This document shows, one piece after another, positions 1 through 64,000 of a stretch of 64,000 bases of DNA. The DNA comes from Fimbriimonadaceae bacterium (GTDB lineage Bacteria; Armatimonadota; Fimbriimonadia; Fimbriimonadales; Fimbriimonadaceae): positions 2,202,605 through 2,266,604 of the forward strand of contig JAHBTE010000001.1 in the NCBI GenBank assembly GCA_019638675.1. The letters are read 5' to 3'. A program made the translations under genes and the position numbers. The notes beneath the pieces are model-generated. The model was not told the origin of the DNA and did not search any database. It saw only the letters and a list, made by a program, of their open reading frames with translations. The first letter of the stretch is position 1. Every line of letters begins with the position of its first letter.

Positions 1-1204
1 ACCACGTGTAAACGCCAACGACTTCCTTCCGGCGCAGAAGGATGTTGGTACTGATCCAGCCTTCATGCCAATCCCACCCGGCTACGGTCGGTGGATAGAA
101 AATATCTTGGCCAGATTGACTGATTTGGTAAAAAACCCCGGCCGATTGATCCCAAACTGGCTTTGGAACTGGTTGGTCGAAATTCAAATCTTTCGGAAGA
201 TCCTTTTTGAACCGCTCGCCACAACGCATTGCTCGGGCGATTCCCAAAACGTAATCAGTTGGACTCTTGATGAGTTTGCGGTAACTCTTTTCCCCGTAAA
301 ACTCATCCATCTGTGCCATTTCTTTGAGGACGAGCTTAATTTCGCCATCCACATCCATGAGTCGTTTAGCTAGCCGATCAATCACAGATTTTTCTGGTTT
401 GGCGTAGGCAAAGAACTCCCACAGTTTTGTGCAGATGTATCGCGCAGTTTGCGGATGGTGGGCCAGTAAATCTAGAACGTCATCGCCATTTTCGACTTGT
501 TTGCCGAGCACCTGCTTTTTGCCTTTGATATTGATATCAGGCGCATAAATATAGAACACACCCGAAGTTCCGGCGACCATCATATTGCGGAGCCGCTCAT
601 CGTTTGTTTTGCCCATGCGCCAATAGACATCTATATGCGCCCAGCCAGTAAGGGCCCGAGAAATTTCTTTGATATCCTTTTCGCTGTAATTGCCTTCGCC
701 AAGAGTGTAAAGCTCCATTAGCTCGCGGGCGAAGTTTTCATTAGGCGTGACTTTGCTGAGTAGCTCAACGTTGAGTTGCCGCAAGACCGCCGGGCTCTTT
801 GCGAACCTTCCAAGAATGTCTTTGAATTTGCCAAGTGGATTTTCGCGGAGTCGTTCCAAATAGTCGTACATCGCCAAGCCGTGAGCAACATCTTCTTCAT
901 TTACTGCAAAGTGGTCGTGCCAGAAGAGCGCCATTTTCTCACGCAGTGGAGTTTCCGACATAACCATCTGGAGAGCCCACCAGATTCTAAATCTGTACCC
1001 TCCTGGCTCCGCTTCAGTTTTATCGTCTTTGAATGCGTAGTTCAAAGGGTGAAGGACATCGGTAGAAGATGAGATATCCAGCAACTTATCTATCGTGCCT
1101 CGTACTCCGAGCGGCACATAGATTTCCATCTCGGCTAAAGATGCGCCGAATCCAAACCTTCGCAAAAGGTGCCCTATTTTTTGCCGATCTGTCAGCCCCA
1201 CCAT
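1..1204 (-). CDS. DUF1800 family protein, C-terminus off the left edge
   Basis: Reading the minus strand from an ATG at 1204 gives an open frame of 401 codons with no stop before the window edge, so the 3' end is missing. Family signatures include an early HLLRRFGFGAS segment, WWALQMV, a MALFWHDHFA motif, ANENFARELMELYTLGEG-like text (here TPNENFARELMELYTLGEG) and ISRALTGW. These are hallmarks of DUF1800, a family of unknown function common in Planctomycetes and Armatimonadota and often encoded next to DUF1501 proteins; the downstream neighbour is not visible. No signal peptide is seen at the N-terminus. AGGTGA lies about 4 nt before the ATG, and a TTGCAG/TACACT promoter lies just upstream. 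Family assignment is firm; function is unknown. Confidence 0.85.
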   Translation of the reverse strand, partial: MVGLTDRQKIGHLLRRFGFGASLAEMEIYVPLGVRGTIDKLLDISSSTDVLHPLNYAFKDDKTEAEPGGYRFRIWWALQMVMSETPLREKMALFWHDHFAVNEEDVAHGLAMYDYLERLRENPLGKFKDILGRFAKSPAVLRQLNVELLSKVTPNENFARELMELYTLGEGNYSEKDIKEISRALTGWAHIDVYWRMGKTNDERLRNMMVAGTSGVFYIYAPDINIKGKKQVLGKQVENGDDVLDLLAHHPQTARYICTKLWEFFAYAKPEKSVIDRLAKRLMDVDGEIKLVLKEMAQMDEFYGEKSYRKLIKSPTDYVLGIARAMRCGERFKKDLPKDLNFDQPVPKPVWDQSAGVFYQISQSGQDIFYPPTVAGWDWHEGWISTNILLRRKEVVGVYTW

Positions 1205-1308
1205 ATCTTCACCTAGTGTAACTACGGATTGGCTAACTGCAAAGTCCCAACTAGAAAATATTGAGATAAAGGAATTTGCTCGCTGTATCCGTGCGTATAC
1301 TGGGCAAC
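1205..1308. promoter_or_regulatory. Divergent promoter region between the DUF1800 and BNR genes
   Basis: On the minus strand TTGCAG (1237-1242) and TACACT (1215-1220) are 16 nt apart, and the DUF1800 ATG follows 10 nt after the -10 box. On the plus strand TATACT (1296-1301) ends 7 nt before the BNR ATG at 1309, with no Shine-Dalgarno sequence in between and only a weak -35 (TTGCTC, 1276-1281). The plus-strand arrangement would give a leaderless or nearly leaderless mRNA. Assignments are by eye. Confidence 0.5.
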
Positions 1309-3969
1309 ATGGCCAAAAAGGCAGAGAGTTCCACGACATCCGCACCCAAGCGCACCCTCACCGAAAACGACCTCAAACGACTTCCCTGGCGATCCGTTGG
1401 CCCGGCGATCATGGGCGGTCGGATTTCCGATATGTGCTTTGCCCCCGGCGATACTAAAACGTTTTACGTTGGGTATGCAACCGGCGGCGTGTGGCGAACG
1501 AAAAACCATGGCACTACATTTGAACCGATTTTCGATAAAGAAGTCACTTCCGCCATCGGCGCGATCGCCGTTTGCGATGCACCTGCTGATTGGGAAGGCT
1601 GGGATAAAGAAACCAAGAAATCTGATCGCTTAGAAAAAGGCAAACAGAAAATTCTTTGGGTTGGTACGGGCGAAGGCAATGGTCGTAACTCAAGTTCTTG
1701 GGGCAACGGCGTTTACCGTTCTGTGAACTCTGGAAAATCTTGGGAGCATTGCGGACTTGCCGAGAGCCACGATATTCCCCGCCTGGTTGTAGATCCAAGA
1801 AATCCAGATATCTGCTACGTCGCGGCACTTGGTCACCTTTGGGGCACGAACGAAGAACGCGGGCTTTACAAAACGTCTGATGGCGGCAAAACCTGGGACA
1901 AGGTTCTTGGTATCGACAAAGAAACTGGCTGCTGCGACGTTGCCATTGATCCCAAAAACCCTGATACAGTTTACGCCGCGTTTTATGCCCGACTCCGTTC
2001 CGCTTACAGTTTTGTAAGCGGAGGTAAAAAAGGTGGAATTTTCAAGTCCACCGATGGCGGCAAAACCTGGAAACAACTCAAAAAAGGGTTGCCCATAAAT
2101 ACTGGTCGGATTGGGCTAGATATCTTTCTGGGCGACACTAAGAAACTTGTCGCAGTTGTTGAAGCGACCGATGGCGGCGCGAACTCGATTCGTGACGACC
2201 GCATGCGCGGCGGTGGAGTATTCCGATCCGACGACGGCGGCGAATCTTGGCGCAGATGCTCCCACCGCTCTCCAAGGGCTTTCTATTTCAGTAAGATCAA
2301 GTTTGATTCAGCAGACGACAACCGGATATATATGCTTGGATGGACGACCGAAGTCAGCGATGATGGCGGTGAAACGTTCCGGGGTGGTTGGGGAGACATT
2401 CTCCACGCCGACCACCACGCAATCATTGTTGACCCCAATGATCCAACCCACATCATCGTTGGAACCGACGGCGGTGCGTATCTAACCTTTGATAAAGGCG
2501 AAAACTGGGATTTTCTCAACACAATCGCGGTTGGACAGTTCTACAACATCAGCCTAGATAACAGCGAGCCTTACCGCATTATCGGTGGTTTGCAAGATAA
2601 CGGCACTTGGGTTTGGCCCAGCTCGGGAATCAGAGAGGTCGCGGAAGACAAAGCATGCCGCACTCCTGCCACTGGCCTAACCAATGGCGACATTGAATTT
2701 GTGAACTGGGGAGACGGGTTCCATGGCGATTTTGATGCGGATGACCCTAATGTCGTTTACGCGGAGTGGCAAGGTGGAAACCTCACTCGTGTCAACCTCA
2801 AAACAGGTGAGAAACGATGGTGCATTCCAGAAGCCCGAGAAGGCGAACCCAAGCACCGGTTTAACTGGAACGCTCCATTCTTCGTGAGCCAGCACAAACC
2901 AAACGCCATTTATTTGGGTGGAAACATGGTTTTCAAACTCACTGAGCAAGGTGACAAATGGGCAAAAATTAGCCCCGATCTCACCACGGCAGACGGCGCG
3001 AAAATGACCACAGCTGGTTCAAATGCCGAGAATTTCTGCACCGTTGTGAGCCTCAGTGAATCCCCTCTCAAAGCTGGTCTCTTATGGGCTGGTTCAGATG
3101 ATGGATTGATCCATGTCACAACCAACGATGGAAAGGACTGGGCGAATGTCACTCCCAAACAAGTGAATGGCTTGTATGTGAGTCGGCTCCACGCAAGTAG
3201 CCACAAAGAAGGTGGATGCTTTGCAAGTATTGATGGTCACCGATCAGATGATATGAAGCCATACATCTACGCCACGGATGACTTTGGAAAATCTTGGCGC
3301 GATATCACAGGCGACCTGCCGAAAACTCATAGCGTGATGGTCGTTCGTGATGATGACGCGAACCCCAACGTTCTCTACTGTGGAACCGAAAACGCAATCT
3401 ACGTGAGCATCAACGGTGGGGCAAATTGGGTGAAGATGCACGGTAAAGGTTTGCCGACCGTTCCGGTTTACGATATCAAGCAACATGCCCGTGATCGTGA
3501 CCTTGTTGCGGCAACTCACGGCCGATCAGTGTGGGTGCTGGATAACGGAAACTGGCTTGGCGAAGCAACGAACGATGTTCTTAGTAAAGCACTTCATCTG
3601 TTCTCACTCCGAGATGTTAAACCAGTTTGGAAGCTTGAATACAACGGACTCTGGTCGCATAAGATGTTCCGGGCTCCCAATGCGCCACGCGGTGTTTACA
3701 TTGACTATTGGGTGAATGAATACACGGGCGACGACGTCAGCATTTCCATCGAAAATGATAAGGGAGTTGTGATGAAAAAACTTTCGGGAAGCAATGCCCC
3801 TGGTTTCAACCGGTCTGTCTGGAACCTTGAACCAGATGAGTGGCACAAGCTTGCGGATAAGAGTGAAGAAATGATGATGAACAAGTTCTTTGCTCGCCCA
3901 GGCAAGTACAAGGTTAAACTTAAGATGGGCGATCATTCTGCGGAAGGTTCATTTAGCATTATTGAATAG
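1309..3969 (+). CDS. VPS10/BNR-repeat beta-propeller protein without signal peptide
   Basis: An 886-aa protein built from repeated Asp-box (BNR) motifs of the SxDxGxTW type: SDGGKTW, STDGGKTW, SDDGGESW, SDDGGETF, TTNDGKDW, ATDDFGKSW and SINGGANW. It also has the family signatures WRSVGPAIMGGRISD near the N-terminus and GGLQDNGTW in the middle. This architecture matches the sortilin/VPS10-like 'glycosyl hydrolase BNR' proteins, probably two stacked propellers; catalytic activity is unproven. An in-frame TTG at 1276 would add eleven residues, but ATG 1309 is better placed after TATACT. Oddly, neither start gives a signal peptide (MAKKAESSTTSAPKRTLTEND), unlike the two paralogues at 18801 and 49853. 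The last ~150 residues form a separate C-terminal domain. Confidence 0.85.
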   Translation: MAKKAESSTTSAPKRTLTENDLKRLPWRSVGPAIMGGRISDMCFAPGDTKTFYVGYATGGVWRTKNHGTTFEPIFDKEVTSAIGAIAVCDAPADWEGWDKETKKSDRLEKGKQKILWVGTGEGNGRNSSSWGNGVYRSVNSGKSWEHCGLAESHDIPRLVVDPRNPDICYVAALGHLWGTNEERGLYKTSDGGKTWDKVLGIDKETGCCDVAIDPKNPDTVYAAFYARLRSAYSFVSGGKKGGIFKSTDGGKTWKQLKKGLPINTGRIGLDIFLGDTKKLVAVVEATDGGANSIRDDRMRGGGVFRSDDGGESWRRCSHRSPRAFYFSKIKFDSADDNRIYMLGWTTEVSDDGGETFRGGWGDILHADHHAIIVDPNDPTHIIVGTDGGAYLTFDKGENWDFLNTIAVGQFYNISLDNSEPYRIIGGLQDNGTWVWPSSGIREVAEDKACRTPATGLTNGDIEFVNWGDGFHGDFDADDPNVVYAEWQGGNLTRVNLKTGEKRWCIPEAREGEPKHRFNWNAPFFVSQHKPNAIYLGGNMVFKLTEQGDKWAKISPDLTTADGAKMTTAGSNAENFCTVVSLSESPLKAGLLWAGSDDGLIHVTTNDGKDWANVTPKQVNGLYVSRLHASSHKEGGCFASIDGHRSDDMKPYIYATDDFGKSWRDITGDLPKTHSVMVVRDDDANPNVLYCGTENAIYVSINGGANWVKMHGKGLPTVPVYDIKQHARDRDLVAATHGRSVWVLDNGNWLGEATNDVLSKALHLFSLRDVKPVWKLEYNGLWSHKMFRAPNAPRGVYIDYWVNEYTGDDVSISIENDKGVVMKKLSGSNAPGFNRSVWNLEPDEWHKLADKSEEMMMNKFFARPGKYKVKLKMGDHSAEGSFSIIE

Positions 3970-3987
3970 CTCATTCTTTTTCTTCTC

Positions 3988-4027
3988 AAACTCCCTGTGC
4001 TCAGAATGATTTGAGTGCAGGGAGTTT
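3988..4027. terminator. Hairpin after the BNR gene, terminator-like without U-tract
   Basis: AAACTCCCTG (3988-3997) pairs with CAGGGAGTTT (4018-4027), and the stem extends inward as GCTCA/TGAGT-type pairs with two mismatches. No run of T follows on either strand, so it is at best a weak or Rho-assisted terminator, or an mRNA 3'-end stabiliser. Confidence 0.4.
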
Positions 4028-4084
4028 CAGCGATTCACCTATCCGACGGTTAACTTATCCCACGATCAGCCACAATAGTTGATG

Positions 4085-5500
4085 ATGCGAGTCGTGATGC
4101 TCTCTTGGGAATACCCGCCCCGAATTGTGGGAGGCATCAGTCCGCACGTCTATGAACTTTCCAAAAAACTCGCTGATCGTGGAGTGGAAGTTCACGTCGT
4201 TACGAAGTGCACTCCTCTTGCCCCCGATGAGGAAATTGAACCGTCTGGCGTTCATGTCCACCGAGTGCATTTGGAAAAAGAACCTGACAATTTCGTTCAC
4301 GAAATCCAGCTTCTCAACAAAGCCACCGACCTCCGTTGCCGCCAACTCTTAGAAGATTGGCGTGAGGAAGGAAAGCCAACCATCTTCCATGCCCACGATT
4401 GGCTTTCTCTCGATTCCGCACGGAGCTTAAAGTACGAGTACCAACTTCCGATGCTGGCAACCGTTCACGCCACTGAACAAGGGCGGAATAACGGAATCTT
4501 TAACGACCTTCAACGTTATATCCACGAATCTGAATATTGGCTGACCTATGAAGCTTGGCGGGTAATCGTCTGCACCGAATTCATGAAGGCAGAAGTCAAT
4601 CGCTACTTCAACTGCCCGACCGACAAAGTGGATGTGATCTACAACGGTGTGGATGCAGGCAAGTTTCGGTTTGACTGGACTGAAGAAGAACGTACGGCAT
4701 GGCGCGGAAAACTCGCCAACCCTGATGAAAAAATCGTGATGTATGTCGGGCGATTTGTCCGGGAAAAAGGCATCCATGTTCTGCTGAACGCCGCTTCGGT
4801 TGTACTGGCCAATGAACCAAAAACAAAGTTCGTCATTGTAGGTGGCGGCAACCGAGAACAACTTGAAAAGTTTGTGAACTGGTATGGACTCAAAGACAAA
4901 GTTCTGTTCACTGGGTTTATGGCAAACCGATCGCTTCATCAGCTTTATCGGTGCGCCGATGTTGCCGTCTTCCCTAGCCTTTACGAACCGTTTGGAATCG
5001 TTGCCCTTGAAGGCATGGCCGCCGGAGCCGCAGTTGTTGCGTCCGATGCAGGCGGACTCAAAGAGGTTGTTCTTCACGATGAAACCGGAACTTCTAGTTG
5101 GGCGGGTAATCCCGAATCGCTTGCTTGGGGAATCCTCCGAGTTTTGCGAAATCCTGAACTTGCCGCTGACCTCAAAGCCAAGGCCGACCAGCGATTGGAC
5201 ACAGATTTCGATTGGGGATTGATCGCCGATCAGACAATTACCGTCTATGATCGCATTTGGCAGGAATTTTTGACTTCCTACTGGGCAGAGCGAACCCTTT
5301 GGCCGATCTCTCCGGGCGCGAGAGAACGCGCTGAAATGCTCCGTGTGCGTGATAAAGCCAAGACCGGGGCGTATGTCGCTCGGCCAATGTCGAATGTAGC
5401 AGTGCCTGATGTGAAGCTCGACCCCGACGAAGCACTTGCGGCGGGCAAATCTGCTAAAGATGAAGAAGCTGAAGAGAACGAAGAGTTTTCCAACCGCTAA
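4085..5500 (+). CDS. GT4-family glycosyltransferase (glycogen-synthase-like)
   Basis: A GT-B fold retaining glycosyltransferase of about 471 aa. The N-terminal domain opens with MLSWEYPPRIVGGISPHVYEL, the nucleotide-sugar transferase signature with a Gly-rich loop, and has FHAHDWLS around residue 100. The C-terminal domain carries IYNGVD, YVGRFVREKG and the E-x7-E motif EPFGIVALE (about residues 301-309), which binds the donor. The closest recognisable group is the archaeal/bacterial GT4 glycogen-synthase or 1,4-alpha-glucan synthase-like enzymes; donor and acceptor cannot be read from sequence. ATGs at 4082 and 4085 are both possible; CACAAT at 4071-4076 lies 5-8 nt upstream and there is no Shine-Dalgarno sequence. 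An acidic tail ends the protein. Confidence 0.85.
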   Translation: MRVVMLSWEYPPRIVGGISPHVYELSKKLADRGVEVHVVTKCTPLAPDEEIEPSGVHVHRVHLEKEPDNFVHEIQLLNKATDLRCRQLLEDWREEGKPTIFHAHDWLSLDSARSLKYEYQLPMLATVHATEQGRNNGIFNDLQRYIHESEYWLTYEAWRVIVCTEFMKAEVNRYFNCPTDKVDVIYNGVDAGKFRFDWTEEERTAWRGKLANPDEKIVMYVGRFVREKGIHVLLNAASVVLANEPKTKFVIVGGGNREQLEKFVNWYGLKDKVLFTGFMANRSLHQLYRCADVAVFPSLYEPFGIVALEGMAAGAAVVASDAGGLKEVVLHDETGTSSWAGNPESLAWGILRVLRNPELAADLKAKADQRLDTDFDWGLIADQTITVYDRIWQEFLTSYWAERTLWPISPGARERAEMLRVRDKAKTGAYVARPMSNVAVPDVKLDPDEALAAGKSAKDEEAEENEEFSNR

Positions 5501-5552
5501 GGGGTAGGTCCTTGCAACAGTCATGAAGAATAAATCCTTAGAATAGAACGAC

Positions 5553-6044
5553 ATGGCTAACTTAGAAATCGCAACCGTAGGCGGTGGATGCTTTTGGGGG
5601 ATAGAAGACCTCTACCATAAGTTGCCTGGAGTCAAATCTGCAATCTCGGGCTATATGGGTGGGCATGTAGAAAACGTAACCTACCGCGAGGTCTGCACGG
5701 GACTGACAGGTCATGCGGAAGTCGTGCAAGTTACTTACGACCCTGAAGTGATCAGCTACCCTGAAATCCTTCACTACTTTTGGGAAATCCATAATCCGGT
5801 AACGCTCAACCGACAAGGGCCAGATATCGGTACTCAATACCGATCAGCCATCTTCACCCACTCACCGGAGCAGATGGAACAAGCAAAGGCGAGCAAAGAA
5901 TGGGCACAACAGTTTTTCCAGCATCCTATCGTCACTGAAATCACCGAGGCAAGTGCCTTTTATCCGGCTGAGGAATACCATCAAGAATATTTTTCGAAGA
6001 ATGGCGGGCACGGATGCCATATCCGACGACCAATCGGCAGATAA
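5553..6044 (+). CDS. msrA: Peptide-methionine (S)-S-oxide reductase
   Basis: A 163-aa enzyme that reduces methionine-S-sulfoxide in proteins, a cytoplasmic repair step after oxidative damage. The catalytic motif GGGCFWGIEDLY puts the nucleophilic Cys at position 13. Other MsrA landmarks follow: GYMGGHVENVTYREVCTGLTGHAE, the YFWEIHNPVTLNRQGPDIGTQYRSAIF stretch and the closing EEYHQEYFSKNGGHGCH, which contains a possible resolving Cys near the C-terminus. No MsrB domain is fused. It is monocistronic: TAGAAT at 5539-5544 sits 8 nt before the ATG and a strong terminator follows. Confidence 0.97.
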   Translation: MANLEIATVGGGCFWGIEDLYHKLPGVKSAISGYMGGHVENVTYREVCTGLTGHAEVVQVTYDPEVISYPEILHYFWEIHNPVTLNRQGPDIGTQYRSAIFTHSPEQMEQAKASKEWAQQFFQHPIVTEITEASAFYPAEEYHQEYFSKNGGHGCHIRRPIGR

Positions 6045-6077
6045 TTCTTGCTCGCTAATCGGCGCAATTGATAAAAG

Positions 6078-6104
6078 AAAACGGCACTAATCCTGCCGTT
6101 TTTT
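6078..6104 (+). terminator. Intrinsic terminator of msrA
   Basis: AAAACGGCA (6078-6086) pairs with TGCCGTTTT (6094-6102) around a 7-nt loop, and the arm runs into TTTTTT then CG. It separates msrA from the secretion operon. Confidence 0.85.
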
Positions 6105-6201
6105 CGTATCTACTTTGGGATAGACGTAGATTCAAAAGGACGTTTGGCTTTTTAGTGAACGGAATAGTCTCTTAACCGTCTCAACCAAAGTTGAATTATA
6201 G

Positions 6202-7770
6202 GTGCAATTGGTGGCGGTAACTCCTAACTCCTCGCAAGCGGCTGAACTTGGATTTAGCTATGTCAATCTCGAAGATGCGAAACCCAACGCAGAAGCGATT
6301 GACTTAGTGCCGCGCGAATTCGCCCTCAAGAACCAGGTTCTTCCAATTGAAACCAACAATGGTTCTGTTACTGTTGCTATTGGTTCTCTGAAAGGTCTAC
6401 CCGCGACCGATGACCTTGCTGTCTTGATCGATAAGGAAGTCAAGGTTGTTCTCGCTGACCCTCAGTTCATCCGCGATATTCTTGAAAAGCGATTTTTGGA
6501 AGGGATGCTCAGTGACATCCCTGGTTCGGAAGAGGCAGTTATTGATGCGGAAGATGTCAGCGACCTCGCCGACCTTCAAAAGCTAGCTGGCGAAGCCGCA
6601 GTCGTGCAAATGGTGAACGTCATGTTTGCCCAAGCGGTTCGCGATGGCGTTAGTGATATCCACATCGAACCTTACGAAAAGGAACTCAAAGTTCGCTTCC
6701 GTATTGACGGGATTCTAAAAGAAGCAATGTCTCCAGCTCGCCGAATGCACGCGGCGTTGAGTTCCCGCCTCAAGATTCTTGCCGAGCTCAATATCGCCGA
6801 GCGGCGACTTCCTCAAGATGGTCGTATTAAGCTCACAGTTGGCGCGCGTCAGATTGACGTTCGTCTTTCCATTGTTCCAACCGTTCACGGTGAACGTGCG
6901 GTTATGCGGATTTTGGACAAAGGAACCGGGATGTTCACGCTTCCTGAACTCGGGATGCGGCAGGACACCTTTGCAATTTTTCGCAAGCTCATCAGCATTC
7001 CATACGGGATGATTCTAGTTACTGGTCCAACCGGTTCGGGTAAGTCCACCACACTTTACGCGGCTCTGCAAGAAATCTACACGCCAAAACTCAACATTCT
7101 TACTATCGAAGATCCCGTCGAATATCAAGTTGCGGGAATCGGCCAGATCCAAGTTCGGGCAAACATCGGTTTAACCTTTGCGAACGGCCTCCGTTCGATT
7201 GTCCGCCAAGACCCTGACGTCATTATGGTTGGTGAAATCCGCGACCATGAAACGGCGGAAATCGCTATTCACGCAGCTTTGACTGGTCACTTGGTTTTCA
7301 GCACGCTACACACAAACGATGCTCCAAGTGCGATCACCCGATTGCTTGACATGGGAGTTGAGCCTTACCTTGCCGCTTCTTCAATCGTCGGCGTTCTCGC
7401 TCAAAGACTCTTGCGTACCAACTGTATTCACTGCTCGGTTCCGCACGAAGAAAAACCCGAAATCCTAGCCGCTCTTGGTATTACCGAAGCTGACTACGAT
7501 CCGGCTAATCCTCCGTTCCGTGTTGGGCGGGGATGCGAGAAATGTGGCAACACTGGGTTCAAAGGACGTCGCGGGCTTTACGAACTCATGACGGTAGACG
7601 AAGAAGTTCGCCGCATGACGGTTGAACGCGCGCCGGCAAGTTCTATTAAAGATCACGCTTTAGCAGTTCAAAATATGCGAACTCTGCTTGGCGAAGGTCG
7701 CCTAGCGGTTCTTGAAGGCACAACTACAGCGGAAGAAGTTCTGCGGGTTTGCCAACGGGAGGACATCTAA
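6202..7770 (+). CDS. gspE: Type II secretion / type IV pilus assembly ATPase GspE (PilB-like)
   Basis: Hexameric cytoplasmic AAA-type ATPase that drives pseudopilus growth; about 520 aa. An N-terminal MshEN/GspE-N-like domain (residues ~1-100) is followed by the ATPase core: Walker A GPTGSGKSTT (near 275), the Asp box TIEDPVEY, Walker B DVIMVGEIRD and the His box GHLVFSTLHTND. The zinc-binding CxxC pairs (CIHC near 408, CEKC near 446) ahead of GRRGLYELM are typical of GspE/PilB rather than of the retraction ATPase PilT. The GTG at 6202 may not be the true start; an in-frame GTG at 6211 lies 6 nt after AGGTG. First gene of the operon, 3 nt before gspF. Confidence 0.95.
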   Translation: MQLVAVTPNSSQAAELGFSYVNLEDAKPNAEAIDLVPREFALKNQVLPIETNNGSVTVAIGSLKGLPATDDLAVLIDKEVKVVLADPQFIRDILEKRFLEGMLSDIPGSEEAVIDAEDVSDLADLQKLAGEAAVVQMVNVMFAQAVRDGVSDIHIEPYEKELKVRFRIDGILKEAMSPARRMHAALSSRLKILAELNIAERRLPQDGRIKLTVGARQIDVRLSIVPTVHGERAVMRILDKGTGMFTLPELGMRQDTFAIFRKLISIPYGMILVTGPTGSGKSTTLYAALQEIYTPKLNILTIEDPVEYQVAGIGQIQVRANIGLTFANGLRSIVRQDPDVIMVGEIRDHETAEIAIHAALTGHLVFSTLHTNDAPSAITRLLDMGVEPYLAASSIVGVLAQRLLRTNCIHCSVPHEEKPEILAALGITEADYDPANPPFRVGRGCEKCGNTGFKGRRGLYELMTVDEEVRRMTVERAPASSIKDHALAVQNMRTLLGEGRLAVLEGTTTAEEVLRVCQREDI

Positions 7771-7773
7771 CCT

Positions 7774-8997
7774 TTGCCAACCTACGCATACTCTGCGGTT
7801 GAGCCATCCGGTCGCAAACGCAATGGCGTACTTGAAGCTCCTAGCGAAGCGGCGGCAGTTTCTGCGTTAGCGAACGAAGGCAAATTCTTGCTCGAAATTC
7901 ATGAGCAAGCGACTGCGGCGGCAGTTCAACGCTCAAGCGATGGCGAGAAAAAGCGTAACAAATCGAATCGGGCTGACTTGGCTCTTTTTACTCGGCGACT
8001 TGCCGACCTCAGTAGTTCCGGATTACCGCTAGACCGGGTTCTCCAAGTTCTTTCCGAACAAACCGAAGCTCTCCCACTTGCCCACGCGGCTGAAGCGGCT
8101 CTTGAAGAAGTCCGGGGAGGTATGGCAATCAGCGATGCCCTTGCCATGCAAGGAAACAAACTCTTCCCTGAGGTTTACGTTCAAACCTTACGATCTGGTG
8201 AGGCTAGCGGACAGTTTGCAGATGCGGCGGAGCGAATGGCTGATCTGCTTGAAAACGAAGTTGCTCGCCGTAGTCTAGTTATTTCCGCGATGATTTATCC
8301 GGCGGTTTTGACTGGCGTAGCCATTCTCGTTATTGTTGCTTTGCTTACATTTGTTTTCCCTAAACTCGCAGTTGTTTTCGATGGCCTCGGTGATTCATTG
8401 CCGGTAACCACCAAAATGTTGCTTGCATTTTCGGATGCGCTCACCAACAACGCAGTATTAATTATCGTTGCCATTATCGGTGCATTCTTTGGATACAAAG
8501 CGTGGGTGGCGACTCCTGCTGGTGCTCTTTCTCGCGATAGGATGCTTCTCAAACTCCCCTTGGCCGGATCGCTCATCAAGCGTGGAATTATCAGCCGTTA
8601 CTCACGCGTTCTAGGAAACCTGGTAAATGGTGGAGTTCCTATCTTGGAAGCTCTTGAACTCGCCGGAAAGGCTGCTGGTAACCGCGTTTTTTCGAATATA
8701 AGTGCGCAAGTGGTTTCCAATGTCCGCGAAGGTATCCCCATCGCCCAGGCCATGAAAGACACAGGTGAATTCCCTCCTGTCCTCACGCACATGGTTGCGA
8801 TTGGCGAAGAAACTGGCGACCTCCCCAAAATGCTCGGCCGGGTTTCCAACAGCCTCGACTTTGAAGTCGAACAGGGCCTCCGCCGACTTACATCTTCGCT
8901 CGAACCAATGATCCTTCTCTTTATGGGTGGATTCGTTGCCTTCGTCGTTCTCAGCGTTATGCTGCCAATTTTCCAAGCTCAGGAACTCGTCAAATGA
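7774..8997 (+). CDS. gspF: Type II secretion inner-membrane platform protein GspF
   Basis: A 407-aa polytopic protein that anchors the GspE ATPase and the growing pseudopilus. The opening MPTYAYSAVEPSGRKRNGVLEAPS and two T2SSF repeats (about 75-200 and 275-400) with LPLDRVLQVLSEQ and GGVPILEALELAGKAAGN are diagnostic. Three hydrophobic segments are visible, near 175-195, 220-240 and at the C-terminus (LLFMGGFVAFVVLSVMLPIF). Translation starts at a TTG, with GGGAGG located 11 nt upstream inside the end of gspE. It overlaps gspG by the ATGA tetranucleotide. Confidence 0.95.
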   Translation: MPTYAYSAVEPSGRKRNGVLEAPSEAAAVSALANEGKFLLEIHEQATAAAVQRSSDGEKKRNKSNRADLALFTRRLADLSSSGLPLDRVLQVLSEQTEALPLAHAAEAALEEVRGGMAISDALAMQGNKLFPEVYVQTLRSGEASGQFADAAERMADLLENEVARRSLVISAMIYPAVLTGVAILVIVALLTFVFPKLAVVFDGLGDSLPVTTKMLLAFSDALTNNAVLIIVAIIGAFFGYKAWVATPAGALSRDRMLLKLPLAGSLIKRGIISRYSRVLGNLVNGGVPILEALELAGKAAGNRVFSNISAQVVSNVREGIPIAQAMKDTGEFPPVLTHMVAIGEETGDLPKMLGRVSNSLDFEVEQGLRRLTSSLEPMILLFMGGFVAFVVLSVMLPIFQAQELVK

Positions 8998-9434
8998 TTA
9001 GTCGAACAAACCGAAAACTCAAAGCGTTTACGCTTATCGAACTCCTCGTCGTCATCATGATCATCGCGATCCTTGCGGCGATGATCGTGCCCCGTATCAT
9101 CAGCCGGCAAGCAGAAGCCAAGATCGGTGCGGCCCGTAGCGACCTTGTCAACTTGCGCAAGATGCTCGATACATACCGGCTGGACGTGGGTTACTACCCA
9201 ACCACCGATGAAGGGCTAGAAGCGCTCCGCACCCAACCTGCAGATGCAAACGGATGGAAGGGCCCTTACGTGACCAAGCCGATACCGCTTGATCCTTGGG
9301 GACGGGATTACATTTATGAATGGCCCGGTCCAGATGGAGACGATTCATTTGTTCTCCTCAGCTATGGTGCTGACGGCAACCCAGGTGGCGTTGAAGATAC
9401 CGAATCAGCTGACATTATCGAATCAGGCGAATAA
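8994..9434 (+). CDS. gspG: Major pseudopilin GspG
   Basis: A 146-aa prepilin. A short basic leader ends in [11 protein letters not shown], so cleavage is expected after Ala-11 and before Phe, with Glu+5 present, followed by the hydrophobic helix. The globular part has the GspG landmarks YYPTTDEGLEALR, GWKGPYV, PLDPWGRDYIYEWPG and LLSYGADGNPGG, which in GspG bind calcium. It builds the pseudopilus shaft. Note that the residue before the cleavage site is Ala, not the usual Gly. Overlaps gspF by 4 nt. No prepilin peptidase (GspO/PilD) is encoded in this window. Confidence 0.95.
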   Translation: MISRTNRKLKAFTLIELLVVIMIIAILAAMIVPRIISRQAEAKIGAARSDLVNLRKMLDTYRLDVGYYPTTDEGLEALRTQPADANGWKGPYVTKPIPLDPWGRDYIYEWPGPDGDDSFVLLSYGADGNPGGVEDTESADIIESGE

Positions 9435-9456
9435 GCAACTGACAGGAGACTGAGTA

Positions 9457-10035
9457 ATGAAGCGTAATCGAGGGTTCACTTTTGTGGAGATGGTCTTGGT
9501 AATCATTATGATTATCATATTCTCCGCGATTGTGTTTCCTTCGGTTATCGCGGTTCAGAGGAGCCAGGCCGCTTCTGGTTTTCGAATAGGGCTCGAAAAC
9601 GTTGCACAAATTGCACGACGCCAGGCGGTTCTCCAGAACAGGGCAACAGTTCTCAAATTTGGCAGTGATAACCAGATCGGCTGGGATTACGTTGAGGAAC
9701 CAACTGAAACGGATACTCAATCTGAAAACAGAACCGTTCAGGAAGAAGATTCTCTCGAACTAGGGCAAGTGAGAAACGGAATCTCTACGGTTGAGAACAC
9801 TGAGTTCACTAAGTTTCGGCGCAATAAACTTGATGAGAGCCAATCTGAGTGGCAGGTTGGATTCTTCCCAGATGGAACAGCTGACCGAGCCGTGGCAGAG
9901 TTCACTCAAGATGGACGTTCATATTTATTGATAATTAGCCCGCTCAACGGAGCAAGTAGTGTGGTTGAAGGCACACTCGACGATTACGAAGGCGAAGGCT
10001 GGGAGGCCGGGGAGATAGAACGTCGTGTCAGTTAA
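9457..10035 (+). CDS. gspH: Minor pseudopilin GspH
   Basis: A 192-aa prepilin-type protein: leader MKRNRG, then FTFVEMVLVIIMI with Glu+5 and a long hydrophobic helix, cleaved after Gly-6. The C-terminal half is beta-rich and poorly conserved, as usual for GspH. Position between gspG and gspI supports the call. It is the only gene in the front half of the operon with an intergenic gap (22 nt), which carries a clear CAGGAG Shine-Dalgarno sequence. It overlaps gspI by 11 nt. Confidence 0.85.
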   Translation: MKRNRGFTFVEMVLVIIMIIIFSAIVFPSVIAVQRSQAASGFRIGLENVAQIARRQAVLQNRATVLKFGSDNQIGWDYVEEPTETDTQSENRTVQEEDSLELGQVRNGISTVENTEFTKFRRNKLDESQSEWQVGFFPDGTADRAVAEFTQDGRSYLLIISPLNGASSVVEGTLDDYEGEGWEAGEIERRVS

Positions 10036-10414
10036 AAATCAAGCTTTCACCTTGGTCGAAGTTTTGATCGCCACGTTTATGCTGGCGGTTGCAATTACGG
10101 CTATGATGGGTGCTCTGACTGGGCTGACCCGTGCTGAACGAGCAGTTGCCGAAAAAGACTTTGTTGACAAAATCGCTCACGAAAAGCTCGAAGAAGTTGT
10201 CGCCACTCAAGCCTGGGTTTCGCAAAGCGGTGGCTCATTTGACGACGAACGTCTTCGCGATTACACCTGGAGCCTTGAGGAAGTCAACGTAGGGGTCGAA
10301 ACCCTTACCGGCATCCGGCTAACTGTTTCCAGTGTTGCAAAAGGTAACACAGTAGTTTCAACTATTGTCTACACCCCGGCGACCGCAACCGGTGGGAATG
10401 GAGGTGGAACTTGA
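10025..10414 (+). CDS. gspI: Minor pseudopilin GspI
   Basis: A 129-aa prepilin-like protein from a GTG start. The leader MSVKNQA is followed by FTLVEVLIATFMLAVAITAMMG, with Glu+5 present. GspI-type text follows: REKLEEVVATQAW-like (here HEKLEEVVATQAW) and YTWSLEEV. It would nucleate the pseudopilus tip together with GspJ and GspK. As in gspG, the residue before the processing site is Ala. The protein ends in a Gly/Thr-rich tail, and the frame overlaps gspH by 11 nt and gspJ by 4 nt. Confidence 0.85.
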   Translation: MSVKNQAFTLVEVLIATFMLAVAITAMMGALTGLTRAERAVAEKDFVDKIAHEKLEEVVATQAWVSQSGGSFDDERLRDYTWSLEEVNVGVETLTGIRLTVSSVAKGNTVVSTIVYTPATATGGNGGGT

Positions 10415-11127
10415 AACGCCGTGGTTTCACCTTATTAGAACTCATTGTCGCCATGGGGATGACTGTCATCATCATCGGAGCGATTGGAACGGCTTATCGT
10501 TTAACTCTTGATTACGCGGAATCCACACCTGCTCGGCTATCGGCATTCCAATCAGAAATTCAAATCAGGCGAACTCTTGAAGGATTGTTTACCGGAGCCT
10601 TTCTCACCACAGATGCCGATGATCGGATGTCCTACTTTATTGCCGCCAACTCAGGTGGTCAGGTTGGTGATCCTGATTCCATCACATGGGTCACCACTAG
10701 CCGCAACCCCGAAGGTGGATTCTTGATTTCTGACAGTGACGACTTTGAAGAACTCCATAGCCAATACGGCCCGCAAGGTGGTAATTCAGAAGTTTCGCTC
10801 AGCATCAACCCAGTCGGCGATGCAGGTGATAAACAAGGGCTATTCCTTAGAATCCAAACTCCTGCCGACGGCGACTCTACGCAAGGTGGAACTGAAACAT
10901 TACTTATTCCTGATATCACCAGCGTAACTTACGAGTTCTGGGATGGTACTCAATGGATCAACACCTGGGACACGATTAACGGTGGCTCCCGAAGACTGCC
11001 AGCGGCTGTTCGCCTGACACTAGAAAGAGAAGAAAGTAACCCAGAGATTATGGTGTTTCGGCTCCCTCTTAGTGATGTAACGGCGGAAAATCCAATCACT
11101 CAAGAAAGCGGAGGTGGAGGAACATGA
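10411..11127 (+). CDS. gspJ: Minor pseudopilin GspJ
   Basis: A 238-aa minor pseudopilin. MKRRG precedes FTLLELIVAMGMTVIIIGAIG, so cleavage after Gly-5 and Glu+5 are both as expected. The soluble part includes the GspJ-like VTYEFWDGTQWINTWD segment and a C-terminal PAAVRLTLERE strand. It starts at a TTG overlapping the gspI stop (TTGA), preceded by GGAGGTGG, an efficient Shine-Dalgarno sequence encoded in the gspI tail. It overlaps gspK by ATGA. Confidence 0.88.
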   Translation: MKRRGFTLLELIVAMGMTVIIIGAIGTAYRLTLDYAESTPARLSAFQSEIQIRRTLEGLFTGAFLTTDADDRMSYFIAANSGGQVGDPDSITWVTTSRNPEGGFLISDSDDFEELHSQYGPQGGNSEVSLSINPVGDAGDKQGLFLRIQTPADGDSTQGGTETLLIPDITSVTYEFWDGTQWINTWDTINGGSRRLPAAVRLTLEREESNPEIMVFRLPLSDVTAENPITQESGGGGT

Positions 11128-12365
11128 GACGGCTTCAGTCAGGAAGTGCGTTCATGCTGGCGCTTATCACTATGCTCGTGATGACATTAGTTATTGCGAG
11201 CTTCAGCGTTCGATTAGACTCTCACCTGAAGACTGAAACTTTACGTTTGGAACGGCGAAAAGCTGAACTTGCAGTTCAAGCCGGACTTGCCAGAGCGATG
11301 GCGGCGCTGGCGCTGGCAGACGTAAATGTGACTTCCACCGAAGATGAATGGTATTCGCTAGGAAATAATGGGGCGGAAGAGTTCACCGTTGGTGAATCTC
11401 AATTCCGCGTTCAGATTTTAGATACCACGCGATTCGTGAATTTGAACGTTGTCAACGAAGAGCAGCTTCGGCAGTTCAATCTCACCGACGAACAAATCGC
11501 ATCCCTTCTGGATTGGCGTAATACTGAACTCCAGCCGCGCCTCCAAGGAGCAAAGGACGAATATTACAATGCGCTCGAAACGCCTTACAACGTCAAGCTT
11601 CGCGGATTTGATACAGTCAGCGAACTTCTATTGGTGAAAGGATTTACGCCGAAAACACTGTTTGAACCACCTTCCAACCTTAGCGGAACAGCCCTTAGTA
11701 CAGGAAACATTGAAGACCAACCCCCAATGGCAGAGTTAATCACCACTGATTCAACTACCGCCAACCTTCGTGCTGATGGGAGCGCACGATTGAATCTCAA
11801 CGTGGCTAGCAATGCTCAGATGGTTCAAGCAGGCTTACGCAACCAAGCCGCCCAAGCAATTTTCCAACGGCGGCAAACTCAAGGTCAATTCACCACTTTG
11901 GGTCAGGTATTCACTGTTCCAGGCTTAAACCTTCAAGATGCGGAAGTGATATTGAATATTGCTACCGTAACTGGTGAAACGTTTATCACTGGAAAACTCA
12001 ATATCAATACGGTGTCCGAGGAAGTCCTTCGCACGATTCCGGATATGACAGAAGACCAAATTCAAGGAATCATCAGCCGGCAGGGAACGTTTGAAGAGCT
12101 AGGCGAACTGGCTCAAGTCAACGGATTCTCGACCAATACACTACGCGACTTTGCAGATTACTTCTGCATCGGTAGCCAAACCTATCTCGTACGCCTCAAA
12201 GGGCGACGCAACACCGCTTTCACATTTCTCGAAGCAATCGTAACCGTCACAGACGGACAAGCAAAAGTCATAAAAATGAATCGCCCAATCTACCGCGACC
12301 CCCAACTCGTTTGGGGCTGGGATGCAGATCCGACGACAACGTCCACTTTGATGGGGGCCAATTAA
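11124..12365 (+). CDS. gspK: Minor pseudopilin GspK (tip protein with helix-hairpin-helix repeats)
   Basis: A 413-aa tip pseudopilin, much larger than the others. The N-terminus MRRLQSGSAFMLALITMLVMTLV has the shape of a GspK signal, lacking the Glu+5 as GspK proteins characteristically do. Three helix-hairpin-helix-like repeats begin LNLNVVNEEQL, LNLNVASNAQM and LNINTVSEEVL (around 105, 230 and 290), matching the insertion domain of GspK. It caps the GspI-GspJ complex and would be the secretion plunger tip. The last strand contains YLVRLKGR. It lies 1 nt before the next gene. Confidence 0.88.
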   Translation: MRRLQSGSAFMLALITMLVMTLVIASFSVRLDSHLKTETLRLERRKAELAVQAGLARAMAALALADVNVTSTEDEWYSLGNNGAEEFTVGESQFRVQILDTTRFVNLNVVNEEQLRQFNLTDEQIASLLDWRNTELQPRLQGAKDEYYNALETPYNVKLRGFDTVSELLLVKGFTPKTLFEPPSNLSGTALSTGNIEDQPPMAELITTDSTTANLRADGSARLNLNVASNAQMVQAGLRNQAAQAIFQRRQTQGQFTTLGQVFTVPGLNLQDAEVILNIATVTGETFITGKLNINTVSEEVLRTIPDMTEDQIQGIISRQGTFEELGELAQVNGFSTNTLRDFADYFCIGSQTYLVRLKGRRNTAFTFLEAIVTVTDGQAKVIKMNRPIYRDPQLVWGWDADPTTTSTLMGAN

Positions 12366-12366
12366 G

Positions 12367-13632
12367 ATGAGCCACCTCCCCATCATCGAATGGTCACCTG
12401 AGTCGTGCCTTTATCTCGATCCCTCCACCCACCGAGTTCACAGTGCTACAACACCAGTGGAAGCACTCAGCGCATTAGGGCGACCGAAAAAAGTTGTTCT
12501 TGCTCTTGGCAGGCGGCAAATTTTCATCAAAACTCTTCGGTTGCCCGATGTGAGCATAGAAGAAGCTAAAAACCTCCTTCGGTTCCGAATAGAAGAACTC
12601 TTCCCTCTTCCCGCGCATGAAATCGCTTACGACCTCGTTTTCACCGATGATAAGAACTCTGAAGGTCGCTTAGCGGTTGTTTTTGCAGCGAAAAGCGAAA
12701 CCGTCCGCCAAACCACTGCTCTCTTTGCCCATGCTGGAGCAAAGGTCGAGCAAGTTATTCCTGCAAGCTTGGGAGCTTCGTTCATTGCTGAGATCGAACC
12801 AACAACAGTATTGGTAGCTTCATCTTCTGATGGAACTTCGTTTGATGTTGTTGACCACGGAGCCTTGCTCTACAGCCGGGTTGCCAATCACGTCACCACT
12901 CAAGCTGAAATAGATAGCGAAGTTGCTCGGGCGATCGCCAGTGCGGATGTAGACCAAGCAAGAACTGTGGTTCACACGGCTTTAAGAGAGCTAGTTTCCC
13001 CTAGCACTCCTCTTGCCGACCAGCACCCACTTGAGATTTTAAGTCAACGGCATCCGCACATCAACTTGCGTTTGCCGGAAGATATTGCTAAAGAACTCAA
13101 CAAGGCAGTCATGGGGCGGCGCCAGTTGGCTGTACTCCTGCTCTGCGCGCTCTTTTGTGTTGCCGCTCTTGCTTGGTGGGATCGTGATGACGCCGAACGA
13201 AAAGTTGCTAAGGAACGGGCTGAAACTACTCGGGTTGTGAATCGGCTGAAAGATAAACACAGCTTGATTACCTCCCAACTTGCCAAATATGAAACTGAAT
13301 CCACAATGGTGCGAGATGGTCTTGAACCACGGCAATCACTCAGTGATGTCGTTACTGTTGCAGTGAACTCAGTTCCAGATGGGCTTTGGCTCACTGGAAT
13401 GACCCTAGAGCGGGGGAAAGACATCACCTTGCGTGGAACGGCAAAAAGCAATGCTCTGGTTGCCGGGATGGTAGATGCTTTATCTGCTTCTTCCCGACTA
13501 CGGGAAGTTGAGCTTGTTTTTAGTAATAACAACGCTATTGGCGAAATCCCCGTAGTGCAGTTTTCGATCAAAGCCCATGTGGTTGGCAATATGCCGCTGA
13601 TTGACCCCAAGAAGGAGCGTAAACGTAAATGA
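12367..13632 (+). CDS. GspL-type PilM-PilN fusion, inner-membrane assembly protein
   Basis: A 421-aa protein joining two proteins that are usually separate in type IV pili. Residues ~1-235 form an actin-like PilM domain (KKVVLALGRRQIFIKTLRLPD, then EEAKNLLRFRIEELFPLP). One membrane helix at about 252-271 is followed by a charged coiled coil and a PilN-like ferredoxin-fold domain (LSDVVTVAVNSVPDGLWLTGMTLERG). This is the topology of T2SS GspL, which links the GspE ATPase to the membrane platform. It overlaps the PilO/GspM-like gene by ATGA. Confidence 0.85.
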   Translation: MSHLPIIEWSPESCLYLDPSTHRVHSATTPVEALSALGRPKKVVLALGRRQIFIKTLRLPDVSIEEAKNLLRFRIEELFPLPAHEIAYDLVFTDDKNSEGRLAVVFAAKSETVRQTTALFAHAGAKVEQVIPASLGASFIAEIEPTTVLVASSSDGTSFDVVDHGALLYSRVANHVTTQAEIDSEVARAIASADVDQARTVVHTALRELVSPSTPLADQHPLEILSQRHPHINLRLPEDIAKELNKAVMGRRQLAVLLLCALFCVAALAWWDRDDAERKVAKERAETTRVVNRLKDKHSLITSQLAKYETESTMVRDGLEPRQSLSDVVTVAVNSVPDGLWLTGMTLERGKDITLRGTAKSNALVAGMVDALSASSRLREVELVFSNNNAIGEIPVVQFSIKAHVVGNMPLIDPKKERKRK

Positions 13633-14264
13633 ACCTAGAAATTGGAAACAATAGGAAGACCTGGAACGCGGTCTGTGCGCTTGCGCTCGTTTTGATGCTT
13701 GTCATCGCCCTTGCGGATATGTTTGTACCAAAGCCAACCGAAGCGAAAGAAAAGCAGAACCGTCATCAACAGGTCAACGAACTTGAACGCAAAATCAAGA
13801 CTGATGAGGATTACTTGCAAGAGCTGATCCTGGCTGAAACAGGAACTTGGGAAGGCGACCAAGAAGTCGTCACTCCAAAAATTCTACAAACCGTTTCCCA
13901 GCTTGCTTCATCGCACAACGTGAACCTAAAAAGCTTCCGGCCACAAAGCCCAGTTTCGGATGGCGACACGATTCGAGCGCATTTTGTTATTCTCGCTGAT
14001 GGCAAATTCCCCGACATGGCTTCGTTCATGAAGGCCCTGGAATCTAACTCAACTAAGATCGGTACTAACGTGGTGCAAATCGCTTCGGCAGATCAAGAAT
14101 CCGATATGGTCAACGCCACCATCGGCATCGTAGCCTATATCAAGGCACCGGAAGTCGTTGCGACCAACCGTCGACCGAGCAATACAAACACGGTTAAACC
14201 AAGACCAGCTAACAACACAGATACAACGAATTCAGAGGAGAAAAGTAATGGCACGAAAGAATAA
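13629..14264 (+). CDS. PilO/GspM-like assembly protein
   Basis: A 211-aa bitopic protein: a short cytoplasmic tail, one membrane segment (about 12-33, VCALALVLMLVIALADMFV), a coiled coil (KEKQNRHQQVNELERKIKTDEDYLQELIL) and a compact alpha/beta domain in the periplasm. A Thr/Asn/Pro-rich tail ends it. Sequence identity to GspM is low; the call rests on topology and on its place directly after the GspL-like gene. It probably heterodimerises with the PilN-like part of that protein. It overlaps the next gene by 17 nt. Confidence 0.75.
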   Translation: MNLEIGNNRKTWNAVCALALVLMLVIALADMFVPKPTEAKEKQNRHQQVNELERKIKTDEDYLQELILAETGTWEGDQEVVTPKILQTVSQLASSHNVNLKSFRPQSPVSDGDTIRAHFVILADGKFPDMASFMKALESNSTKIGTNVVQIASADQESDMVNATIGIVAYIKAPEVVATNRRPSNTNTVKPRPANNTDTTNSEEKSNGTKE

Positions 14265-14961
14265 TCGGATGCTGATTTACGGAGGAGTTCTTGCGGTAGC
14301 AATAGCGGCTTTCGTTTTAACCGAACCGCCGAAGAAAACTAGCAGTATTGAACCTGCGGTCAGGCCCAAAAGCACATCTACAAGCACGCGCGGACAAAAA
14401 GTCTCAGTCTTTACTGAAGAAGATGAACTTGCCCGCTTTGATCCACTGAACGAACCCATTTCAAATGCGTTTAAACCTAGTGTAGTAGAAAGCGGCGCGC
14501 GCAAGGCTGGAGATCGGAGCATTCCAAACCAAGTTCCCCCCGGCTTTGTGAACGGTGAAACCACTTGGTACTACACTGGAACAGTATCGTTTGACGGCTC
14601 AACAATGGTGTTAATCGAAAATAGCAGTAACGGACAAGGGGAGTATTTGCGGGTAGGTCAAACTATCGGCGCCGCTACCGTTATGGATATCACCAATAAT
14701 AGCGTGACTTTAGCTGGCCCCAATGGCGAAGTCAAACGATTGATTTTGCTTGAGAATCGTCCAATCGTTACAGACCGAGAAATCTCGGCGAGTAGCAATG
14801 CTCCGTTTAATCCGATGCAAGGCAACATTGGTAAAGGGCCAGAAAGCGGTTCCACCAGTGCCAGCATCGTTCCAACAATTTCTTCCACCAACGGTCCAAC
14901 AGTTTTGGACACTGACAACACAAACATAAGTGAAAAAGATGCGCAGAACTCTCCTCGTTAG
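14248..14961 (+). CDS. PilP/GspC-like periplasmic connector
   Basis: A 237-aa protein starting at ATG 14248, which has AGAGGAG eight nt upstream; the longer frame from 14158 would run far into the previous gene. One N-terminal membrane helix (MLIYGGVLAVAIAAFVL) is followed by a disordered linker and a small beta domain: WYYTGTVSFDGSTMVLIENSSNGQGEYLRVGQTIGAATVMDITNNSVTLAG in outline, which is the homology-region fold of GspC/PilP that docks on the secretin N0 domain. The C-terminal ~60 residues are Ser/Asn/Thr-rich and probably disordered. It overlaps the secretin gene by 23 nt. The exact family (GspC or PilP) is undecided. Confidence 0.7.
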   Translation: MARKNNRMLIYGGVLAVAIAAFVLTEPPKKTSSIEPAVRPKSTSTSTRGQKVSVFTEEDELARFDPLNEPISNAFKPSVVESGARKAGDRSIPNQVPPGFVNGETTWYYTGTVSFDGSTMVLIENSSNGQGEYLRVGQTIGAATVMDITNNSVTLAGPNGEVKRLILLENRPIVTDREISASSNAPFNPMQGNIGKGPESGSTSASIVPTISSTNGPTVLDTDNTNISEKDAQNSPR

Positions 14962-17329
14962 TACCCTGGCAATAGCCATGACAATGGTAGCTCCGCCGCT
15001 TGCCAGTGCCCAATTCACAACTGGTGCTCCTTCTTCTGGTGGAAATCAAAACAATAAGCCAGCCTGGGAACAGTTTGAACTGCCCAATAAAACGGTACAG
15101 CTTAACTTTCGTAATGCGAACGTTGATTTGGTTCTTGACTTGTTCATGAAGGTTTCTGGCATTACGATCGTTAAAGATCCTTCATTGAAAGAGCCAATGA
15201 CGGTCAGCAGTCCAAAAGCTGTGCCCATCAAACAAGCGTTTGAAATTCTAAATGCGGCTCTTGGGCTTCGCAACTTCCAAATGGAAAAGCAAGGCTCACT
15301 GATTGTTATCAAACCGCGTCGGCAAGAAAATAATAACAATCCGTTTCCTCCTGGTTTTGAATTCCCGACCACCCCTAAAGTAGAGCTCAAGGTTTACCGG
15401 ATCACATATGCCAGTGCTTCCGAAGTAGCTCGCGTCATCAACGAAGTTTTTGCACAGCAGGAGCAGGCCAATAATCCATTTTCACAATTCCAATTTGGAG
15501 GTGGTGGTCGGAACAACCAGCGCGGTGGTCGCGGTGGTTTTAACTTTGGCGGAATGAACTTTGGTTCGCAGCAAGGGTCTTCCATCCGGGCTTCATCTGA
15601 TGATTTCAGCAACAGTGTGATCGTTAATGCTCCTCGGGACAAGCAACACGACGTTGAAGCTTTGATTGAGGAAATTGACAAGCTCACTGATGCTCCACTG
15701 CAAACCAAAGTATTCCCTCTCGAATATGCGGCGGCTAGTGATCTGGTGACAACCGTGCAAACGGTTCTAACGGCAAATGCGCCAACTGGTCGCGGCAACA
15801 CTGGTCAAAGCAACCAGGGCGGATTCAACAGCTTTATCCGGCGAATTTCGGGGCCTGGTTCAGGCGAAGCTAACGTTGCGGCAGATACACGATCAAACAG
15901 CTTGATCATTTCCGCAACCGAAGCGGCAATGAAAGTTGTTGAAAATCTGATTGCGGAACTCGATAAAGAAGTCGAAGTTGAAAATACGACATTCGTTATC
16001 CCGCTTGATAACGCTCGGGCTGACAACGTTGCTGACTTACTCAACAATGCTTTTGGCACCCGTAACACTGGCAACCGGACTGGTAATAACAACAACCGAA
16101 CAGGCAACAACAATAATCGCAACACAGGCGGTGGTGGAAACCGCAACACTGGTGGCGGAGGAGGTGGCCGCGGAGTTGATGACGGCCCAACTCGAGTTGT
16201 GCCCGATGGAAAGGGTGGCGGCGAAGTCGTCATGGACTTTGAAGACGGTGAAGAAGGCGAACTCTACACTCAAGTCCGGACTCAGCAAGGCAACTTCGGT
16301 TTTGGTAACCAAGGGCGAAACCAACAAGGCGGCGGAACCAGTAATGTCGCGCGAAATGCTGATGGTCGTCTCGTCAATGTTCGCGACCTTGGTGGTCAAG
16401 TCACGATCATTCCTGATCCAAACACCAACAGCTTGATCATTGTCACAGCTCCCGAGAACATGGATTTGATTAGATCGATCCTTGGTCAAATTGACCGGAT
16501 TCCAGAGCAAGTGATGATCGAAACTTTGATCGTAGAAGCCACCCTCGACAAAGCGCTAAAATTAGGCGTTGAATGGAACTACAACCAAGGTTCAAATGGG
16601 AATGCGGCAACCGCGTTTGGTTTGCAAAACGCGAGTCCGTCGCTTCAAGGATTGCGGTATACCTACACAAGCGGTGCATTGACTTCCTTCCTTAACGCTC
16701 TTGCTACCGATGATAAATTCCAGGTTCTCAGTACCCCGAGAATTTTCACAAGCAATAACGTTGAAGCAGAAATCAATATCAGTCAGAGCATTCCATACAT
16801 TCTCTCGACCCGAGAAGATGCTAACGGCAACCTGACATACAACTATGCGTTCCAAGATGTTGGGATTGTTCTCAATGTTGTGCCACGCATAACTCAAAAC
16901 GGTACGGTCACCATGGACGTCACACAAACTGCGAACGATCTGCAAGGCTTTACCGATTTTAACGCGCCAATCGTCAACCAGCGACAAGCGTTCACCACCG
17001 TTTCTGTTAACGATGGCGAAACGATTGTTCTTGGTGGAATGATGCGATCAACAGTCACTAGTAAGGTTAAGAAATTGCCTCTGCTCGGTGATATCCCTCT
17101 TCTCGGTGAACTGTTTAAGACCCGAGATAAAAACGAAGTCAAGACCGAGTTGCTTGTCTTCTTGACTCCGCGCATTGTACGGAATCCAGAAGAAGGTGCT
17201 CGGCTCACGGCAGATGAAAAGAAGCGGTTGAGTGAGGAAAGCCAAAAAGCAATGCAAAAGGCGATGCCTCCCACCGGAACAAATGGTTCGGGAATCAAAA
17301 CCGGGCCGAAAAAGGACATCGGAAAATGA
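14939..17329 (+). CDS. gspD: Outer-membrane secretin GspD
   Basis: About 796 aa from ATG 14939 (an in-frame GTG at 14930 is also possible). A signal peptide ends near APPLASAQ. An N0 domain (VQLNFRNANVDLVLDLFMKVSG) is followed by three N1-type repeats (KVYRITYASASEVARVINEVF, KVFPLEYAAASDLVTTVQTVL, FVIPLDNARADNVADLLNNAF). The secretin core contains FQVLSTPRI, INISQSIPYI, QDVGIVLNVVPRI and the signature VNDGETIVLGGMM...KLPLLGDIPLLGELF. It forms the outer-membrane gate. Unusual are Gly/Asn/Arg/Gln-rich low-complexity inserts: one inside N1 (about 180-215) and one of roughly 45 residues after the last N repeat (about 380-420). Confidence 0.95.
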   Translation: MRRTLLVSTLAIAMTMVAPPLASAQFTTGAPSSGGNQNNKPAWEQFELPNKTVQLNFRNANVDLVLDLFMKVSGITIVKDPSLKEPMTVSSPKAVPIKQAFEILNAALGLRNFQMEKQGSLIVIKPRRQENNNNPFPPGFEFPTTPKVELKVYRITYASASEVARVINEVFAQQEQANNPFSQFQFGGGGRNNQRGGRGGFNFGGMNFGSQQGSSIRASSDDFSNSVIVNAPRDKQHDVEALIEEIDKLTDAPLQTKVFPLEYAAASDLVTTVQTVLTANAPTGRGNTGQSNQGGFNSFIRRISGPGSGEANVAADTRSNSLIISATEAAMKVVENLIAELDKEVEVENTTFVIPLDNARADNVADLLNNAFGTRNTGNRTGNNNNRTGNNNNRNTGGGGNRNTGGGGGGRGVDDGPTRVVPDGKGGGEVVMDFEDGEEGELYTQVRTQQGNFGFGNQGRNQQGGGTSNVARNADGRLVNVRDLGGQVTIIPDPNTNSLIIVTAPENMDLIRSILGQIDRIPEQVMIETLIVEATLDKALKLGVEWNYNQGSNGNAATAFGLQNASPSLQGLRYTYTSGALTSFLNALATDDKFQVLSTPRIFTSNNVEAEINISQSIPYILSTREDANGNLTYNYAFQDVGIVLNVVPRITQNGTVTMDVTQTANDLQGFTDFNAPIVNQRQAFTTVSVNDGETIVLGGMMRSTVTSKVKKLPLLGDIPLLGELFKTRDKNEVKTELLVFLTPRIVRNPEEGARLTADEKKRLSEESQKAMQKAMPPTGTNGSGIKTGPKKDIGK

Positions 17330-18099
17330 AGAAAATTAATCTGATCATTGCAAGCGCAGCCCTTCTTGGTCTGCTTGCTCTCCCTATGACCGCTCAAGCT
17401 CAAAACCGACAACAAGGTGGCGGAGCTGGTGGTGGTCAGCGACAAGGCGGTGGTGGCTTCGGTCAGCAACGCGGCGGAATGGGCATGATGAGCGTGACCA
17501 AGTCTATGCTCCTCGGTCGAAACGACGTTCAAAAGGATCTTAAGATCACGGCTGAACAAAAAGCAGCTCTCGAAAAAGCTCAAGCTGACCAACGCGCTAA
17601 GATGCAAGCCCGCATGGAAGAACTGCGAAATGGCGGTGGTGGTGGCGGTGGCGACTTCACCGCGATTCGAGAAGAATTCGAAAAAATGTCGAAGGAAGCT
17701 GACGATGCGGCGATGAAGGTTCTCACCAAAGAACAACAAACCCGACTTGGTCAAATCCAAATCCAATTCGACGGTATGCGAGTCATCCTCAAGCCAGAAA
17801 TCCAAAAAGAACTCGGCATGAAAGCTGACCAAAAGAAGCGATTGGATGAACTGCAAGAGCAACAACAAGCAGCGAATATGGCAATCCTGCAACGCGTTCG
17901 AGATGGCGAAATCAGCCGCGAAGAAATGGGCCCGCTCATGGAGCAAAATAACAAAGCTCTTGATGCTGAATTCGAAAAGGTTTTAACCGACGATCAAAAG
18001 GCAAAGTTAAAAGAAATGCAAGGTGCCAAGTTCACCCGTGACCCCAAAGACGATGAAGCTATGCGTAACTTCGGTCGAGGCGGACGCGGCGGCAACTAA
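17326..18099 (+). CDS. Periplasmic LTXXQ-type (Spy/CpxP-like) repeat protein
   Basis: A 257-aa protein whose ATG overlaps the secretin stop (ATGA), so it is translationally coupled to the secretion operon. A signal peptide ends at MTAQAQ. A Gly/Gln/Arg-rich stretch (27-53) precedes a helical region with four copies of an (L/I)(T/K)x(E/D)Q(K/Q)xxLxxxQ unit: KITAEQKAALEKAQ (73), VLTKEQQTRLGQIQ (132), GMKADQKKRLDELQ (164) and VLTDDQKAKLKEMQ (219). The LTxxQ unit is known from Spy and CpxP, periplasmic chaperone/stress-sensor proteins, but such proteins are common and undefined in Planctomycetes and Armatimonadota. A Gly-Arg tail (GRGGRGGN) closes it. A chaperone role for secretion is inference from context. 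Confidence 0.7.
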   Translation: MKKINLIIASAALLGLLALPMTAQAQNRQQGGGAGGGQRQGGGGFGQQRGGMGMMSVTKSMLLGRNDVQKDLKITAEQKAALEKAQADQRAKMQARMEELRNGGGGGGGDFTAIREEFEKMSKEADDAAMKVLTKEQQTRLGQIQIQFDGMRVILKPEIQKELGMKADQKKRLDELQEQQQAANMAILQRVRDGEISREEMGPLMEQNNKALDAEFEKVLTDDQKAKLKEMQGAKFTRDPKDDEAMRNFGRGGRGGN

Positions 18100-18127
18100 A
18101 CCACAGCAAGTTCCTTGATTAAGATTT

Positions 18128-18160
18128 GGACGATCCTGGCAAGGGATCGTCCATTCTTTA
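18128..18160 (+). terminator. Intrinsic terminator of the secretion operon
   Basis: GGACGATCC (18128-18136) and GGATCGTCC (18144-18152) form a perfect 9-bp stem with a 7-nt loop, followed by ATTCTTTATTT. It ends the ~12-kb operon and faces the oppositely oriented SGNH gene. Confidence 0.85.
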
Positions 18161-18161
18161 T

Positions 18162-18797
18162 TTACAAAGCTCTGATTTCCAGAAATGCCAGAGCTAATGC
18201 CATGTGCCCTGAAGTATTAACGTGAATACGATCTGAGCAAAGTGCCATTGCGGGGATACTCACGGTCATTTCATCGAAAATAGCTTGCGTATCTATAAAC
18301 TCTGTGTTGTGGGCGTTAGCGATTTCTTGAACCGAGGCTCCGTAATCATCCAGTAACGAGCGCATGGGGTCTTCGATGTTCGGCTCAACGATGAAAGGCG
18401 TCATCAGCACAACTTTGGACTGTTCCAGCGTTCTTTCCACCAAATTTGCAAGTGTGGAGCGATATTCAGGGAGGCGTACGTGCTGTTCTACTTCCAAGTA
18501 GCGGTCAAGTTGTCGCCAAACATCATTCACGCCGATCATGATGCAAACCCAGTCCGGCTCTTGATCCATCACATCAGTTTCCCAGCGATTTGCTAAATGG
18601 CGCACTGTGTCACCACTTACGCCCATATTTTGAATTCGGATTCGTGAGCTTGGGCGCTTTGCCTTGAGGTAGGCATCAACCAGCGAAACGTAACCGTTCC
18701 CTAACCCACCGGATGATTCTCCAACTGGTCGAGCCCGACCGCAGTCGGTGATGCTATCACCAATAAAGAGCAAGCTCGAACCAGGGGCGATAATCAA
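18162..18797 (-). CDS. SGNH/GDSL-family hydrolase
   Basis: A 211-aa esterase-like protein with the four SGNH blocks: LLFIGDSITDCG (nucleophile Ser-15), IQNMGVSGDTVRHL (block II Gly), CIMIGVNDVW (block III Asn) and CSDRIHVNTSGHMALA (Asp and His of the triad). This places it with the lysophospholipase L1/TesA-like or acetyl-xylan-esterase-like branch; the substrate is unknown. No signal peptide is present, so it is likely cytoplasmic. It starts at a TTG 3 nt after the stop of the upstream BNR gene with no good Shine-Dalgarno sequence, suggesting translational coupling. Confidence 0.88.
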   Translation of the reverse strand: MIIAPGSSLLFIGDSITDCGRARPVGESSGGLGNGYVSLVDAYLKAKRPSSRIRIQNMGVSGDTVRHLANRWETDVMDQEPDWVCIMIGVNDVWRQLDRYLEVEQHVRLPEYRSTLANLVERTLEQSKVVLMTPFIVEPNIEDPMRSLLDDYGASVQEIANAHNTEFIDTQAIFDEMTVSIPAMALCSDRIHVNTSGHMALALAFLEIRAL

Positions 18798-18800
18798 GGG

Positions 18801-21800
18801 TTAGTTCCCGTCTCCATCACCAGTGGGCAGTTCATATTCTTGGAAAGGATTTGCATCGCTAGCTCCACCGCGAGCCGGCATGAGTTCTTCAAACTTTGGT
18901 GCCAGTTCTGGTCGTCCGTTCGCTTTCAATAATGTGTTGAATTCAGGCACCAAATCTTTCTCTACGGCATTAATTCTTGCTATCTCAACATCCAATAAGG
19001 CTTTGAGAATCGCAAACACGTCGTAGCTCTGTTTGGTTGGCCCAAAATCGCCGGACTGCACGTTCCCGATGAGCGCGGCGAGACGGTTGTTTAACTGCAT
19101 CGGGTAGTTCAAGAAGTCTTGGCCCGATTTAGCCTTTCCTTGGTGAAGCGCATTCTCTATTTGATCTAGCATTTCAAGAATCGGCTTAGCTGTTTTTTCC
19201 AAAGTGGAACTACCCTTTATTGATTCTTGGATCGCCGTGCGCCATCCTCGGCACCGAAGAACGATACGGTTAGCCTCGGTAGTAGCATCAGCAACTTCAC
19301 GCGAAAGTTTGTATTTCGCCACCATTTCCTCATCGGTTGCGGTACTTGCTGGATGATTCGACCAAGTGGCAACTCCCGCGTAAGTGCTTCCACTGATGAC
19401 AACTTGCGTTTTGTACTTGCCAGGAGGAGCCTTGAGTGAGCCTGTGTAGCCGCTCCACATGAGAAGGCCTCTAAAACTCTGCATTCCAGGATAGTTCGGC
19501 ATGAGATAAACCGCATTTAGCCCTTTACGAACCGATGTTTTTGTACTTGCTACTGCAAATCCTTCTTGATCTCGAATGATAATCTGAGCGGTATCCGCTT
19601 CTTCTGGACTCCAGAATTGAACCTGCAATCCACTTCCACTTGGATTTTTTCCTACGTCGCCAACTCCAACTGGCCCTACCCTAGTTGGATTACCAAACGC
19701 TGGAAAAACGGTGACCTTATTGACATCAGCATTTGCTAAGTTCCGTGCTGGCATTAGGTTGTCAAGGATATAGAATCCACGCCCGTGGGTGGCGATCACA
19801 AGGTCGTTGCCCTTCACAACTAGGTCGTGAACTGGAACCTCAGGCAAGCCGCCCATCTTCGACCAAGTAGAACCGGATGATGTGTAAACACCGACCTCGG
19901 TAGCGGCATAAAGAACTCCTTCTGCAGAAGGGTCTTCTCGAACGGCTCTCACAAAGTCATCAGTGGCGATTCCGGATACCATTTCCGTCCAAGTTGCACC
20001 GTAGTCCCTTGTGACAAAAATGTAAGGCCTGAAATCATTCTGCTGGTAGTTGTTTACGGCGGCATACGCTGTTCCTGGTCGGAAGGGAGAAGCCTCGATC
20101 ATGCTCACACGACCATTTTTCGGCATTCCCTTAGGAGTCACGTTGATCCAATTTGCCCCGTCGTTCCTGGTGACGTGGATCAAACCATCATCACTGCCCG
20201 CCCATATTAGCCCGCGGGTAATTGGAGATTCCGCTATTGTGAAGACCGTGCAATAAACTTCAACGCCTGTACTGTCTTGCGTGATCTGACCGCCCGCTGG
20301 CTGCATCTTACTCACGTCATTAGTAGTGAGGTCTGGGGAAATTCGTTCCCAGCTTTGGCCCATATTGGTGCTCCTTAGCACGTGCTGGCTACCAACGTAG
20401 ATGACGTTGGGGTTATGCGGACTGAACACAATTGGGTAAGTCCACTGGAACCGCTCGACCGCTTCAAAAGCACCGCGGCCAAGAGGGTTGTCTGGCCAAG
20501 GGTCAATAGACCAGCTCATGTTGTTCCGATGATCGCGAATTACCATTGATCCGCCGTAGTTCGCGCCGATCACGATATCCGGATTATCTGGCTTTGCAAC
20601 GGCATAGCCGCTTTCGCCACCCGCTGTGTTTGTCCAGTCATCCGAAGTGATGCCGAGCCCCGTTGTGCGGCTTGGCACCCTCACGGTTGAGTTATCTTGT
20701 TGCGCTCCTAGAAGATTGTAAGGGAAAGCATTGTCCACTGAAACGTGATAGAACTGCCCGGTTGGAAAATCTTGATCAGACCACCTGCGTCCTCCATTTA
20801 CTGAAACCGCGGCTCCACCATCGTTTGCCATCACCAAACGAGTGTTATCGCTTGGATCAATCCACATATCATGATGGTCGCTATGCCCAGCTGAACCCAT
20901 TGAAAATGTTTTGCCTCCGTTTGTGGATTTACCGTACGAAACGTTAAGCACGTAAACCGTATCCTTATCTACAGGATCAGCATAAATGTAGTTGTAATAC
21001 CAAGGTCGTTGGAGCAAGTTGGCATTATCCGAGGTTTTCGTCCAGGTTTTGCCCGTGTCATCGCTGGAATAAATCGCGTTGCCTTCTGTGGATTCGATCA
21101 CCGAATACATCCTAGTGTTGTCTACCGGGCTGTACGAGATACCAATTTTTCCGAGCAATCCCTTGGGCAAGCCGGGCCTGCGACTCACATCTTCCCACTT
21201 CACGCCGCCATCCTTTGAATACCAAAGACCACTTCCCTTACCGCCAGAGTTAAATGTCCAGGGGCGACGGTTCATCTCCCACATTGCCGCATACATGTTG
21301 TCTGGATTTTTTGGGTCAATCGTTAGGTCAATACCACCCGTTTCATCGCCAACGTAAAGAGTTTTCTTCCAAGTTTTTCCGCCATCAGTTGATTTGTAAA
21401 TCCCACGATCCGGGCTCTTGCCAAACACAGGGCCAAGAGCGGCAACCCAGACTATGTCGGGATTTGTCGGGTGCACTCGAATCCGACCGGTGTATTGGGT
21501 TTTCTCAAGCCCCATATGCTTCCATGTCTTGCCTGCATCTTCCGATTTATAAATACCGTCGCCATGAGTGATATTCCCGCGGATAGCGTGTTCCCCCATT
21601 CCGACATAGATAACGTTTGTGTTTGAAGGAGCTACGGCTATTGAACCGACCGTGCCAGTTCTGAAATAACCATCTGATACACAAGCCCAGGTTTCACCTT
21701 CATCCGTGGTCTTCCAAAGCCCACCGCCTGTGGTGCCCATATAGAAAGTTTTCGGGTCACCAATCACCCCGCTAACCGCTGAAGAACGCCCTCCTTTATA

Positions 21801-21947
21801 CGGGCCAACAGATCGCCACTTGAGGTCAGCAAGAATCGGGTGGGTTGGCTTATCTATTTGTGCATTGGCAATAACTGGTGCCAAGCAAGTGGTAAGGGTA
21901 GCTAACGCAATAGCAAAAGCTGTGTGAGCACGGAGAGTGCGAACCAT
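18801..21947 (-). CDS. Secreted VPS10/BNR-repeat beta-propeller protein
   Basis: A 1048-aa protein with a signal peptide (MVRTLRAHTAFAIALATLTTCLAPVIANAQ) and the same layout as the proteins at 1309 and 49853: an early WRSVGPYKGGRSSAVSG signature, many Asp-box motifs (TTDEGETW, SEDAGKTW, STDGGKTW, SSDDTGKTW, VNGGRRW, TNMGQSW), GAQQDNSTV in the middle, and a separate C-terminal domain. The final ~170 residues are predicted helical (LSREVADATTEANRIVLRCRGW) and are absent from the other two paralogues. The function of this VPS10-like family is not established. A perfect 16-bp inverted repeat ends one nt before the ATG, and no Shine-Dalgarno sequence is visible. SGNH hydrolase follows in the same transcript. 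Confidence 0.87.
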   Translation of the reverse strand: MVRTLRAHTAFAIALATLTTCLAPVIANAQIDKPTHPILADLKWRSVGPYKGGRSSAVSGVIGDPKTFYMGTTGGGLWKTTDEGETWACVSDGYFRTGTVGSIAVAPSNTNVIYVGMGEHAIRGNITHGDGIYKSEDAGKTWKHMGLEKTQYTGRIRVHPTNPDIVWVAALGPVFGKSPDRGIYKSTDGGKTWKKTLYVGDETGGIDLTIDPKNPDNMYAAMWEMNRRPWTFNSGGKGSGLWYSKDGGVKWEDVSRRPGLPKGLLGKIGISYSPVDNTRMYSVIESTEGNAIYSSDDTGKTWTKTSDNANLLQRPWYYNYIYADPVDKDTVYVLNVSYGKSTNGGKTFSMGSAGHSDHHDMWIDPSDNTRLVMANDGGAAVSVNGGRRWSDQDFPTGQFYHVSVDNAFPYNLLGAQQDNSTVRVPSRTTGLGITSDDWTNTAGGESGYAVAKPDNPDIVIGANYGGSMVIRDHRNNMSWSIDPWPDNPLGRGAFEAVERFQWTYPIVFSPHNPNVIYVGSQHVLRSTNMGQSWERISPDLTTNDVSKMQPAGGQITQDSTGVEVYCTVFTIAESPITRGLIWAGSDDGLIHVTRNDGANWINVTPKGMPKNGRVSMIEASPFRPGTAYAAVNNYQQNDFRPYIFVTRDYGATWTEMVSGIATDDFVRAVREDPSAEGVLYAATEVGVYTSSGSTWSKMGGLPEVPVHDLVVKGNDLVIATHGRGFYILDNLMPARNLANADVNKVTVFPAFGNPTRVGPVGVGDVGKNPSGSGLQVQFWSPEEADTAQIIIRDQEGFAVASTKTSVRKGLNAVYLMPNYPGMQSFRGLLMWSGYTGSLKAPPGKYKTQVVISGSTYAGVATWSNHPASTATDEEMVAKYKLSREVADATTEANRIVLRCRGWRTAIQESIKGSSTLEKTAKPILEMLDQIENALHQGKAKSGQDFLNYPMQLNNRLAALIGNVQSGDFGPTKQSYDVFAILKALLDVEIARINAVEKDLVPEFNTLLKANGRPELAPKFEELMPARGGASDANPFQEYELPTGDGDGN

Positions 21948-21948
21948 G

Positions 21949-21992
21949 ATTCACTTTTACCTAAGGAGAAGACCATTTAGGTAAAAGTGAAT
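21949..21992. promoter_or_regulatory. Perfect 16-bp inverted repeat abutting the BNR start codon
   Basis: ATTCACTTTTACCTAA (21949-21964) and TTAGGTAAAAGTGAAT (21977-21992) pair without mismatch around a 12-nt loop. Read on the minus strand, the hairpin lies between the stop of the 739-aa gene and the ATG of the BNR gene, ending 1 nt before it. No T-run follows, so it is not a standard terminator; an operator, an attenuator or a translation-blocking stem are all possible. Confidence 0.65.
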
Positions 21993-22008
21993 TAAGTTTC
22001 TTGAGGAA

Positions 22009-24228
22009 TTAGTTAGCCGGAGGTGGAACGGTGTTCCTTCCGCCACCCGAATTCATACGTTCCATCATGTCACGTAACTGTTTTCGTGCTGACTGGATTC
22101 GCCCGATCATGTCTGAAGGCAACTGGTTGAGAGTTAGTGGGCTACCTGGCTTTAGTTCCCCATCCGTGAATTGCTGTCCACCTCTCACAGAACCGCCATT
22201 TTGTCCTCTTTCGACAGACGCTTGAATCTCTTTGACCGTAGCGAGTTGGTAGATTTCATATGCTGTGATTTTCATTTCCCCGTCACTACCGCCTTCCCCA
22301 TCAATCATGCCAAGAATCGCACCTAATTGAGTCGCACTCATCAGCCGACCATTGCGACTCTTACTGAGTTTGCCCAGAACTCCTTCTTGAGACTTTGCGG
22401 TTAGTTTTAATCCAACGTCTACTGGAAGCCCATTAGGAAAACGTTCAGTAGGCTCACTGTCGCGGGCCATCGGTACATTAGTGTTCGGCTCAGTGTTGAC
22501 GCTAATGCTCATGTTCCCGGATGCGATCTGAGCACTTAGCGGTTCGTCGAAAATCAACCTTTCAAGAGCTTGCTTTTCGCCTGCGTTCATTCGCCCATAA
22601 GTAATATAAAAGTCGCCATCAGGCAAAGAATCTACAGCAGCTTTTTGACTTGCAATGATTGGTGCCATCCAGTAGTTAAATCCGAATCCACCGCGGATAT
22701 CTTGAGCAGCAAATGGAACCGAAATCCCCAAAATCAGCATATCAAGACTCTGTCCGAACGACATATCCTTTCTGGCAGTTGCATACTCAGCCAGCTCCGA
22801 TAGATGGGCAAAACCTCGGCTATTCACCTGAGACACCAATCTTTCCATGGCACCACGGTTCAAACGAGATGATTCACTGAGAAATGGTCTAAGTGGTCGA
22901 ATTGTCGTCACACCGTTTTCTGCAGTGACTTCGCAAACAGAAGCCAAAGTATCGTTAACTCTCTTTTGACTGAGTTGAGTTACCTGCATCGGAGATAATT
23001 GCTCCCAAAGCGCATCCGGGATGATTGCGACAAATTGCTTGTCTGCATATACAGCATCCAGTGACTCGGGAATAACTAGATTTAGTGGGTCATACTGTGC
23101 TGGCGTCAATAGAATTTTATTTAGTTCAATAGAAGGACTTATATTTCTAGCCGCTTGACCAGCTGATACAAAGACCGGGGCGCCATCCATAAAAACTCCG
23201 ATTGAACGTGACGAGCCTCCACTTAGGCCAAATATTGAAACGTAACTCAAAAACTCGGACGAAATAGCAGACAGCTTGATCGGATCTGCAACTGGCTCTG
23301 GATTTCTTGGCGGGGTGGGTTCGCCAGGATCAAACTCCGTTCCCGGGTTGAGGTTTGAGGATGTTTGAGCTATTTCTTCCCCGTTAATACCAACGAGTTG
23401 AATCCCAATGGTGTATCCACCTTGACCATTGAACACAGTGATGTTTGCTTTGGCTACCGCCCCTGTTCTCGCTTTCGGAAAACCAACGCTTCCGCTAAAG
23501 TCTGCGCCTAGGTCTGGATAAGAGTTCGTTTGGCTTGCTTCGTAAACATCGTTCATGCGAAGCGTGAATTGCTGAATTGCAGTGCCGAGATTCATCCGTA
23601 GCGGCTTTTGCATCCGGTTTGGACTGGTGCTATAAACGACCCGTCCGCCCTTAGGAATGGTCATCAACTCTACAGGATCAAGGTTTTGAATAACAGTCGA
23701 GAGAAGATCGTAGGCTGGCCCAGCAACCGAAGGCCCTTCAATTGTTACCTGTGCCCGCTCACCTTCACCAACTCTAAAATTGTTGAGTAGTGACTTTTGC
23801 ATGGCGTAAAGGCCGTCAACATATTTTTTTGCTGCATCTCTTGACCAAGCTGGTTGTTTGAGTTCCGCTGACTTTTCTTTTAGTTGCTTTCTCAGAAGTT
23901 CAACTTCTGTACTTTGGGCTTTTGCTTCAGCAGCCTGAGCAGACTGATTACGGACGAGCGTATAAACTCCGTTTTCAAATTTCCATTCACCGTAAGAAAC
24001 ATTTGCAAGATAATCCATGCATTGCTTAGCAGATTTATCTTTCAATGAAGCAAATACAATTTCACTGCCCAGTTTCCCGGGAACGAGTAGCTTTACGCCT
24101 GCAGCCTCTCCAATTTGATTTGCGACGTGTTGAACCGATTGTGCGGTAATTTCCAACTCCGGAATTTGTATTGATAGTGGATCGGTTTGCTTGCCGACCG
24201 TCAAAATCATAACGAGTGCGCTGATCAT
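22009..24228 (-). CDS. Uncharacterised 739-aa protein with secretin/TonB-like N-terminal domain
   Basis: Not recognised as a whole. A short hydrophobic N-terminus (MISALVMILTVG) is followed by a segment resembling the STN/secretin N0 fold: IQIPELEITAQSVQHVANQIGEAAGVKLLVPGKLGSEIVFASLKDKSAKQ in outline, ending in KFENGVYTLVR. A coiled coil (about 100-130, VELLRKQLKEKSAELKQ) and a long, mixed alpha/beta region follow, with a Pro-rich spacer (GTEFDPGEPTPPRNPEPV) near 310. The C-terminus is helical (MIGRIQSARKQLRDMMERM) with a Gly/Pro tail. GGGGA lies 5 nt before the ATG. It may be cotranscribed with the BNR and SGNH genes downstream. Confidence 0.6.
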   Translation of the reverse strand: MISALVMILTVGKQTDPLSIQIPELEITAQSVQHVANQIGEAAGVKLLVPGKLGSEIVFASLKDKSAKQCMDYLANVSYGEWKFENGVYTLVRNQSAQAAEAKAQSTEVELLRKQLKEKSAELKQPAWSRDAAKKYVDGLYAMQKSLLNNFRVGEGERAQVTIEGPSVAGPAYDLLSTVIQNLDPVELMTIPKGGRVVYSTSPNRMQKPLRMNLGTAIQQFTLRMNDVYEASQTNSYPDLGADFSGSVGFPKARTGAVAKANITVFNGQGGYTIGIQLVGINGEEIAQTSSNLNPGTEFDPGEPTPPRNPEPVADPIKLSAISSEFLSYVSIFGLSGGSSRSIGVFMDGAPVFVSAGQAARNISPSIELNKILLTPAQYDPLNLVIPESLDAVYADKQFVAIIPDALWEQLSPMQVTQLSQKRVNDTLASVCEVTAENGVTTIRPLRPFLSESSRLNRGAMERLVSQVNSRGFAHLSELAEYATARKDMSFGQSLDMLILGISVPFAAQDIRGGFGFNYWMAPIIASQKAAVDSLPDGDFYITYGRMNAGEKQALERLIFDEPLSAQIASGNMSISVNTEPNTNVPMARDSEPTERFPNGLPVDVGLKLTAKSQEGVLGKLSKSRNGRLMSATQLGAILGMIDGEGGSDGEMKITAYEIYQLATVKEIQASVERGQNGGSVRGGQQFTDGELKPGSPLTLNQLPSDMIGRIQSARKQLRDMMERMNSGGGRNTVPPPAN

Positions 24229-24381
24229 TGTTTCCCCAATTTAATCCTTGTTGACCTGTACCTAATTTAACCCGTGAGAAGTTCCTTTATCAATTCCGGT
24301 CGTAGACCTCGTAATTGTCCGCCGATTTCCTCACTGATTGTCATACCTAAACGCAAGATTCTCCTGTAATGATCGGTGATC

Positions 24382-24864
24382 ATGCTGTCCGCTCTGATGG
24401 TCATGCACACTGCGATGAAAACTCCGATTGCCGCCAAGACGAACGAGAAATCAATGGATTTCTGGGTAGGAACCTGGGAAGTGAACTCCTACACTCCTCA
24501 GGCTGATGGAACTGTTATTGAAGCACTCAAATCTGGAACCAATACGATTTCAAAAATTAAAAGTAACAAGGTAATTCACGAGGATTTCAGAACTCCAGGA
24601 TTCAATGGGGAAAGTTGGAGTATGTATATGCCCAAGGATAAAACTTGGCGACAAACCTGGGTAGATGATGCGGGAAATTATTTTGTGCTCAGCGGAGGCA
24701 TGGTTGGTGATGAGTTTGTCCTCACAACCAGTTACCCAAACACGATTCAAAGAATGAGATTCCAGAACATAACAAAGGACTCGTTTACTTGGCTGTGGGA
24801 AGCCAAGAAAGGGGATGAATGGACTCTTTCGTGGCGGATTGAATATCGGCGCATGAAGAGTTAG
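24382..24864 (+). CDS. DUF1579-like small beta-barrel protein
   Basis: About 160 aa from ATG 24382 (an in-frame GTG lies at 24376). The N-terminus is hydrophobic (MLSALMVMHTAM) and may be a short signal sequence. The body resembles DUF1579/lipocalin-like proteins: DFWVGTWEVNSY at the front, a run of alternating strands with WSMYMPKDKTWRQTWVDDAGNYF, and a closing WTLSWRIEYRR. A related domain forms the C-terminus of the TPR protein at 32029. Function unknown. It is divergent from the 739-aa gene; the 147-nt gap holds no feature I can name. Confidence 0.65.
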   Translation: MLSALMVMHTAMKTPIAAKTNEKSMDFWVGTWEVNSYTPQADGTVIEALKSGTNTISKIKSNKVIHEDFRTPGFNGESWSMYMPKDKTWRQTWVDDAGNYFVLSGGMVGDEFVLTTSYPNTIQRMRFQNITKDSFTWLWEAKKGDEWTLSWRIEYRRMKS

Positions 24865-24896
24865 AATCTACATCAATCGGCCATAATTGGTTTGAA

Positions 24897-26117
24897 TTGG
24901 ATCGCTTAACAGTTTCAGATGCCGGAGATGGCCCGAGTGGAGCGAAATCTACTGGCTCGCAAACGCGCTTAGAAAAAATCCGCGAAATGATTTCGGAGAA
25001 CGCTACCTTAACTCCCGAATATCTCGTGATGAATCTTCTGGCGACGATCGTTGCTTCGTACGGGCTTATTCAGAATAGTACGGCCGTTGTTATCGGTGCG
25101 ATGATTATCGCAATGCTCCTCGGCCCAATTAATGGGCTGGCTCTTGCCCTTAACGATAGTAATTGGGGCCTGCTGCGGAAAGCTGGTGTTTCAGAGGCAC
25201 TAGGGGTGGGGGTTGTTCTGGCTGCTTCTATGGTGATCGGAAGAATGCATGCCGACATCCCGCTTGGTAGCGAGGTTTTAGCGAGAACCCAACCTAATAT
25301 TCTGGACTTATTCATCGCTCTTGCCGGAGGCGCGGCGGGAGCATATGCTTTGATTTCACCAAAGCTCCAATCGGGAGCAGTTGGAGTTGCAATTGCCACT
25401 GCTCTTGTTCCACCACTTTCAACGTGTGGAATCTTGATTGCTCGCGGAGGTGGTGACAACATGCGGCTTGCTCTTGGAGCATTTCTTTTGTTTTTCACAA
25501 ACTTGGTTACTATCCAAGCGGCAGCAAGCGCAGTTTTCTGGTTTAGGGGATTACACGCCCCAATACGATCCACCGATCAGGGCTTAATTGAGTTATGCCG
25601 AAGAAATGGAATTTCGCTTGGTTTGATTGTCGTTCTTGGCGGCTTCCTCGTGTTCACCTTCCAGAGTTCAGTTGAGAAAACAACGCGAGAGCTTCGGCTA
25701 AAAGATATGGTTTCTATCTTAATACGAGCTAAACAGGAAGGAGCCGCCGTAGCTGACTTCAGAATTGAAGACCGCGACAATGCCATTAATATCTTTACAG
25801 TTGTAAGGTCACCAATATCTTTTAGTCCAGATCAGGTCGCGGAAACTGAGCGCTTGCTCCAATCATCATCGGATAAGCAGGTCAAATTGTTTGTGAGGAG
25901 CATCATCACAAAAGAAGCTAGCAGTACGGGATGGCTTCATCAAAAAGATACGGTTACCGATACTGAAAGTGATTCGCTCCGATTCCCAGGTGACTCGAAA
26001 GGGCTCAATAACCCAGAAAGTGAGGCAACTGATTTGATCCCCGACAGCACTCCACCCTCACGCGCTGGTGGGGATGGAGCAAGTGGAGTTGTTCCTCCGG
26101 TAACGGAAGGGACTTAG
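24897..26117 (+). CDS. DUF389 family membrane protein (TIGR00341-like)
   Basis: A 406-aa polytopic membrane protein of the DUF389 family, whose biochemical role is not known. Diagnostic stretches are LTPEYLVMNLLATIVASYGLIQNSTAVVIGAMIIAMLLGPI, AGGAAGAYALISPKL, GVAIATALVPPLSTCGI and LGAFLLFFTNLVTIQAAASAVFW. Around six membrane helices lie between residues 40 and 265, followed by a soluble domain and a disordered Ser/Pro/Gly-rich tail. The start is a TTG; CATAAT ends 9 nt upstream and no Shine-Dalgarno sequence is present. Confidence 0.85.
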   Translation: MDRLTVSDAGDGPSGAKSTGSQTRLEKIREMISENATLTPEYLVMNLLATIVASYGLIQNSTAVVIGAMIIAMLLGPINGLALALNDSNWGLLRKAGVSEALGVGVVLAASMVIGRMHADIPLGSEVLARTQPNILDLFIALAGGAAGAYALISPKLQSGAVGVAIATALVPPLSTCGILIARGGGDNMRLALGAFLLFFTNLVTIQAAASAVFWFRGLHAPIRSTDQGLIELCRRNGISLGLIVVLGGFLVFTFQSSVEKTTRELRLKDMVSILIRAKQEGAAVADFRIEDRDNAINIFTVVRSPISFSPDQVAETERLLQSSSDKQVKLFVRSIITKEASSTGWLHQKDTVTDTESDSLRFPGDSKGLNNPESEATDLIPDSTPPSRAGGDGASGVVPPVTEGT

Positions 26118-26136
26118 GTTTTCAAGTTTCACCTTC

Positions 26137-26170
26137 TTGAAATATCCAGAAGATCAGTTATCCTAAAGCA
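26137..26170 (+). promoter_or_regulatory. Clear leaderless-type promoter
   Basis: TTGAAA (26137-26142), a 16-nt spacer and TATCCT (26159-26164) lie exactly 6 nt before the ATG at 26171. Initiation at the usual 6-7 nt after the -10 would start the mRNA at or next to the A of the start codon. No Shine-Dalgarno sequence is present. This is the cleanest example of a pattern seen at several genes here. Confidence 0.65.
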
Positions 26171-26611
26171 ATGAAGTTGAATTCACCTAAGAGCAAAGTT
26201 TTCGCTATTGCCATGTTAGCTCTCTTGATCTACAGTACTTTTGCGGCTTGTAAGGCTCGTATCGACGCTTTTCTGCTTGATAGTACATATACATTGACAA
26301 AAGAGAGCGATGGTCGAATTACGATAGAGGACATTGATAGTCCACGCTGGAAGCAGATTGCATGCGATATATTTTCGTCATCAGTACGCGAAAGGATTAA
26401 GCGCGATTTAGCAAAAAAAGAATTCACATCTCAATCGGATTTTAACCAACTGTTTGTTAGTCAGTATGCTGATGATGATAAGTTAATCTTCTATGTCAAG
26501 AAGAAATATGGCAGGCACATACAACCTGGATGTGGTAGTCCACCAAACTATGTTTGGAAGAACGGTCAACTAAAAAGCTATTGGGATAGCTTCACTCTTG
26601 CTGGCCCCTAA
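26171..26611 (+). CDS. Hypothetical small exported protein, possible lipoprotein
   Basis: A 146-aa protein not recognised. A basic start and hydrophobic stretch (VFAIAMLALLIYSTFAAC) end at Cys-26 in an FAAC context, a weak lipobox, so it could be a lipoprotein or simply be cleaved nearby. The mature part is rich in charged residues (SSVRERIKRDLAKKEF) and ends with two prolines and a Cys (HIQPGCGSPPNYVW). The gene is more AT-rich than its neighbours, and its own promoter and terminator make it a single-gene unit. Confidence 0.6.
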   Translation: MKLNSPKSKVFAIAMLALLIYSTFAACKARIDAFLLDSTYTLTKESDGRITIEDIDSPRWKQIACDIFSSSVRERIKRDLAKKEFTSQSDFNQLFVSQYADDDKLIFYVKKKYGRHIQPGCGSPPNYVWKNGQLKSYWDSFTLAGP

Positions 26612-26643
26612 CCTCGATTCCAGTAGAGGTTAGGGGTAGTTTT
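26605..26643 (+). terminator. Intrinsic terminator overlapping the stop codon
   Basis: CCCCTAACCTC (26605-26615) pairs with GAGGTTAGGGG (26626-26636), 11 bp without mismatch, followed by TAGTTTTTCTT. The TAA stop of the preceding gene lies inside the left arm. It also faces the 3' end of mqnD. Confidence 0.88.
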
Positions 26644-26645
26644 TC

Positions 26646-27491
26646 TTAGTCGATCACAGAGACTTCAACCGCAGGAACGAGGCCGATTCTTGCACCTTCG
26701 CTCAGCAAAAGCCGAATCGCCTTGATTCCGTCTTCTCCCATATCGCGAGTGCGCTCGTTGACGTACATCCCAACGAACGTATCGCTGGTATCAACATCCA
26801 TTCCGCGAGCGAATGAGAGAGCGTAATCGAGAGCGCGGTCTCGGTTGTTGAGACTGGCCTCAATTGACTCGCGCATGCAACGGCTGACTTCCAGGCAAGC
26901 ATCGTTGCCCAAATCCTTACGAACGACGTTTACACCAAGTGGCAGAGGAAGGCCATTGGTTTTCTCCTTCCACCACTTGCCCATGTTGGCGATTTCAACC
27001 ATGCCTTCTTCGGCGTAGGTGAGCTGGCCCTCATGGATAATTAATCCTGCCTTGTAGTTTCCGGCTTTGATTTGAGGAATGATTTCATCAAACGGTACAA
27101 CCTCAAATTTTGGCTTGACGCCTGGGCCGTATTGATCTTCGAACCACAAATTCAACTGAAGAAACGCCGAAGTGAGCGTGCCAGGAACTGCTATAACCGT
27201 ATCTTTTAATTCTTCGTTGCTGATCATATTCTCGGCAACGATCATTGGGCCGTAATCTTCGCCGAACGATCCGCCATGGCGAAGAAGCGCATACTTATCG
27301 CTGACATAAGCAAAAGCATGAACACTGACCGCACTGCTTTCTAATTTGCCGTCTTTCGCCCAGTCATTTAGGGTTTGAATATCTCGCAAGATGTGCTCGA
27401 ATTCATAGTCGCTTTTCACTTCTCCGCTCGCAAGCCCCCAGAACATAAACGCATCATCGGAATCTGGCGAGTGACCAAGACGAATCTTCAT
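26646..27491 (-). CDS. mqnD: 1,4-dihydroxy-6-naphthoate synthase (MqnD), futalosine menaquinone pathway
   Basis: A 281-aa protein with the periplasmic-binding-protein-like fold of MqnA/MqnD. The opening LGHSPDSDDAFMFWGLASG corresponds to the conserved SPCPNDT/D-F motif of this group. Other landmarks are GSFGEDYGPMIVA, IAVPGTLTSAFLQLNLW, GLIIHEGQLTYAEEGM and GLPLPLGVNVVRKDL, the last containing the conserved PLP(L)G segment of MqnD rather than MqnA. MqnD converts cyclic dehypoxanthinyl futalosine to 1,4-dihydroxy-6-naphthoate in the cytoplasm. No other menaquinone genes are in the window. The ATG has GAAGGAAG just upstream. Confidence 0.85.
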   Translation of the reverse strand: MKIRLGHSPDSDDAFMFWGLASGEVKSDYEFEHILRDIQTLNDWAKDGKLESSAVSVHAFAYVSDKYALLRHGGSFGEDYGPMIVAENMISNEELKDTVIAVPGTLTSAFLQLNLWFEDQYGPGVKPKFEVVPFDEIIPQIKAGNYKAGLIIHEGQLTYAEEGMVEIANMGKWWKEKTNGLPLPLGVNVVRKDLGNDACLEVSRCMRESIEASLNNRDRALDYALSFARGMDVDTSDTFVGMYVNERTRDMGEDGIKAIRLLLSEGARIGLVPAVEVSVID

Positions 27492-27587
27492 ACTTCCTTC
27501 AATCTACCAAGCTGGGCGAGTTGTCCTTGGGGACATCTCGTTGAAAGAACAACCAAACCTCGGTTTCATCTGGCAAAATAGGGGCTG

Positions 27588-27995
27588 ATGGTTACGTACA
27601 CAGATCAAGTTGACGGGATTACAGCCAGTCAGCTCGTTGGTTTCTTTGAAGGTTGGCCCGAGCACCCTGATCAGGAAACCCATCTGCGCATTCTCAAACA
27701 AAGTAGCCATGTTGTTTTAGCCAAAGATGGTGACCGCGTCATCGGGTTCATTACGGCGGTTAGTGATAATGTTTTGTGTGCATACGTTCCACTGCTTGAA
27801 GTCTTGCCTGAATATCGACGCCAAGGGGTTGGCAAAGAGCTTGTACGCCTGATGCTTCTTAAACTTGGTGATCTCTATATGATCGATGTGACCTGTGATT
27901 CAGAGCTTCGCCCGTTTTATCTAAGCATGGGTATGAGTGCAATGACAGCAATGTGTAAGCGTAATTACCAAAATCAAGCGGGCAAGCCAGATTAA
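27588..27995 (+). CDS. GNAT-family N-acetyltransferase
   Basis: A 135-aa single-domain acetyltransferase. The acetyl-CoA binding motif A is visible as VLPEYRRQGVGKELVRLMLLKL (Q/RxxGxG/A type), preceded by the strand GDRVIGFITAVSDN, and PFYLSMGM marks the closing motif B region. Substrate cannot be inferred. It is divergent from mqnD. The region upstream has no Shine-Dalgarno sequence at normal spacing; CAAAAT ends 8 nt before the ATG. Confidence 0.85.
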   Translation: MVTYTDQVDGITASQLVGFFEGWPEHPDQETHLRILKQSSHVVLAKDGDRVIGFITAVSDNVLCAYVPLLEVLPEYRRQGVGKELVRLMLLKLGDLYMIDVTCDSELRPFYLSMGMSAMTAMCKRNYQNQAGKPD

Positions 27996-28020
27996 CCGAC
28001 TTGCCCGCCTAGTCTTATTT
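27978..28020 (+). terminator. Stem-loop at the end of the GNAT gene
   Basis: GCGGGCAAG (27978-27986) pairs with CTTGCCCGC (28000-28008), 9 bp with a 13-nt loop that contains the GNAT stop codon, followed by CTAGTCTTATTT. It probably terminates the GNAT transcript and sits between two convergent genes. Confidence 0.65.
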
Positions 28021-28030
28021 GATAGTGGAT

Positions 28031-29044
28031 TTAGCTGTTCTTGCGCTTTCGTCGAGCGATAACCAAAGCGGTTACCCCTAACCCGATCATGCTGAATGGT
28101 TCAGGAACGGATTGCAGATTGTAGCCAATCACGTCGAAAGCCTGGATATCATTTGCGCTGATGGCCATGAGTTCTCCAGGAGCAGCGGTTGGATCCATGA
28201 TGCCGATTCCTGAATTGTCACGCCAGTGACTAGCTTGGTTACCATCGCCGAGATTGACACCGCGTGAAAACTGAACACCCAGATTGGCTCCATTGTTAAT
28301 TGAGAAGTACTTAGGATTGTTATCAGCAACAAAATCCCGTTGCAATCCGAACCCACCGCGGTTGGAATAGCGGAATAAATCTAGGGTCTTCAGCAATCGG
28401 CTGTTTTCGCTTTGTGTACCGTTAGCTGTATCCAGTCCGTCGACTCCGCTTGTAAAACCAAGAGCGTGACCGATTTCATGGGTTGCAACCCCGACAAGGT
28501 CATACTGACCAGCGGTGATTCCGTTTGATGGATCGAAATCCCAGCTAAAGGAACTGCTGAAAGTGATTGTCGCATCAGTGCTTGCAGTGGTGCTAATACC
28601 AAGTGCTTTAGCATTTGCGGTGTTGATGTTCAGAGTAGTGTTGTTTGTTGAACCATTGTTATCCAGGTAAACATTGCTGTTAGTGGAGTTATGATTGGTT
28701 AAGAAATCGATTGAAGAACCAAGTCCAAGACTATTAACCGCAGTTGTGTCGTCGCCTGAAGTTGCGTCATTCATCATTGCTGTACGCAACGCGCTTAAGC
28801 TCACATTTTGTGAAGAAGAGCCTGCAGCGCCTAGAACACCAGTTGGAAGAGCTTGCCAACCGATTGTCACGTTTACGGTGAAGTTATCGCTGAATAAGTC
28901 TGACCAACGCTGACCCGCCTGAGCAAACGCGTTCTGAACGTTTGTTGGCACTGAACCAGACGTAGTGAAGTTGAAGTTCAACGCAAACGCTGATGTGTTC
29001 AAACACACGAAAGCGAAAGCAAGGGAAACCAGTTTTTTTTGCAT
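28031..29044 (-). CDS. PEP-CTERM-sorted zinc metalloprotease (NF038122-like)
   Basis: A 337-aa exported protein: signal peptide (MQKKLVSLAFAFVCLNTSAFA), a Ser/Asn/Thr-rich catalytic domain with the zinc motif HEIGHALGF (around residue 190; the third ligand would be the Asp after GFTSGV), and a C-terminal tripartite sorting signal of VPEP, a hydrophobic helix (FSMIGLGVTALVI) and ARRKRK. That tail is a PEP-CTERM signal, handled by an exosortase that is not in this window. The layout matches the NF038122 family of PEP-CTERM proteases. It probably acts at the cell surface or in matrix; the target is unknown. Confidence 0.85.
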   Translation of the reverse strand: MQKKLVSLAFAFVCLNTSAFALNFNFTTSGSVPTNVQNAFAQAGQRWSDLFSDNFTVNVTIGWQALPTGVLGAAGSSSQNVSLSALRTAMMNDATSGDDTTAVNSLGLGSSIDFLTNHNSTNSNVYLDNNGSTNNTTLNINTANAKALGISTTASTDATITFSSSFSWDFDPSNGITAGQYDLVGVATHEIGHALGFTSGVDGLDTANGTQSENSRLLKTLDLFRYSNRGGFGLQRDFVADNNPKYFSINNGANLGVQFSRGVNLGDGNQASHWRDNSGIGIMDPTAAPGELMAISANDIQAFDVIGYNLQSVPEPFSMIGLGVTALVIARRKRKNS

Positions 29045-29203
29045 GCTAATTCCTATCCTAAAAATCTGCCTTGCAGACTTAGAAGCGAGTGCGCCCCTAC
29101 TTGAAGCACAACTAACTGAATTTTAGCTGATGCCAACAAACTAGCCTCAGGCAAAAATAGCGGTATTTGGTTAAATTTAACATAAAACTAGCAATAACCA
29201 GTA

Positions 29204-29236
29204 AAAAAGCTGGGCACCTAACGGTACCCAGCTTTT
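29204..29236 (-). terminator. Intrinsic terminator of the E1 operon
   Basis: AAAAGCTGGG (29205-29214) pairs with CCCAGCTTTT (29227-29236), extended inward by ACC/GGT. Read on the minus strand the hairpin ends in TTTTTTAC, just after the E1 beta stop. The plus-strand side is also T-rich, so it may work in both directions. Confidence 0.8.
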
Positions 29237-29255
29237 CGTATTGATTTCAGATGAT

Positions 29256-30236
29256 TTAACCCAGTTTGCGAACAGCGGCAATTACATCGTCAACGTCGGG
29301 AATGCACTCAAGTTCCAGGTTGCGGGCGTAAGGTGTTGGAACGTTCAATCCGCCACACCGAACAACTGGTGCATCAAGCTCATCAAAGCTTTCTTCGCCG
29401 ATTCTTGCGGCAATTTCCCCGCCAAATCCGCCGAACTTCCAGTCTTCATACACAACCACCGCGCGGTGAGTCTTAGCCACGCTTGCGTTGATTGTTGTCA
29501 TGTCTAGAGGGCTGAGGGATCGAACGTCAACAACTTCTGCACTGATGCCATCTTTCTCGAGTGCTTCGGCTGCGGCGAGGTTTACCTGCGTCATTCGTGA
29601 ATAACCAATCAGGCTGACATCTTTTCCTTCGTGGAGGATTTGCGCCTTACCAAAAGGAATTGAAAAGTCTCTGTCGTCAGGAACTTCGCCCTTAACAGTG
29701 TACAAACCTGGGTTTTCGGTGAAGATAACTGGGTTATCGTCGCGGATTGCCGTGCGGAGCATTCCGTATGCATCGACCGCAGTTGCCGGGGCGACTACTT
29801 TGAGGCCAGGCGCGTGTGCATACCAACCTTCCAAGCAGTGAGTGTGTTGTGCCGATAGCTGCTTTGCCGCTCCACCAGGGCCGCGTACAACCAAAGGCAC
29901 TTTAGCTTGACCACCCGTCATGTAGTGAATTTTTGCTGCATGGTTGATGATTTGATCCATCGCGAGAATGGAAAACGACATTGTCATCATTTCAACCACT
30001 GGTCGAAGTCCGACCATCGCCGCGCCAATTGCGATTCCGGTAAATCCAGCTTCCGTGATTGGCGTATCAACGATCCGCTTGCCTCCGTATTTTTCAAACA
30101 TCCCTTGCGTAACTCGGAATGTGCCCTGGTAGCGGCCAATATCTTCGCCCATGATAAGCACGTTTTCATCGTGCTCAATTTCTTCTGCCAGCACCTTAGA
30201 AATGGCATCTCGATAAGTCATTTCAATAGTTGCCAT
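29256..30236 (-). CDS. pdhB: 2-oxoacid (pyruvate) dehydrogenase E1 component, beta subunit
   Basis: About 326 aa from ATG 30236, chosen over the longer frame because AAAGGA lies upstream and because the alpha-subunit stop (TAA) precedes it by 1 nt. Landmarks are VLIMGEDIGRYQGTFRVTQGM, DTPITEAGFTGIAIGAAMVGLRPVVE, GGQAKVPLVVRGPGG and QHTHCLEGWYAHAPGLKVV-type text. E1 beta, with the alpha subunit, performs thiamine-diphosphate-dependent decarboxylation and acetyl transfer to lipoyl-E2. E2 and E3 are not in the window; acetoin dehydrogenase E1 is an alternative assignment. Confidence 0.88.
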   Translation of the reverse strand: MATIEMTYRDAISKVLAEEIEHDENVLIMGEDIGRYQGTFRVTQGMFEKYGGKRIVDTPITEAGFTGIAIGAAMVGLRPVVEMMTMSFSILAMDQIINHAAKIHYMTGGQAKVPLVVRGPGGAAKQLSAQHTHCLEGWYAHAPGLKVVAPATAVDAYGMLRTAIRDDNPVIFTENPGLYTVKGEVPDDRDFSIPFGKAQILHEGKDVSLIGYSRMTQVNLAAAEALEKDGISAEVVDVRSLSPLDMTTINASVAKTHRAVVVYEDWKFGGFGGEIAARIGEESFDELDAPVVRCGGLNVPTPYARNLELECIPDVDDVIAAVRKLG

Positions 30237-30237
30237 T

Positions 30238-31251
30238 TTAGTGTCCTTTCTCCGGTTCCATGTCGGTGTACACGTTTGCGTAAACCTCGTCTGCATCTGG
30301 GAATGGAGATGCGTCGGCAGCTTCATAAATTGCTTCAACTTGATCAGTTAGCTCTTCATCAATCGCTTCCATCTTTTCGCGATTCATGATGTTGCGGTCA
30401 ATCAAAACCTTTTCAAGTCGTGCGATCGGGTCTCGCTTTTCTGCCGCTGCTTCTTCTTCCTTGGTTCGGTAAAGCTGGCGATCATTGTCAGCCGCACCGT
30501 GTCCGTTGAACCGGTAGTTCATGATTTCCATCACGTACGGCTTTTGCTCTTTGCGAACCCAATCTACGATGCGCTTTGCATCCTTGATAAAGCTCAAGAT
30601 ATCCATGCCGTCTACGCGTTCGCTTTTGATTCCGAACGGTTCGCCGCGCTTATAGAGTTCTGTGTCAGCAGCGTGATACTCAAGCCGAGTTCCCATAGCG
30701 AACTCGTTGTTTTCTATTGCGAAGATAATTGGCAAATCCCAAAGGGCTGCCATGTTCATCGATTCAAAAACCACGCCTTGGTTCGCGGCTCCATCGCCCA
30801 GTAAGCAGAGAGTGACTCGATCTTCACCTTTGTATTTGCTGCCAAAAGCTAAACCTGCACCCAAAGGAATATGTCCACCAACGATTCCCCAGCCACCGAA
30901 GAATCCTTTTTCGATGTCGTAAACGTGCATCGAACCGCCTTTTCCTCGACTGAGGCCAGCACTGCGACCCATGATCTCGCCCATGACAGAAACTGGATCG
31001 GAACCGAGCAACAAAGGTTGTGGGTGATCGCGATAAGCGGTAATGATGTAATCGTAAGTTGGCTTCAGAACGTGGTGGAATCCAACTGGTGTGACCTCCA
31101 TCCCCACGGCGGTGTGCATGTAACCGCCAATCTTGCCGAGTCGGTACGCAACGTTACACTTCTCTTCAAATCGACGGATGAACACCATCTGTCGATAAAA
31201 TTCTTCCAGCATCGCCGGGCTTTCTAATTCTTCCAATTTGGCCTTCGCCAC
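30238..31251 (-). CDS. pdhA: 2-oxoacid (pyruvate) dehydrogenase E1 component, alpha subunit
   Basis: About 337 aa. I place the start at GTG 31251, which has AGAGGA 8 nt upstream; the longest frame would begin at 31353 and run through an unlikely basic leader. The thiamine-diphosphate motif GDGAANQGVVFESMNMAALWDLP...ENN is complete, and RGKGGSMH and the AYRDHP-type loop are present. It pairs with the beta subunit directly downstream. The family covers pyruvate, branched-chain and acetoin E1; size and motifs fit the PdhA/AcoA type best. Confidence 0.88.
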   Translation of the reverse strand: MAKAKLEELESPAMLEEFYRQMVFIRRFEEKCNVAYRLGKIGGYMHTAVGMEVTPVGFHHVLKPTYDYIITAYRDHPQPLLLGSDPVSVMGEIMGRSAGLSRGKGGSMHVYDIEKGFFGGWGIVGGHIPLGAGLAFGSKYKGEDRVTLCLLGDGAANQGVVFESMNMAALWDLPIIFAIENNEFAMGTRLEYHAADTELYKRGEPFGIKSERVDGMDILSFIKDAKRIVDWVRKEQKPYVMEIMNYRFNGHGAADNDRQLYRTKEEEAAAEKRDPIARLEKVLIDRNIMNREKMEAIDEELTDQVEAIYEAADASPFPDADEVYANVYTDMEPEKGH

Positions 31252-31340
31252 GTGAATATTCCTCTTGAATCGTTGATTTTTAGCCCGCCGCTCCATTGAG
31301 ACGCGCTCATTAATTCTACCTGTCGTCCCCTTCTGCCTCC

Positions 31341-31380
31341 CGTGCCAGGTCATAAAATTGGCATTTTATGACCTGGCACG
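31341..31380. repeat. Perfect 18-bp inverted repeat in a divergent intergenic region
   Basis: CGTGCCAGGTCATAAAAT (31341-31358), a 4-nt TGGC loop, and its exact reverse complement (31363-31380) lie between pdhA (minus) and a TPR gene (plus), about 90 nt from pdhA and 110 nt from the TPR ATG. There is no T-run on either side and no second copy in the window, so neither terminator nor dispersed repeat fits well. The 31254-31489 gap otherwise holds only the TPR promoter signals. Confidence 0.75.
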
Positions 31381-31489
31381 GATACTGGGTTCGTATCACT
31401 CTAACTATCGGCAAGTTGCGACAATAATGACAACGTTACTGGTGGGCACGGGAACTTTACCCATAATGAACATAGTAGAGGAAGTCAGG

Positions 31490-31984
31490 ATGCTTCACAA
31501 ATTTGGCTGGATAATTGCGGTGCTTTCCTTGGTAATTGCAGGGGCGGCAGTTGCTCGGAATACTCAGCAGACTATTAAAGAGCGTGAGTACACGCAAACT
31601 AAATGGGAGGCAAAAGCTGCTTATGCCGAAGGAGACTGGGAAGCAGCAGAAGCACATTACAGAGAAATGGCGCGTAGACATCCTGACGATGCTCAGGCAT
31701 GGTTTATGTTAGGTTTTTCAGTTCACTATCAGGGCAGATATGATGAAGCCCGACAGCTCTTCCTCGATGCAGAAAAACTTGGAAGCAATAAAGGACTAGT
31801 TCACTACAATTTGGCTTGCGGATATGCCCAGCAAGGCGAAGAAAGGAAAGCCCTCCAAGAACTCAAAATTGCTATGGAAGTGGGTTTCAATCAGCCAGAT
31901 TGGGCAGAAGAAGATCCCGACCTTGAAAGCATTAGAATGAACGAACAATTTCACAAAATCGTCAATCAAATGCGAGAAAAGTGA
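31490..31984 (+). CDS. Membrane-anchored TPR protein
   Basis: About 164 aa from ATG 31490, which follows AGAGGA by 8 nt; a longer in-frame start at 31358 lies inside the inverted repeat and is unlikely. An N-terminal anchor (FGWIIAVLSLVIAGAAVA) precedes two or three tetratricopeptide repeats (AYAEGDWEAAEAHYREMARRHPDDAQAWFMLGFSVHYQG region). The closing segment EDPDLESIRMNEQFHKIV is mirrored in the next gene, suggesting duplication. Role unknown; probably protein-protein interaction at the periplasmic face. Confidence 0.7.
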   Translation: MLHKFGWIIAVLSLVIAGAAVARNTQQTIKEREYTQTKWEAKAAYAEGDWEAAEAHYREMARRHPDDAQAWFMLGFSVHYQGRYDEARQLFLDAEKLGSNKGLVHYNLACGYAQQGEERKALQELKIAMEVGFNQPDWAEEDPDLESIRMNEQFHKIVNQMREK

Positions 31985-32028
31985 AACGATCACTATTCCT
32001 CAAACGATAGATTTACAGGGCATAAATC

Positions 32029-32967
32029 ATGGTCACAGCGTTAGCATTCGTTGTATCCGCATTCACATTGGGTTTAGAAGGGCAGAATTCTGTTCCAACG
32101 AGCAGAGAAAGTGCTACAGGAATTGTTGAACAACTTCGCGGAGAGGCTGGTCAGGCATTTGAAAGTTCAGATTGGAAAACAGCTGAAATAAAATATTCCA
32201 AGCTAACCACTACGCCACATGCGAAAGCAGTTGACTTTTACCGACTTGGACAGTCTAGGGTTGAACTTGGTCAATATGATCGTGCACTTAAACCAATAGA
32301 TGTTGCATTAGCCGCCACATACGATCCGAAAGAGTGCGAATTCATGCTTTCTCGAGCCTACGCTGGCATGGACCTCGTCGAAACTGCGTTTAACCATCTC
32401 GACATAGCGGTTCAAAGCGGATTCGAAGATATTGATTTGCTCAAAAAAGCGAACGAGTTTAATTCCATTCGTACGCACAAGAGATATGTGGTTGCAGCAG
32501 AAATGATTGAATTTCCTGCAGTCAAGTACAAAAATGGCAAGTTACTCGACTTTATGCTTGGGTTCTGGAATTACATGATGCCCGGTGGCGGTCAAGGGGG
32601 ATTCTCTGTAATCAAAAAGCAGAATAAGGGCTACGAAATTCAGGAATCTTGGACAAGTATTGATGGAACAAAATCCACAACCACTTACTCATTTAACAAA
32701 CTTACAGGCAAATGGCACTCTGTTTCGGTGACTTCGGAAGGCTGGAAATCTGAGCGAGATGTGACGAAGATCGCGGATGGAGTGAGAATTCAGGGGGTTA
32801 CTAACTTCCCTGATGGAACTTCGCAATATGTTCGCGAAGAGTGGAAACAGAAGCCAAATAACGAAGTTGATCATGTGATTTTCCATTCGTACGATGAAGG
32901 TCAAACCTGGGAAGAAATTGTGCGCGGCAAATTCTCCGTTGCCATCGAACAAACTCCTCCTATATAA
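32029..32967 (+). CDS. TPR protein with DUF1579-like C-terminal domain
   Basis: A 312-aa protein with a short signal-like N-terminus (MVTALAFVVSAFTLGLEG). Residues ~30-160 are TPR helices related to the upstream gene: AFESSDWKTAEIKYSKL, FYRLGQSRVELGQYDRAL, then EDIDLLKKANEFNSIRTHKRYV, matching the EDPDLESIRMNEQFHKIV end there. Residues ~175-312 form a beta-rich domain beginning FMLGFWNYMMPGG and ending WEEIVRGKFSV, comparable to the DUF1579-like protein at 24382. Substrate unknown. It lies 44 nt after the first TPR gene, probably cotranscribed. Confidence 0.65.
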   Translation: MVTALAFVVSAFTLGLEGQNSVPTSRESATGIVEQLRGEAGQAFESSDWKTAEIKYSKLTTTPHAKAVDFYRLGQSRVELGQYDRALKPIDVALAATYDPKECEFMLSRAYAGMDLVETAFNHLDIAVQSGFEDIDLLKKANEFNSIRTHKRYVVAAEMIEFPAVKYKNGKLLDFMLGFWNYMMPGGGQGGFSVIKKQNKGYEIQESWTSIDGTKSTTTYSFNKLTGKWHSVSVTSEGWKSERDVTKIADGVRIQGVTNFPDGTSQYVREEWKQKPNNEVDHVIFHSYDEGQTWEEIVRGKFSVAIEQTPPI

Positions 32968-33020
32968 CTACTAGCAAATTTACTGGCTCAATCCACCCTA
33001 ATACATGACAAACTAAGAGC

Positions 33021-33036
33021 GAGAATACGTATTCTC
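33021..33036. promoter_or_regulatory. 16-bp perfect palindrome upstream of the amylase gene
   Basis: GAGAATACGTATTCTC is a perfect palindrome with a central CG, 11 nt before the ATG at 33048. A central CpG is typical of LacI/GalR-family operators, regulators that commonly control carbohydrate genes. No such regulator is encoded in the window, so the role is inference. Confidence 0.5.
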
Positions 33037-33047
33037 ACATTGGAGCC

Positions 33048-35228
33048 ATGATGAAACTTTTCCGAATTACTCTGATATTCATCAGTGCTTGCTTATGGAG
33101 TTTCGGGTCTTGCCAAACTATTCAGCCGTTGGTAGGAAACGGCCCTTGGACAGAATCGCAATTTATTACGTCAAGCGGCTGGCGCTACTATTCGGTAGAT
33201 GTCGAAGATTGGCATGGCAACTTTTCCATTGAATTTTCGTTGAGACGTAATGAAGTTGCTTGCTATATTCGTCATGGTGCGTTGCCAACGACCTCTGCTT
33301 ACGATACGTATATTCCCAGCAATGTTAGGTCAGTCCGGCAAGTTGAGATATCTAACACAAGCCAAGTTAAATTGAAAACAGGACGCTACTATATTGGCTT
33401 TTACAGTTCTTCATCAGGATTCTTTACTGCTCAAATTAATAGAAGTATTGTGCCTAGCCATGTGCCAGGCATGGGCAGTACTCCATCTACAGAAGGTACT
33501 AGCTTCAGGACATACGCTCCCTTTGCAAGTAGTGTTAATGTTGCAGGTCAGTTCAATGGCTGGAGCGGAACCGTGGCTCCATTGGCTAATGAAGGTAGCG
33601 GCTACTACTCCGTGTTTTATCGGAATGCCAATGCCGGGCAACAATATAAGTATGTGATCCGTAATGGGGTCGCCACATACTGGCGGCAAGACCCCTATTC
33701 GCCTCAAATCACCAATTCAATTGGAAACAGCGTGATTTACAACCAAGGCGCGTACCAATGGCAATCAAATAACTACAGCACCCCTAATTGGAATGACCTT
33801 GTGATATACGAGATGCACATCGGTACGTTCAACGATTTGCCGGGCGGTGCTCCCGGAACGTTCAATACTGCTATCCAGCGCTTAAACTACCTTCAAGACC
33901 TCGGAATCAACGCAATTGAACTTCTGCCGATCAACGAATTTCCCGGCGACTTCAGTTGGGGTTACAACCCATCCCACCCATTCGCAGTCGAAACCGCTTA
34001 CGGTGGCCCAAACGAACTCAAACGATTTGTAGATGAAGCCCATAAGCGCGGGATCGCTGTGCTACTCGATGTGGTTCATAACCATTACGGGCCAAATGAT
34101 CTCGACATTTGGCAGTACGACGGCTGGAGTCAGAACGGATACGGAGGGCTGTTCTTTTACAACGATAACCGGGCAATCACACCCTGGGGCAGCACCCGCC
34201 CTGATTTCGGACGCGGATTTGTTCGCCAGTACATCCGAGACAACGCGCTCATGTGGCTAGAGGAATTCCGCATCGATGGATTCCGCTGGGACAGTGTCCT
34301 GAACATCCGAACAACTAACAATGGTGACAATGGCGACGGTTGGAGCCTGATGCAGTGGATTAACGATGAAATCAATGCTCGCCAGCCCTGGAAGATTAAC
34401 ATCGCCGAAGACCTGCAAGGCAATGCGTGGATTACCAAAACAACTGGTGACGGCGGAGCTGGTTTCGATTCTCAGTGGTCGCCGGGATTCGTCCACCCCA
34501 TGCGCCCGCTTATGACTAACCCGAGTGACAGTTCACGTAACATGAACGACCTGAGTGGAGCACTCTTGGAAAACTACAACGGTCAAGCTTTGCAGAGAAC
34601 AATCTACACGGAATCGCATGACGAAGTCGCAAATGGACGCTCCCGAGTGCCGCAAGAAATTGATCCTGGCAATCCTGGTTCTTACTGGGCACGCAAACGA
34701 TCAACTCTAGGTGCCGCTGTCACCATGACCGCCCCAGGAATTCCAATGCTCTTCCAAGGTCAGGAAGTTCTAGAAGACGGTTATTTCCAGGATAGCGACC
34801 CCATTGACTGGAGCAAGGAAATCACTTACTCCGGCATTCGCCTACTCTACAAAGATTTGATTCGACTTCGCCGCAATATGGATGGCAAAACCGCCGGCTT
34901 AACCGGAGGCAACATCAACCTATTCCATGTCAACCATGGAGCAAAAGTCGCGGCTTATCACCGCTGGAAAAACGGTGGTGTTGGTGACGATGTAGTCGTC
35001 TTGGTTAACTTCAGCAACACGCAATTTGCCAGCTACGAGATTGGTCTTCCCCGCTCTGGTGCATGGAACGTGGTGTTCAACAGCGATTGGAACGGCTACT
35101 GTAGCGATTACCTCAACACATTTACGGCAAACGTCAACACGAACCCAAATCCAATGCACGGTTTTGGTCAACGAGCAACATTTGCCCTCGGGCCGTATTC
35201 TGCGGTGATATTGACTCAGGCAAATTAG
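33048..35228 (+). CDS. Secreted GH13 alpha-glucan enzyme (PPC-like + CBM48 + GH13)
   Basis: A 726-aa exported protein. Signal peptide (LFRITLIFISACLWSFGSC), then a beta domain at ~25-130 resembling the pre-peptidase C-terminal fold, then a CBM48/E-set domain at ~150-235 (FRTYAPFASSVNVAGQFNGW), then the GH13 barrel. All four GH13 regions are present: DVVHNHYGP, IDGFRWDS (nucleophile Asp near 415), IAED (acid/base Glu near 454) and TESHDE (Asp near 525). CBM48 next to GH13 suggests branching-enzyme or maltooligosyltrehalose-hydrolase relatives, but those are cytoplasmic while this one has a signal peptide. GGAG precedes two tandem ATGs. Specificity is not predictable here. Confidence 0.88.
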   Translation: MMKLFRITLIFISACLWSFGSCQTIQPLVGNGPWTESQFITSSGWRYYSVDVEDWHGNFSIEFSLRRNEVACYIRHGALPTTSAYDTYIPSNVRSVRQVEISNTSQVKLKTGRYYIGFYSSSSGFFTAQINRSIVPSHVPGMGSTPSTEGTSFRTYAPFASSVNVAGQFNGWSGTVAPLANEGSGYYSVFYRNANAGQQYKYVIRNGVATYWRQDPYSPQITNSIGNSVIYNQGAYQWQSNNYSTPNWNDLVIYEMHIGTFNDLPGGAPGTFNTAIQRLNYLQDLGINAIELLPINEFPGDFSWGYNPSHPFAVETAYGGPNELKRFVDEAHKRGIAVLLDVVHNHYGPNDLDIWQYDGWSQNGYGGLFFYNDNRAITPWGSTRPDFGRGFVRQYIRDNALMWLEEFRIDGFRWDSVLNIRTTNNGDNGDGWSLMQWINDEINARQPWKINIAEDLQGNAWITKTTGDGGAGFDSQWSPGFVHPMRPLMTNPSDSSRNMNDLSGALLENYNGQALQRTIYTESHDEVANGRSRVPQEIDPGNPGSYWARKRSTLGAAVTMTAPGIPMLFQGQEVLEDGYFQDSDPIDWSKEITYSGIRLLYKDLIRLRRNMDGKTAGLTGGNINLFHVNHGAKVAAYHRWKNGGVGDDVVVLVNFSNTQFASYEIGLPRSGAWNVVFNSDWNGYCSDYLNTFTANVNTNPNPMHGFGQRATFALGPYSAVILTQAN

Positions 35229-35235
35229 AACGAAG

Positions 35236-36138
35236 CTAGTCTTTGTCCTGTTTCTTGACTTGGCGCTTGACCGATTTTTTCAAGTTCATTGCCTTCTTAA
35301 GGATATTTAGTAAAGCAAAGAGTTTCCAACCGGGTGAGAGCAAATGTGAAGTTGCTTTATAGTTTCGTATTGGCTTGTGCTCCGATACGGCCTGAATATA
35401 TGCTAGGGCATTGCCTTGTATAACTCCCTTCGCAATGATCCTTTTTGCCAGAATAGACCACCGCTCAGGGTTGATTGTCTCTAGGTTAATGTCGAGAAAT
35501 GTTTTCGGATCCTTCCCGGTGAAAGCTGAAAACCATGGGAGAGACTCCTCGTTGACTTCATATAGCCAGTCCCCGATAATATGCGGTTCATCACAATTCG
35601 CTACTTCTTCCCCTAAAGCACAAATTGACAGCAAACCAAATATCCAAAACATTGTGTGCTTGTCCCACGGTTTGGATTCATGGAGCACAGCTATTACTTC
35701 TAACTTTAGCTTGTTGATGAATTCCCCACCCAGAAACATCGCCGAGTCGACCACTGGCTCTAATATGTCGGCGCTGGTTGGCATATAGTTTTCATTTTGA
35801 TCGCCAATCCTCCCCATAGCACAACATGCAAATAGCCTTGCAATGTGAAAGTCAGACTCAGATTTCAATTCCTTCTGGCTTTCAAAAGTGCTCCAGCGGT
35901 AGAGCGACAGCACTTCATGCGGCACCCAAGTCAATGGCTTGTCCCAGTTTTGCCCATCTCTAATGGCTTTAATTGCCTCGAAATTCTCTACCGCGCTGAT
36001 ACCGTAATCGCATTTGGCAATAACATGAAGCATTTTGTTGGTTACGAGAGGGCAGACCAGTTCAAATAAGCCAATCTCACCAGAGCCATAGCAGTCTATG
36101 AGCTCCTGCGGAATAACAAGCTCTGGAGTTGGCTTCAT
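35236..36138 (-). CDS. Uncharacterised 300-aa protein
   Basis: Not recognised. A mostly helical, soluble protein without signal peptide, opening MKPTPELVIPQELIDCYGSGEIGLFELVCPLV and ending in a strongly basic tail (LKKAMNLKKSVKRQVKKQDKD). Nine Cys or Trp-rich spots are scattered, with LFACCAMGRIGDQNENY in the middle, but there is no recognisable catalytic motif. It is AT-richer than neighbours. It converges with the amylase gene, 7 nt apart, and diverges from the small membrane protein at 36196. Confidence 0.55.
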   Translation of the reverse strand: MKPTPELVIPQELIDCYGSGEIGLFELVCPLVTNKMLHVIAKCDYGISAVENFEAIKAIRDGQNWDKPLTWVPHEVLSLYRWSTFESQKELKSESDFHIARLFACCAMGRIGDQNENYMPTSADILEPVVDSAMFLGGEFINKLKLEVIAVLHESKPWDKHTMFWIFGLLSICALGEEVANCDEPHIIGDWLYEVNEESLPWFSAFTGKDPKTFLDINLETINPERWSILAKRIIAKGVIQGNALAYIQAVSEHKPIRNYKATSHLLSPGWKLFALLNILKKAMNLKKSVKRQVKKQDKD

Positions 36139-36195
36139 ACTTTGATTATTATTAGATTATCTCTTTTAAATTTGACTAGCTAGTATCATCAAGCC

Positions 36196-36534
36196 GTGAA
36201 AGATCGGCTGGTTGATCTCTCTTGGAAGAGAGCGCTCCTCATTTCAATTGGAATTTCCTTTCTCGGAATACCGATTGGCATTGTGATCGGTCTGCTCATC
36301 GCATTTTTCGCACCCGAATGGCCAACCATCGTCTACGGAGTTGAGATGACTGATCCAATAGCCGCGGCCGTGATGATTGGCATATCAAACGCCGTGATTC
36401 TAAGTGCAGTCATCGGCGCGGCATTTCTGATTGCCGCTGGAGTAGCTCAAATAGGATCGTATCGAGTCAAGGTCAATCCTCTCTCAAACTATCCTCGAGA
36501 GAATACGCAAAATAGTCCTACCAATGAAACCTGA
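36196..36534 (+). CDS. Small two-helix membrane protein
   Basis: A 112-aa protein with two hydrophobic helices, about 13-37 ([20 protein letters not shown]) and 51-77 ([20 protein letters not shown]), and a soluble Asn-rich C-terminus. It starts at a GTG without a clear Shine-Dalgarno sequence. No family recognised. It lies 41 nt before clpB on the same strand but is separated from it by the HAIR operator. Confidence 0.5.
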
Positions 36535-36553
36535 TACCCTTAAGCGCACGTCA

Positions 36554-36574
36554 CTTGAGTGTAAGTGACTCAAG
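36554..36574. promoter_or_regulatory. HAIR element (HspR operator) directly before clpB
   Basis: CTTGAGT (36554-36560), a 7-nt spacer (GTAAGTG) and ACTCAAG (36568-36574) match the published HAIR consensus CTTGAGT-N7-ACTCAAG exactly. HAIR is the binding site of HspR, a MerR-type repressor of dnaK and clpB operons in Actinobacteria and others. The element ends one nt before the clpB ATG. A second, overlapping inverted repeat, GTCACTT/AAGTGAC (36550-36556 and 36563-36569), shares bases with it. Confidence 0.85.
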
Positions 36575-36575
36575 T

Positions 36576-39152
36576 ATGAGATTCGACAAATTAACTATTA
36601 AGGCACAAGAGGCTTTCCAGTCCGCTCAACAAACCGCGACGGAATTCCAACAGCAATCTATTGAACCAGAACACTTACTTCTCGGGCTTTTGCAAGACTC
36701 AGAAGGTATCACTACCGCCCTTCTGGACAAAGTCGGCGTTTCGGCAAACACGATCAAAGAAGAAACCCGCAAAGCTCTTGATCAAGCCCCTAAAGTCAGT
36801 GGCGCGGCGCAATACGGTTCCAATATCGGCTCCCGAACCGCAACCGTATTCAACGAAGCATTTGATGCCGCTTCAAAAATGGGCGACGAATACGTTTCTA
36901 CCGACCACATTTTGCTTGCCCTCACCGAGGACAAAGGCAGTGCGGGCAAAGTCCTGCTCAACGCTGGTGTGACCAAAGAGCGCATCCTAAAAGCAATCGA
37001 AGAAATCCGCCAGGGCCGCAATATCGGCGACGCAAACGCTGAGACTTCCCTGCAAGCGCTCGAAAAATACGGAATCGACCTCACAGAACGTGCTCGTCAA
37101 GGCAAACTCGATCCGGTCATCGGCAGGAACGAGGAAATCCGACGGGTTGTGCAGGTTCTTAGTCGGCGAACGAAGAACAATCCGGTTCTGATTGGTGAAC
37201 CAGGGGTTGGTAAAACTGCGGTTGTAGAAGGGCTCGCCCAGCGCATCATCGCGGGCGACGTACCCGAAAGCCTACGCGGAAAAACCGTTGTTGCCCTTGA
37301 TATGGGAGCCTTAGTCGCCGGAGCTAAATTCCGAGGCGAATTTGAGGAACGCCTGAAAGCCGTTCTTGATGAAATCAAACAACAAGCCGGACAGGTGATT
37401 TTGTTCATCGACGAGATGCACACGCTTGTTGGCGCGGGTAAAGCCGAAGGTTCGCTCGATGCGGCAAATATGCTCAAACCTATGCTCGCCCGGGGCGAAC
37501 TGCGGTGCGTTGGAGCAACCACGCTCAACGAATACCGGCTCTACGTTGAAAAGGATAAAGCTCTGGAGCGACGATTCCAAACGGTCATCGTAGATGAACC
37601 AAGCGTTCCCGAAGCAATCAGTATCCTGCGCGGACTAAAAGAACGGTACGAAATCCACCACGGGGTTCGGATTACCGATAGTGCAATTGTTGCCGCTGCT
37701 ACCCTCAGCAACCGGTACATCACCGACCGCAAGCTCCCCGATAAAGCGATTGACCTGGTGGATGAAGCCGCCAGCCGCCTCAAAATCGAAATTGACTCGG
37801 TTCCGCATGAACTGGACGTGATGGAACGGCAGATGCGCCAGTACGAAATCGACCGCGAGGCCCTGAAAAAAGAGGATGACGAAGCGAGTAAAGAACGCCT
37901 TGCCACCACAGTAGAAAAGCTCGCCAGCCTTAAAGAACAGGCTGATGCGATGCGTTCCAAATGGCAAAGCGAAAAGGACAAGATCGAAGGCCTCCGTGAG
38001 CTAAAAGAAGAGATCGAGCAACTCCGCAACGATCTTCAAACGGCAGAACGAGAAACCGACTGGCAACGGGCGGCAGAAATCCAGCATGGGCAACTTCCCA
38101 AGCTAGAAAAGCAACTCGCCGATGCCACCGCGGCAAACGACGATTCTGTTTTGTTGAAAGAAGAAGTCACCGAAGAAGATATCGCCGAAATCGTTTCTCG
38201 CTGGACGGGGGTTCCCGTTTCTAAGCTCATGCAGGGCGAGCTCGATAAGCTCATCCACATGGAATCGCTTTTGCAAGAACGAGTGGTCGGGCAAGATGAA
38301 GCCCTCACAATCCTCAGCGATGCCATCCGCCGTTCACGAGCCGGAATCAGCGATCCGAACAAACCGATTGGGAGTTTCATGTTCCTTGGGCCAACCGGGG
38401 TCGGGAAAACCGAAACTGCCAAAGCACTCGCCGAACTGCTGTTCGACGACGAACGCGCCATGGTTCGCATTGATATGAGCGAATACGGCGAAAAACATTC
38501 CGTTTCGCGTCTCATCGGGGCTCCTCCGGGATATGTGGGCTACGAAGAAGGTGGTCAACTCACGGAGATCGTGCGCCGCAAGCCGTACAGCGTGATTCTG
38601 CTGGATGAAGTCGAAAAAGCTCACCCAGACGTGTTCAATGTTCTGCTCCAGTTGCTGGATGACGGTCGCCTCACCGATGGCCAAGGCCGCACGGTGGACT
38701 TCAAAAACACGGTCATCATCCTCACCAGCAACATCGGCAGCCACCACTACGGCGAAGGCTTTTTGGAAGGTGAAAAGTTTGAAGAAATCAAGGCCAAAGT
38801 TGTGGACGAAATGCGTCACTACTTCCGGCCCGAGTTCATCAACCGGCTCGACGACATCATCGTATTCAAATCACTCGGCGTGGCCCAAATCAAGCGAATT
38901 GTGGATATCCAGTTGGAGCAACTTTCAGAACGGTTAGCCGACCGCCGCATCACACTAGAACTTACAGACGCGGCGAAAACTCAGATCGCCACCGCTGGTT
39001 ACGACCCGGTCTACGGGGCTCGGCCTCTCAAGCGGGCCATCCAACGCGAGGTTCTGAACCCGCTGGCGTTGAAGGTTCTGAGCGGCGAGATTCACGACGG
39101 TTCTCATATCGTCGCGGACTACGCCGACGGTGCATTTACATTTAATTCATAA
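36576..39152 (+). CDS. clpB: Protein-disaggregating chaperone ClpB
   Basis: About 858 aa from ATG 36576 ([14 protein letters not shown], the usual ClpB opening). The N domain has two Clp repeats, followed by AAA1 with Walker [10 protein letters not shown] near residue 206, a middle coiled coil (about 400-520) unique to ClpB/Hsp104, and AAA2 with GPTGVGKTE near 604 and Walker [12 protein letters not shown]. It lacks the ClpP-binding loop expected in ClpA/ClpX. It resolubilises protein aggregates with DnaK. An in-frame TTG at 36555 is inside the HAIR operator and would be a poor start. Regulation by HspR is strongly suggested. Confidence 0.97.
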
Positions 39153-39156
39153 AACC

Positions 39157-39187
39157 GTGCCCCTACCTTTTGAAAGAAAGGCAGGGG
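39157..39187. repeat. REP-like palindrome 1
   Basis: GTG then CCCCTACCTTT (39160-39170) pairs with AAAGGCAGGGG (39177-39187) with one A-C mismatch. First of four related palindromes around the RAYT gene, and just after the clpB stop, where it may also stop transcription (TTTCTCT follows). Confidence 0.8.
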
Positions 39188-39214
39188 TTTCTCTGCCTCA
39201 CCAGACTGTCTGCC

Positions 39215-39243
39215 GTGCCCCGACCTTTTCCAAAAGGTAGGGA
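39215..39243. repeat. REP-like palindrome 2
   Basis: GTGCCCCGACCTTTT pairs with AAAAGGTAGGG around CC, one mismatch. It is in the same orientation as palindrome 1 and ends one base before the RAYT stop codon. Confidence 0.8.
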
Positions 39244-39789
39244 TTATCCAAATCGGCTCAAATTTGGCATTGGATCAATACGGGAGAAGTCACCTTCGAA
39301 AAATTCCTTTGCACTCGAAAACTCGTACTCTTCGGCCATATTAACTAACCCCGCCTTAACGGGATTGTTATGGATATAGTTAATCGCGTTTTCAATGGAT
39401 TGATCATCTCTGAGTGATCGATCATATCCGCCGCCTGGCAACCAGATTCGATGGCTTACCTTTTCGTCCTTCACGATTGCGATTTCACTTAGCAAGGACG
39501 GGTTCGTCAACCGGAGGTATCGAAGAATCTGTTTCCCAGAGGAGCCCTTTATTGAACTTAAAATCGAGCAAATCGGCGTTGGTTCATTAAGGATGAGTAG
39601 GAAATGAACGTGGTTTGACATCACGACATAAGAAAAGAGTTGAAACCCATAACTCCGTTTTGCTTCAAACAAAGATTGTTCGACATACTTAGCACATTCT
39701 CTGTCCTTGAGGAGGTTTGCTTTTCTGTAAGTAGAGAACGTAATTTCTCGGACAACGCCAATTTCCTGATAGTCTTTTCTTTTACCCAT
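39244..39789 (-). CDS. REP-associated tyrosine transposase (RAYT, TnpA-REP)
   Basis: A 181-aa single-copy IS200-like HUH/Y1 nuclease. The N-terminal MGKRKDYQEIGVVREITFSTYRKANLL region is followed by FSYVVMSNHVHFLL, whose His-x-His forms the metal site, and by NYIHNNPVKAGLV, whose Tyr is the nucleophile, in the YIHxNPVxAGL form characteristic of RAYTs. Such genes are domesticated, do not move as whole units and act on REP palindromes; four such palindromes flank this gene. The frame is intact and starts with ATG. Confidence 0.9.
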   Translation of the reverse strand: MGKRKDYQEIGVVREITFSTYRKANLLKDRECAKYVEQSLFEAKRSYGFQLFSYVVMSNHVHFLLILNEPTPICSILSSIKGSSGKQILRYLRLTNPSLLSEIAIVKDEKVSHRIWLPGGGYDRSLRDDQSIENAINYIHNNPVKAGLVNMAEEYEFSSAKEFFEGDFSRIDPMPNLSRFG

Positions 39790-39829
39790 ATGTATCTCTG
39801 AACTGATCAGTAACTAACATCTCTTTGTT

Positions 39830-39861
39830 CCCTACCATTCTAACAAGAATGGTAGGGGCAC
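39830..39861. repeat. REP-like palindrome 3 (inverted)
   Basis: CCCTACCATTCT (39830-39841) and AGAATGGTAGGG (39846-39857) pair perfectly over 12 bp around AACA; GGGGCAC follows, so the GTG-type flank lies on the right and the copy is inverted relative to the others. Confidence 0.8.
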
Positions 39862-39911
39862 TAGTACGCAGGTTATGTGGATGGGATTTTCAGTTTCAGC
39901 ACTTAAAATCA

Positions 39912-39945
39912 GTGCCCCTACCTCATCCATAGGATTAGGTAGGGG
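39912..39945. repeat. REP-like palindrome 4
   Basis: GTGCCCCTACCT, inner arm ATCC, loop ATA, arm GGAT, then AGGTAGGGG (to 39945): a 9-bp outer and 4-bp inner stem with one mismatch. It lies 18 nt beyond the stop codon of the PrpD-like gene. Confidence 0.8.
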
Positions 39946-39963
39946 TCTAAACTCAAAGTCATT

Positions 39964-41577
39964 TCAAACTGCCTCGTACCCCTCAACTGACCCCAGCTCG
40001 AAATCATACAACGCCGCGACGCCAAACTCGTCCAATGCTTCGATTCCCTCAAACCGATCAATGAACTCTTGGCGGTCGGCCCCCTCCGGCAGAGCCAAGT
40101 CCGCCATTAAAGCGAACTTGTGGCGCAGGATATCCCGAAGGTCGGCGGTGGTGTTGCGAGCGTGGCCCGCCGGATACATGACCAGCCCAGAATCGTAGGC
40201 GTGGCCATCCTCACCCGTGATGACAATGGAAGTTGGGATGCCATCTGGATACTTGGCATCGTATTCTGGCCCGCCGTGCGTGAACTCGATCTTCTGCATC
40301 AGTGCCCTGGTGGTGGGGTTGAAAATTGCCGAATCAGCTTCTTGGTAATCCCAAGGATCAAGCATCAGGGCCTTCCAGATTTCATCGTGCGCGCCGCCGC
40401 CCTTGGGCAACGAACCATGCTGAGCCACATAATCCCCCGCCTTGCGAAGCAAGGTCGAAACTATGTACGCCATTGAGTGATCCGCGCTCTGGCGAGTCTT
40501 GGGGTCTTTTTTCATGGGGTTGCCGATGATGCCAAAAGCAGGTTCGTACGCCACGATGTTGATGGATTTGATGCCATCTACCCCGTTTGCCAACAGTTGC
40601 GGTTGAGCCGCAATCAGGTCAATCGCCCCTTGCAACGCACCAGCGGATTGGTGCTCGTACAAACCGAGTTTGAAGTGCATGCCCATCACCGCAAAGTCGT
40701 CTCCACTGTGCGAAAGGATAAGGTCAAACGGGCTGTCGCCAGTTTCTTTCCAACGCTCGGCGCCTTCGGTAGTGGGTTCAAAGAACCGCCAAACTGCTTC
40801 TGGGTTGCGGAAGATGTCGCGCGGGCCACGGAAGCCGTTCATAGACCTCTTCATGCATAAAATCGCGGCTTCGGTGCTGATCGCCGCACTCGCGCCTTTA
40901 CTGTCGCTGAGTTGCTTGCCGGCTCTAATCGCCCGCCAAGGAATGTAGTGCGCCACAAACATCCCGATTGCGCTTTCGATCTCTTCGGCACTCGCTCCCA
41001 TGAGCGCGCCGTACACCGCCGCGCTCCCGATTGCCCCGTGAACAACGTGATCCAGCTTGTAGGTTTTGAGGCTGAAAACTTCGGCCAGCCGCCCTCGGAT
41101 TTCATCCAGAAGCACCATCGCTTTGAGCGCAGTGGCTCCATCCAGCCCTTGCTGTTGGCAAGCCGCGATGACCACCGGATAGAAGTCGTTGTGTCCGAAC
41201 TCTCCCGCCGTGTGCCCATGTTCTGGGCGGAAGCCGAAGTTGGTGCCGTTGCTGTCCCATTCGCGCACCGCCGCACTGTTGGCGACAATCGCTTTTTCTG
41301 GCATCACACCCTGGTTGCTGCCAAAAACCATCGCCGCATGGCTGGGGTCTTCGGCACGGTAGCCGAGGGCTTCTTTTCGCAGAACAACTGGAGCGTTAGT
41401 TTGCAGGGCTAGCGCGCTGACTCCGCAGAGCACGGCATCTGTGTGGAAGAGGCGTGTTCGTTCCAGAACTTTGTCGCTCGGGCCAGGGCCAAGCTTGCCG
41501 CTGAGAAAATCGATTGCAAACTGCCCTATTCCCAGGGCTTGGTTGGTGTTGCGCGGCAGGCTGACAGAGTTGGACAT
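39964..41577 (-). CDS. MmgE/PrpD family dehydratase
   Basis: A 537-aa protein of the MmgE/PrpD fold, whose best-known member is 2-methylcitrate dehydratase of the propionate cycle; cis-aconitate decarboxylase is a relative. Landmarks are the HTDAVLCGVSALAL helix, GSNQGVMPEKAIVANSAAVREWDSNGTNF, EHGHTAGEFGHNDFYPVVIAAC, the helix ASAEEIESAIGMFVAHYIPWRAIR, and KGASAAISTEAAILC. The DSNG/GHTAG loops correspond to the family's active-site region. No citrate synthase or isocitrate lyase partner is nearby, so the substrate is open. No signal peptide. Confidence 0.88.
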   Translation of the reverse strand: MSNSVSLPRNTNQALGIGQFAIDFLSGKLGPGPSDKVLERTRLFHTDAVLCGVSALALQTNAPVVLRKEALGYRAEDPSHAAMVFGSNQGVMPEKAIVANSAAVREWDSNGTNFGFRPEHGHTAGEFGHNDFYPVVIAACQQQGLDGATALKAMVLLDEIRGRLAEVFSLKTYKLDHVVHGAIGSAAVYGALMGASAEEIESAIGMFVAHYIPWRAIRAGKQLSDSKGASAAISTEAAILCMKRSMNGFRGPRDIFRNPEAVWRFFEPTTEGAERWKETGDSPFDLILSHSGDDFAVMGMHFKLGLYEHQSAGALQGAIDLIAAQPQLLANGVDGIKSINIVAYEPAFGIIGNPMKKDPKTRQSADHSMAYIVSTLLRKAGDYVAQHGSLPKGGGAHDEIWKALMLDPWDYQEADSAIFNPTTRALMQKIEFTHGGPEYDAKYPDGIPTSIVITGEDGHAYDSGLVMYPAGHARNTTADLRDILRHKFALMADLALPEGADRQEFIDRFEGIEALDEFGVAALYDFELGSVEGYEAV

Positions 41578-41640
41578 CGCCTGTGAGTTTAACCGATCAA
41601 TGCCGATTGCAACGCCGGAGGACCGGCGAATAAGCGATAT

Positions 41641-42648
41641 CTAGTCGTCATTTGCTTCGTTTTCAGGGGATATTCTTGGCGCAGGCGGTATTTCCTCGGA
41701 TGTAGTTCGAGCTAGCTCTGTCATTAAACTTTGCGCCATTTCCAAGGCCATGCTACTCAGTTTATCATCATCTAAAAGGTCAAAATTTGAATGTAAAATA
41801 TCATAAGCTTTGCGATGAGTTAGACTAGATGTTACCAATGCATCTAATAGAGCTGCTGTGGCGAGCAAGTCGATACTTTTGAGTACAGAAATAAAATAGG
41901 CGATAACAATTTCTTGCTCGACACCCTGCTTCATCAAAGAGCGAGCAAAAACATATGATTTTTCAAGAGTGCTAAATCGATGTCTTCGGTTGGAACCCTT
42001 GGGCATCTGAACTGTATCCCTATACATACGCTTCATCTCCTCTAAAGCTTGAAAAATAGCATCTGACTCTTTAACATCCTCACCTTTTGGGGGTATTTCA
42101 AGAAACTGCTTTATCTTTTCCAAAAAATAAATAACCTCACGTTCTAGAAATTCATCTGTTGGCTTTGCACATCCTTGTACTAGCTGTTTACATAATTTCT
42201 TAAGGTCATCCATGTCACTAGCAGAGTTTTGAAATGCTGTAAACGGGCCAACATAAGCATCCTCACCCGATATTCCAAATCGTAATCCAATGACGGAGCT
42301 GCTCTTGACACCTTTTCCTAGACCTGCTTCAAATAGAATCCAAGGCCTACCAACACTAGCCTTTGTTATAATAGCGACAACATACTGACTTTTATCAATA
42401 TGTTCATAAATCCATTTAAACCAGTCGTCCCCATAAGGAATTCCTTCTCCTTCTTTTTTTGAAGATGATAAGTAAACGTTCAAATTTCCAGCGGATACAT
42501 TCTTTAGTAATTCAGAAAAACACTTAGCTAATTGTGCATCTTCGGAAGCATGGCTAATAAATACGGCATCATCTCGTTGAGCTTCGACTTTATTTGAGAT
42601 TACAGATGGAGGGCCTCCTCCTCTACCTGCTTGCTCTGGTTTTGTCAT
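41641..42648 (-). CDS. TIR-domain protein
   Basis: A 335-aa protein with a TIR domain at ~25-140: AVFISHASEDAQLAKCFSELL (box 1, residues 28-48), NVYLSSSKKEGEGIPYGDDW, SQYVVAIITKASVGRPWILFEAGLGKG, with the putative NADase Glu at 107 in the W-x3-E motif. Residues ~150-300 are helical with no recognised family. Bacterial TIR proteins are often NAD+-hydrolysing defence effectors. No Thoeris, CBASS or other partner gene is adjacent, so a defence role is open. The gene is clearly AT-richer than its flanks, hinting at transfer. TAATAT ends 6 nt before the ATG. Confidence 0.8.
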   Translation of the reverse strand: MTKPEQAGRGGGPPSVISNKVEAQRDDAVFISHASEDAQLAKCFSELLKNVSAGNLNVYLSSSKKEGEGIPYGDDWFKWIYEHIDKSQYVVAIITKASVGRPWILFEAGLGKGVKSSSVIGLRFGISGEDAYVGPFTAFQNSASDMDDLKKLCKQLVQGCAKPTDEFLEREVIYFLEKIKQFLEIPPKGEDVKESDAIFQALEEMKRMYRDTVQMPKGSNRRHRFSTLEKSYVFARSLMKQGVEQEIVIAYFISVLKSIDLLATAALLDALVTSSLTHRKAYDILHSNFDLLDDDKLSSMALEMAQSLMTELARTTSEEIPPAPRISPENEANDD

Positions 42649-42674
42649 TGGAAGATATTACCTAAGTGATTATT

Positions 42675-43829
42675 TTAAATAGCTGTCAACGCCTGCTTCA
42701 AGTCCGCGATCAAATCCTCGGCCGATTCAATCCCAATGCTCGCCCGAACCAGGCTGTCGGTAATCCCCACCGCTTCTCGAACTTCCTTCGGCATTTCGAA
42801 GTGGGTCATCGTTGCGGGTTGTTCGATTAAACTTTCCACCCCGCCCAGCGAAACCGCCAGCGTGAATAGCTTGGTGGACTGTAGGAACTTAATCGTCTGG
42901 TCGAGGTCGGCTTTGAGATAGAACGAAACCATTCCGCCGAACCCGGTCATCTGTTTTTTCGCTAATTCGTGGTGAGGATGCGTGGGCAAGCCAGGATACA
43001 AAACCTTTTCAATTTTAGGGTGTTGGCTCAGCCATTCCGCGACCTTCTGCGCGTTTTCTTCATGCGCTTTCATGCGGACAGCCAGCGTTTTCATGCCGCG
43101 AATCGCAAGGTAACAATCGAACGGCGAACAGGTTGCTCCGACCGCGTTCTGCACAAACTTCAGCCGCTCAATACAGTCAGAACGGTTGGTCATCACTGCT
43201 CCCATAATCACATCGCTGTGACCGTTCAGATACTTGGTCATGGAGTGCATCACAAAGTCCACACCAAAGTTGAGCGGTTGCTGGAAATAACAACTCATAA
43301 AGGTGTTGTCGACCGCCGTCCATGCTCCGAATTCTTTAGCAACACGAACCACCATTTCGATATCAACGAGGTTCAAAAGAGGGTTGGTGGGAGATTCAAA
43401 CCACACAAGTTTGGTTTTGGTTCGCTGGAGAGCTTCGCGCAGATTGGCTTCTTGGTCAATCTTTATGAATTCAAATGTGATCCCACGGCTTGCGGCAATA
43501 TCGGTGAGGTAGCGGTAAGTGCCGCCATAGATATCATCACCGGTGACGATGTGGTCGCCAGCTTGCAGCAAGCCGAAAATGCAGTCAATCGCACCCATTC
43601 CGCTGGCAAACGCTAGCGCGTGCTCGGCGTTCTCTGCGCGAGCAAGCATTTTCTGCAAAACGGTGCGAGTTGGGTTATCGGTGCGGGTGTAATCGTATTC
43701 GCGGTAAACGCCAGGAGCTTCTTGCGCAAAAGTGGAGCTCTGAAAGATCGGTGGGCTGACCGCTCCCGTCAGCGGACATGGGCGACTCCCCAAGAAAACC
43801 AAATCCGTGTCAAGCGAACGATTAGTCAT
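42675..43829 (-). CDS. Cystathionine gamma-synthase/lyase family PLP enzyme
   Basis: A 384-aa Cys/Met metabolism PLP-dependent enzyme. Landmarks are YDYTRTDNPTRTVLQKMLA, FASGMGAI, GGTYRY, WFESPTNPLLNLVDI, AVDNTF, the PLP lysine in SMTKYLNGHSDVIMG, and SLGGVESLIEQPATMTH. It could be cystathionine gamma-synthase, gamma-lyase or a related homocysteine/methionine enzyme; sequence alone does not decide. No SAM riboswitch or other leader is seen: TTGCAA and CAGAAT lie shortly upstream of the ATG, leaving at most a few nucleotides of 5' UTR. Confidence 0.9.
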   Translation of the reverse strand: MTNRSLDTDLVFLGSRPCPLTGAVSPPIFQSSTFAQEAPGVYREYDYTRTDNPTRTVLQKMLARAENAEHALAFASGMGAIDCIFGLLQAGDHIVTGDDIYGGTYRYLTDIAASRGITFEFIKIDQEANLREALQRTKTKLVWFESPTNPLLNLVDIEMVVRVAKEFGAWTAVDNTFMSCYFQQPLNFGVDFVMHSMTKYLNGHSDVIMGAVMTNRSDCIERLKFVQNAVGATCSPFDCYLAIRGMKTLAVRMKAHEENAQKVAEWLSQHPKIEKVLYPGLPTHPHHELAKKQMTGFGGMVSFYLKADLDQTIKFLQSTKLFTLAVSLGGVESLIEQPATMTHFEMPKEVREAVGITDSLVRASIGIESAEDLIADLKQALTAI

Positions 43830-43882
43830 AAGAGGCTCTATTCTGACCCCTCTAAACTAATTTTTGCAAAAAAGACTGGGTA

Positions 43883-44992
43883 TTAGAAAAATTCCATGCA
43901 GCAAACTTGCTGTTCGGTTAATACGCCTTCTAGGGCATCAATTGCCGACTGATCGCCCGTGATTTGACCCTCTTTTACGAGTGTTTCAACGCTTGGGTCG
44001 CCCATCACAACCTGGCTAAACGCGGCAATCGGAATTTCCAACAGTTCACCCGCCGTACCGAAGATTGTTTCGTTTTCTGGAATTAACTCATCAATTACTT
44101 TGAGGCGAAACGGTTTGTTCGGACGAATCTCGCTTAATTTGGTCATCACAGACTCAACATTGAGAACTCGGAACATTGTGTGCCTATGCCAGTGGGCAGT
44201 AATTCCTGAATCCATAAACCTTGCAAGGAACGGAGACTTGGGTGGCTCGTTCCAAACAACACCCGATTTGTTGACCGCCAGGCCTCTAATCAAGCCAAGC
44301 AGTGAGTCGTACCCACGCTTACTCGACCAGGCAATCTCGCCGATTTCCATGTCGTTCCAGAATCCACCTGTATTAGCCCAAAGATAACCTTCGACCGGAT
44401 CACCCACCGCATAGATGGAAGGCGGTTTTTTGCCCATCCTTCGATCCCAGTGGTCAGAATTGCGCTGACAAGAACCACTCATACCGCGGATAAAGGTTCG
44501 GTAGCACTCGTCAAGTTCACCGATATCATCAGGCATGATCTGCCGAACCGGAAGTTCACCTTTCAAATTTGGCAAACGATCGGTGGGACATTTGATCTGC
44601 CAGCGCCAACCGCACGATTCGTAGCCGAACTTTCGATAAAAGGTATCTCTGAATCCGTAGAGGCTAGCGATTTCGAACCCTTGTTCTCTGCAAAGCAGAT
44701 GCAGTTTGTTCATGCAAAAGCTGGCAAGACCGGTATTCCGGGCTTCTGGCAAAGTAGCGACCGCCCCAACTCCAGCGCATTTCAATTCAACTCCCCGAAC
44801 CAAAGTTGGGAATTCATTGACAATGCAAGCGAAGGAAGGTACTCCTAGCTGGCTACCTAAAAAGCACTTTTGAAATGGCCTCGGTTCCGCCCAATCATCC
44901 GTCACAACGTCGCCGTAAACATTGCGCCAGATTTGCAGGAGCGTGGGATAATCCGACGCTTCTGCTGGGCGGAATTCAAAAGAAGCACTCAT
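43883..44992 (-). CDS. Eis-like GNAT acetyltransferase with SCP2-type C-terminal domain
   Basis: A 369-aa protein with the tripartite Eis layout: an N-terminal GNAT domain (GVGAVATLPEARNTGLASFCMNKL is the acetyl-CoA motif), a second GNAT-like domain and a C-terminal SCP2-like fold starting around residue 285 (PFRLKVIDELIPENETIF). The final residues are CCMEFF, in keeping with Eis proteins whose carboxy-terminal Phe sits in the active site. Eis members acetylate amines on diverse substrates. It starts 4 nt downstream of the Lrp regulator's stop, so the two form an operon. Confidence 0.85.
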   Translation of the reverse strand: MSASFEFRPAEASDYPTLLQIWRNVYGDVVTDDWAEPRPFQKCFLGSQLGVPSFACIVNEFPTLVRGVELKCAGVGAVATLPEARNTGLASFCMNKLHLLCREQGFEIASLYGFRDTFYRKFGYESCGWRWQIKCPTDRLPNLKGELPVRQIMPDDIGELDECYRTFIRGMSGSCQRNSDHWDRRMGKKPPSIYAVGDPVEGYLWANTGGFWNDMEIGEIAWSSKRGYDSLLGLIRGLAVNKSGVVWNEPPKSPFLARFMDSGITAHWHRHTMFRVLNVESVMTKLSEIRPNKPFRLKVIDELIPENETIFGTAGELLEIPIAAFSQVVMGDPSVETLVKEGQITGDQSAIDALEGVLTEQQVCCMEFF

Positions 44993-44996
44993 CCTT

Positions 44997-45461
44997 TCAA
45001 GCTGGGAGGATGTTAGTTTCTTTACTGATACTGAGAACGAAGCAGCTATGAATCTTTCCTACCGCTTTTATGGATGCTAATCGTTCCCTTAAAATTCTTT
45101 CGTAGTCGTGCATGTCCTTCGCAACGATTTTTAGCATGAAATCAAAGTCTCCACTGACATGATAACACTCTAAAACCTCGGGTACTTCGGCGATTCCCGA
45201 GATAAATTGGTCAATCGGTTGGTCTTGGTGCATGCTCAGGCTAATCATGGCTATGACCACAAGGCTAAAGCCCATTTTCTCTGCATCCACTTGCGTGAAG
45301 TAGCCTTTGATATATCCGCCTTTTTCTAGCTTGCGAACGCGTTGGAGCATTGATGGCGGCGAGAGGCCGACTTTTCTAGCGAGGTCTGCGTTTGAAACTC
45401 TTCCATCCTCTTGCATGAGTTTCAAAATTTGACGATCAGACTTATCTAATTTTTCTTTCAC
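44997..45461 (-). CDS. Lrp/AsnC-family transcriptional regulator
   Basis: A ~154-aa regulator: N-terminal winged helix (LDKSDRQILKLMQEDGRVSNADLARKVGLSPPSMLQRVRKLEKGGYIKGYF) and C-terminal RAM/AsnC ligand domain (ECYHVSGDFDFMLKIVAKDMHDYERIL). I favour GTG 45461, preceded by GGGGGA, giving the usual Lrp N-terminus; a longer frame from ATG 45503 adds 14 residues. It lies upstream of and in an operon with the Eis-like gene, and is divergent from pepF, so it likely regulates both and itself. Confidence 0.92.
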   Translation of the reverse strand: MKEKLDKSDRQILKLMQEDGRVSNADLARKVGLSPPSMLQRVRKLEKGGYIKGYFTQVDAEKMGFSLVVIAMISLSMHQDQPIDQFISGIAEVPEVLECYHVSGDFDFMLKIVAKDMHDYERILRERLASIKAVGKIHSCFVLSISKETNILPA

Positions 45462-45490
45462 TCTATATTTCCCCCGATTATTTTGTTTTG

Positions 45491-45508
45491 CGAGTATCCC
45501 CATACTCG
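45491..45508. promoter_or_regulatory. Inverted repeat in the Lrp-pepF intergenic region
   Basis: CGAGTAT (45491-45497), CCCC, ATACTCG (45502-45508): a 7-bp perfect inverted repeat between the Lrp gene and pepF. Lrp-type regulators usually autoregulate, so this is a candidate operator. Confidence 0.4.
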
Positions 45509-45538
45509 CAGGCCTAAGATACCCGACTAGTAGGGGAT

Positions 45539-47335
45539 ATGTCGTACAAACTTATTTTCATGGCTGCTCCCGCTCAAACCGATATTCGATGGGATCTCGA
45601 CGTGTTTTTTGCGTCGGTTGAAGATCCGAAGTACCTTGAAAGTGTTGCTGACTTACCAACTCAGATCAGCAATTTTGACGCTCGGCTTTCCAAGCTGTCT
45701 GCAAACCCTAATGCTGTGACGGCCTCGGAACTCAGCGAGTTCATCAACGCACTTAATGACTTCCTCGAACAATACAGATTGGTTTACAGCTTTACTAGCC
45801 TGAAAGTCAGCACCGACTCAAACGATCAGACTTCACAGAAGGCGCTGAGTTCACTCAATCCGATTTCTACGCAATACTCAAAGTTCGCAAGAAAATTTGA
45901 AGCATTCATCGGCACACTAAATCCTGAGCTTTGGTCAGCCGCTGGTTCGCCGCTAGCCGACTACGCTTTCCCCCTCAACCGCACGCTGGAATCAAGTAAG
46001 CATCTGATGGCTCCAGATCTTGAGGCGTTAGCCGCAGACTTGAGCGAAACTGGCCTCTCCGCGTGGGAACGATTGGTGGATGACTTCTCTTCCAATATTT
46101 CTGTCCCGTTCAACGGCGAACAACTGCCGATGAGCCGAATTCGGGGCATGGCATACGATGTGAACCAAGCCAACCGTGCGGCCGCTTACGAAGCCGAACT
46201 TGCCGGATGGAAAGCAAATGAAATCCCTCTTGCCGCCGCGATGAACTCAATCAAAGGCGAAGCAAACACCCTTGCCGCTGCGCGAAACTGGCCAGAACAA
46301 CTCGACGAAACGCTATTTAACAGCAATATGGATCGCGCCAGCTTGGAAGCAATGCTCGAAGCCGCGAAGGATTCATTCCCAGATTGGCGACGGTATCTCA
46401 AAGCCAAAGGCAAACTACTCGGGTTCAATAACGGTTTGCCGTTCCACGAGCTTTTTGCCCAGGTCGGCGAATCAAGTGCTTGGACTTGGGAAGAAGCTGA
46501 GGCATTTGTTGAGGATGGATTCCGGGCTTACAGCGATAAATTAGGAGACTTTGCGAAACAATCGTTTACAGAAAGGTGGCATGACGTTTACCCACGAACT
46601 GGCAAACGAGATGGAGCGTTCTGCGCCGGCGTGACCCCAGGTGTGAGCCGAATGATGCATAACTTCAAGGAGTCATTTGGTGGGGCGTCCACATTGGCTC
46701 ACGAATTAGGGCATGCCTACCACAATCTCTGCCTAAAAGATCGAAAGCCGATGCAACGATCTACTCCGATGACCCTTGCCGAAACGGCAAGCATCTTCTG
46801 CGAGGCAATTATTAAACGTCGCGCTTTGAAAGATGCCAGCGGTATCGAAAAACTCTCGATTCTTGATGCAACTTTACAGGGAGCTTGCCAAACCACCGTT
46901 GATATATCCAGCCGGTACATCTTCGAGTCAGAGGTCATCGCTCGGCGTAAAGAACGAGCCTTAACCCCCGATGAGTTCTGCGACATCATGCACCGAGCGC
47001 AACTTGCCACTTACGGCGACGGACTAGACCCTGATAAGATGCACCCATACATGTGGGCGGCGAAGCCTCACTATTACAGTGATCGAGCGTTCTACAACTT
47101 CCCGTATATGTTCGGACTGTTGTTCGCGCTTGGCCTTTACCGAGTGTACGAACAAGAACCCAATGGCTTCCACGAGCGGTACGACAATCTGTTGAGCCGA
47201 ACTGGGCTCGCAATGGCGAATGACTTGACCCAGGAGTTCGGAATCAATATCGCCGACAAAGCGTTCTGGAAGGGCTCGTTAGATGTTCTTGTGGAAGACA
47301 TCAACGAGTTCTGCGCCCTCGCTGAATCTCGATAA
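45539..47335 (+). CDS. pepF: Oligoendopeptidase F (M3 family)
   Basis: A 598-aa cytoplasmic zinc endopeptidase that degrades oligopeptides. The zinc site GGASTLAHELGHAYHNL (His-388 region) and the downstream Glu in LAETASIFCE complete the M3 signature; MRSTPMTLAE-like text (QRSTPMTLAE) and YNFPYMFGLLFALGLY near the end are typical of PepF. Two starts are possible: ATG 45539, with AGGGGAT directly upstream, or ATG 45560 (MAAPAQTDIRWDLDVFF). Divergent from the Lrp/Eis operon. Confidence 0.93.
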   Translation: MSYKLIFMAAPAQTDIRWDLDVFFASVEDPKYLESVADLPTQISNFDARLSKLSANPNAVTASELSEFINALNDFLEQYRLVYSFTSLKVSTDSNDQTSQKALSSLNPISTQYSKFARKFEAFIGTLNPELWSAAGSPLADYAFPLNRTLESSKHLMAPDLEALAADLSETGLSAWERLVDDFSSNISVPFNGEQLPMSRIRGMAYDVNQANRAAAYEAELAGWKANEIPLAAAMNSIKGEANTLAAARNWPEQLDETLFNSNMDRASLEAMLEAAKDSFPDWRRYLKAKGKLLGFNNGLPFHELFAQVGESSAWTWEEAEAFVEDGFRAYSDKLGDFAKQSFTERWHDVYPRTGKRDGAFCAGVTPGVSRMMHNFKESFGGASTLAHELGHAYHNLCLKDRKPMQRSTPMTLAETASIFCEAIIKRRALKDASGIEKLSILDATLQGACQTTVDISSRYIFESEVIARRKERALTPDEFCDIMHRAQLATYGDGLDPDKMHPYMWAAKPHYYSDRAFYNFPYMFGLLFALGLYRVYEQEPNGFHERYDNLLSRTGLAMANDLTQEFGINIADKAFWKGSLDVLVEDINEFCALAESR

Positions 47336-47349
47336 TTAACCACGTAATT

Positions 47350-47382
47350 CCCCGTTCTCACTGAGAACGGGGACTTCATTTA
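47350..47382 (+). terminator. Intrinsic terminator of pepF
   Basis: CCCCGTTCTC (47350-47359) and GAGAACGGGG (47363-47372) form a perfect 10-bp stem with loop ACT, followed by ACTTCATTTATT. It lies between two convergent genes. Confidence 0.85.
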
Positions 47383-49554
47383 TTACTTGTAGAACTTAGG
47401 ATTTTTAAATACCAACGGCCCTTCTTGCCGAGGATAACTTTGACCCCTCAAAAACCGGCCGTATTCGTCAACGATGGCCACGGTTGCTGCTCCCACTTTA
47501 GGAGTTCGACGTGTTTTTCCTAATGAAAGACCGCACCACTTGCCTGGTTCAAATTCAACCATCGCTACCGCTGCTCCTTTTTCAAGGTCAATTGTTGTGC
47601 CTTTGTAGGTGAGGTTGTTCCCATTCACAACAAACCCAGCTTTTTTGCAAAGTGCCGCAATGGTTTGGTTGCTTTCTGGATGACCAATCAGAAGAACGCC
47701 GCTCAAATCTTGCGGCATCGCTTCAAAAGCTGACTTCCGATCAGTCCAATCCTTTCCACTTGGGTCTAGATAGAGCTTGAGCCTTCGATTTTGGTCGCTC
47801 CAGCGGAAGTTCTGTCGCGGACGCGCTGGCTGTAGCAACCGATCCCAACTATCAAGCGAAATCATTTGCACTTCCTCGCCTGGAAAGAGATTTATAGAAC
47901 ACTTGCCATTCTCATCCGGCAGAATATCGGCTGTACTTGATTTCCACTGCCCACCTACCAATGCACTGATCTCAACTTTAAACCGATAGACTGGCTTACT
48001 GATTCTTAGATCAATTTGAACGCCTTTCGCATCAAACTTTGAACTCAGTACAGTTACTTCTGGCCAACCGGTTCGGCGTATCCACTGATCAAAAAACCAT
48101 TTCCACTCTGGCCCGCAAACCGCTTCAAAGTCCTTCCAATCGCCCGGCTCTCCCACCTTGTGCTGTTTAAGCCACTTCTGGCAGACTTCCATCATTTTCT
48201 CGTGGCCCATTTCGAGCTCAAGCTGTTGCAAAACCATGCCACCTTTGCCGTAACCGAGAGCACTTGCAATTCCGCCGCTTTCCGCCCCTGCTTCTTCGCA
48301 AGTTGCCTGGTTGTAGGCCGGTGACGCATTGGCCGGGTCAACGAATGCCATCCGCTTTTCGGCGATATTCCCGATTGCGCCCTCTCGTGAATACAGTCCC
48401 TCGCTGAAAACGGCAAAGCTCTCGTTCCAAAAACTGTTGAGATATGTGTTTGGGATCAGTCCACCCCACCAAGTGTGACTTGGCTCGTGCGGGTCTTCGT
48501 CTGGTAGCCAGCCAGTTCCGTAAGTTGCGTAGCTATAGGCTTCCAGTGCTCCTCCGCCATAAAGCCTTGTATCCACCGCACCGTATTCTTTGAAAGGATG
48601 CGGAGCAAACTTGGAAAAGAACTCAATGACCGGCGGCACCATCTCCAGTTGGTCTTTGAGATCCTCGTTTGTTAGTTCACGACTCGCCGCGAAGTATTTA
48701 ATACTGTTCACCATACGGCTTTCGTAGTTAAATTTTCCCGCGCTCAAGCTCAGAAAACAGACAGGCACCTTCATGTCGTACTTGTAAACATCAACCGGGC
48801 CGTCGGTGCTCTTGCCCACTTGATCGCCTTGACCCACCACTATCCAACCTTTAGGAACACTGGTCGTCGTGGTGAACGAACATGGCAGGCGACCAATTGC
48901 TGGCCACCAGTAATCGTTGGTCAGCATCACTTCATCTTTCGTAATCGCACCAGCAAATCTCGGCTTGTCAACAACTCCCTCATAGAACAAGCGATAGGAA
49001 AACGTATCTGAGCCCGGCGTTGGCAAGCAGATCACGCCACCGGCCTGCGAGAACTTCACTGGCTTCCCACTTGGATCTGCAACTCCTTGAACAACATAAT
49101 TCCCACCCAGGCGCAAAAAGAAAGAATCCCCCGCTTTGCCCGACTTTTTCAAATCTGCCTGACAGAGTATTCGTGCCTTTTTCTCTTCCAAGTTAAAAGA
49201 GATATCCATATCCAGGTGATTCACTTGAACACCGAGGGTTTCTTGCTCGTGAATCAAACGGGTTAGCCGACCATCTACCAACTCAAACACTTGGTCTCCG
49301 TAGTCTTGAGTAGTGAGTTGAGTAGTAAACACTAAGTAAGTTTTGCCATTGGCAACATCCGGTAGCTCTTTTGCTTGCCAGCCGTACCTCCCAACCCCAA
49401 ATGCGCCCTGACCTTTAAGAAACTGAAACATGCCTTTGAGTGTCGGATCACTGTGGGCCTCGATGGAAGCAATGTCTCGCTTAACCGCCCAATCGTTAAA
49501 CTCCGAAACGTCAGTTGGTCGAAATAAAAGGGCGAATATGAGGCTGGAGACCAT
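47383..49554 (-). CDS. M1-like (gluzincin) metallopeptidase
   Basis: A 723-aa protein with a short hydrophobic N-terminus (MVSSLIFALL). The catalytic motif HEPSHTWWGG (HExxH, residues 356-360) is followed by NESFAVFSEGL, whose Glu-378 would be the third zinc ligand, and preceded by YGGGALEAYSY, matching the GAMEN-like substrate loop of M1 aminopeptidases. The N-terminal half is the M1 beta domain (LDMDISFNLEEKKARIL); the C-terminal third is not recognised. Export is likely but the signal is weak. Convergent with pepF; no operon partner. Confidence 0.82.
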   Translation of the reverse strand: MVSSLIFALLFRPTDVSEFNDWAVKRDIASIEAHSDPTLKGMFQFLKGQGAFGVGRYGWQAKELPDVANGKTYLVFTTQLTTQDYGDQVFELVDGRLTRLIHEQETLGVQVNHLDMDISFNLEEKKARILCQADLKKSGKAGDSFFLRLGGNYVVQGVADPSGKPVKFSQAGGVICLPTPGSDTFSYRLFYEGVVDKPRFAGAITKDEVMLTNDYWWPAIGRLPCSFTTTTSVPKGWIVVGQGDQVGKSTDGPVDVYKYDMKVPVCFLSLSAGKFNYESRMVNSIKYFAASRELTNEDLKDQLEMVPPVIEFFSKFAPHPFKEYGAVDTRLYGGGALEAYSYATYGTGWLPDEDPHEPSHTWWGGLIPNTYLNSFWNESFAVFSEGLYSREGAIGNIAEKRMAFVDPANASPAYNQATCEEAGAESGGIASALGYGKGGMVLQQLELEMGHEKMMEVCQKWLKQHKVGEPGDWKDFEAVCGPEWKWFFDQWIRRTGWPEVTVLSSKFDAKGVQIDLRISKPVYRFKVEISALVGGQWKSSTADILPDENGKCSINLFPGEEVQMISLDSWDRLLQPARPRQNFRWSDQNRRLKLYLDPSGKDWTDRKSAFEAMPQDLSGVLLIGHPESNQTIAALCKKAGFVVNGNNLTYKGTTIDLEKGAAVAMVEFEPGKWCGLSLGKTRRTPKVGAATVAIVDEYGRFLRGQSYPRQEGPLVFKNPKFYK

Positions 49555-49632
49555 ATTTCTGATTCTACGCTTTGAAACCGTCCCAGTGCTCGGTGCACAG
49601 AATTAAAAAAATCGCCATAATATCATTCGCGT

Positions 49633-49709
49633 GGCGACGTAGCTCAGTTGGTTAGAGCGAACGGTTCATACCCGTTAGGTCCGCGGTTCAAGTCCGCGCG
49701 TCGCTACCA
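49633..49709 (+). tRNA. tRNA-Met (CAT), elongator type
   Basis: A 77-nt cloverleaf. Acceptor GGCGACG pairs with CGTCGCT (one G-U at 1-72), D-arm GCTC/GAGC, anticodon stem AACGG/CCGTT with loop TTCATAC (anticodon CAT at 49667-49669), T-arm CGCGG/CCGCG with loop TTCAAGT, and an encoded CCA. The paired 1-72 position argues against initiator tRNA, and the CGGTTCATACCCG anticodon arm is the same as in Bacillus elongator tRNA-Met; tRNA-Ile2 (CAU) is the less likely alternative. Confidence 0.95.
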
Positions 49710-49733
49710 ATAAGAATTTTCTCAAAAATTTAT

Positions 49734-49762
49734 TTGGTATCTGCACAAAGTGGTGCTACACT
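49734..49762 (+). promoter_or_regulatory. Promoter of the candidate small RNA
   Basis: TTGGTA (49734-49739) and TACACT (49757-49762) are separated by exactly 17 nt, in the gap after tRNA-Met. Expected start is about 49769. Confidence 0.55.
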
Positions 49763-49768
49763 CTTGAA

Positions 49769-49842
49769 GATCGTTCCTCCAAAAATGATCATCTCGTAAC
49801 CATAACTTGCCATTCATTGCCCCGACTATGTCGGGGCTTTTT
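49769..49842 (+). ncRNA. Candidate small RNA with exposed CCUCC loop
   Basis: The promoter above would give a transcript of about 75 nt ending at a strong terminator. The 5' part GATCGTT / AATGATC can fold with TTCCTCC exposed in the loop, a sequence complementary to Shine-Dalgarno motifs. No open reading frame of useful length lies inside. The alternative is that this is only the trailer of the tRNA transcript. Confidence 0.45.
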
Positions 49843-49845
49843 AAT
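49819..49845 (+). terminator. Intrinsic terminator, plus-strand
   Basis: GCCCCGAC (49819-49826) and GTCGGGGC (49830-49837) form a perfect 8-bp stem with loop TAT, followed by TTTTTAATTT. The U-run is only on the plus strand, so it serves the tRNA or small RNA rather than the minus-strand BNR gene that ends at 49853. Confidence 0.88.
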
Positions 49846-49852
49846 TTCTCAG

Positions 49853-52765
49853 TTACTTAATTTCTACATCTTGGCTGAAAGCGGCACCATCAACTTTCAA
49901 GACCAATTTGTATTCTCCTGCGGCAACGTATTGAGCGCGCTTTGAAGCGTAGGGATCATTCAACGCAGTTTTGGGATCGTTTGGATCACCAAATACTGGT
50001 GGTAACCCGGGCTGACCCGGTTTCAGTAGCAACGACAAGCCCATATAGTTCAGTCCATGGATTACGTCAACCTGTGACTGGACAACGGTTTTGCCATCTT
50101 GTGAAACGAGAGACAAGGTTCCTTTACCTTTCTTGGTTGTCCAGAATTCAGTTTCGACTCGGCGATCTCGAGGTTCAGGGTCGTTGAATGGTTGAGCCCT
50201 TTCAAATCCCCACGATGCACGACCAGTCGGTACATCCAGTTTGAAAGAATGGAACACTTCTGCTTCAATTTTTGGCGTTACCTGCCGGATTGGCTTGAGG
50301 CTGATCACCCAGACCGAGCGCGCGTGGCTTGCCACAACGATATCTTCCGCTTGGGTTTGAATTACCAAATCATGAACTGGAGTGTTCGGAATTCCTCCAC
50401 CAAGCGTGATCCAGCTTGCTCCGCGATCTCCCGACATATAAACTCCCATGTCGGTACCTACATAAAGAGTGTCCGGGTCTTTATCGTCTTCACGGATCGT
50501 GTTCACGCACTCAAAGGGTAGGTTCGCCGCAATTGATTTCCAACTTGCGCCATTGTCTTCGCTCACCCACACATACGGAGTCCAATCGTCTTGGCGGTAT
50601 CCGTTCTGCGTGCAGTAAACGCGCCCATCCTTGTGGCTACTAGCGACAATTCTCGTCACCCAACGGTTAACTGCCGGGGTAGCAATATCTTTCCAAGTCA
50701 GGCCCGAATCGGGTGTGTATTTAACGGTTCCATCGTCTGCGCCGACATAGAGCTGACCAAACCGAAACGGACTCTCATCCATGGTGGTCAACGTGCTGAA
50801 AGGCACGTCGCCGTTGGGCAGATTTTTCGTTAAGTCGCCACTGATCGCCGCGTACGTCTTGCCTTGGTCAAATGATCGGTGAACCCGCTGGCTACCTAGA
50901 TAAATGATGTCCGGGTGGTGTTTTGAAATGAGGATTGGGCTAATCCAGTTGTATCGCAGGGGATCTTCACCACGCACATCTCTTGCTCTGACGCTCCAAC
51001 GCTGATTAGTCAGCTGGTTTTGTGCGGAGTGCGCCCCAAACTGTGAAGCAGTGTAAACAATGTCGCCTCCGTTGCGAGGATCAACCGCAATTGCACTGCC
51101 GTCACCGCCGCCGATGGCCTTCCAGGCGTTGATATCCGTGATTCCAGGGCGATATGTGCTCGGCCCTCTAAGAGTTCCGTTGTCTTGCAGACCGCCATAG
51201 ATGTTGTAAGGCACTTTGGTGTCAACGCCGATGGTTGTGTATTGGCCAACCGAGACATTGTTCCACTGAGTCCAACTCTTACCTGCATCCCACGAAGCAT
51301 AAATGCCGCCATCGTTACCATTCAGCATGAAGCTCGAATTCTTGGGGTCAATGTAAAGCGCATGATGGTCTACATGGTTACTGGTGGCGATTGCGTTCCA
51401 ACTGCCGCCGTTATCCGTTGACTTCAAACAAAGCAATCCAAGCGTGTAAACCTCATTTGGTTTTGTCGGATGGACAACTGCTTCGTTCCAATAGTAGCCA
51501 CCGTGATTGCCCATATCTGGACGTGTTTTCTTCCAGGTTTTGCCTCCATCTCCGGTACGCCAAATTTCCGCATCATTCATGTCGGCATCAAATAACGAAG
51601 GATTTCTTTGAAGCATCAGTTCCGAAAGTTCTTTTAGGCTCATATCGCCAGCAATGAACTTCTTGACCACGTCTTCAACCTTTGTGCCCTCTGGCATATA
51701 GCTGCGAAGGAACGAAATCAAAGCCTTATCTTCAACTTTGCGAAGGGCTGTTTCAGTCATTCGGCGGAAGCGGTTGAAAGTGAGAACTCCGCTGTCGCGA
51801 TACTCGTCGTAGCTATCCGATTCCATGTCCGGGCCTTGGTTATCAATGAAGGCGTAAACAACATCCGGGTTACTTGGAGCCATCGCAAGCGACGTTCTTC
51901 CCATATCGGTTCCGCTTGGCAATCCTGGCAATTTCGACCAATTCTTACCGCCGTCAACCGATTTATAAACCGCACTTCCTGGCCCTGACTCAAGGAAGTT
52001 CCAAGCGCGTCGATCCCTTTCCCACATCGCGGCGTAGATGATATTGCTGTTGCGGGGATCAACCTCAACATCCATACAACCAGTGCGAGTGTCACCCTTG
52101 AGGATGCAAGTCCATGATTTGCCACCGTCGGTGGTGCGGTAAAGCCCACGTTCGCCTCCTTGACTATAAAGTGGCCCCAGCGAAGCAACATAGACTGTGT
52201 TGGGAGACTTCTTGTCGATCAAAACTTTGCCGATATGGTGGCTTTCTGGTAAACCCATGTTCTGCCAAGTCGCGCCCCCATCAGTTGATTTGAACACGCC
52301 AGTACCTGCGTAGCTTGTCCGTTGGCTGTTGGCCTCACCGCTCCCAATCCAAATAGTGCGACCGTCATCGGACATATCCATGTCCCCAATTCCATAAGTG
52401 CTTTGGTCATCAAAAAGGGGAGTCCACGATTGACCGAGTGAATCACTCACCCACAGCCCGCCGGTCGCATAAGCAACATAGATTTTTTGCGGCCCGGTTT
52501 GAGTGACGGCAATATCTACAACGCGACCTCCCTGAACCTCCGAGCCAACACTTCTCCATGGCACCTGCTGGAAAGGCGATTCCTTCAGCATCTGCATTCG
52601 CTTATTGAACGCATTGAGTCGCACCGAAGTCGGCATCGCCGTAACATCAGGCTTATGGAATCTGGTGAGTTCGTTGATCTTTGGCTCGCCAGGCCGAACC
52701 TGCATCGGGTGATCCTGTCCTTTCGCGAGTGAAGTCAACAAAAGAGCGGCTGCAAAAAATGCCAT
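49853..52765 (-). CDS. Secreted VPS10/BNR-repeat beta-propeller protein
   Basis: A 970-aa protein with a short signal peptide (MAFFAAALLLTSLAKGQDH). A ~40-residue lead segment precedes the VPWRSVGSEVQGGRVVDIA signature and Asp-box repeats: STDGGATW, TTDGGKSW, SVDGGKNW, TGDGGKTW, STDNGGSW, SWDAGKSW, SEDNGASW, SGDRGASW. Central GGLQDNGTL and the C-terminal VHDLVIQTQAEDIVVASHARSVW are shared with the paralogue at 1309, more closely than with that at 18801. A helical insertion near 325-375 (RRMTETALRKVEDKALISFLRSY) is not seen in the others. Function unknown; likely periplasmic or secreted. Confidence 0.86.
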   Translation of the reverse strand: MAFFAAALLLTSLAKGQDHPMQVRPGEPKINELTRFHKPDVTAMPTSVRLNAFNKRMQMLKESPFQQVPWRSVGSEVQGGRVVDIAVTQTGPQKIYVAYATGGLWVSDSLGQSWTPLFDDQSTYGIGDMDMSDDGRTIWIGSGEANSQRTSYAGTGVFKSTDGGATWQNMGLPESHHIGKVLIDKKSPNTVYVASLGPLYSQGGERGLYRTTDGGKSWTCILKGDTRTGCMDVEVDPRNSNIIYAAMWERDRRAWNFLESGPGSAVYKSVDGGKNWSKLPGLPSGTDMGRTSLAMAPSNPDVVYAFIDNQGPDMESDSYDEYRDSGVLTFNRFRRMTETALRKVEDKALISFLRSYMPEGTKVEDVVKKFIAGDMSLKELSELMLQRNPSLFDADMNDAEIWRTGDGGKTWKKTRPDMGNHGGYYWNEAVVHPTKPNEVYTLGLLCLKSTDNGGSWNAIATSNHVDHHALYIDPKNSSFMLNGNDGGIYASWDAGKSWTQWNNVSVGQYTTIGVDTKVPYNIYGGLQDNGTLRGPSTYRPGITDINAWKAIGGGDGSAIAVDPRNGGDIVYTASQFGAHSAQNQLTNQRWSVRARDVRGEDPLRYNWISPILISKHHPDIIYLGSQRVHRSFDQGKTYAAISGDLTKNLPNGDVPFSTLTTMDESPFRFGQLYVGADDGTVKYTPDSGLTWKDIATPAVNRWVTRIVASSHKDGRVYCTQNGYRQDDWTPYVWVSEDNGASWKSIAANLPFECVNTIREDDKDPDTLYVGTDMGVYMSGDRGASWITLGGGIPNTPVHDLVIQTQAEDIVVASHARSVWVISLKPIRQVTPKIEAEVFHSFKLDVPTGRASWGFERAQPFNDPEPRDRRVETEFWTTKKGKGTLSLVSQDGKTVVQSQVDVIHGLNYMGLSLLLKPGQPGLPPVFGDPNDPKTALNDPYASKRAQYVAAGEYKLVLKVDGAAFSQDVEIK

Positions 52766-52985
52766 GCCGTATTATTCCCCGTGATTTGTCACGCTATGCA
52801 ACTCTGGTTTAGATTCTTTTGAAAGAGCAACCAACTTCGCGAGCAAGCCAACATCATATTAGTCAAGTGGTTTAATTTATTGTTTTGCCAACAGTCCTGA
52901 TTACCATTATTTTCGTCAACTCAGAACGATTGCCAATAGAAAAGTCAAATCAACAGATTTTCTAGTCGCTAAACATGAATTTGCT

Positions 52986-53795
52986 ATGCGAACTCGGGCG
53001 TTTACGCTAATCGAACTTCTCGTCGTGATTGCGATCATTGCAATCCTTGCCGCCATTCTCTTCCCTGTTTTTGCCCAGGCGAAGGATGCGGCTAAGAAAA
53101 CCCAAAGCCTCAACAACCTCAAACAAATCGGTACCGCTTCTCAGATTTATCTGGCTGATTACGACGATATGACGCCGCCTGTGTTTTGGTACGATCCTGC
53201 CGCTCTTGATTATCCAACCGCCCAAGGGTTCCACTACTATCCATTGCTCTTGCTGCCTTACACAAAGAACGAACAAATCTTCCTGTGTCCAAAAGATCGC
53301 GATACTGATCCCGCTCTCACCGATCCAGACGGTAAAGGTAGATTTGACCCAACCAGTTCGTTCCGCTACTACTTTATGGGGGCTAATCCAAGTTACGGAT
53401 ACAACTACCGCTACTTAAACAGCTACCTTGGAACTGTGATGATTGGTGGTATGCCAACTCGCCAGTTTTCCGGTGTTTCTTCAACTTCCATCGAAAACGT
53501 GAGCCAAACCATCATGTTCGCGGAATCAACTATGAAGAACCTTCGCGGTGTCAACGCGAACCCAGGCTATTCCCTTATCGAACCTCCGTTTGCCGTCAGC
53601 GGTACGACATACACTGGCTGGACAGGAACTTACCCAGACGCTCGTTCACAAGGTCAGCTTTGGGGACGATTCGATAAGAAATCTGTATTGGTGGGCTGGC
53701 TGGATAGCCACGTTAAGTTCACACCGATTCAATCGCTCAAAGCGCAAGGGACAACTGAACAAGAAGTCAACCGTTTCTGGAATGGTATGAACTGA
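52986..53795 (+). CDS. Solitary type II pseudopilin-like protein (DUF1559 style)
   Basis: A 269-aa prepilin-like protein: MRTRA then [24 protein letters not shown], with Glu+5 and cleavage expected after Ala-5. The long soluble domain begins [34 protein letters not shown] and ends with [12 protein letters not shown], as in the DUF1559/H-X9-DG proteins that are numerous in Planctomycetes and Armatimonadota. It is far from the secretion operon. The 220-nt gap upstream (52766-52985) holds no obvious feature, and no Shine-Dalgarno sequence precedes the ATG. Confidence 0.87.
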
Positions 53796-53817
53796 AGAGA
53801 ATCAGCGGCTAGTGGAT

Positions 53818-54690
53818 TTACGGCAGATGTCTAAAATCCACTGGTCGCAAATAGTATTCGTTGATCGATGTCGTGCTCGTCATTGCGACCGTTGGTAATT
53901 TCCGCTTCCAGTGAGTGCTGGCAACCCGCTTTCTCACGATTTCAATATCTTTCGTCTTATAGCCGAGTGCCTCAATCTGATCGGTTTCGTAGCGGCTCAT
54001 CATGAGAATTAATATCTCATCTGCGAGAGCATAAGTGATGCCGAAATCGCCTTCGTCAGTCTGACCTTCAATTAAATCAGCAGTGGGTGGCTTAAGGCGG
54101 ATTTCTGCCGGAACTCCAAGATATTCGGCAAGTTCAAAAACCTGCGTTTTGAATAGATCGCCCAATGGATTAATCGGAGGGGCATCATCACCATGCCAGG
54201 TGTAGTAACCAAACATTCGTTCGGTTTTATTCCCCGTGCCGAGAGGAAACCCACCAAGTCGAGCGGCCTGATCGTAAAGCACGATCATTCTGGAGCGAGC
54301 GCAGACATTCCCTAAGCGGTAAGGAGTCATTTCCACACTCGGGATTTCGCCATAGCCATCCACCATCGGCGTGATATCAATTGTTTCCGCTGGCAACCCA
54401 AGATCATCGATCACCAACTGAGCATGATCCAAACTCGCGCTTGAACTGACTTTGTACGGCAACCGAAAAACAAATGTGTTTTCTGCTCCAAAAGCTAACG
54501 CTGCAAGATAAGTGGTGACCGCTGAATCAACCCCGCCACTTAAACCAATAATCGCTTTGTTCACGCCGCGCTGGACAATGCATTCCTGGCGCAAAAACTC
54601 GACTAAATATTCTGCCAACAATTTCGGCTCGCAATCGAGCATTTGCCGAGCGGGTGAACTGATTTCCCCACGTACAACGGGAATTGGCAT
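53818..54690 (-). CDS. nadE: NH3-dependent NAD+ synthetase
   Basis: About 290 aa. The PP-loop ATPase motif IIGLSGGVDSAVTTYLAALAFG is intact, and GLPAETIDITP, NVCARSRMIVLYDQAARLG, GTGNKTERMFGYYTWHGDDAPPINPLGDLFKTQV and LIEGQTDEGDFGITY fit NadE, which amidates nicotinate adenine dinucleotide. No glutaminase domain is attached, so ammonia is the N donor. The open frame begins at GTG 54771, only 15 nt from the divergent gene; ATG 54714 or 54690 are more reasonable, and I chose 54690. Confidence 0.88.
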   Translation of the reverse strand: MPIPVVRGEISSPARQMLDCEPKLLAEYLVEFLRQECIVQRGVNKAIIGLSGGVDSAVTTYLAALAFGAENTFVFRLPYKVSSSASLDHAQLVIDDLGLPAETIDITPMVDGYGEIPSVEMTPYRLGNVCARSRMIVLYDQAARLGGFPLGTGNKTERMFGYYTWHGDDAPPINPLGDLFKTQVFELAEYLGVPAEIRLKPPTADLIEGQTDEGDFGITYALADEILILMMSRYETDQIEALGYKTKDIEIVRKRVASTHWKRKLPTVAMTSTTSINEYYLRPVDFRHLP

Positions 54691-54786
54691 CAAAGAAATG
54701 GTACCCGTAGGCATAAAATCAGGACTAGCACAACCCCCGACCATGCTATCCCGTCTTAGGCAGTAGACCACTATCGGGATCGCACC

Positions 54787-54999
54787 ATGAAAGTCGGAAA
54801 AATCATCGCAATTGGCATATTGGCAATCATTGCCGTGTTCTTTGGAGTTCCTCTTCTCACCGGGCTCATCGGCGGACTGCTCGCCCTGATTCTCAAACTT
54901 GCAATTCCCGCCCTCATTGTGCTCGGGGTTCTGTATGCGATCTATCGCATTTCGGGCGCGGATAAATCTCTGCCCGGAAACGGCAAATCACTCCCTTAG
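54787..54999 (+). CDS. Small membrane protein
   Basis: A 70-aa protein composed almost wholly of two hydrophobic helices, GKIIAIGILAIIAVFFGVPLL and LIGGLLALILKLAIPALIVLGVLYAIYRI, with a Gly/Ser/Pro-rich tail. No family recognised. The ATG follows nadE divergently and the gene ends 29 nt before the acylase start, so it may be cotranscribed with that gene. Confidence 0.5.
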   Translation: MKVGKIIAIGILAIIAVFFGVPLLTGLIGGLLALILKLAIPALIVLGVLYAIYRISGADKSLPGNGKSLP

Positions 55000-55028
55000 C
55001 AACTGGCTTGCGCGGGTAAAACGGAGCC

Positions 55029-57284
55029 ATGTTTGGCCCGTTTGTAGTCGCAATCGCTTTAGGATTAGATTTCCAGTCCTCACAAGTTGAGCCTGCGATC
55101 ATTCGCGATTCCTACGGTGTGCCAATGATTCGTGCAAACAACACGGCAGAAGCCTATCGCTTAATGGGCAAAGCTGTGGCCGAAGATCGCCTGTGGCAAA
55201 TGGAAATGTCCCGCCGCAATGCTCGCGGTCAAATGGCGGAAGTGCTCGGTTCAAACTACGTAGCCAGCGACGAATCAGCTCTTGCAAAGTCGTACACCGA
55301 TAGCGAATACAAACAACTGATCAGCCAACTCCCTCAAGATATTCAGGCGAACTGGAACGCCTATGTCGCGGGGATCAACGAAACCATCAAAGCGCGCATT
55401 GCGACCAATACTCTGCCGGAACAGTATGCTCTATTTGGCTTTGAACCTCGCGAATGGACGGCAACTGATTCTGCCGCGATTGGAGTAGGGCTTGCCCGCC
55501 AGTTTGGTCAAGGCGGAGCCGGGGAAATCCGCAACTACGCGCTTATTCAATATCTTCGCACTCGACCTGCAGCTAAAGATAAATTGCTCGACGTTCTCGA
55601 TGATCTCGCCTGGCAAAATGATTCTCGCGCTCCTGTGACCGTTTCCAAGCGCGATGACCCTACGCTTCGCGAGCCGCAGATATTCAATTTCACTCGGGCC
55701 GAATCGGAAGCTCAGCTTGCTGCCCTGCCGCCAACAAATCTCCTTGAACTCGCACGCGGAGTTCGCACTGCGTCAAATGAAGCGCAAGAGTTGGTCGCTG
55801 AAGCGAATGCAGTTCCCTACAAGGTTGGAAGTTACGCCATCGCAGTGAGCCCACGCCGAAGCGGAACCGGAAAGCCGATGCTCCTTTCCGCTCCACAAAT
55901 GGGTCATACCACGCCAAGTATCGTTCACGAAGTCGCGGTTGATTCACCTGATTTGAAAGTCGCTGGGATGGATGTACCGGGGATTCCCGGCGTGTTGATC
56001 GGCTACTCGCCCTTCGCCGCTTGGGGATTCACCAGCGGGGTTGCTGACTTGGAAGACATCTTCGTCAGCCGATTGACCGAGGGCGACAAATATATGTCGC
56101 AAGGTGAAGAAAAGACTCTCGAAAAAATCACTTTCACCATAAAAGTTAAAGGTCAAACAGATAAAGAATTCATCCAATACCGCACAACCCACGGCCCTGT
56201 GCTTTTGCGTTCAAACGGAAGCAAAGCGGTTTACAGTTTGCGATCAGCTTTTTGGAAGCGGGAAATCTCCACTATCGCCTCTATGAATGGGTTGTATTCA
56301 GCGAAAACCAGTTCAGATTTCACGGTTGTTGCTCAAGGGATGCCCGTGAGTTTCAACCTCTTTTTTGCGACAAAAACTGGCGATATCGGCTACCGTTACT
56401 GCGGATTAATGCCTCTCCGTGCAAAAGGAGTTGACCCACGGATGCCAACTCTAGACGAAAAGGAATTCCAATGGCTTGGCTTTGTGAGTTCCAGCAATAT
56501 GCCAAGAACGGATAACCCGGATTCCGGAATTATCACAAACTGGAACAACAAACCCGTTGCTTGGTGGCCGAACGGTGACACGCCAGTCTGGGGAAGGGTT
56601 TTCCGAAATCAAGTACTTAACCAAGCTATTCCCGAAGGCAAGCTCACCAGCTTTGATTTAGAAAAAGCAGCTTGGACAATCGCCCGGCGTGAAACCGACA
56701 CTTCCCTAGAATTTCAGCCGTGGATTCGCCGCGCAATTCAGGCAATGCCGAATACAGAGCCAGACCGAACCGCCCTTGACCAGCTTGCTGCCTTTGAAGG
56801 CTGGAATGTGGAAGGCTCCATCGGCGCAACTCTTTATGCAAACACCGTCAGTGAACTCCGTAACCTGATGTTCGCTCCGCCACTGGGTAATTTCACGGCG
56901 GATAATTTATTCAGGCAAGTCATTCAACCGCACGTTATTCTTGAGGCTTTGGATCAGAAGACAAACGTGAACTTCATTCCTGAAGGTCAAACTCCGCTTT
57001 CAACCGTACAGACAGCAATTCGCTCAGCGATTGCCCTTACTAAGAAACAGCGTAGCGAAGTAATCGCGAATTGGGGTTTCCGTCCAGGCTCGATTCAAAT
57101 CCCGGGAGAAGACGCGGTTCCTTACATCAATCGAGGAACATACATTCAAATTACTGAACTAGCTGGTTGGACATTTGCCCGTTCAGTTGCTTCTCCAGGA
57201 GTCACCGAAACTGGCAAAAACTCCCGCGATCAAGTGCCTTTGGCAAGATCGTGGCAATTTAAAACTATGTGGGGCTGGCAATAG
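55029..57284 (+). CDS. Penicillin acylase-family Ntn hydrolase, divergent
   Basis: A 751-aa putative autoprocessed amidohydrolase. The alpha-chain region has VEPAIIRDSYGVPMIRANNTAEAYRLMGKAVAEDRLWQMEM, typical of the family. The beta-chain start is VGSYAIAVSPRRSGTGKPMLLSAPQMGH, putting the nucleophile Ser at about 268; in most members the next residue is Asn (GSN) but here it is Tyr, and the usual dpH motif reads APQ. TTHGPVL, MNGL and NWNNKP are as expected. The N-terminus is a weak signal peptide (MFGPFVVAIALGL). GGAG precedes the ATG closely. Substrate is unknown; acyl-homoserine lactones and beta-lactams are family examples only. Confidence 0.8.
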   Translation: MFGPFVVAIALGLDFQSSQVEPAIIRDSYGVPMIRANNTAEAYRLMGKAVAEDRLWQMEMSRRNARGQMAEVLGSNYVASDESALAKSYTDSEYKQLISQLPQDIQANWNAYVAGINETIKARIATNTLPEQYALFGFEPREWTATDSAAIGVGLARQFGQGGAGEIRNYALIQYLRTRPAAKDKLLDVLDDLAWQNDSRAPVTVSKRDDPTLREPQIFNFTRAESEAQLAALPPTNLLELARGVRTASNEAQELVAEANAVPYKVGSYAIAVSPRRSGTGKPMLLSAPQMGHTTPSIVHEVAVDSPDLKVAGMDVPGIPGVLIGYSPFAAWGFTSGVADLEDIFVSRLTEGDKYMSQGEEKTLEKITFTIKVKGQTDKEFIQYRTTHGPVLLRSNGSKAVYSLRSAFWKREISTIASMNGLYSAKTSSDFTVVAQGMPVSFNLFFATKTGDIGYRYCGLMPLRAKGVDPRMPTLDEKEFQWLGFVSSSNMPRTDNPDSGIITNWNNKPVAWWPNGDTPVWGRVFRNQVLNQAIPEGKLTSFDLEKAAWTIARRETDTSLEFQPWIRRAIQAMPNTEPDRTALDQLAAFEGWNVEGSIGATLYANTVSELRNLMFAPPLGNFTADNLFRQVIQPHVILEALDQKTNVNFIPEGQTPLSTVQTAIRSAIALTKKQRSEVIANWGFRPGSIQIPGEDAVPYINRGTYIQITELAGWTFARSVASPGVTETGKNSRDQVPLARSWQFKTMWGWQ

Positions 57285-57318
57285 CCGGGCGCACAGCCTA
57301 GGTTCAAAACCCGCCACA

Positions 57319-58671
57319 ATGTATCCGATGATCACGATTGTCGGTGGTGGAATGGCTGGCTCGGAATGCGCTTACATCTGTGCGCAGGCTGGCCTGAAAG
57401 TGCGGCTTTACGAAATGCGTGGGCCACACCAAACCCCCGCCCACAAAACCGATTACCTAGCCGAGCTTGTCTGCAGTAATTCCTTCAAATCGCAAGATCC
57501 GGCAACTCCGGCCGGCCAACTGAAAACCGAAATGAAGGCGCTGGGTTCTCTGCTCATCCCCACCGCCGAAAAGCACTCTGTTCCTGGCGGATCGGCCTTA
57601 GCCGTGGATCGCGATCATTTTGCAAAAGCGATCACTGAAGCTTTGTCAAGTCATCCTAACGTTGAGATCATTCGGGAGCAGTTCACTCCTGAAATGGCGG
57701 AGGCGCTTCTAGAATCAGGCGAACAGTTGGTGATTGCAACTGGACCGCTCACCAGCGAACCGTTAGGTCAATGGCTCGCCGCACTCACCGGGCAGGAACA
57801 CCTTTATTTTTACGATGCCGTTTCCCCAACTGTAGATGCCAGCACCCTCAACATGGATGTGATATTCGCCCAGTCGCGTTACGACAAAGGCGAAGGCGAT
57901 GATTATCTAAACTGCCCTTTCAATAAGGAAGAATACGATGCGTTTATCACTGCTCTCGTTGCGGCAGACCGCGTGCCATTAAAAGACTTTGAAGACCCCA
58001 AGTATTTTGAAGGTTGCAAACCCATAGAAGAGATCGCTAGCAAGGGGCATGACTCCTTAAGATTTGGCAACTTCAAGCCGGTCGGTTTGCGCGATCCTCG
58101 TACTGACCGCCGCCCCTGGGCCGCTCTCCAACTCCGTCCGGAAAATCGTGAGAAAACTCTTTACTCTCTTGTCGCTTGCCAGACGAGAATGAAGTGGGGG
58201 CCACAACTTGAAATTCTCAAAATGGTTCCAGGGTTAGAAAACGCAGAATTCGTCCGCATGGGAGTGATCCACCGCAACACCTACATTGAATCGCCAAAGG
58301 TGCTCACGCCTTGGCTGGAGTTCAAATCCCGCCCAGGGCTATTCCTTGCGGGGCAGATCACAGGTGTAGAGGGTTATGTCGAATCTGCCGCAATGGGAAT
58401 CTACGTTGCCCATACGCTGATTCGTCGTTCACGAGACTTAGAGCCGGTGGTTCCTTCCCGACCCAGTGCATACGGTTCAATCATCAGCCACCTGAGCGAC
58501 GCAGAAACTGAGCGGGAATTCGCTCCGATGAATATCAACTGGGGATTGTTCCCTGATCCAGAACCTTTCATCAAGAATAAAGGCGAACGAAAAATCGCGA
58601 AACTCGCCGCCGCAGAAACCGCGTTTAATAGTTGGCTTGCCGAGCTTGGCCTGCTCACTCCTGCTCCATGA
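57319..58671 (+). CDS. trmFO: tRNA (uracil-54-C5) methyltransferase, folate/FAD-dependent
   Basis: About 450 aa from ATG 57319 (57328 also possible); the longer frame reaches back into the acylase gene. FAD motif ITIVGGGMAGSECAYICAQAG is followed by RLYEMRG, HKTDYLAELVCSNSFKS, GSALAVDRDHFA, LYFYDAVSPTVDA and the late GQITGVEGYVESAAMG. TrmFO makes ribothymidine at tRNA position 54 using methylenetetrahydrofolate; it replaces TrmA in many Gram-positives and deep lineages. It overlaps the next gene by ATGA. Confidence 0.95.
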   Translation: MYPMITIVGGGMAGSECAYICAQAGLKVRLYEMRGPHQTPAHKTDYLAELVCSNSFKSQDPATPAGQLKTEMKALGSLLIPTAEKHSVPGGSALAVDRDHFAKAITEALSSHPNVEIIREQFTPEMAEALLESGEQLVIATGPLTSEPLGQWLAALTGQEHLYFYDAVSPTVDASTLNMDVIFAQSRYDKGEGDDYLNCPFNKEEYDAFITALVAADRVPLKDFEDPKYFEGCKPIEEIASKGHDSLRFGNFKPVGLRDPRTDRRPWAALQLRPENREKTLYSLVACQTRMKWGPQLEILKMVPGLENAEFVRMGVIHRNTYIESPKVLTPWLEFKSRPGLFLAGQITGVEGYVESAAMGIYVAHTLIRRSRDLEPVVPSRPSAYGSIISHLSDAETEREFAPMNINWGLFPDPEPFIKNKGERKIAKLAAAETAFNSWLAELGLLTPAP

Positions 58672-59012
58672 GTCAAAAAGTAATTAGCCTGCACGGCCTC
58701 GTTATGAATGCGGTTGAAACCGACCCTTGCGGCGTGATTTCATCGGAAACCATATTTGAATTCGAGCAGGTTGATACTTTTGTAACCGCACAATACAAAG
58801 GCGGGAAGATTCGCCAGGGATATCTGGTTGGCAATCTCTTAGCCAACAAACTTGAGTTTCGCTACTGTCAAATTCAAGTTGATGGTACTTTGGATGGCGG
58901 CTCCTCCAAATGTGATGTTCTATTGTCCGAAGGTCTTGTGCAAATCATCGAGCACTTTAACTGGGAATCACGCGAAGGACAGGGCAGAAACGTGATTCAA
59001 GAAATGCGTTAA
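58668..59012 (+). CDS. Small beta-barrel protein, family often mis-annotated as N-acetylglutamate synthase
   Basis: About 114 aa from ATG 58668, which overlaps the trmFO stop. It follows the pattern of a small family carrying SSETxFxFxQ, then AxYxGGxIxxGYLVG (here VTAQYKGGKIRQGYLVG) and a closing HFNWESREGQGRNVIQEM. Public annotations often call these N-acetylglutamate synthase, but no GNAT or ArgA motif is present and the enzyme function is unsupported. The 125-aa frame from 58632 would lie within trmFO. It converges directly on nhaA with zero intergenic bases. Confidence 0.7.
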   Translation: MSQKVISLHGLVMNAVETDPCGVISSETIFEFEQVDTFVTAQYKGGKIRQGYLVGNLLANKLEFRYCQIQVDGTLDGGSSKCDVLLSEGLVQIIEHFNWESREGQGRNVIQEMR

Positions 59013-60239
59013 CTAAGTTGCCTGCATTGCACCGGTATCAATGTCTTCCTCATTCGACTTGCCTTTGTTCTGACTAATCGCGAATATTGCTATCGCCATA
59101 AGAGCCGAAAGAAGTGATCCAGCCATGACGCCGAATTTCGCTAGTTCTGCAGATTCTGAACGTCCGAACGCGAGTGCTCCAATGAACAAACTCATCGTAA
59201 ATCCAAGTCCCGTCAGGATGCTGAGAGCATAAAACTGAAGCCAAGTCGCACCGGATGGCAAGTCTGCAACCTTAAACCGAACTGCAATCCAAGTAACAAA
59301 CATGACGCCAATCTGCTTGCCAAAGAACAGTCCTGCGAAACAGCCAATTGTAACTGGATGCATGACCATCGCGCCAGTGAAGGAGCCCAGTGCGATTCCG
59401 GAATTGAAAAATGCGAACACGGGCAGAATCCCATTTGCAACCCATGGGTGTAGCGCATTTTCCAATGAAACTAGAGGCGATTCTTGGTTTTCTTTCCCGC
59501 GCATTGGAATCACCATCGCCAGCAGAACTCCAGCAATCGTTGCGTGAATTCCTGACTTGTAAACGAGGAAGAAAAGGAGAATTCCCGGGATCAGATAGAA
59601 CGCGAGATTGGTGACTCGCATTCGGTTAAGCACAACGAGTCCAGTAAGAAGAATCCCAGCAAAGGCAAGGTGCACCACCGAAATTGAAGCAGTGTAAAAG
59701 AATGCAATCGCCAGAACTGCCATCAAGTCATCAATAATCGCCAAGGCAGTCAGAAAAACGCGAAGTGAAAATGGAATACGGTTTCCGAACAGCGAAACAA
59801 TCGCGAGTGAAAATGCGATATCTGTAGCAGTTGGAATTGCCCAACCTCGCATTTCCCCACCTGGCTGACGATTAATCAGCACGTAAATAATTGCCGGGAT
59901 CGCTACGCCGCCGATTGCGGCAATGGCAGGTAACACGGCCTTCTTAGCCGAAGAAAGCTCGCCCGAGAGTACTTCACGCTTGATTTCCATTCCAACGACT
60001 AGGAAGAAAATCGCCATCAAGATGTCGTTGACAAAAAAGTGCGCGGTTAAATCGTAGGCACTGCCCAGAAAGTTAAGGTTCAGATGATAGTGAGTGATTG
60101 CGTCGTAGATCTCAGCTAACGGCGAATTCTTCCAAAGGACAGCTATCAAAGCCGCCGCGATAAGAACAACACCGCTCATCGCTTCCACGCGGATGTAGTT
60201 AACGACTGCCCTTATCTTCCGAAACTTCGGTATTTTCAA
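59013..60239 (-). CDS. nhaA: Na+/H+ antiporter NhaA
   Basis: A 408-aa polytopic antiporter exchanging external protons for internal sodium. The helix carrying the ion-binding pair reads FLTALAIIDDLMAVLAIAFFY (adjacent Asp-Asp), and AIPTATDIAFSLAIV corresponds to the TM4 assembly region; MEIKREVLSGELSS and FFNSGIALG are also typical. Around eleven hydrophobic helices are visible. It starts at a TTG with GGAGGG upstream. Monocistronic in appearance. Confidence 0.95.
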   Translation of the reverse strand: MKIPKFRKIRAVVNYIRVEAMSGVVLIAAALIAVLWKNSPLAEIYDAITHYHLNLNFLGSAYDLTAHFFVNDILMAIFFLVVGMEIKREVLSGELSSAKKAVLPAIAAIGGVAIPAIIYVLINRQPGGEMRGWAIPTATDIAFSLAIVSLFGNRIPFSLRVFLTALAIIDDLMAVLAIAFFYTASISVVHLAFAGILLTGLVVLNRMRVTNLAFYLIPGILLFFLVYKSGIHATIAGVLLAMVIPMRGKENQESPLVSLENALHPWVANGILPVFAFFNSGIALGSFTGAMVMHPVTIGCFAGLFFGKQIGVMFVTWIAVRFKVADLPSGATWLQFYALSILTGLGFTMSLFIGALAFGRSESAELAKFGVMAGSLLSALMAIAIFAISQNKGKSNEEDIDTGAMQAT

Positions 60240-60404
60240 TTTCCGCCCTCCATAGCCCGTTTCTTAATTCTTTAATGAACCTACGCCCAAAACGCCTGCT
60301 TCATCTTACCGGTGCCTCTTGTTGAAGCGTTGGCCCCATTCGGGCCTTTAATTTCCGTCTCAAACAACCGGGGAATTTGCGACCTGATGTGTCAAGCTAA
60401 ATGT

Positions 60405-61526
60405 ATGAAATCTGAGTTTGTGGTCGCTACTCCCGAGCTTCCCGATGCCAAACATCTTAAGAATACTGTTGAGAAGCTGGCCTCTTATCCCACTAGGAAT
60501 TCTTTATCCGCACACATCAAACCCGCTTGCGAATGGTTGGCTGATCAACTCAGGCCGCTCCCCAAAATGCAAGTTGAGGTCATGGAGTACACGCTGCCGA
60601 AGGGTCGGAGAGTCCCCAACGATATGCCTTGCTACCAAGTCGTCGCAACTTTGCCTGGCAAATCGGATCGCCGGATTATTATCGGCGGGCATATTGACAG
60701 CCTGAACTTAGAAGTCAAACCAGAAGAGGGGCCAGCCCCTGGAGCAAATGACGATGCTTCTGGAGTTGCTGTAGTCGCAGAACTTGCCCGTATCTTGAGT
60801 GCTACCGAGCATGAGCAAACCTTAGTGTTCGTTGCCTTCTCCGGCGAAGAGCAAGGATTATTAGGTTCAACTGCTTTGGCAAAGCGAGCAACTGATGAAA
60901 ACTGGACAATTGACGCAGTTTTGAACAACGATACAGTCGGTTCTTCAGGAAACCTTGCAGGTCAAAAGGATAACAAGCGAATTCGCATTTTCAGTGAGGA
61001 ATCCGAGAATCACCAATCGCGCGAACTCGCTCGAATTGCTGAGTTCTTTATTCGCCAAACCATGCAGGAATTCAGGGCGAAGCTCGTGTTTCGGCGCGAT
61101 CGGTTTGGTCGTGGTGGTGACCACACACCGTTCGCTAACGCAGGGTTCAATGCTGTTCGATTTATAGAAGTCCACGAGGAATACACCCACCAGCACACAC
61201 CACACGATTTGGTTGAACACATGGATTTTGAGTACCTGGCGCAAGTCGCGCAGGCTAACTTAGCGGTTATGGCTACGCTGGCTCAAGCTGGCCCACAACC
61301 AAAAAATGTAAGGATGGTCAGAGCGGATCACCATGCAACACGCCTAACATGGGATGCGCTACCAGGTCAGAAATACGTCGTGTATCATCGCGAAACAACA
61401 TCCCCTACATGGGAAAAAGCTATTCCTGTGGGTGAGGCAAAAACCCACACGGTTGATTTGGTTAATGTAGATGACCACATTTTCGCGGTAGGAGCCGAGT
61501 ACGGCATCCCAGTTGAAGCGGTTTAG
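60405..61526 (+). CDS. M28-family zinc peptidase
   Basis: About 373 aa from ATG 60405; the open frame extends to 60312 but those residues do not resemble a signal peptide. The co-catalytic zinc site is complete: GGHIDSLN, GANDDASG, SGEEQGLLGS, NNDTVGSSG and the late EVHEEYTHQHTPHD. This is an M28 aminopeptidase-type enzyme. Residues ~310-373 form a small beta domain (VRADHHATRLTWDALPGQKYVVYHRE) like fibronectin-III. No convincing export signal is seen. The stop lies 1 nt before the next gene's ATG. The 165-nt gap upstream (60240-60404) holds nothing I can identify. Confidence 0.85.
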   Translation: MKSEFVVATPELPDAKHLKNTVEKLASYPTRNSLSAHIKPACEWLADQLRPLPKMQVEVMEYTLPKGRRVPNDMPCYQVVATLPGKSDRRIIIGGHIDSLNLEVKPEEGPAPGANDDASGVAVVAELARILSATEHEQTLVFVAFSGEEQGLLGSTALAKRATDENWTIDAVLNNDTVGSSGNLAGQKDNKRIRIFSEESENHQSRELARIAEFFIRQTMQEFRAKLVFRRDRFGRGGDHTPFANAGFNAVRFIEVHEEYTHQHTPHDLVEHMDFEYLAQVAQANLAVMATLAQAGPQPKNVRMVRADHHATRLTWDALPGQKYVVYHRETTSPTWEKAIPVGEAKTHTVDLVNVDDHIFAVGAEYGIPVEAV

Positions 61527-61527
61527 T

Positions 61528-62721
61528 ATGGAGAGGGCAAAGTTAAGGGCTTATCGGGCGCATAAGCAAGGATTGATCGGTCAGCCTTTTGCAAATCTTT
61601 CGCCATCCGAAATTCTTGAGAAAACTGGCTGGGTTCGCGGAGTTGGTTCCGCCGCACCTTATCAGCACTTTGCAACACGGGCAAACTTCAGCCGAGAGCA
61701 AATCGACCAAGCCGTCGCTAACCTAGAAATCCACGAACTCCCCGCTGTGCGTGGTTGCACATACATTGTTCCAGCTTCCGATTACGCCCTCGCGCTTCGG
61801 TTTTCTCAGGCAAATGACGTATTTGCTCCGACTTCACCCGAACGAGCTTTGGGAATCACCAAGGAAGAACTAGAATCCCTTGCTGAATCCACACTCAAAG
61901 TGCTCTCAAAAGGCAACTTCCAAACAAACGACATCAAGAAAGAGCTAGGTGGCAAAGTGCGTTCGTTTGGCGATGAAGGCAAAAAGCGTGGTATCTCCAC
62001 CGATCTTCCCGGTGTCATCAACCGATTGCAAACGACCGGGCAGATTCGGCGAATCCCAACCAATGGGCGGCTAGATCAAGAAAAGTATATCTACACTCTT
62101 TGGCAAGATAACCCACTCAAGGGTGCCGAGCCATCGCCGGAAGCACTCCAAGCAGAAATAGCGCATCAATTTTTCCAATGGATCGGGCCAGCGACAATTG
62201 ATGAATTCCGGTGGTTCACTGCTCTTCCCGCGGGAAAATCGAAAGCGGCCTTTCAAAACGCAGGCTTGGTTGCAGTTGACGACCTTTACTACGCAAACCC
62301 AGAAGATGCCGATGAGTTTGCCACGTTCAAAATCCCATCCGGGCCAGATATCCAAATCCTTGCCAGCCTCGATAATCTCGTCTTGCTCGCAAAGTGCCTG
62401 TACGACATAGTGGATGAGTCAGATCATTCTAAGAGTTTCGATGGGATCACGCTTGGCGACACCAAAGGGTTTGGCGATCCGACCTGCCACATGATCGCAG
62501 ACCGAGGACGACTCATCGGCTACTGGCTGTACGATCCAGACAATGAGCGGATCGTCTACAAAGCTTGGTCTGGCGATGCAAAAGCGATTGAAAGCGCAAT
62601 TCTAAAAGCTCAAAACCGTATTAAAGAAGAGTTAGGAGATTTCCGATCTTTTAGTCTGGATTCCCCAAAATCCCGTCAGCGCAGAATACAATTACTGAGC
62701 GACGGAAAACCGATCCAATAG
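61528..62721 (+). CDS. Winged-helix DNA-binding protein (AlkZ/YcaQ-like)
   Basis: About 397 aa from ATG 61528 (a TTG at 61513 is in frame inside the peptidase gene). The protein is built of repeated winged helices; AHKQGLIGQPFANLSPSEILEKTGWVRGVGSAAPY at the front and LASLDNLVLLAKCLYDIVD near the end are reminiscent of the HTH_42 family, which includes the DNA glycosylases AlkZ and AlkX/YcaQ that unhook crosslinks. The QxQ catalytic pair of true AlkZ is not evident, so glycosylase activity is uncertain. Probably cotranscribed with the M28 gene. Confidence 0.65.
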   Translation: MERAKLRAYRAHKQGLIGQPFANLSPSEILEKTGWVRGVGSAAPYQHFATRANFSREQIDQAVANLEIHELPAVRGCTYIVPASDYALALRFSQANDVFAPTSPERALGITKEELESLAESTLKVLSKGNFQTNDIKKELGGKVRSFGDEGKKRGISTDLPGVINRLQTTGQIRRIPTNGRLDQEKYIYTLWQDNPLKGAEPSPEALQAEIAHQFFQWIGPATIDEFRWFTALPAGKSKAAFQNAGLVAVDDLYYANPEDADEFATFKIPSGPDIQILASLDNLVLLAKCLYDIVDESDHSKSFDGITLGDTKGFGDPTCHMIADRGRLIGYWLYDPDNERIVYKAWSGDAKAIESAILKAQNRIKEELGDFRSFSLDSPKSRQRRIQLLSDGKPIQ

Positions 62722-62728
62722 AACAGCC

Positions 62729-63232
62729 ATGGCAACCCCGAATTCCCCCTATGCTCCTCAACGAAAAGCTCTACAACTCACAGTGATTTGGTTCCTTATC
62801 CCGATGGTTGCCCTCGGGATTGTTGCGCCGTTGGTCGAAAAAAATATTCCTTCCGCCTCTGATTCAATGGTTCTGCCATTATTCGCGCTTGGAGTTGCAA
62901 TACTATTCGCCGGAATCGGATATGCGTTCGGTATCAAGCCACTGCAGGATAGTCTTGCTGATCATAAAGAGCTTGATTCCAATCTCAGTAAATCGAAAAT
63001 CATTACAACCGGGGCGCTTTTCGAAATTCCGGCGATCACTGGCGTGATCGCTTGGCTGTTTTTCAAAGTTTGGTGGGTTTACGCTTTCGGGATCGCCGCC
63101 CTTGCGATTGTGGTTTTCTTGGTGCTCATGCCCAGCGTGACTAAACTTTACGACCTGCTTGAACTCATGCTGCAACGCAAAAACGATGGCGGCACCGTTG
63201 CCGTCGCTAAGAAAACTACGTACGAGCTTTAA
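62729..63232 (+). CDS. Uncharacterised four-helix membrane protein
   Basis: A 167-aa protein with four clear membrane segments: about 15-35 (VIWFLIPMVALGIVAPLV), 47-70 (VLPLFALGVAILFAGIGYAFGI), 95-113 (GALFEIPAITGVIAWLFF) and 116-135 (VYAFGIAALAIVVFLVLMP), and a short basic tail. No family recognised. It starts 7 nt after the winged-helix gene and overlaps the 3' end of trkH by 4 nt on the opposite strand. Confidence 0.6.
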   Translation: MATPNSPYAPQRKALQLTVIWFLIPMVALGIVAPLVEKNIPSASDSMVLPLFALGVAILFAGIGYAFGIKPLQDSLADHKELDSNLSKSKIITTGALFEIPAITGVIAWLFFKVWWVYAFGIAALAIVVFLVLMPSVTKLYDLLELMLQRKNDGGTVAVAKKTTYEL

Positions 63233-64000
63233 CCCAGAAGAATCTTCTCTTCCGGATATGAAACTCGGCGTCCAGACTTGGGTCGGGTGAAGGCAAACAA
63301 GATCGTGAGGGCACCTAACCGTCCCCAGAACATCATAAACATAATCACGCCCTGACCGAAGTCGTTGAGTTCTCCAGTTTTGCTTAGCGTAAGGCCGCAA
63401 GTTGCAAATGCGGAAACAACTTCGAATACCGACTCGCCCATTGACCACTCGGGATGGCTCATCATGATCAACCAAGACGATGTGATGACTACGAACAGTG
63501 AAATGGTAAGGACAGCCGCCGCTTTACGCACCATTTCGCCAGGGATTGCCCGTCCATAAACAATTGGCGTGGATTGTCTACGGATGCAAGCCACCATCGC
63601 CAAAAGCATAACGATGAATGTTCCCGTAGTAATTCCGCCGCCCATACTTGCCGGCGCACAACCAATGAACATCAGGGTGATCATCAGTAATTGAGTGGCG
63701 GGATTGCAGCCATCCAGCCCACCCAAAGCAGAAAATCCCGCTGTTCGGCAACTCACAGACTGAAACATCGCCAAACTCGCTTGACGGCCGAAATGCAGGC
63801 CCTCCAGCTTTCCGCCAGGCATGGATTCGCTCAACCAAATTGCAATTCCGCCCCAAAGGATCAAGCCAATAAACGCCATTGCGGTTAGGCGCGTATGCAG
63901 CGAGAACTTCTTTCTCGTGCGGTAAGTCATTACGTCGAACAGCACCGGGATTCCCAGCCCGCCAATGATAATGAGCGATGACATAATCGCCATCGTGCCA
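63229..64000 (-). CDS. TrkH/KtrB-family potassium transporter, N-terminus off the right edge
   Basis: The C-terminal ~257 residues of a K+ channel-like transporter subunit; the frame stays open to the window end (Gly-Thr precede the internal Met at 63993). SLIIIGGLGIPVLFDV, FQSVSCRTAGFSALG (third selectivity filter), FIGCAPASMGGGITTGTF and FEVVSAFATCGLTL (fourth filter) are diagnostic. It would pair with a TrkA/KtrA nucleotide-binding subunit, not in the window. Closest to the TrkH/KtrB group; the subgroup is not resolved. Confidence 0.92.
   Translation of the reverse strand, partial: GTMAIMSSLIIIGGLGIPVLFDVMTYRTRKKFSLHTRLTAMAFIGLILWGGIAIWLSESMPGGKLEGLHFGRQASLAMFQSVSCRTAGFSALGGLDGCNPATQLLMITLMFIGCAPASMGGGITTGTFIVMLLAMVACIRRQSTPIVYGRAIPGEMVRKAAAVLTISLFVVITSSWLIMMSHPEWSMGESVFEVVSAFATCGLTLSKTGELNDFGQGVIMFMMFWGRLGALTILFAFTRPKSGRRVSYPEEKILLG

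Follow-up and report, generated by a model that had tools for sequence, protein, structure and literature searches.

A candidate anti-Shine-Dalgarno small RNA gene downstream of tRNA-Met in Fimbriimonadaceae, with a possible origin in the tRNA trailer

Introduction

Does the short gene-free interval downstream of a tRNA-Met gene in a Fimbriimonadaceae bacterium (genome size 2.85 Mb) encode a small RNA (sRNA) of its own, or is it only the tail of the tRNA transcript? A first-pass annotation of the surrounding 64,000 nucleotides, hereafter the window, had proposed from the letters alone that a promoter and a terminator define a ~75-nt RNA whose 5′ hairpin exposes UUCCUCC, a complement of Shine-Dalgarno (SD) sequences. 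We followed up this proposal by comparing the locus with related genomes, with known sRNA systems and with possible mRNA targets.

Results

The proposed unit was confirmed in the window. TTGGTA and TACACT are separated by 17 nt and followed by six bases and then by GATCGTTCCTCCAAAAATGATC from position 49769 on the plus strand, so that promoter, transcript and terminator together span 49734-49842 (Table 1), and no ORF of at least 60 aa lies in the interval that separates tRNA-Met, ending at 49709, from the stop codon of the convergent gene at 49853. The start was placed at the seventh base past the -10 box, its position in all copies described below, and the predicted transcript of 74 nt agrees well with the size first suggested. 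An own promoter, an intrinsic terminator, an intergenic position and the lack of an ORF are the features of a trans-encoded sRNA. From its anticodon stem, we read the tRNA as an elongator rather than an initiator; a terminator scan detected none in the stretch that leads from it to the sRNA promoter. The convergent gene ends 11 bases past the sRNA, and its 3′ transcript could overlap it.

Table 1. Coordinates of the features discussed (window positions unless another locus is named).
Feature	Position	Strand	Basis or remark
tRNA-Met (CAT), elongator-type by our reading	49633..49709	+	ARAGORN, Rfam RF00005; upstream neighbor of the sRNA
-35 box TTGGTA	49734..49739	+	Sequence; same TTGGTA in relocated G002 copy
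-10 box TACACT	49757..49762	+	TATACT or TATAAT in relatives, equally 6 nt before GATCG
Predicted small RNA, 74 nt, GAUCG...	49769..49842	+	Sequence; matches of covariance models (CM) R1 and R2
5′ hairpin GAUCGUU / AAUGAUC, 7 bp, loop CCUCCAAA	49769..49790	+	RNA fold; all standalone copies
UUCCUCC, putative anti-SD motif	49774..49780	+	Alignment of copies
UGCCAU, single-stranded linker motif	49808..49813	+	Invariant in every aligned copy, tRNA-fused included
Intrinsic terminator GCCCCGACTATGTCGGGGC-TTTTT	49819..49842	+	Terminator scan; hairpin 49819-49837, then TTTTT
Convergent gene, VPS10/BNR-repeat protein	49853-52765		Stop at 49853
Relocated sRNA copy	L112 (G002:C23) 6015-6196		yajQ-like gene alongside; terminator on each side
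93-aa membrane-like ORF	L171 1040-1332 (G000:C1:1563539)		11 nt of the sRNA complement the SD GGAGGAACGAU
fliD	L223 1501 (G000:C1:1960753)		10 nt of the sRNA complement the SD TTGGAGGAAC; match TTGGAGGAACTATG

The element folds to -22.8 kcal/mol (z = -4.25, with 0 of 200 shuffles as low), and z falls to -4.84 for the exact 74-nt transcript; the terminator accounts for part of these low scores. The exposure of UUCCUCC held in part: CCUCC is unpaired in the predicted fold, but both U's are paired in the stem, and the loop proper is CCUCCAAA. The promoter matches the consensus at 8 of 12 positions and was not listed by a generic sigma-70 scan (threshold 9), and TTCCTCC is not enriched, as the window contains 5 occurrences where 9.1 would be expected. 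The evidence from the single sequence is therefore suggestive, and it is conservation across relatives that raises the element above chance.

Of the eight genomes in the genus, seven carry a single strong copy each (CM E-values 3e-20 to 1e-11). GATCGTTCCTC is invariant in all seven, with a -10 box (TACACT, TATACT or TATAAT) exactly six bases upstream, and every copy has a GATC-closed hairpin, CGTA within the linker, TGCCAT, and a terminator that is GC-rich and differs in stem sequence from one species to another. The first-pass annotation had staked its proposal on conservation of the promoter and the loop, and these seven genomes keep both, together with the linker motif and the terminator. 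There is variation in detail, as the stem of the 5′ hairpin is GAUCG/CGAUC in G004 and G002 and the loop of G007 is shorter (CCUCA). UUCCU is invariant in 8/8 aligned copies, and all except G008 (UUCCUUC) have UUCCUCC or UUCCUC. An anti-SD role, as first suggested, gains support from a UUCCUC(C) that persists down to the tRNA-fused homologues, and an unpaired, conserved CCUCC-type motif is what characterizes sRNAs of this kind. The same pattern is present in named records of Fimbriimonadaceae and Armatimonadetes MAGs and in genome Uphvl-Ar1.

To judge this conservation, we considered the adjoining M1-like peptidase gene, whose products share 47-55% aa identity and whose four-fold sites are 26-34% identical, which is near-random (both ranges leave out the near-identical close relative G003). 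From the -10 box through the terminator, 46/59 to 52/61 aligned bases are kept, which shows that the kept bases are under selection. In G002 and G006, the RNA is retained although other genes flank it there. Covariation, which had been suggested as a check, is slight: two terminator pairs are changed on both sides, but no such pair occurs in the 5′ hairpin. On this comparative evidence, we consider it very probable that the element is a real small-RNA gene.

In G002, the element has moved. Its copy has a TTGGTA-17-TATACT promoter, is preceded by one terminator and ends in another, and the gene downstream is yajQ-like according to our reading of its reading frame. The 12 kb of sequence surrounding the copy (about 6 kb each way) contain no tRNA, and the tRNA-Met gene of this genome, on another contig, is followed by unrelated sequence. 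Being remote from a tRNA, with its own promoter and insulated by an upstream terminator, this copy is an independent gene rather than a product of tRNA read-through. As far as sequence goes, it answers the concern, raised at the outset, that the signal at this locus might be tRNA read-through alone. Read-through from tRNA-Met may still add to the RNA in the window genome, as no terminator separates the two there.

Outside the standalone copies, a related sequence is fused to the tRNA. Model R1 was built from genus members alone, yet its best matches in three genomes from two other genera, G008, G071 and G022, are the sequences directly after the CCA of tRNA-Met (E = 3e-6, 1.6e-4 and 6e-4, with 31.4, 24.6 and 22.3 bits, respectively). 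As a control, 19 other tRNA-Met loci of the family from other genera (L092-L111 without L108) reached at best 9.5 bits. The three trailers have UUCCUYC, a CA-rich linker, UGCCAU and a terminator in common. They leave no space for a promoter between tRNA-Met and the homologous sequence, and the GAUC hairpin is absent from G008 and G022, while G071 has only a different short stem. Within the genus, G001 carries a weaker tRNA-fused version (11.6 bits), and in all four genomes the corresponding sequence starts immediately after CCA. In a tree of the M1-like peptidase, tentative because it represents one gene, the standalone copies form one clade with the tRNA-fused G001, G022 and G071 outside (support 0.933). 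Model R2 yielded no further credible members in 113 genomes of the order. BLAST-level matches outside the genus, obtained with the spacer plus element as query, were chance-like, and the other-genus R1 matches near E 0.003-1 were mostly terminators or coding DNA, the exceptions being the three tRNA-Met trailers; we set these aside.

We then considered which mRNAs the motif could address. In its own genome, GGAGGAA-N3-12-ATG sites number 47, compared with 17 in a reversed control, and by our reading of the translations they precede, among others, atpE-, flagellin-, argB-, ctaD- and rpmA-like genes. Sites with extended pairing showed no enrichment (6 vs 10 in the reversed control). The first-pass annotation had also remarked that many genes here use leaderless starts; by a crude count, an SD core of 4 nt or longer lies close to a start in 17 of the 46 ORFs of the window. 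When the sRNA was compared by RNAduplex with the initiation regions of the window, the duplexes were long, gapped and uninformative. The best extended match in the genome, GGAGGAACGATATG, precedes the 93-aa ORF, which lies between two PBP-type genes; we dropped it as a target, as a clear homologue was found in G003 only. The fliD match was dropped as well, being present only in G000 and G003 and gone from more distant genomes. Simple pattern searches for extended complementarity (GGAGGAACG..., TTGGAGGAA...) found no target conserved beyond G000 and G003.

Discussion

Taken together, we favor a standalone, trans-acting sRNA gene of ~74 nt that regulates through an anti-SD loop, a reading to which we assign a probability of roughly 65%. 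Polymerase would start at 49769 from the gene's own promoter, as the strictly conserved spacing suggests, and end at the terminator at 49842. The 5′ hairpin would then present CCUCC, and the linker UGCCAU, both single-stranded, while the terminal U-run would permit loading of Hfq, the gene for which is in the genome (PF17209, E = 2.5e-28). (UU)CCUCC would pair with GGAGG(AA) SD sites of several mRNAs and block ribosome binding; judging from the conservation of the motif, such pairing is the likely function. UGCCAU, which is the complement of AUGGCA (a start codon plus an Ala codon) and equals the anti-SD motif in conservation, could serve as a second seed. Our comparison shows that the gene structure is conserved, that the G002 copy is independent of the tRNA, that the trailers are homologous to the sRNA and that its sequence is under selection; we infer the expression of the sRNA, its binding to Hfq, its pairing with targets and the direction of regulation.

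A scan against Rfam 15, at the gathering cut-off and at E 10, returned tRNA alone, the next best being PsrR1 at 22.3 bits against a cut-off of 42. The sRNA represents a new and narrowly distributed family within a kind already known. Pairing of C-rich single-stranded motifs with SD regions is familiar from RsaE/RoxS of Firmicutes, which belong to another phylum and were unmatched in the Rfam scan even at E 10. In Sinorhizobium meliloti, NfeR1 of the alpha-r14 family silences mRNAs by occluding the ribosome binding site with its anti-SD motifs, which are unpaired in hairpins and conserved while the stems vary (PMC10746234). The likeness is in this arrangement. NfeR1 is alpha-proteobacterial and has three hairpins each with CCUCCUCCC, a structure that the window sRNA does not share, having a single hairpin with loop CCUCCAAA, the extra motif UGCCAU and no sequence relation that we could see. 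3′ETS-leuZ, an RNA from the 3′ end of a tRNA transcript that pairs with RyhB/RybB (PMC8166272), is matched in layout by the tRNA-fused forms of G008, G022 and G071. A 3′ETS is excised from its precursor and promoterless; the window sRNA is not of this type, given its conserved promoter and the standalone locus in G002, and its motif complements SD sequences instead of a named sRNA.

This second comparison bears on what we regard as the main rival to mRNA regulation, namely that the RNA acts as a decoy, or sponge, for some GGAGGAA-bearing RNA, another sRNA or a leader, as 3′ETS-leuZ is for RyhB/RybB (PMC8166272). An origin in a tRNA trailer would be shared with that RNA, and the lack of a conserved mRNA target in our pattern searches fits a decoy as well; however, the conserved motif complements SD cores, where GGAGG is most often found in mRNAs, and we consider this role unlikely. 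Somewhat less probable still is that the element is merely the 3′ trailer of tRNA-Met with its terminator, and has no role of its own. The tRNA indeed has no other terminator, the element lies directly downstream, and the counterpart begins right at the CCA end in G001, G008, G022 and G071, but such a trailer would require neither the insulated, tRNA-remote unit of G002 nor a -10 box at fixed spacing in seven genomes, and conservation of UUCCUCC and UGCCAU would not be expected of it where synonymous sites are saturated.

The close approach of the convergent VPS10/BNR-repeat gene, with the transcript overlap that it would allow, raises a cis role, either antisense to the 3′ end of that gene or as a leader or attenuator of a downstream gene. 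The RNA is nevertheless retained in G002 and G006 next to different neighbors, and a leader would have nothing to lead in the window, where the downstream neighbor is convergent, which makes a role in cis quite improbable. Finally, the ATG at 49785 opens a frame of 4 codons (ATGATCATCTCGTAA), and GGAGGAAC could precede an ORF on the minus strand. We give hardly any credence to a short coding gene, as G004 and G002 have no such ATG, G006 preserves neither the frame nor the stop, and G000 lacks a start codon with an open frame at the proper distance on the minus strand.

The preferred reading, a standalone trans-acting sRNA, leaves the question of where the gene came from. Its source was probably the 3′ trailer of the tRNA-Met transcript, where other genera keep a promoterless homologue. 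The distribution of the two forms suggests, as the parsimonious history, that the trailer came first, that promoter and hairpin were added later, and that a separate locus arose in G002; the reverse order, with the standalone sRNA preceding the fused trailer, may have occurred instead. We see about even odds that the birth of an sRNA gene can be traced here, in which a tRNA trailer bearing the anti-SD motif and terminator gained, within one clade, a promoter as well as a 5′ hairpin and, in one lineage, a locus of its own.

A limited full-text literature search on small RNAs returned no paper for Fimbriimonas and no relevant one for Armatimonadetes, nor did it yield RNA-seq data for this lineage. 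On this basis, the candidate would be the first of its kind in these groups, and it offers a defined start, loop and terminator for testing. If the proposed history is true, an sRNA whose synthesis was once tied to each tRNA-Met came under regulation of its own, and the series from fused trailer through tRNA-adjacent gene with its own promoter to relocated gene would be an unusually clear case of an sRNA arising from a tRNA transcript.
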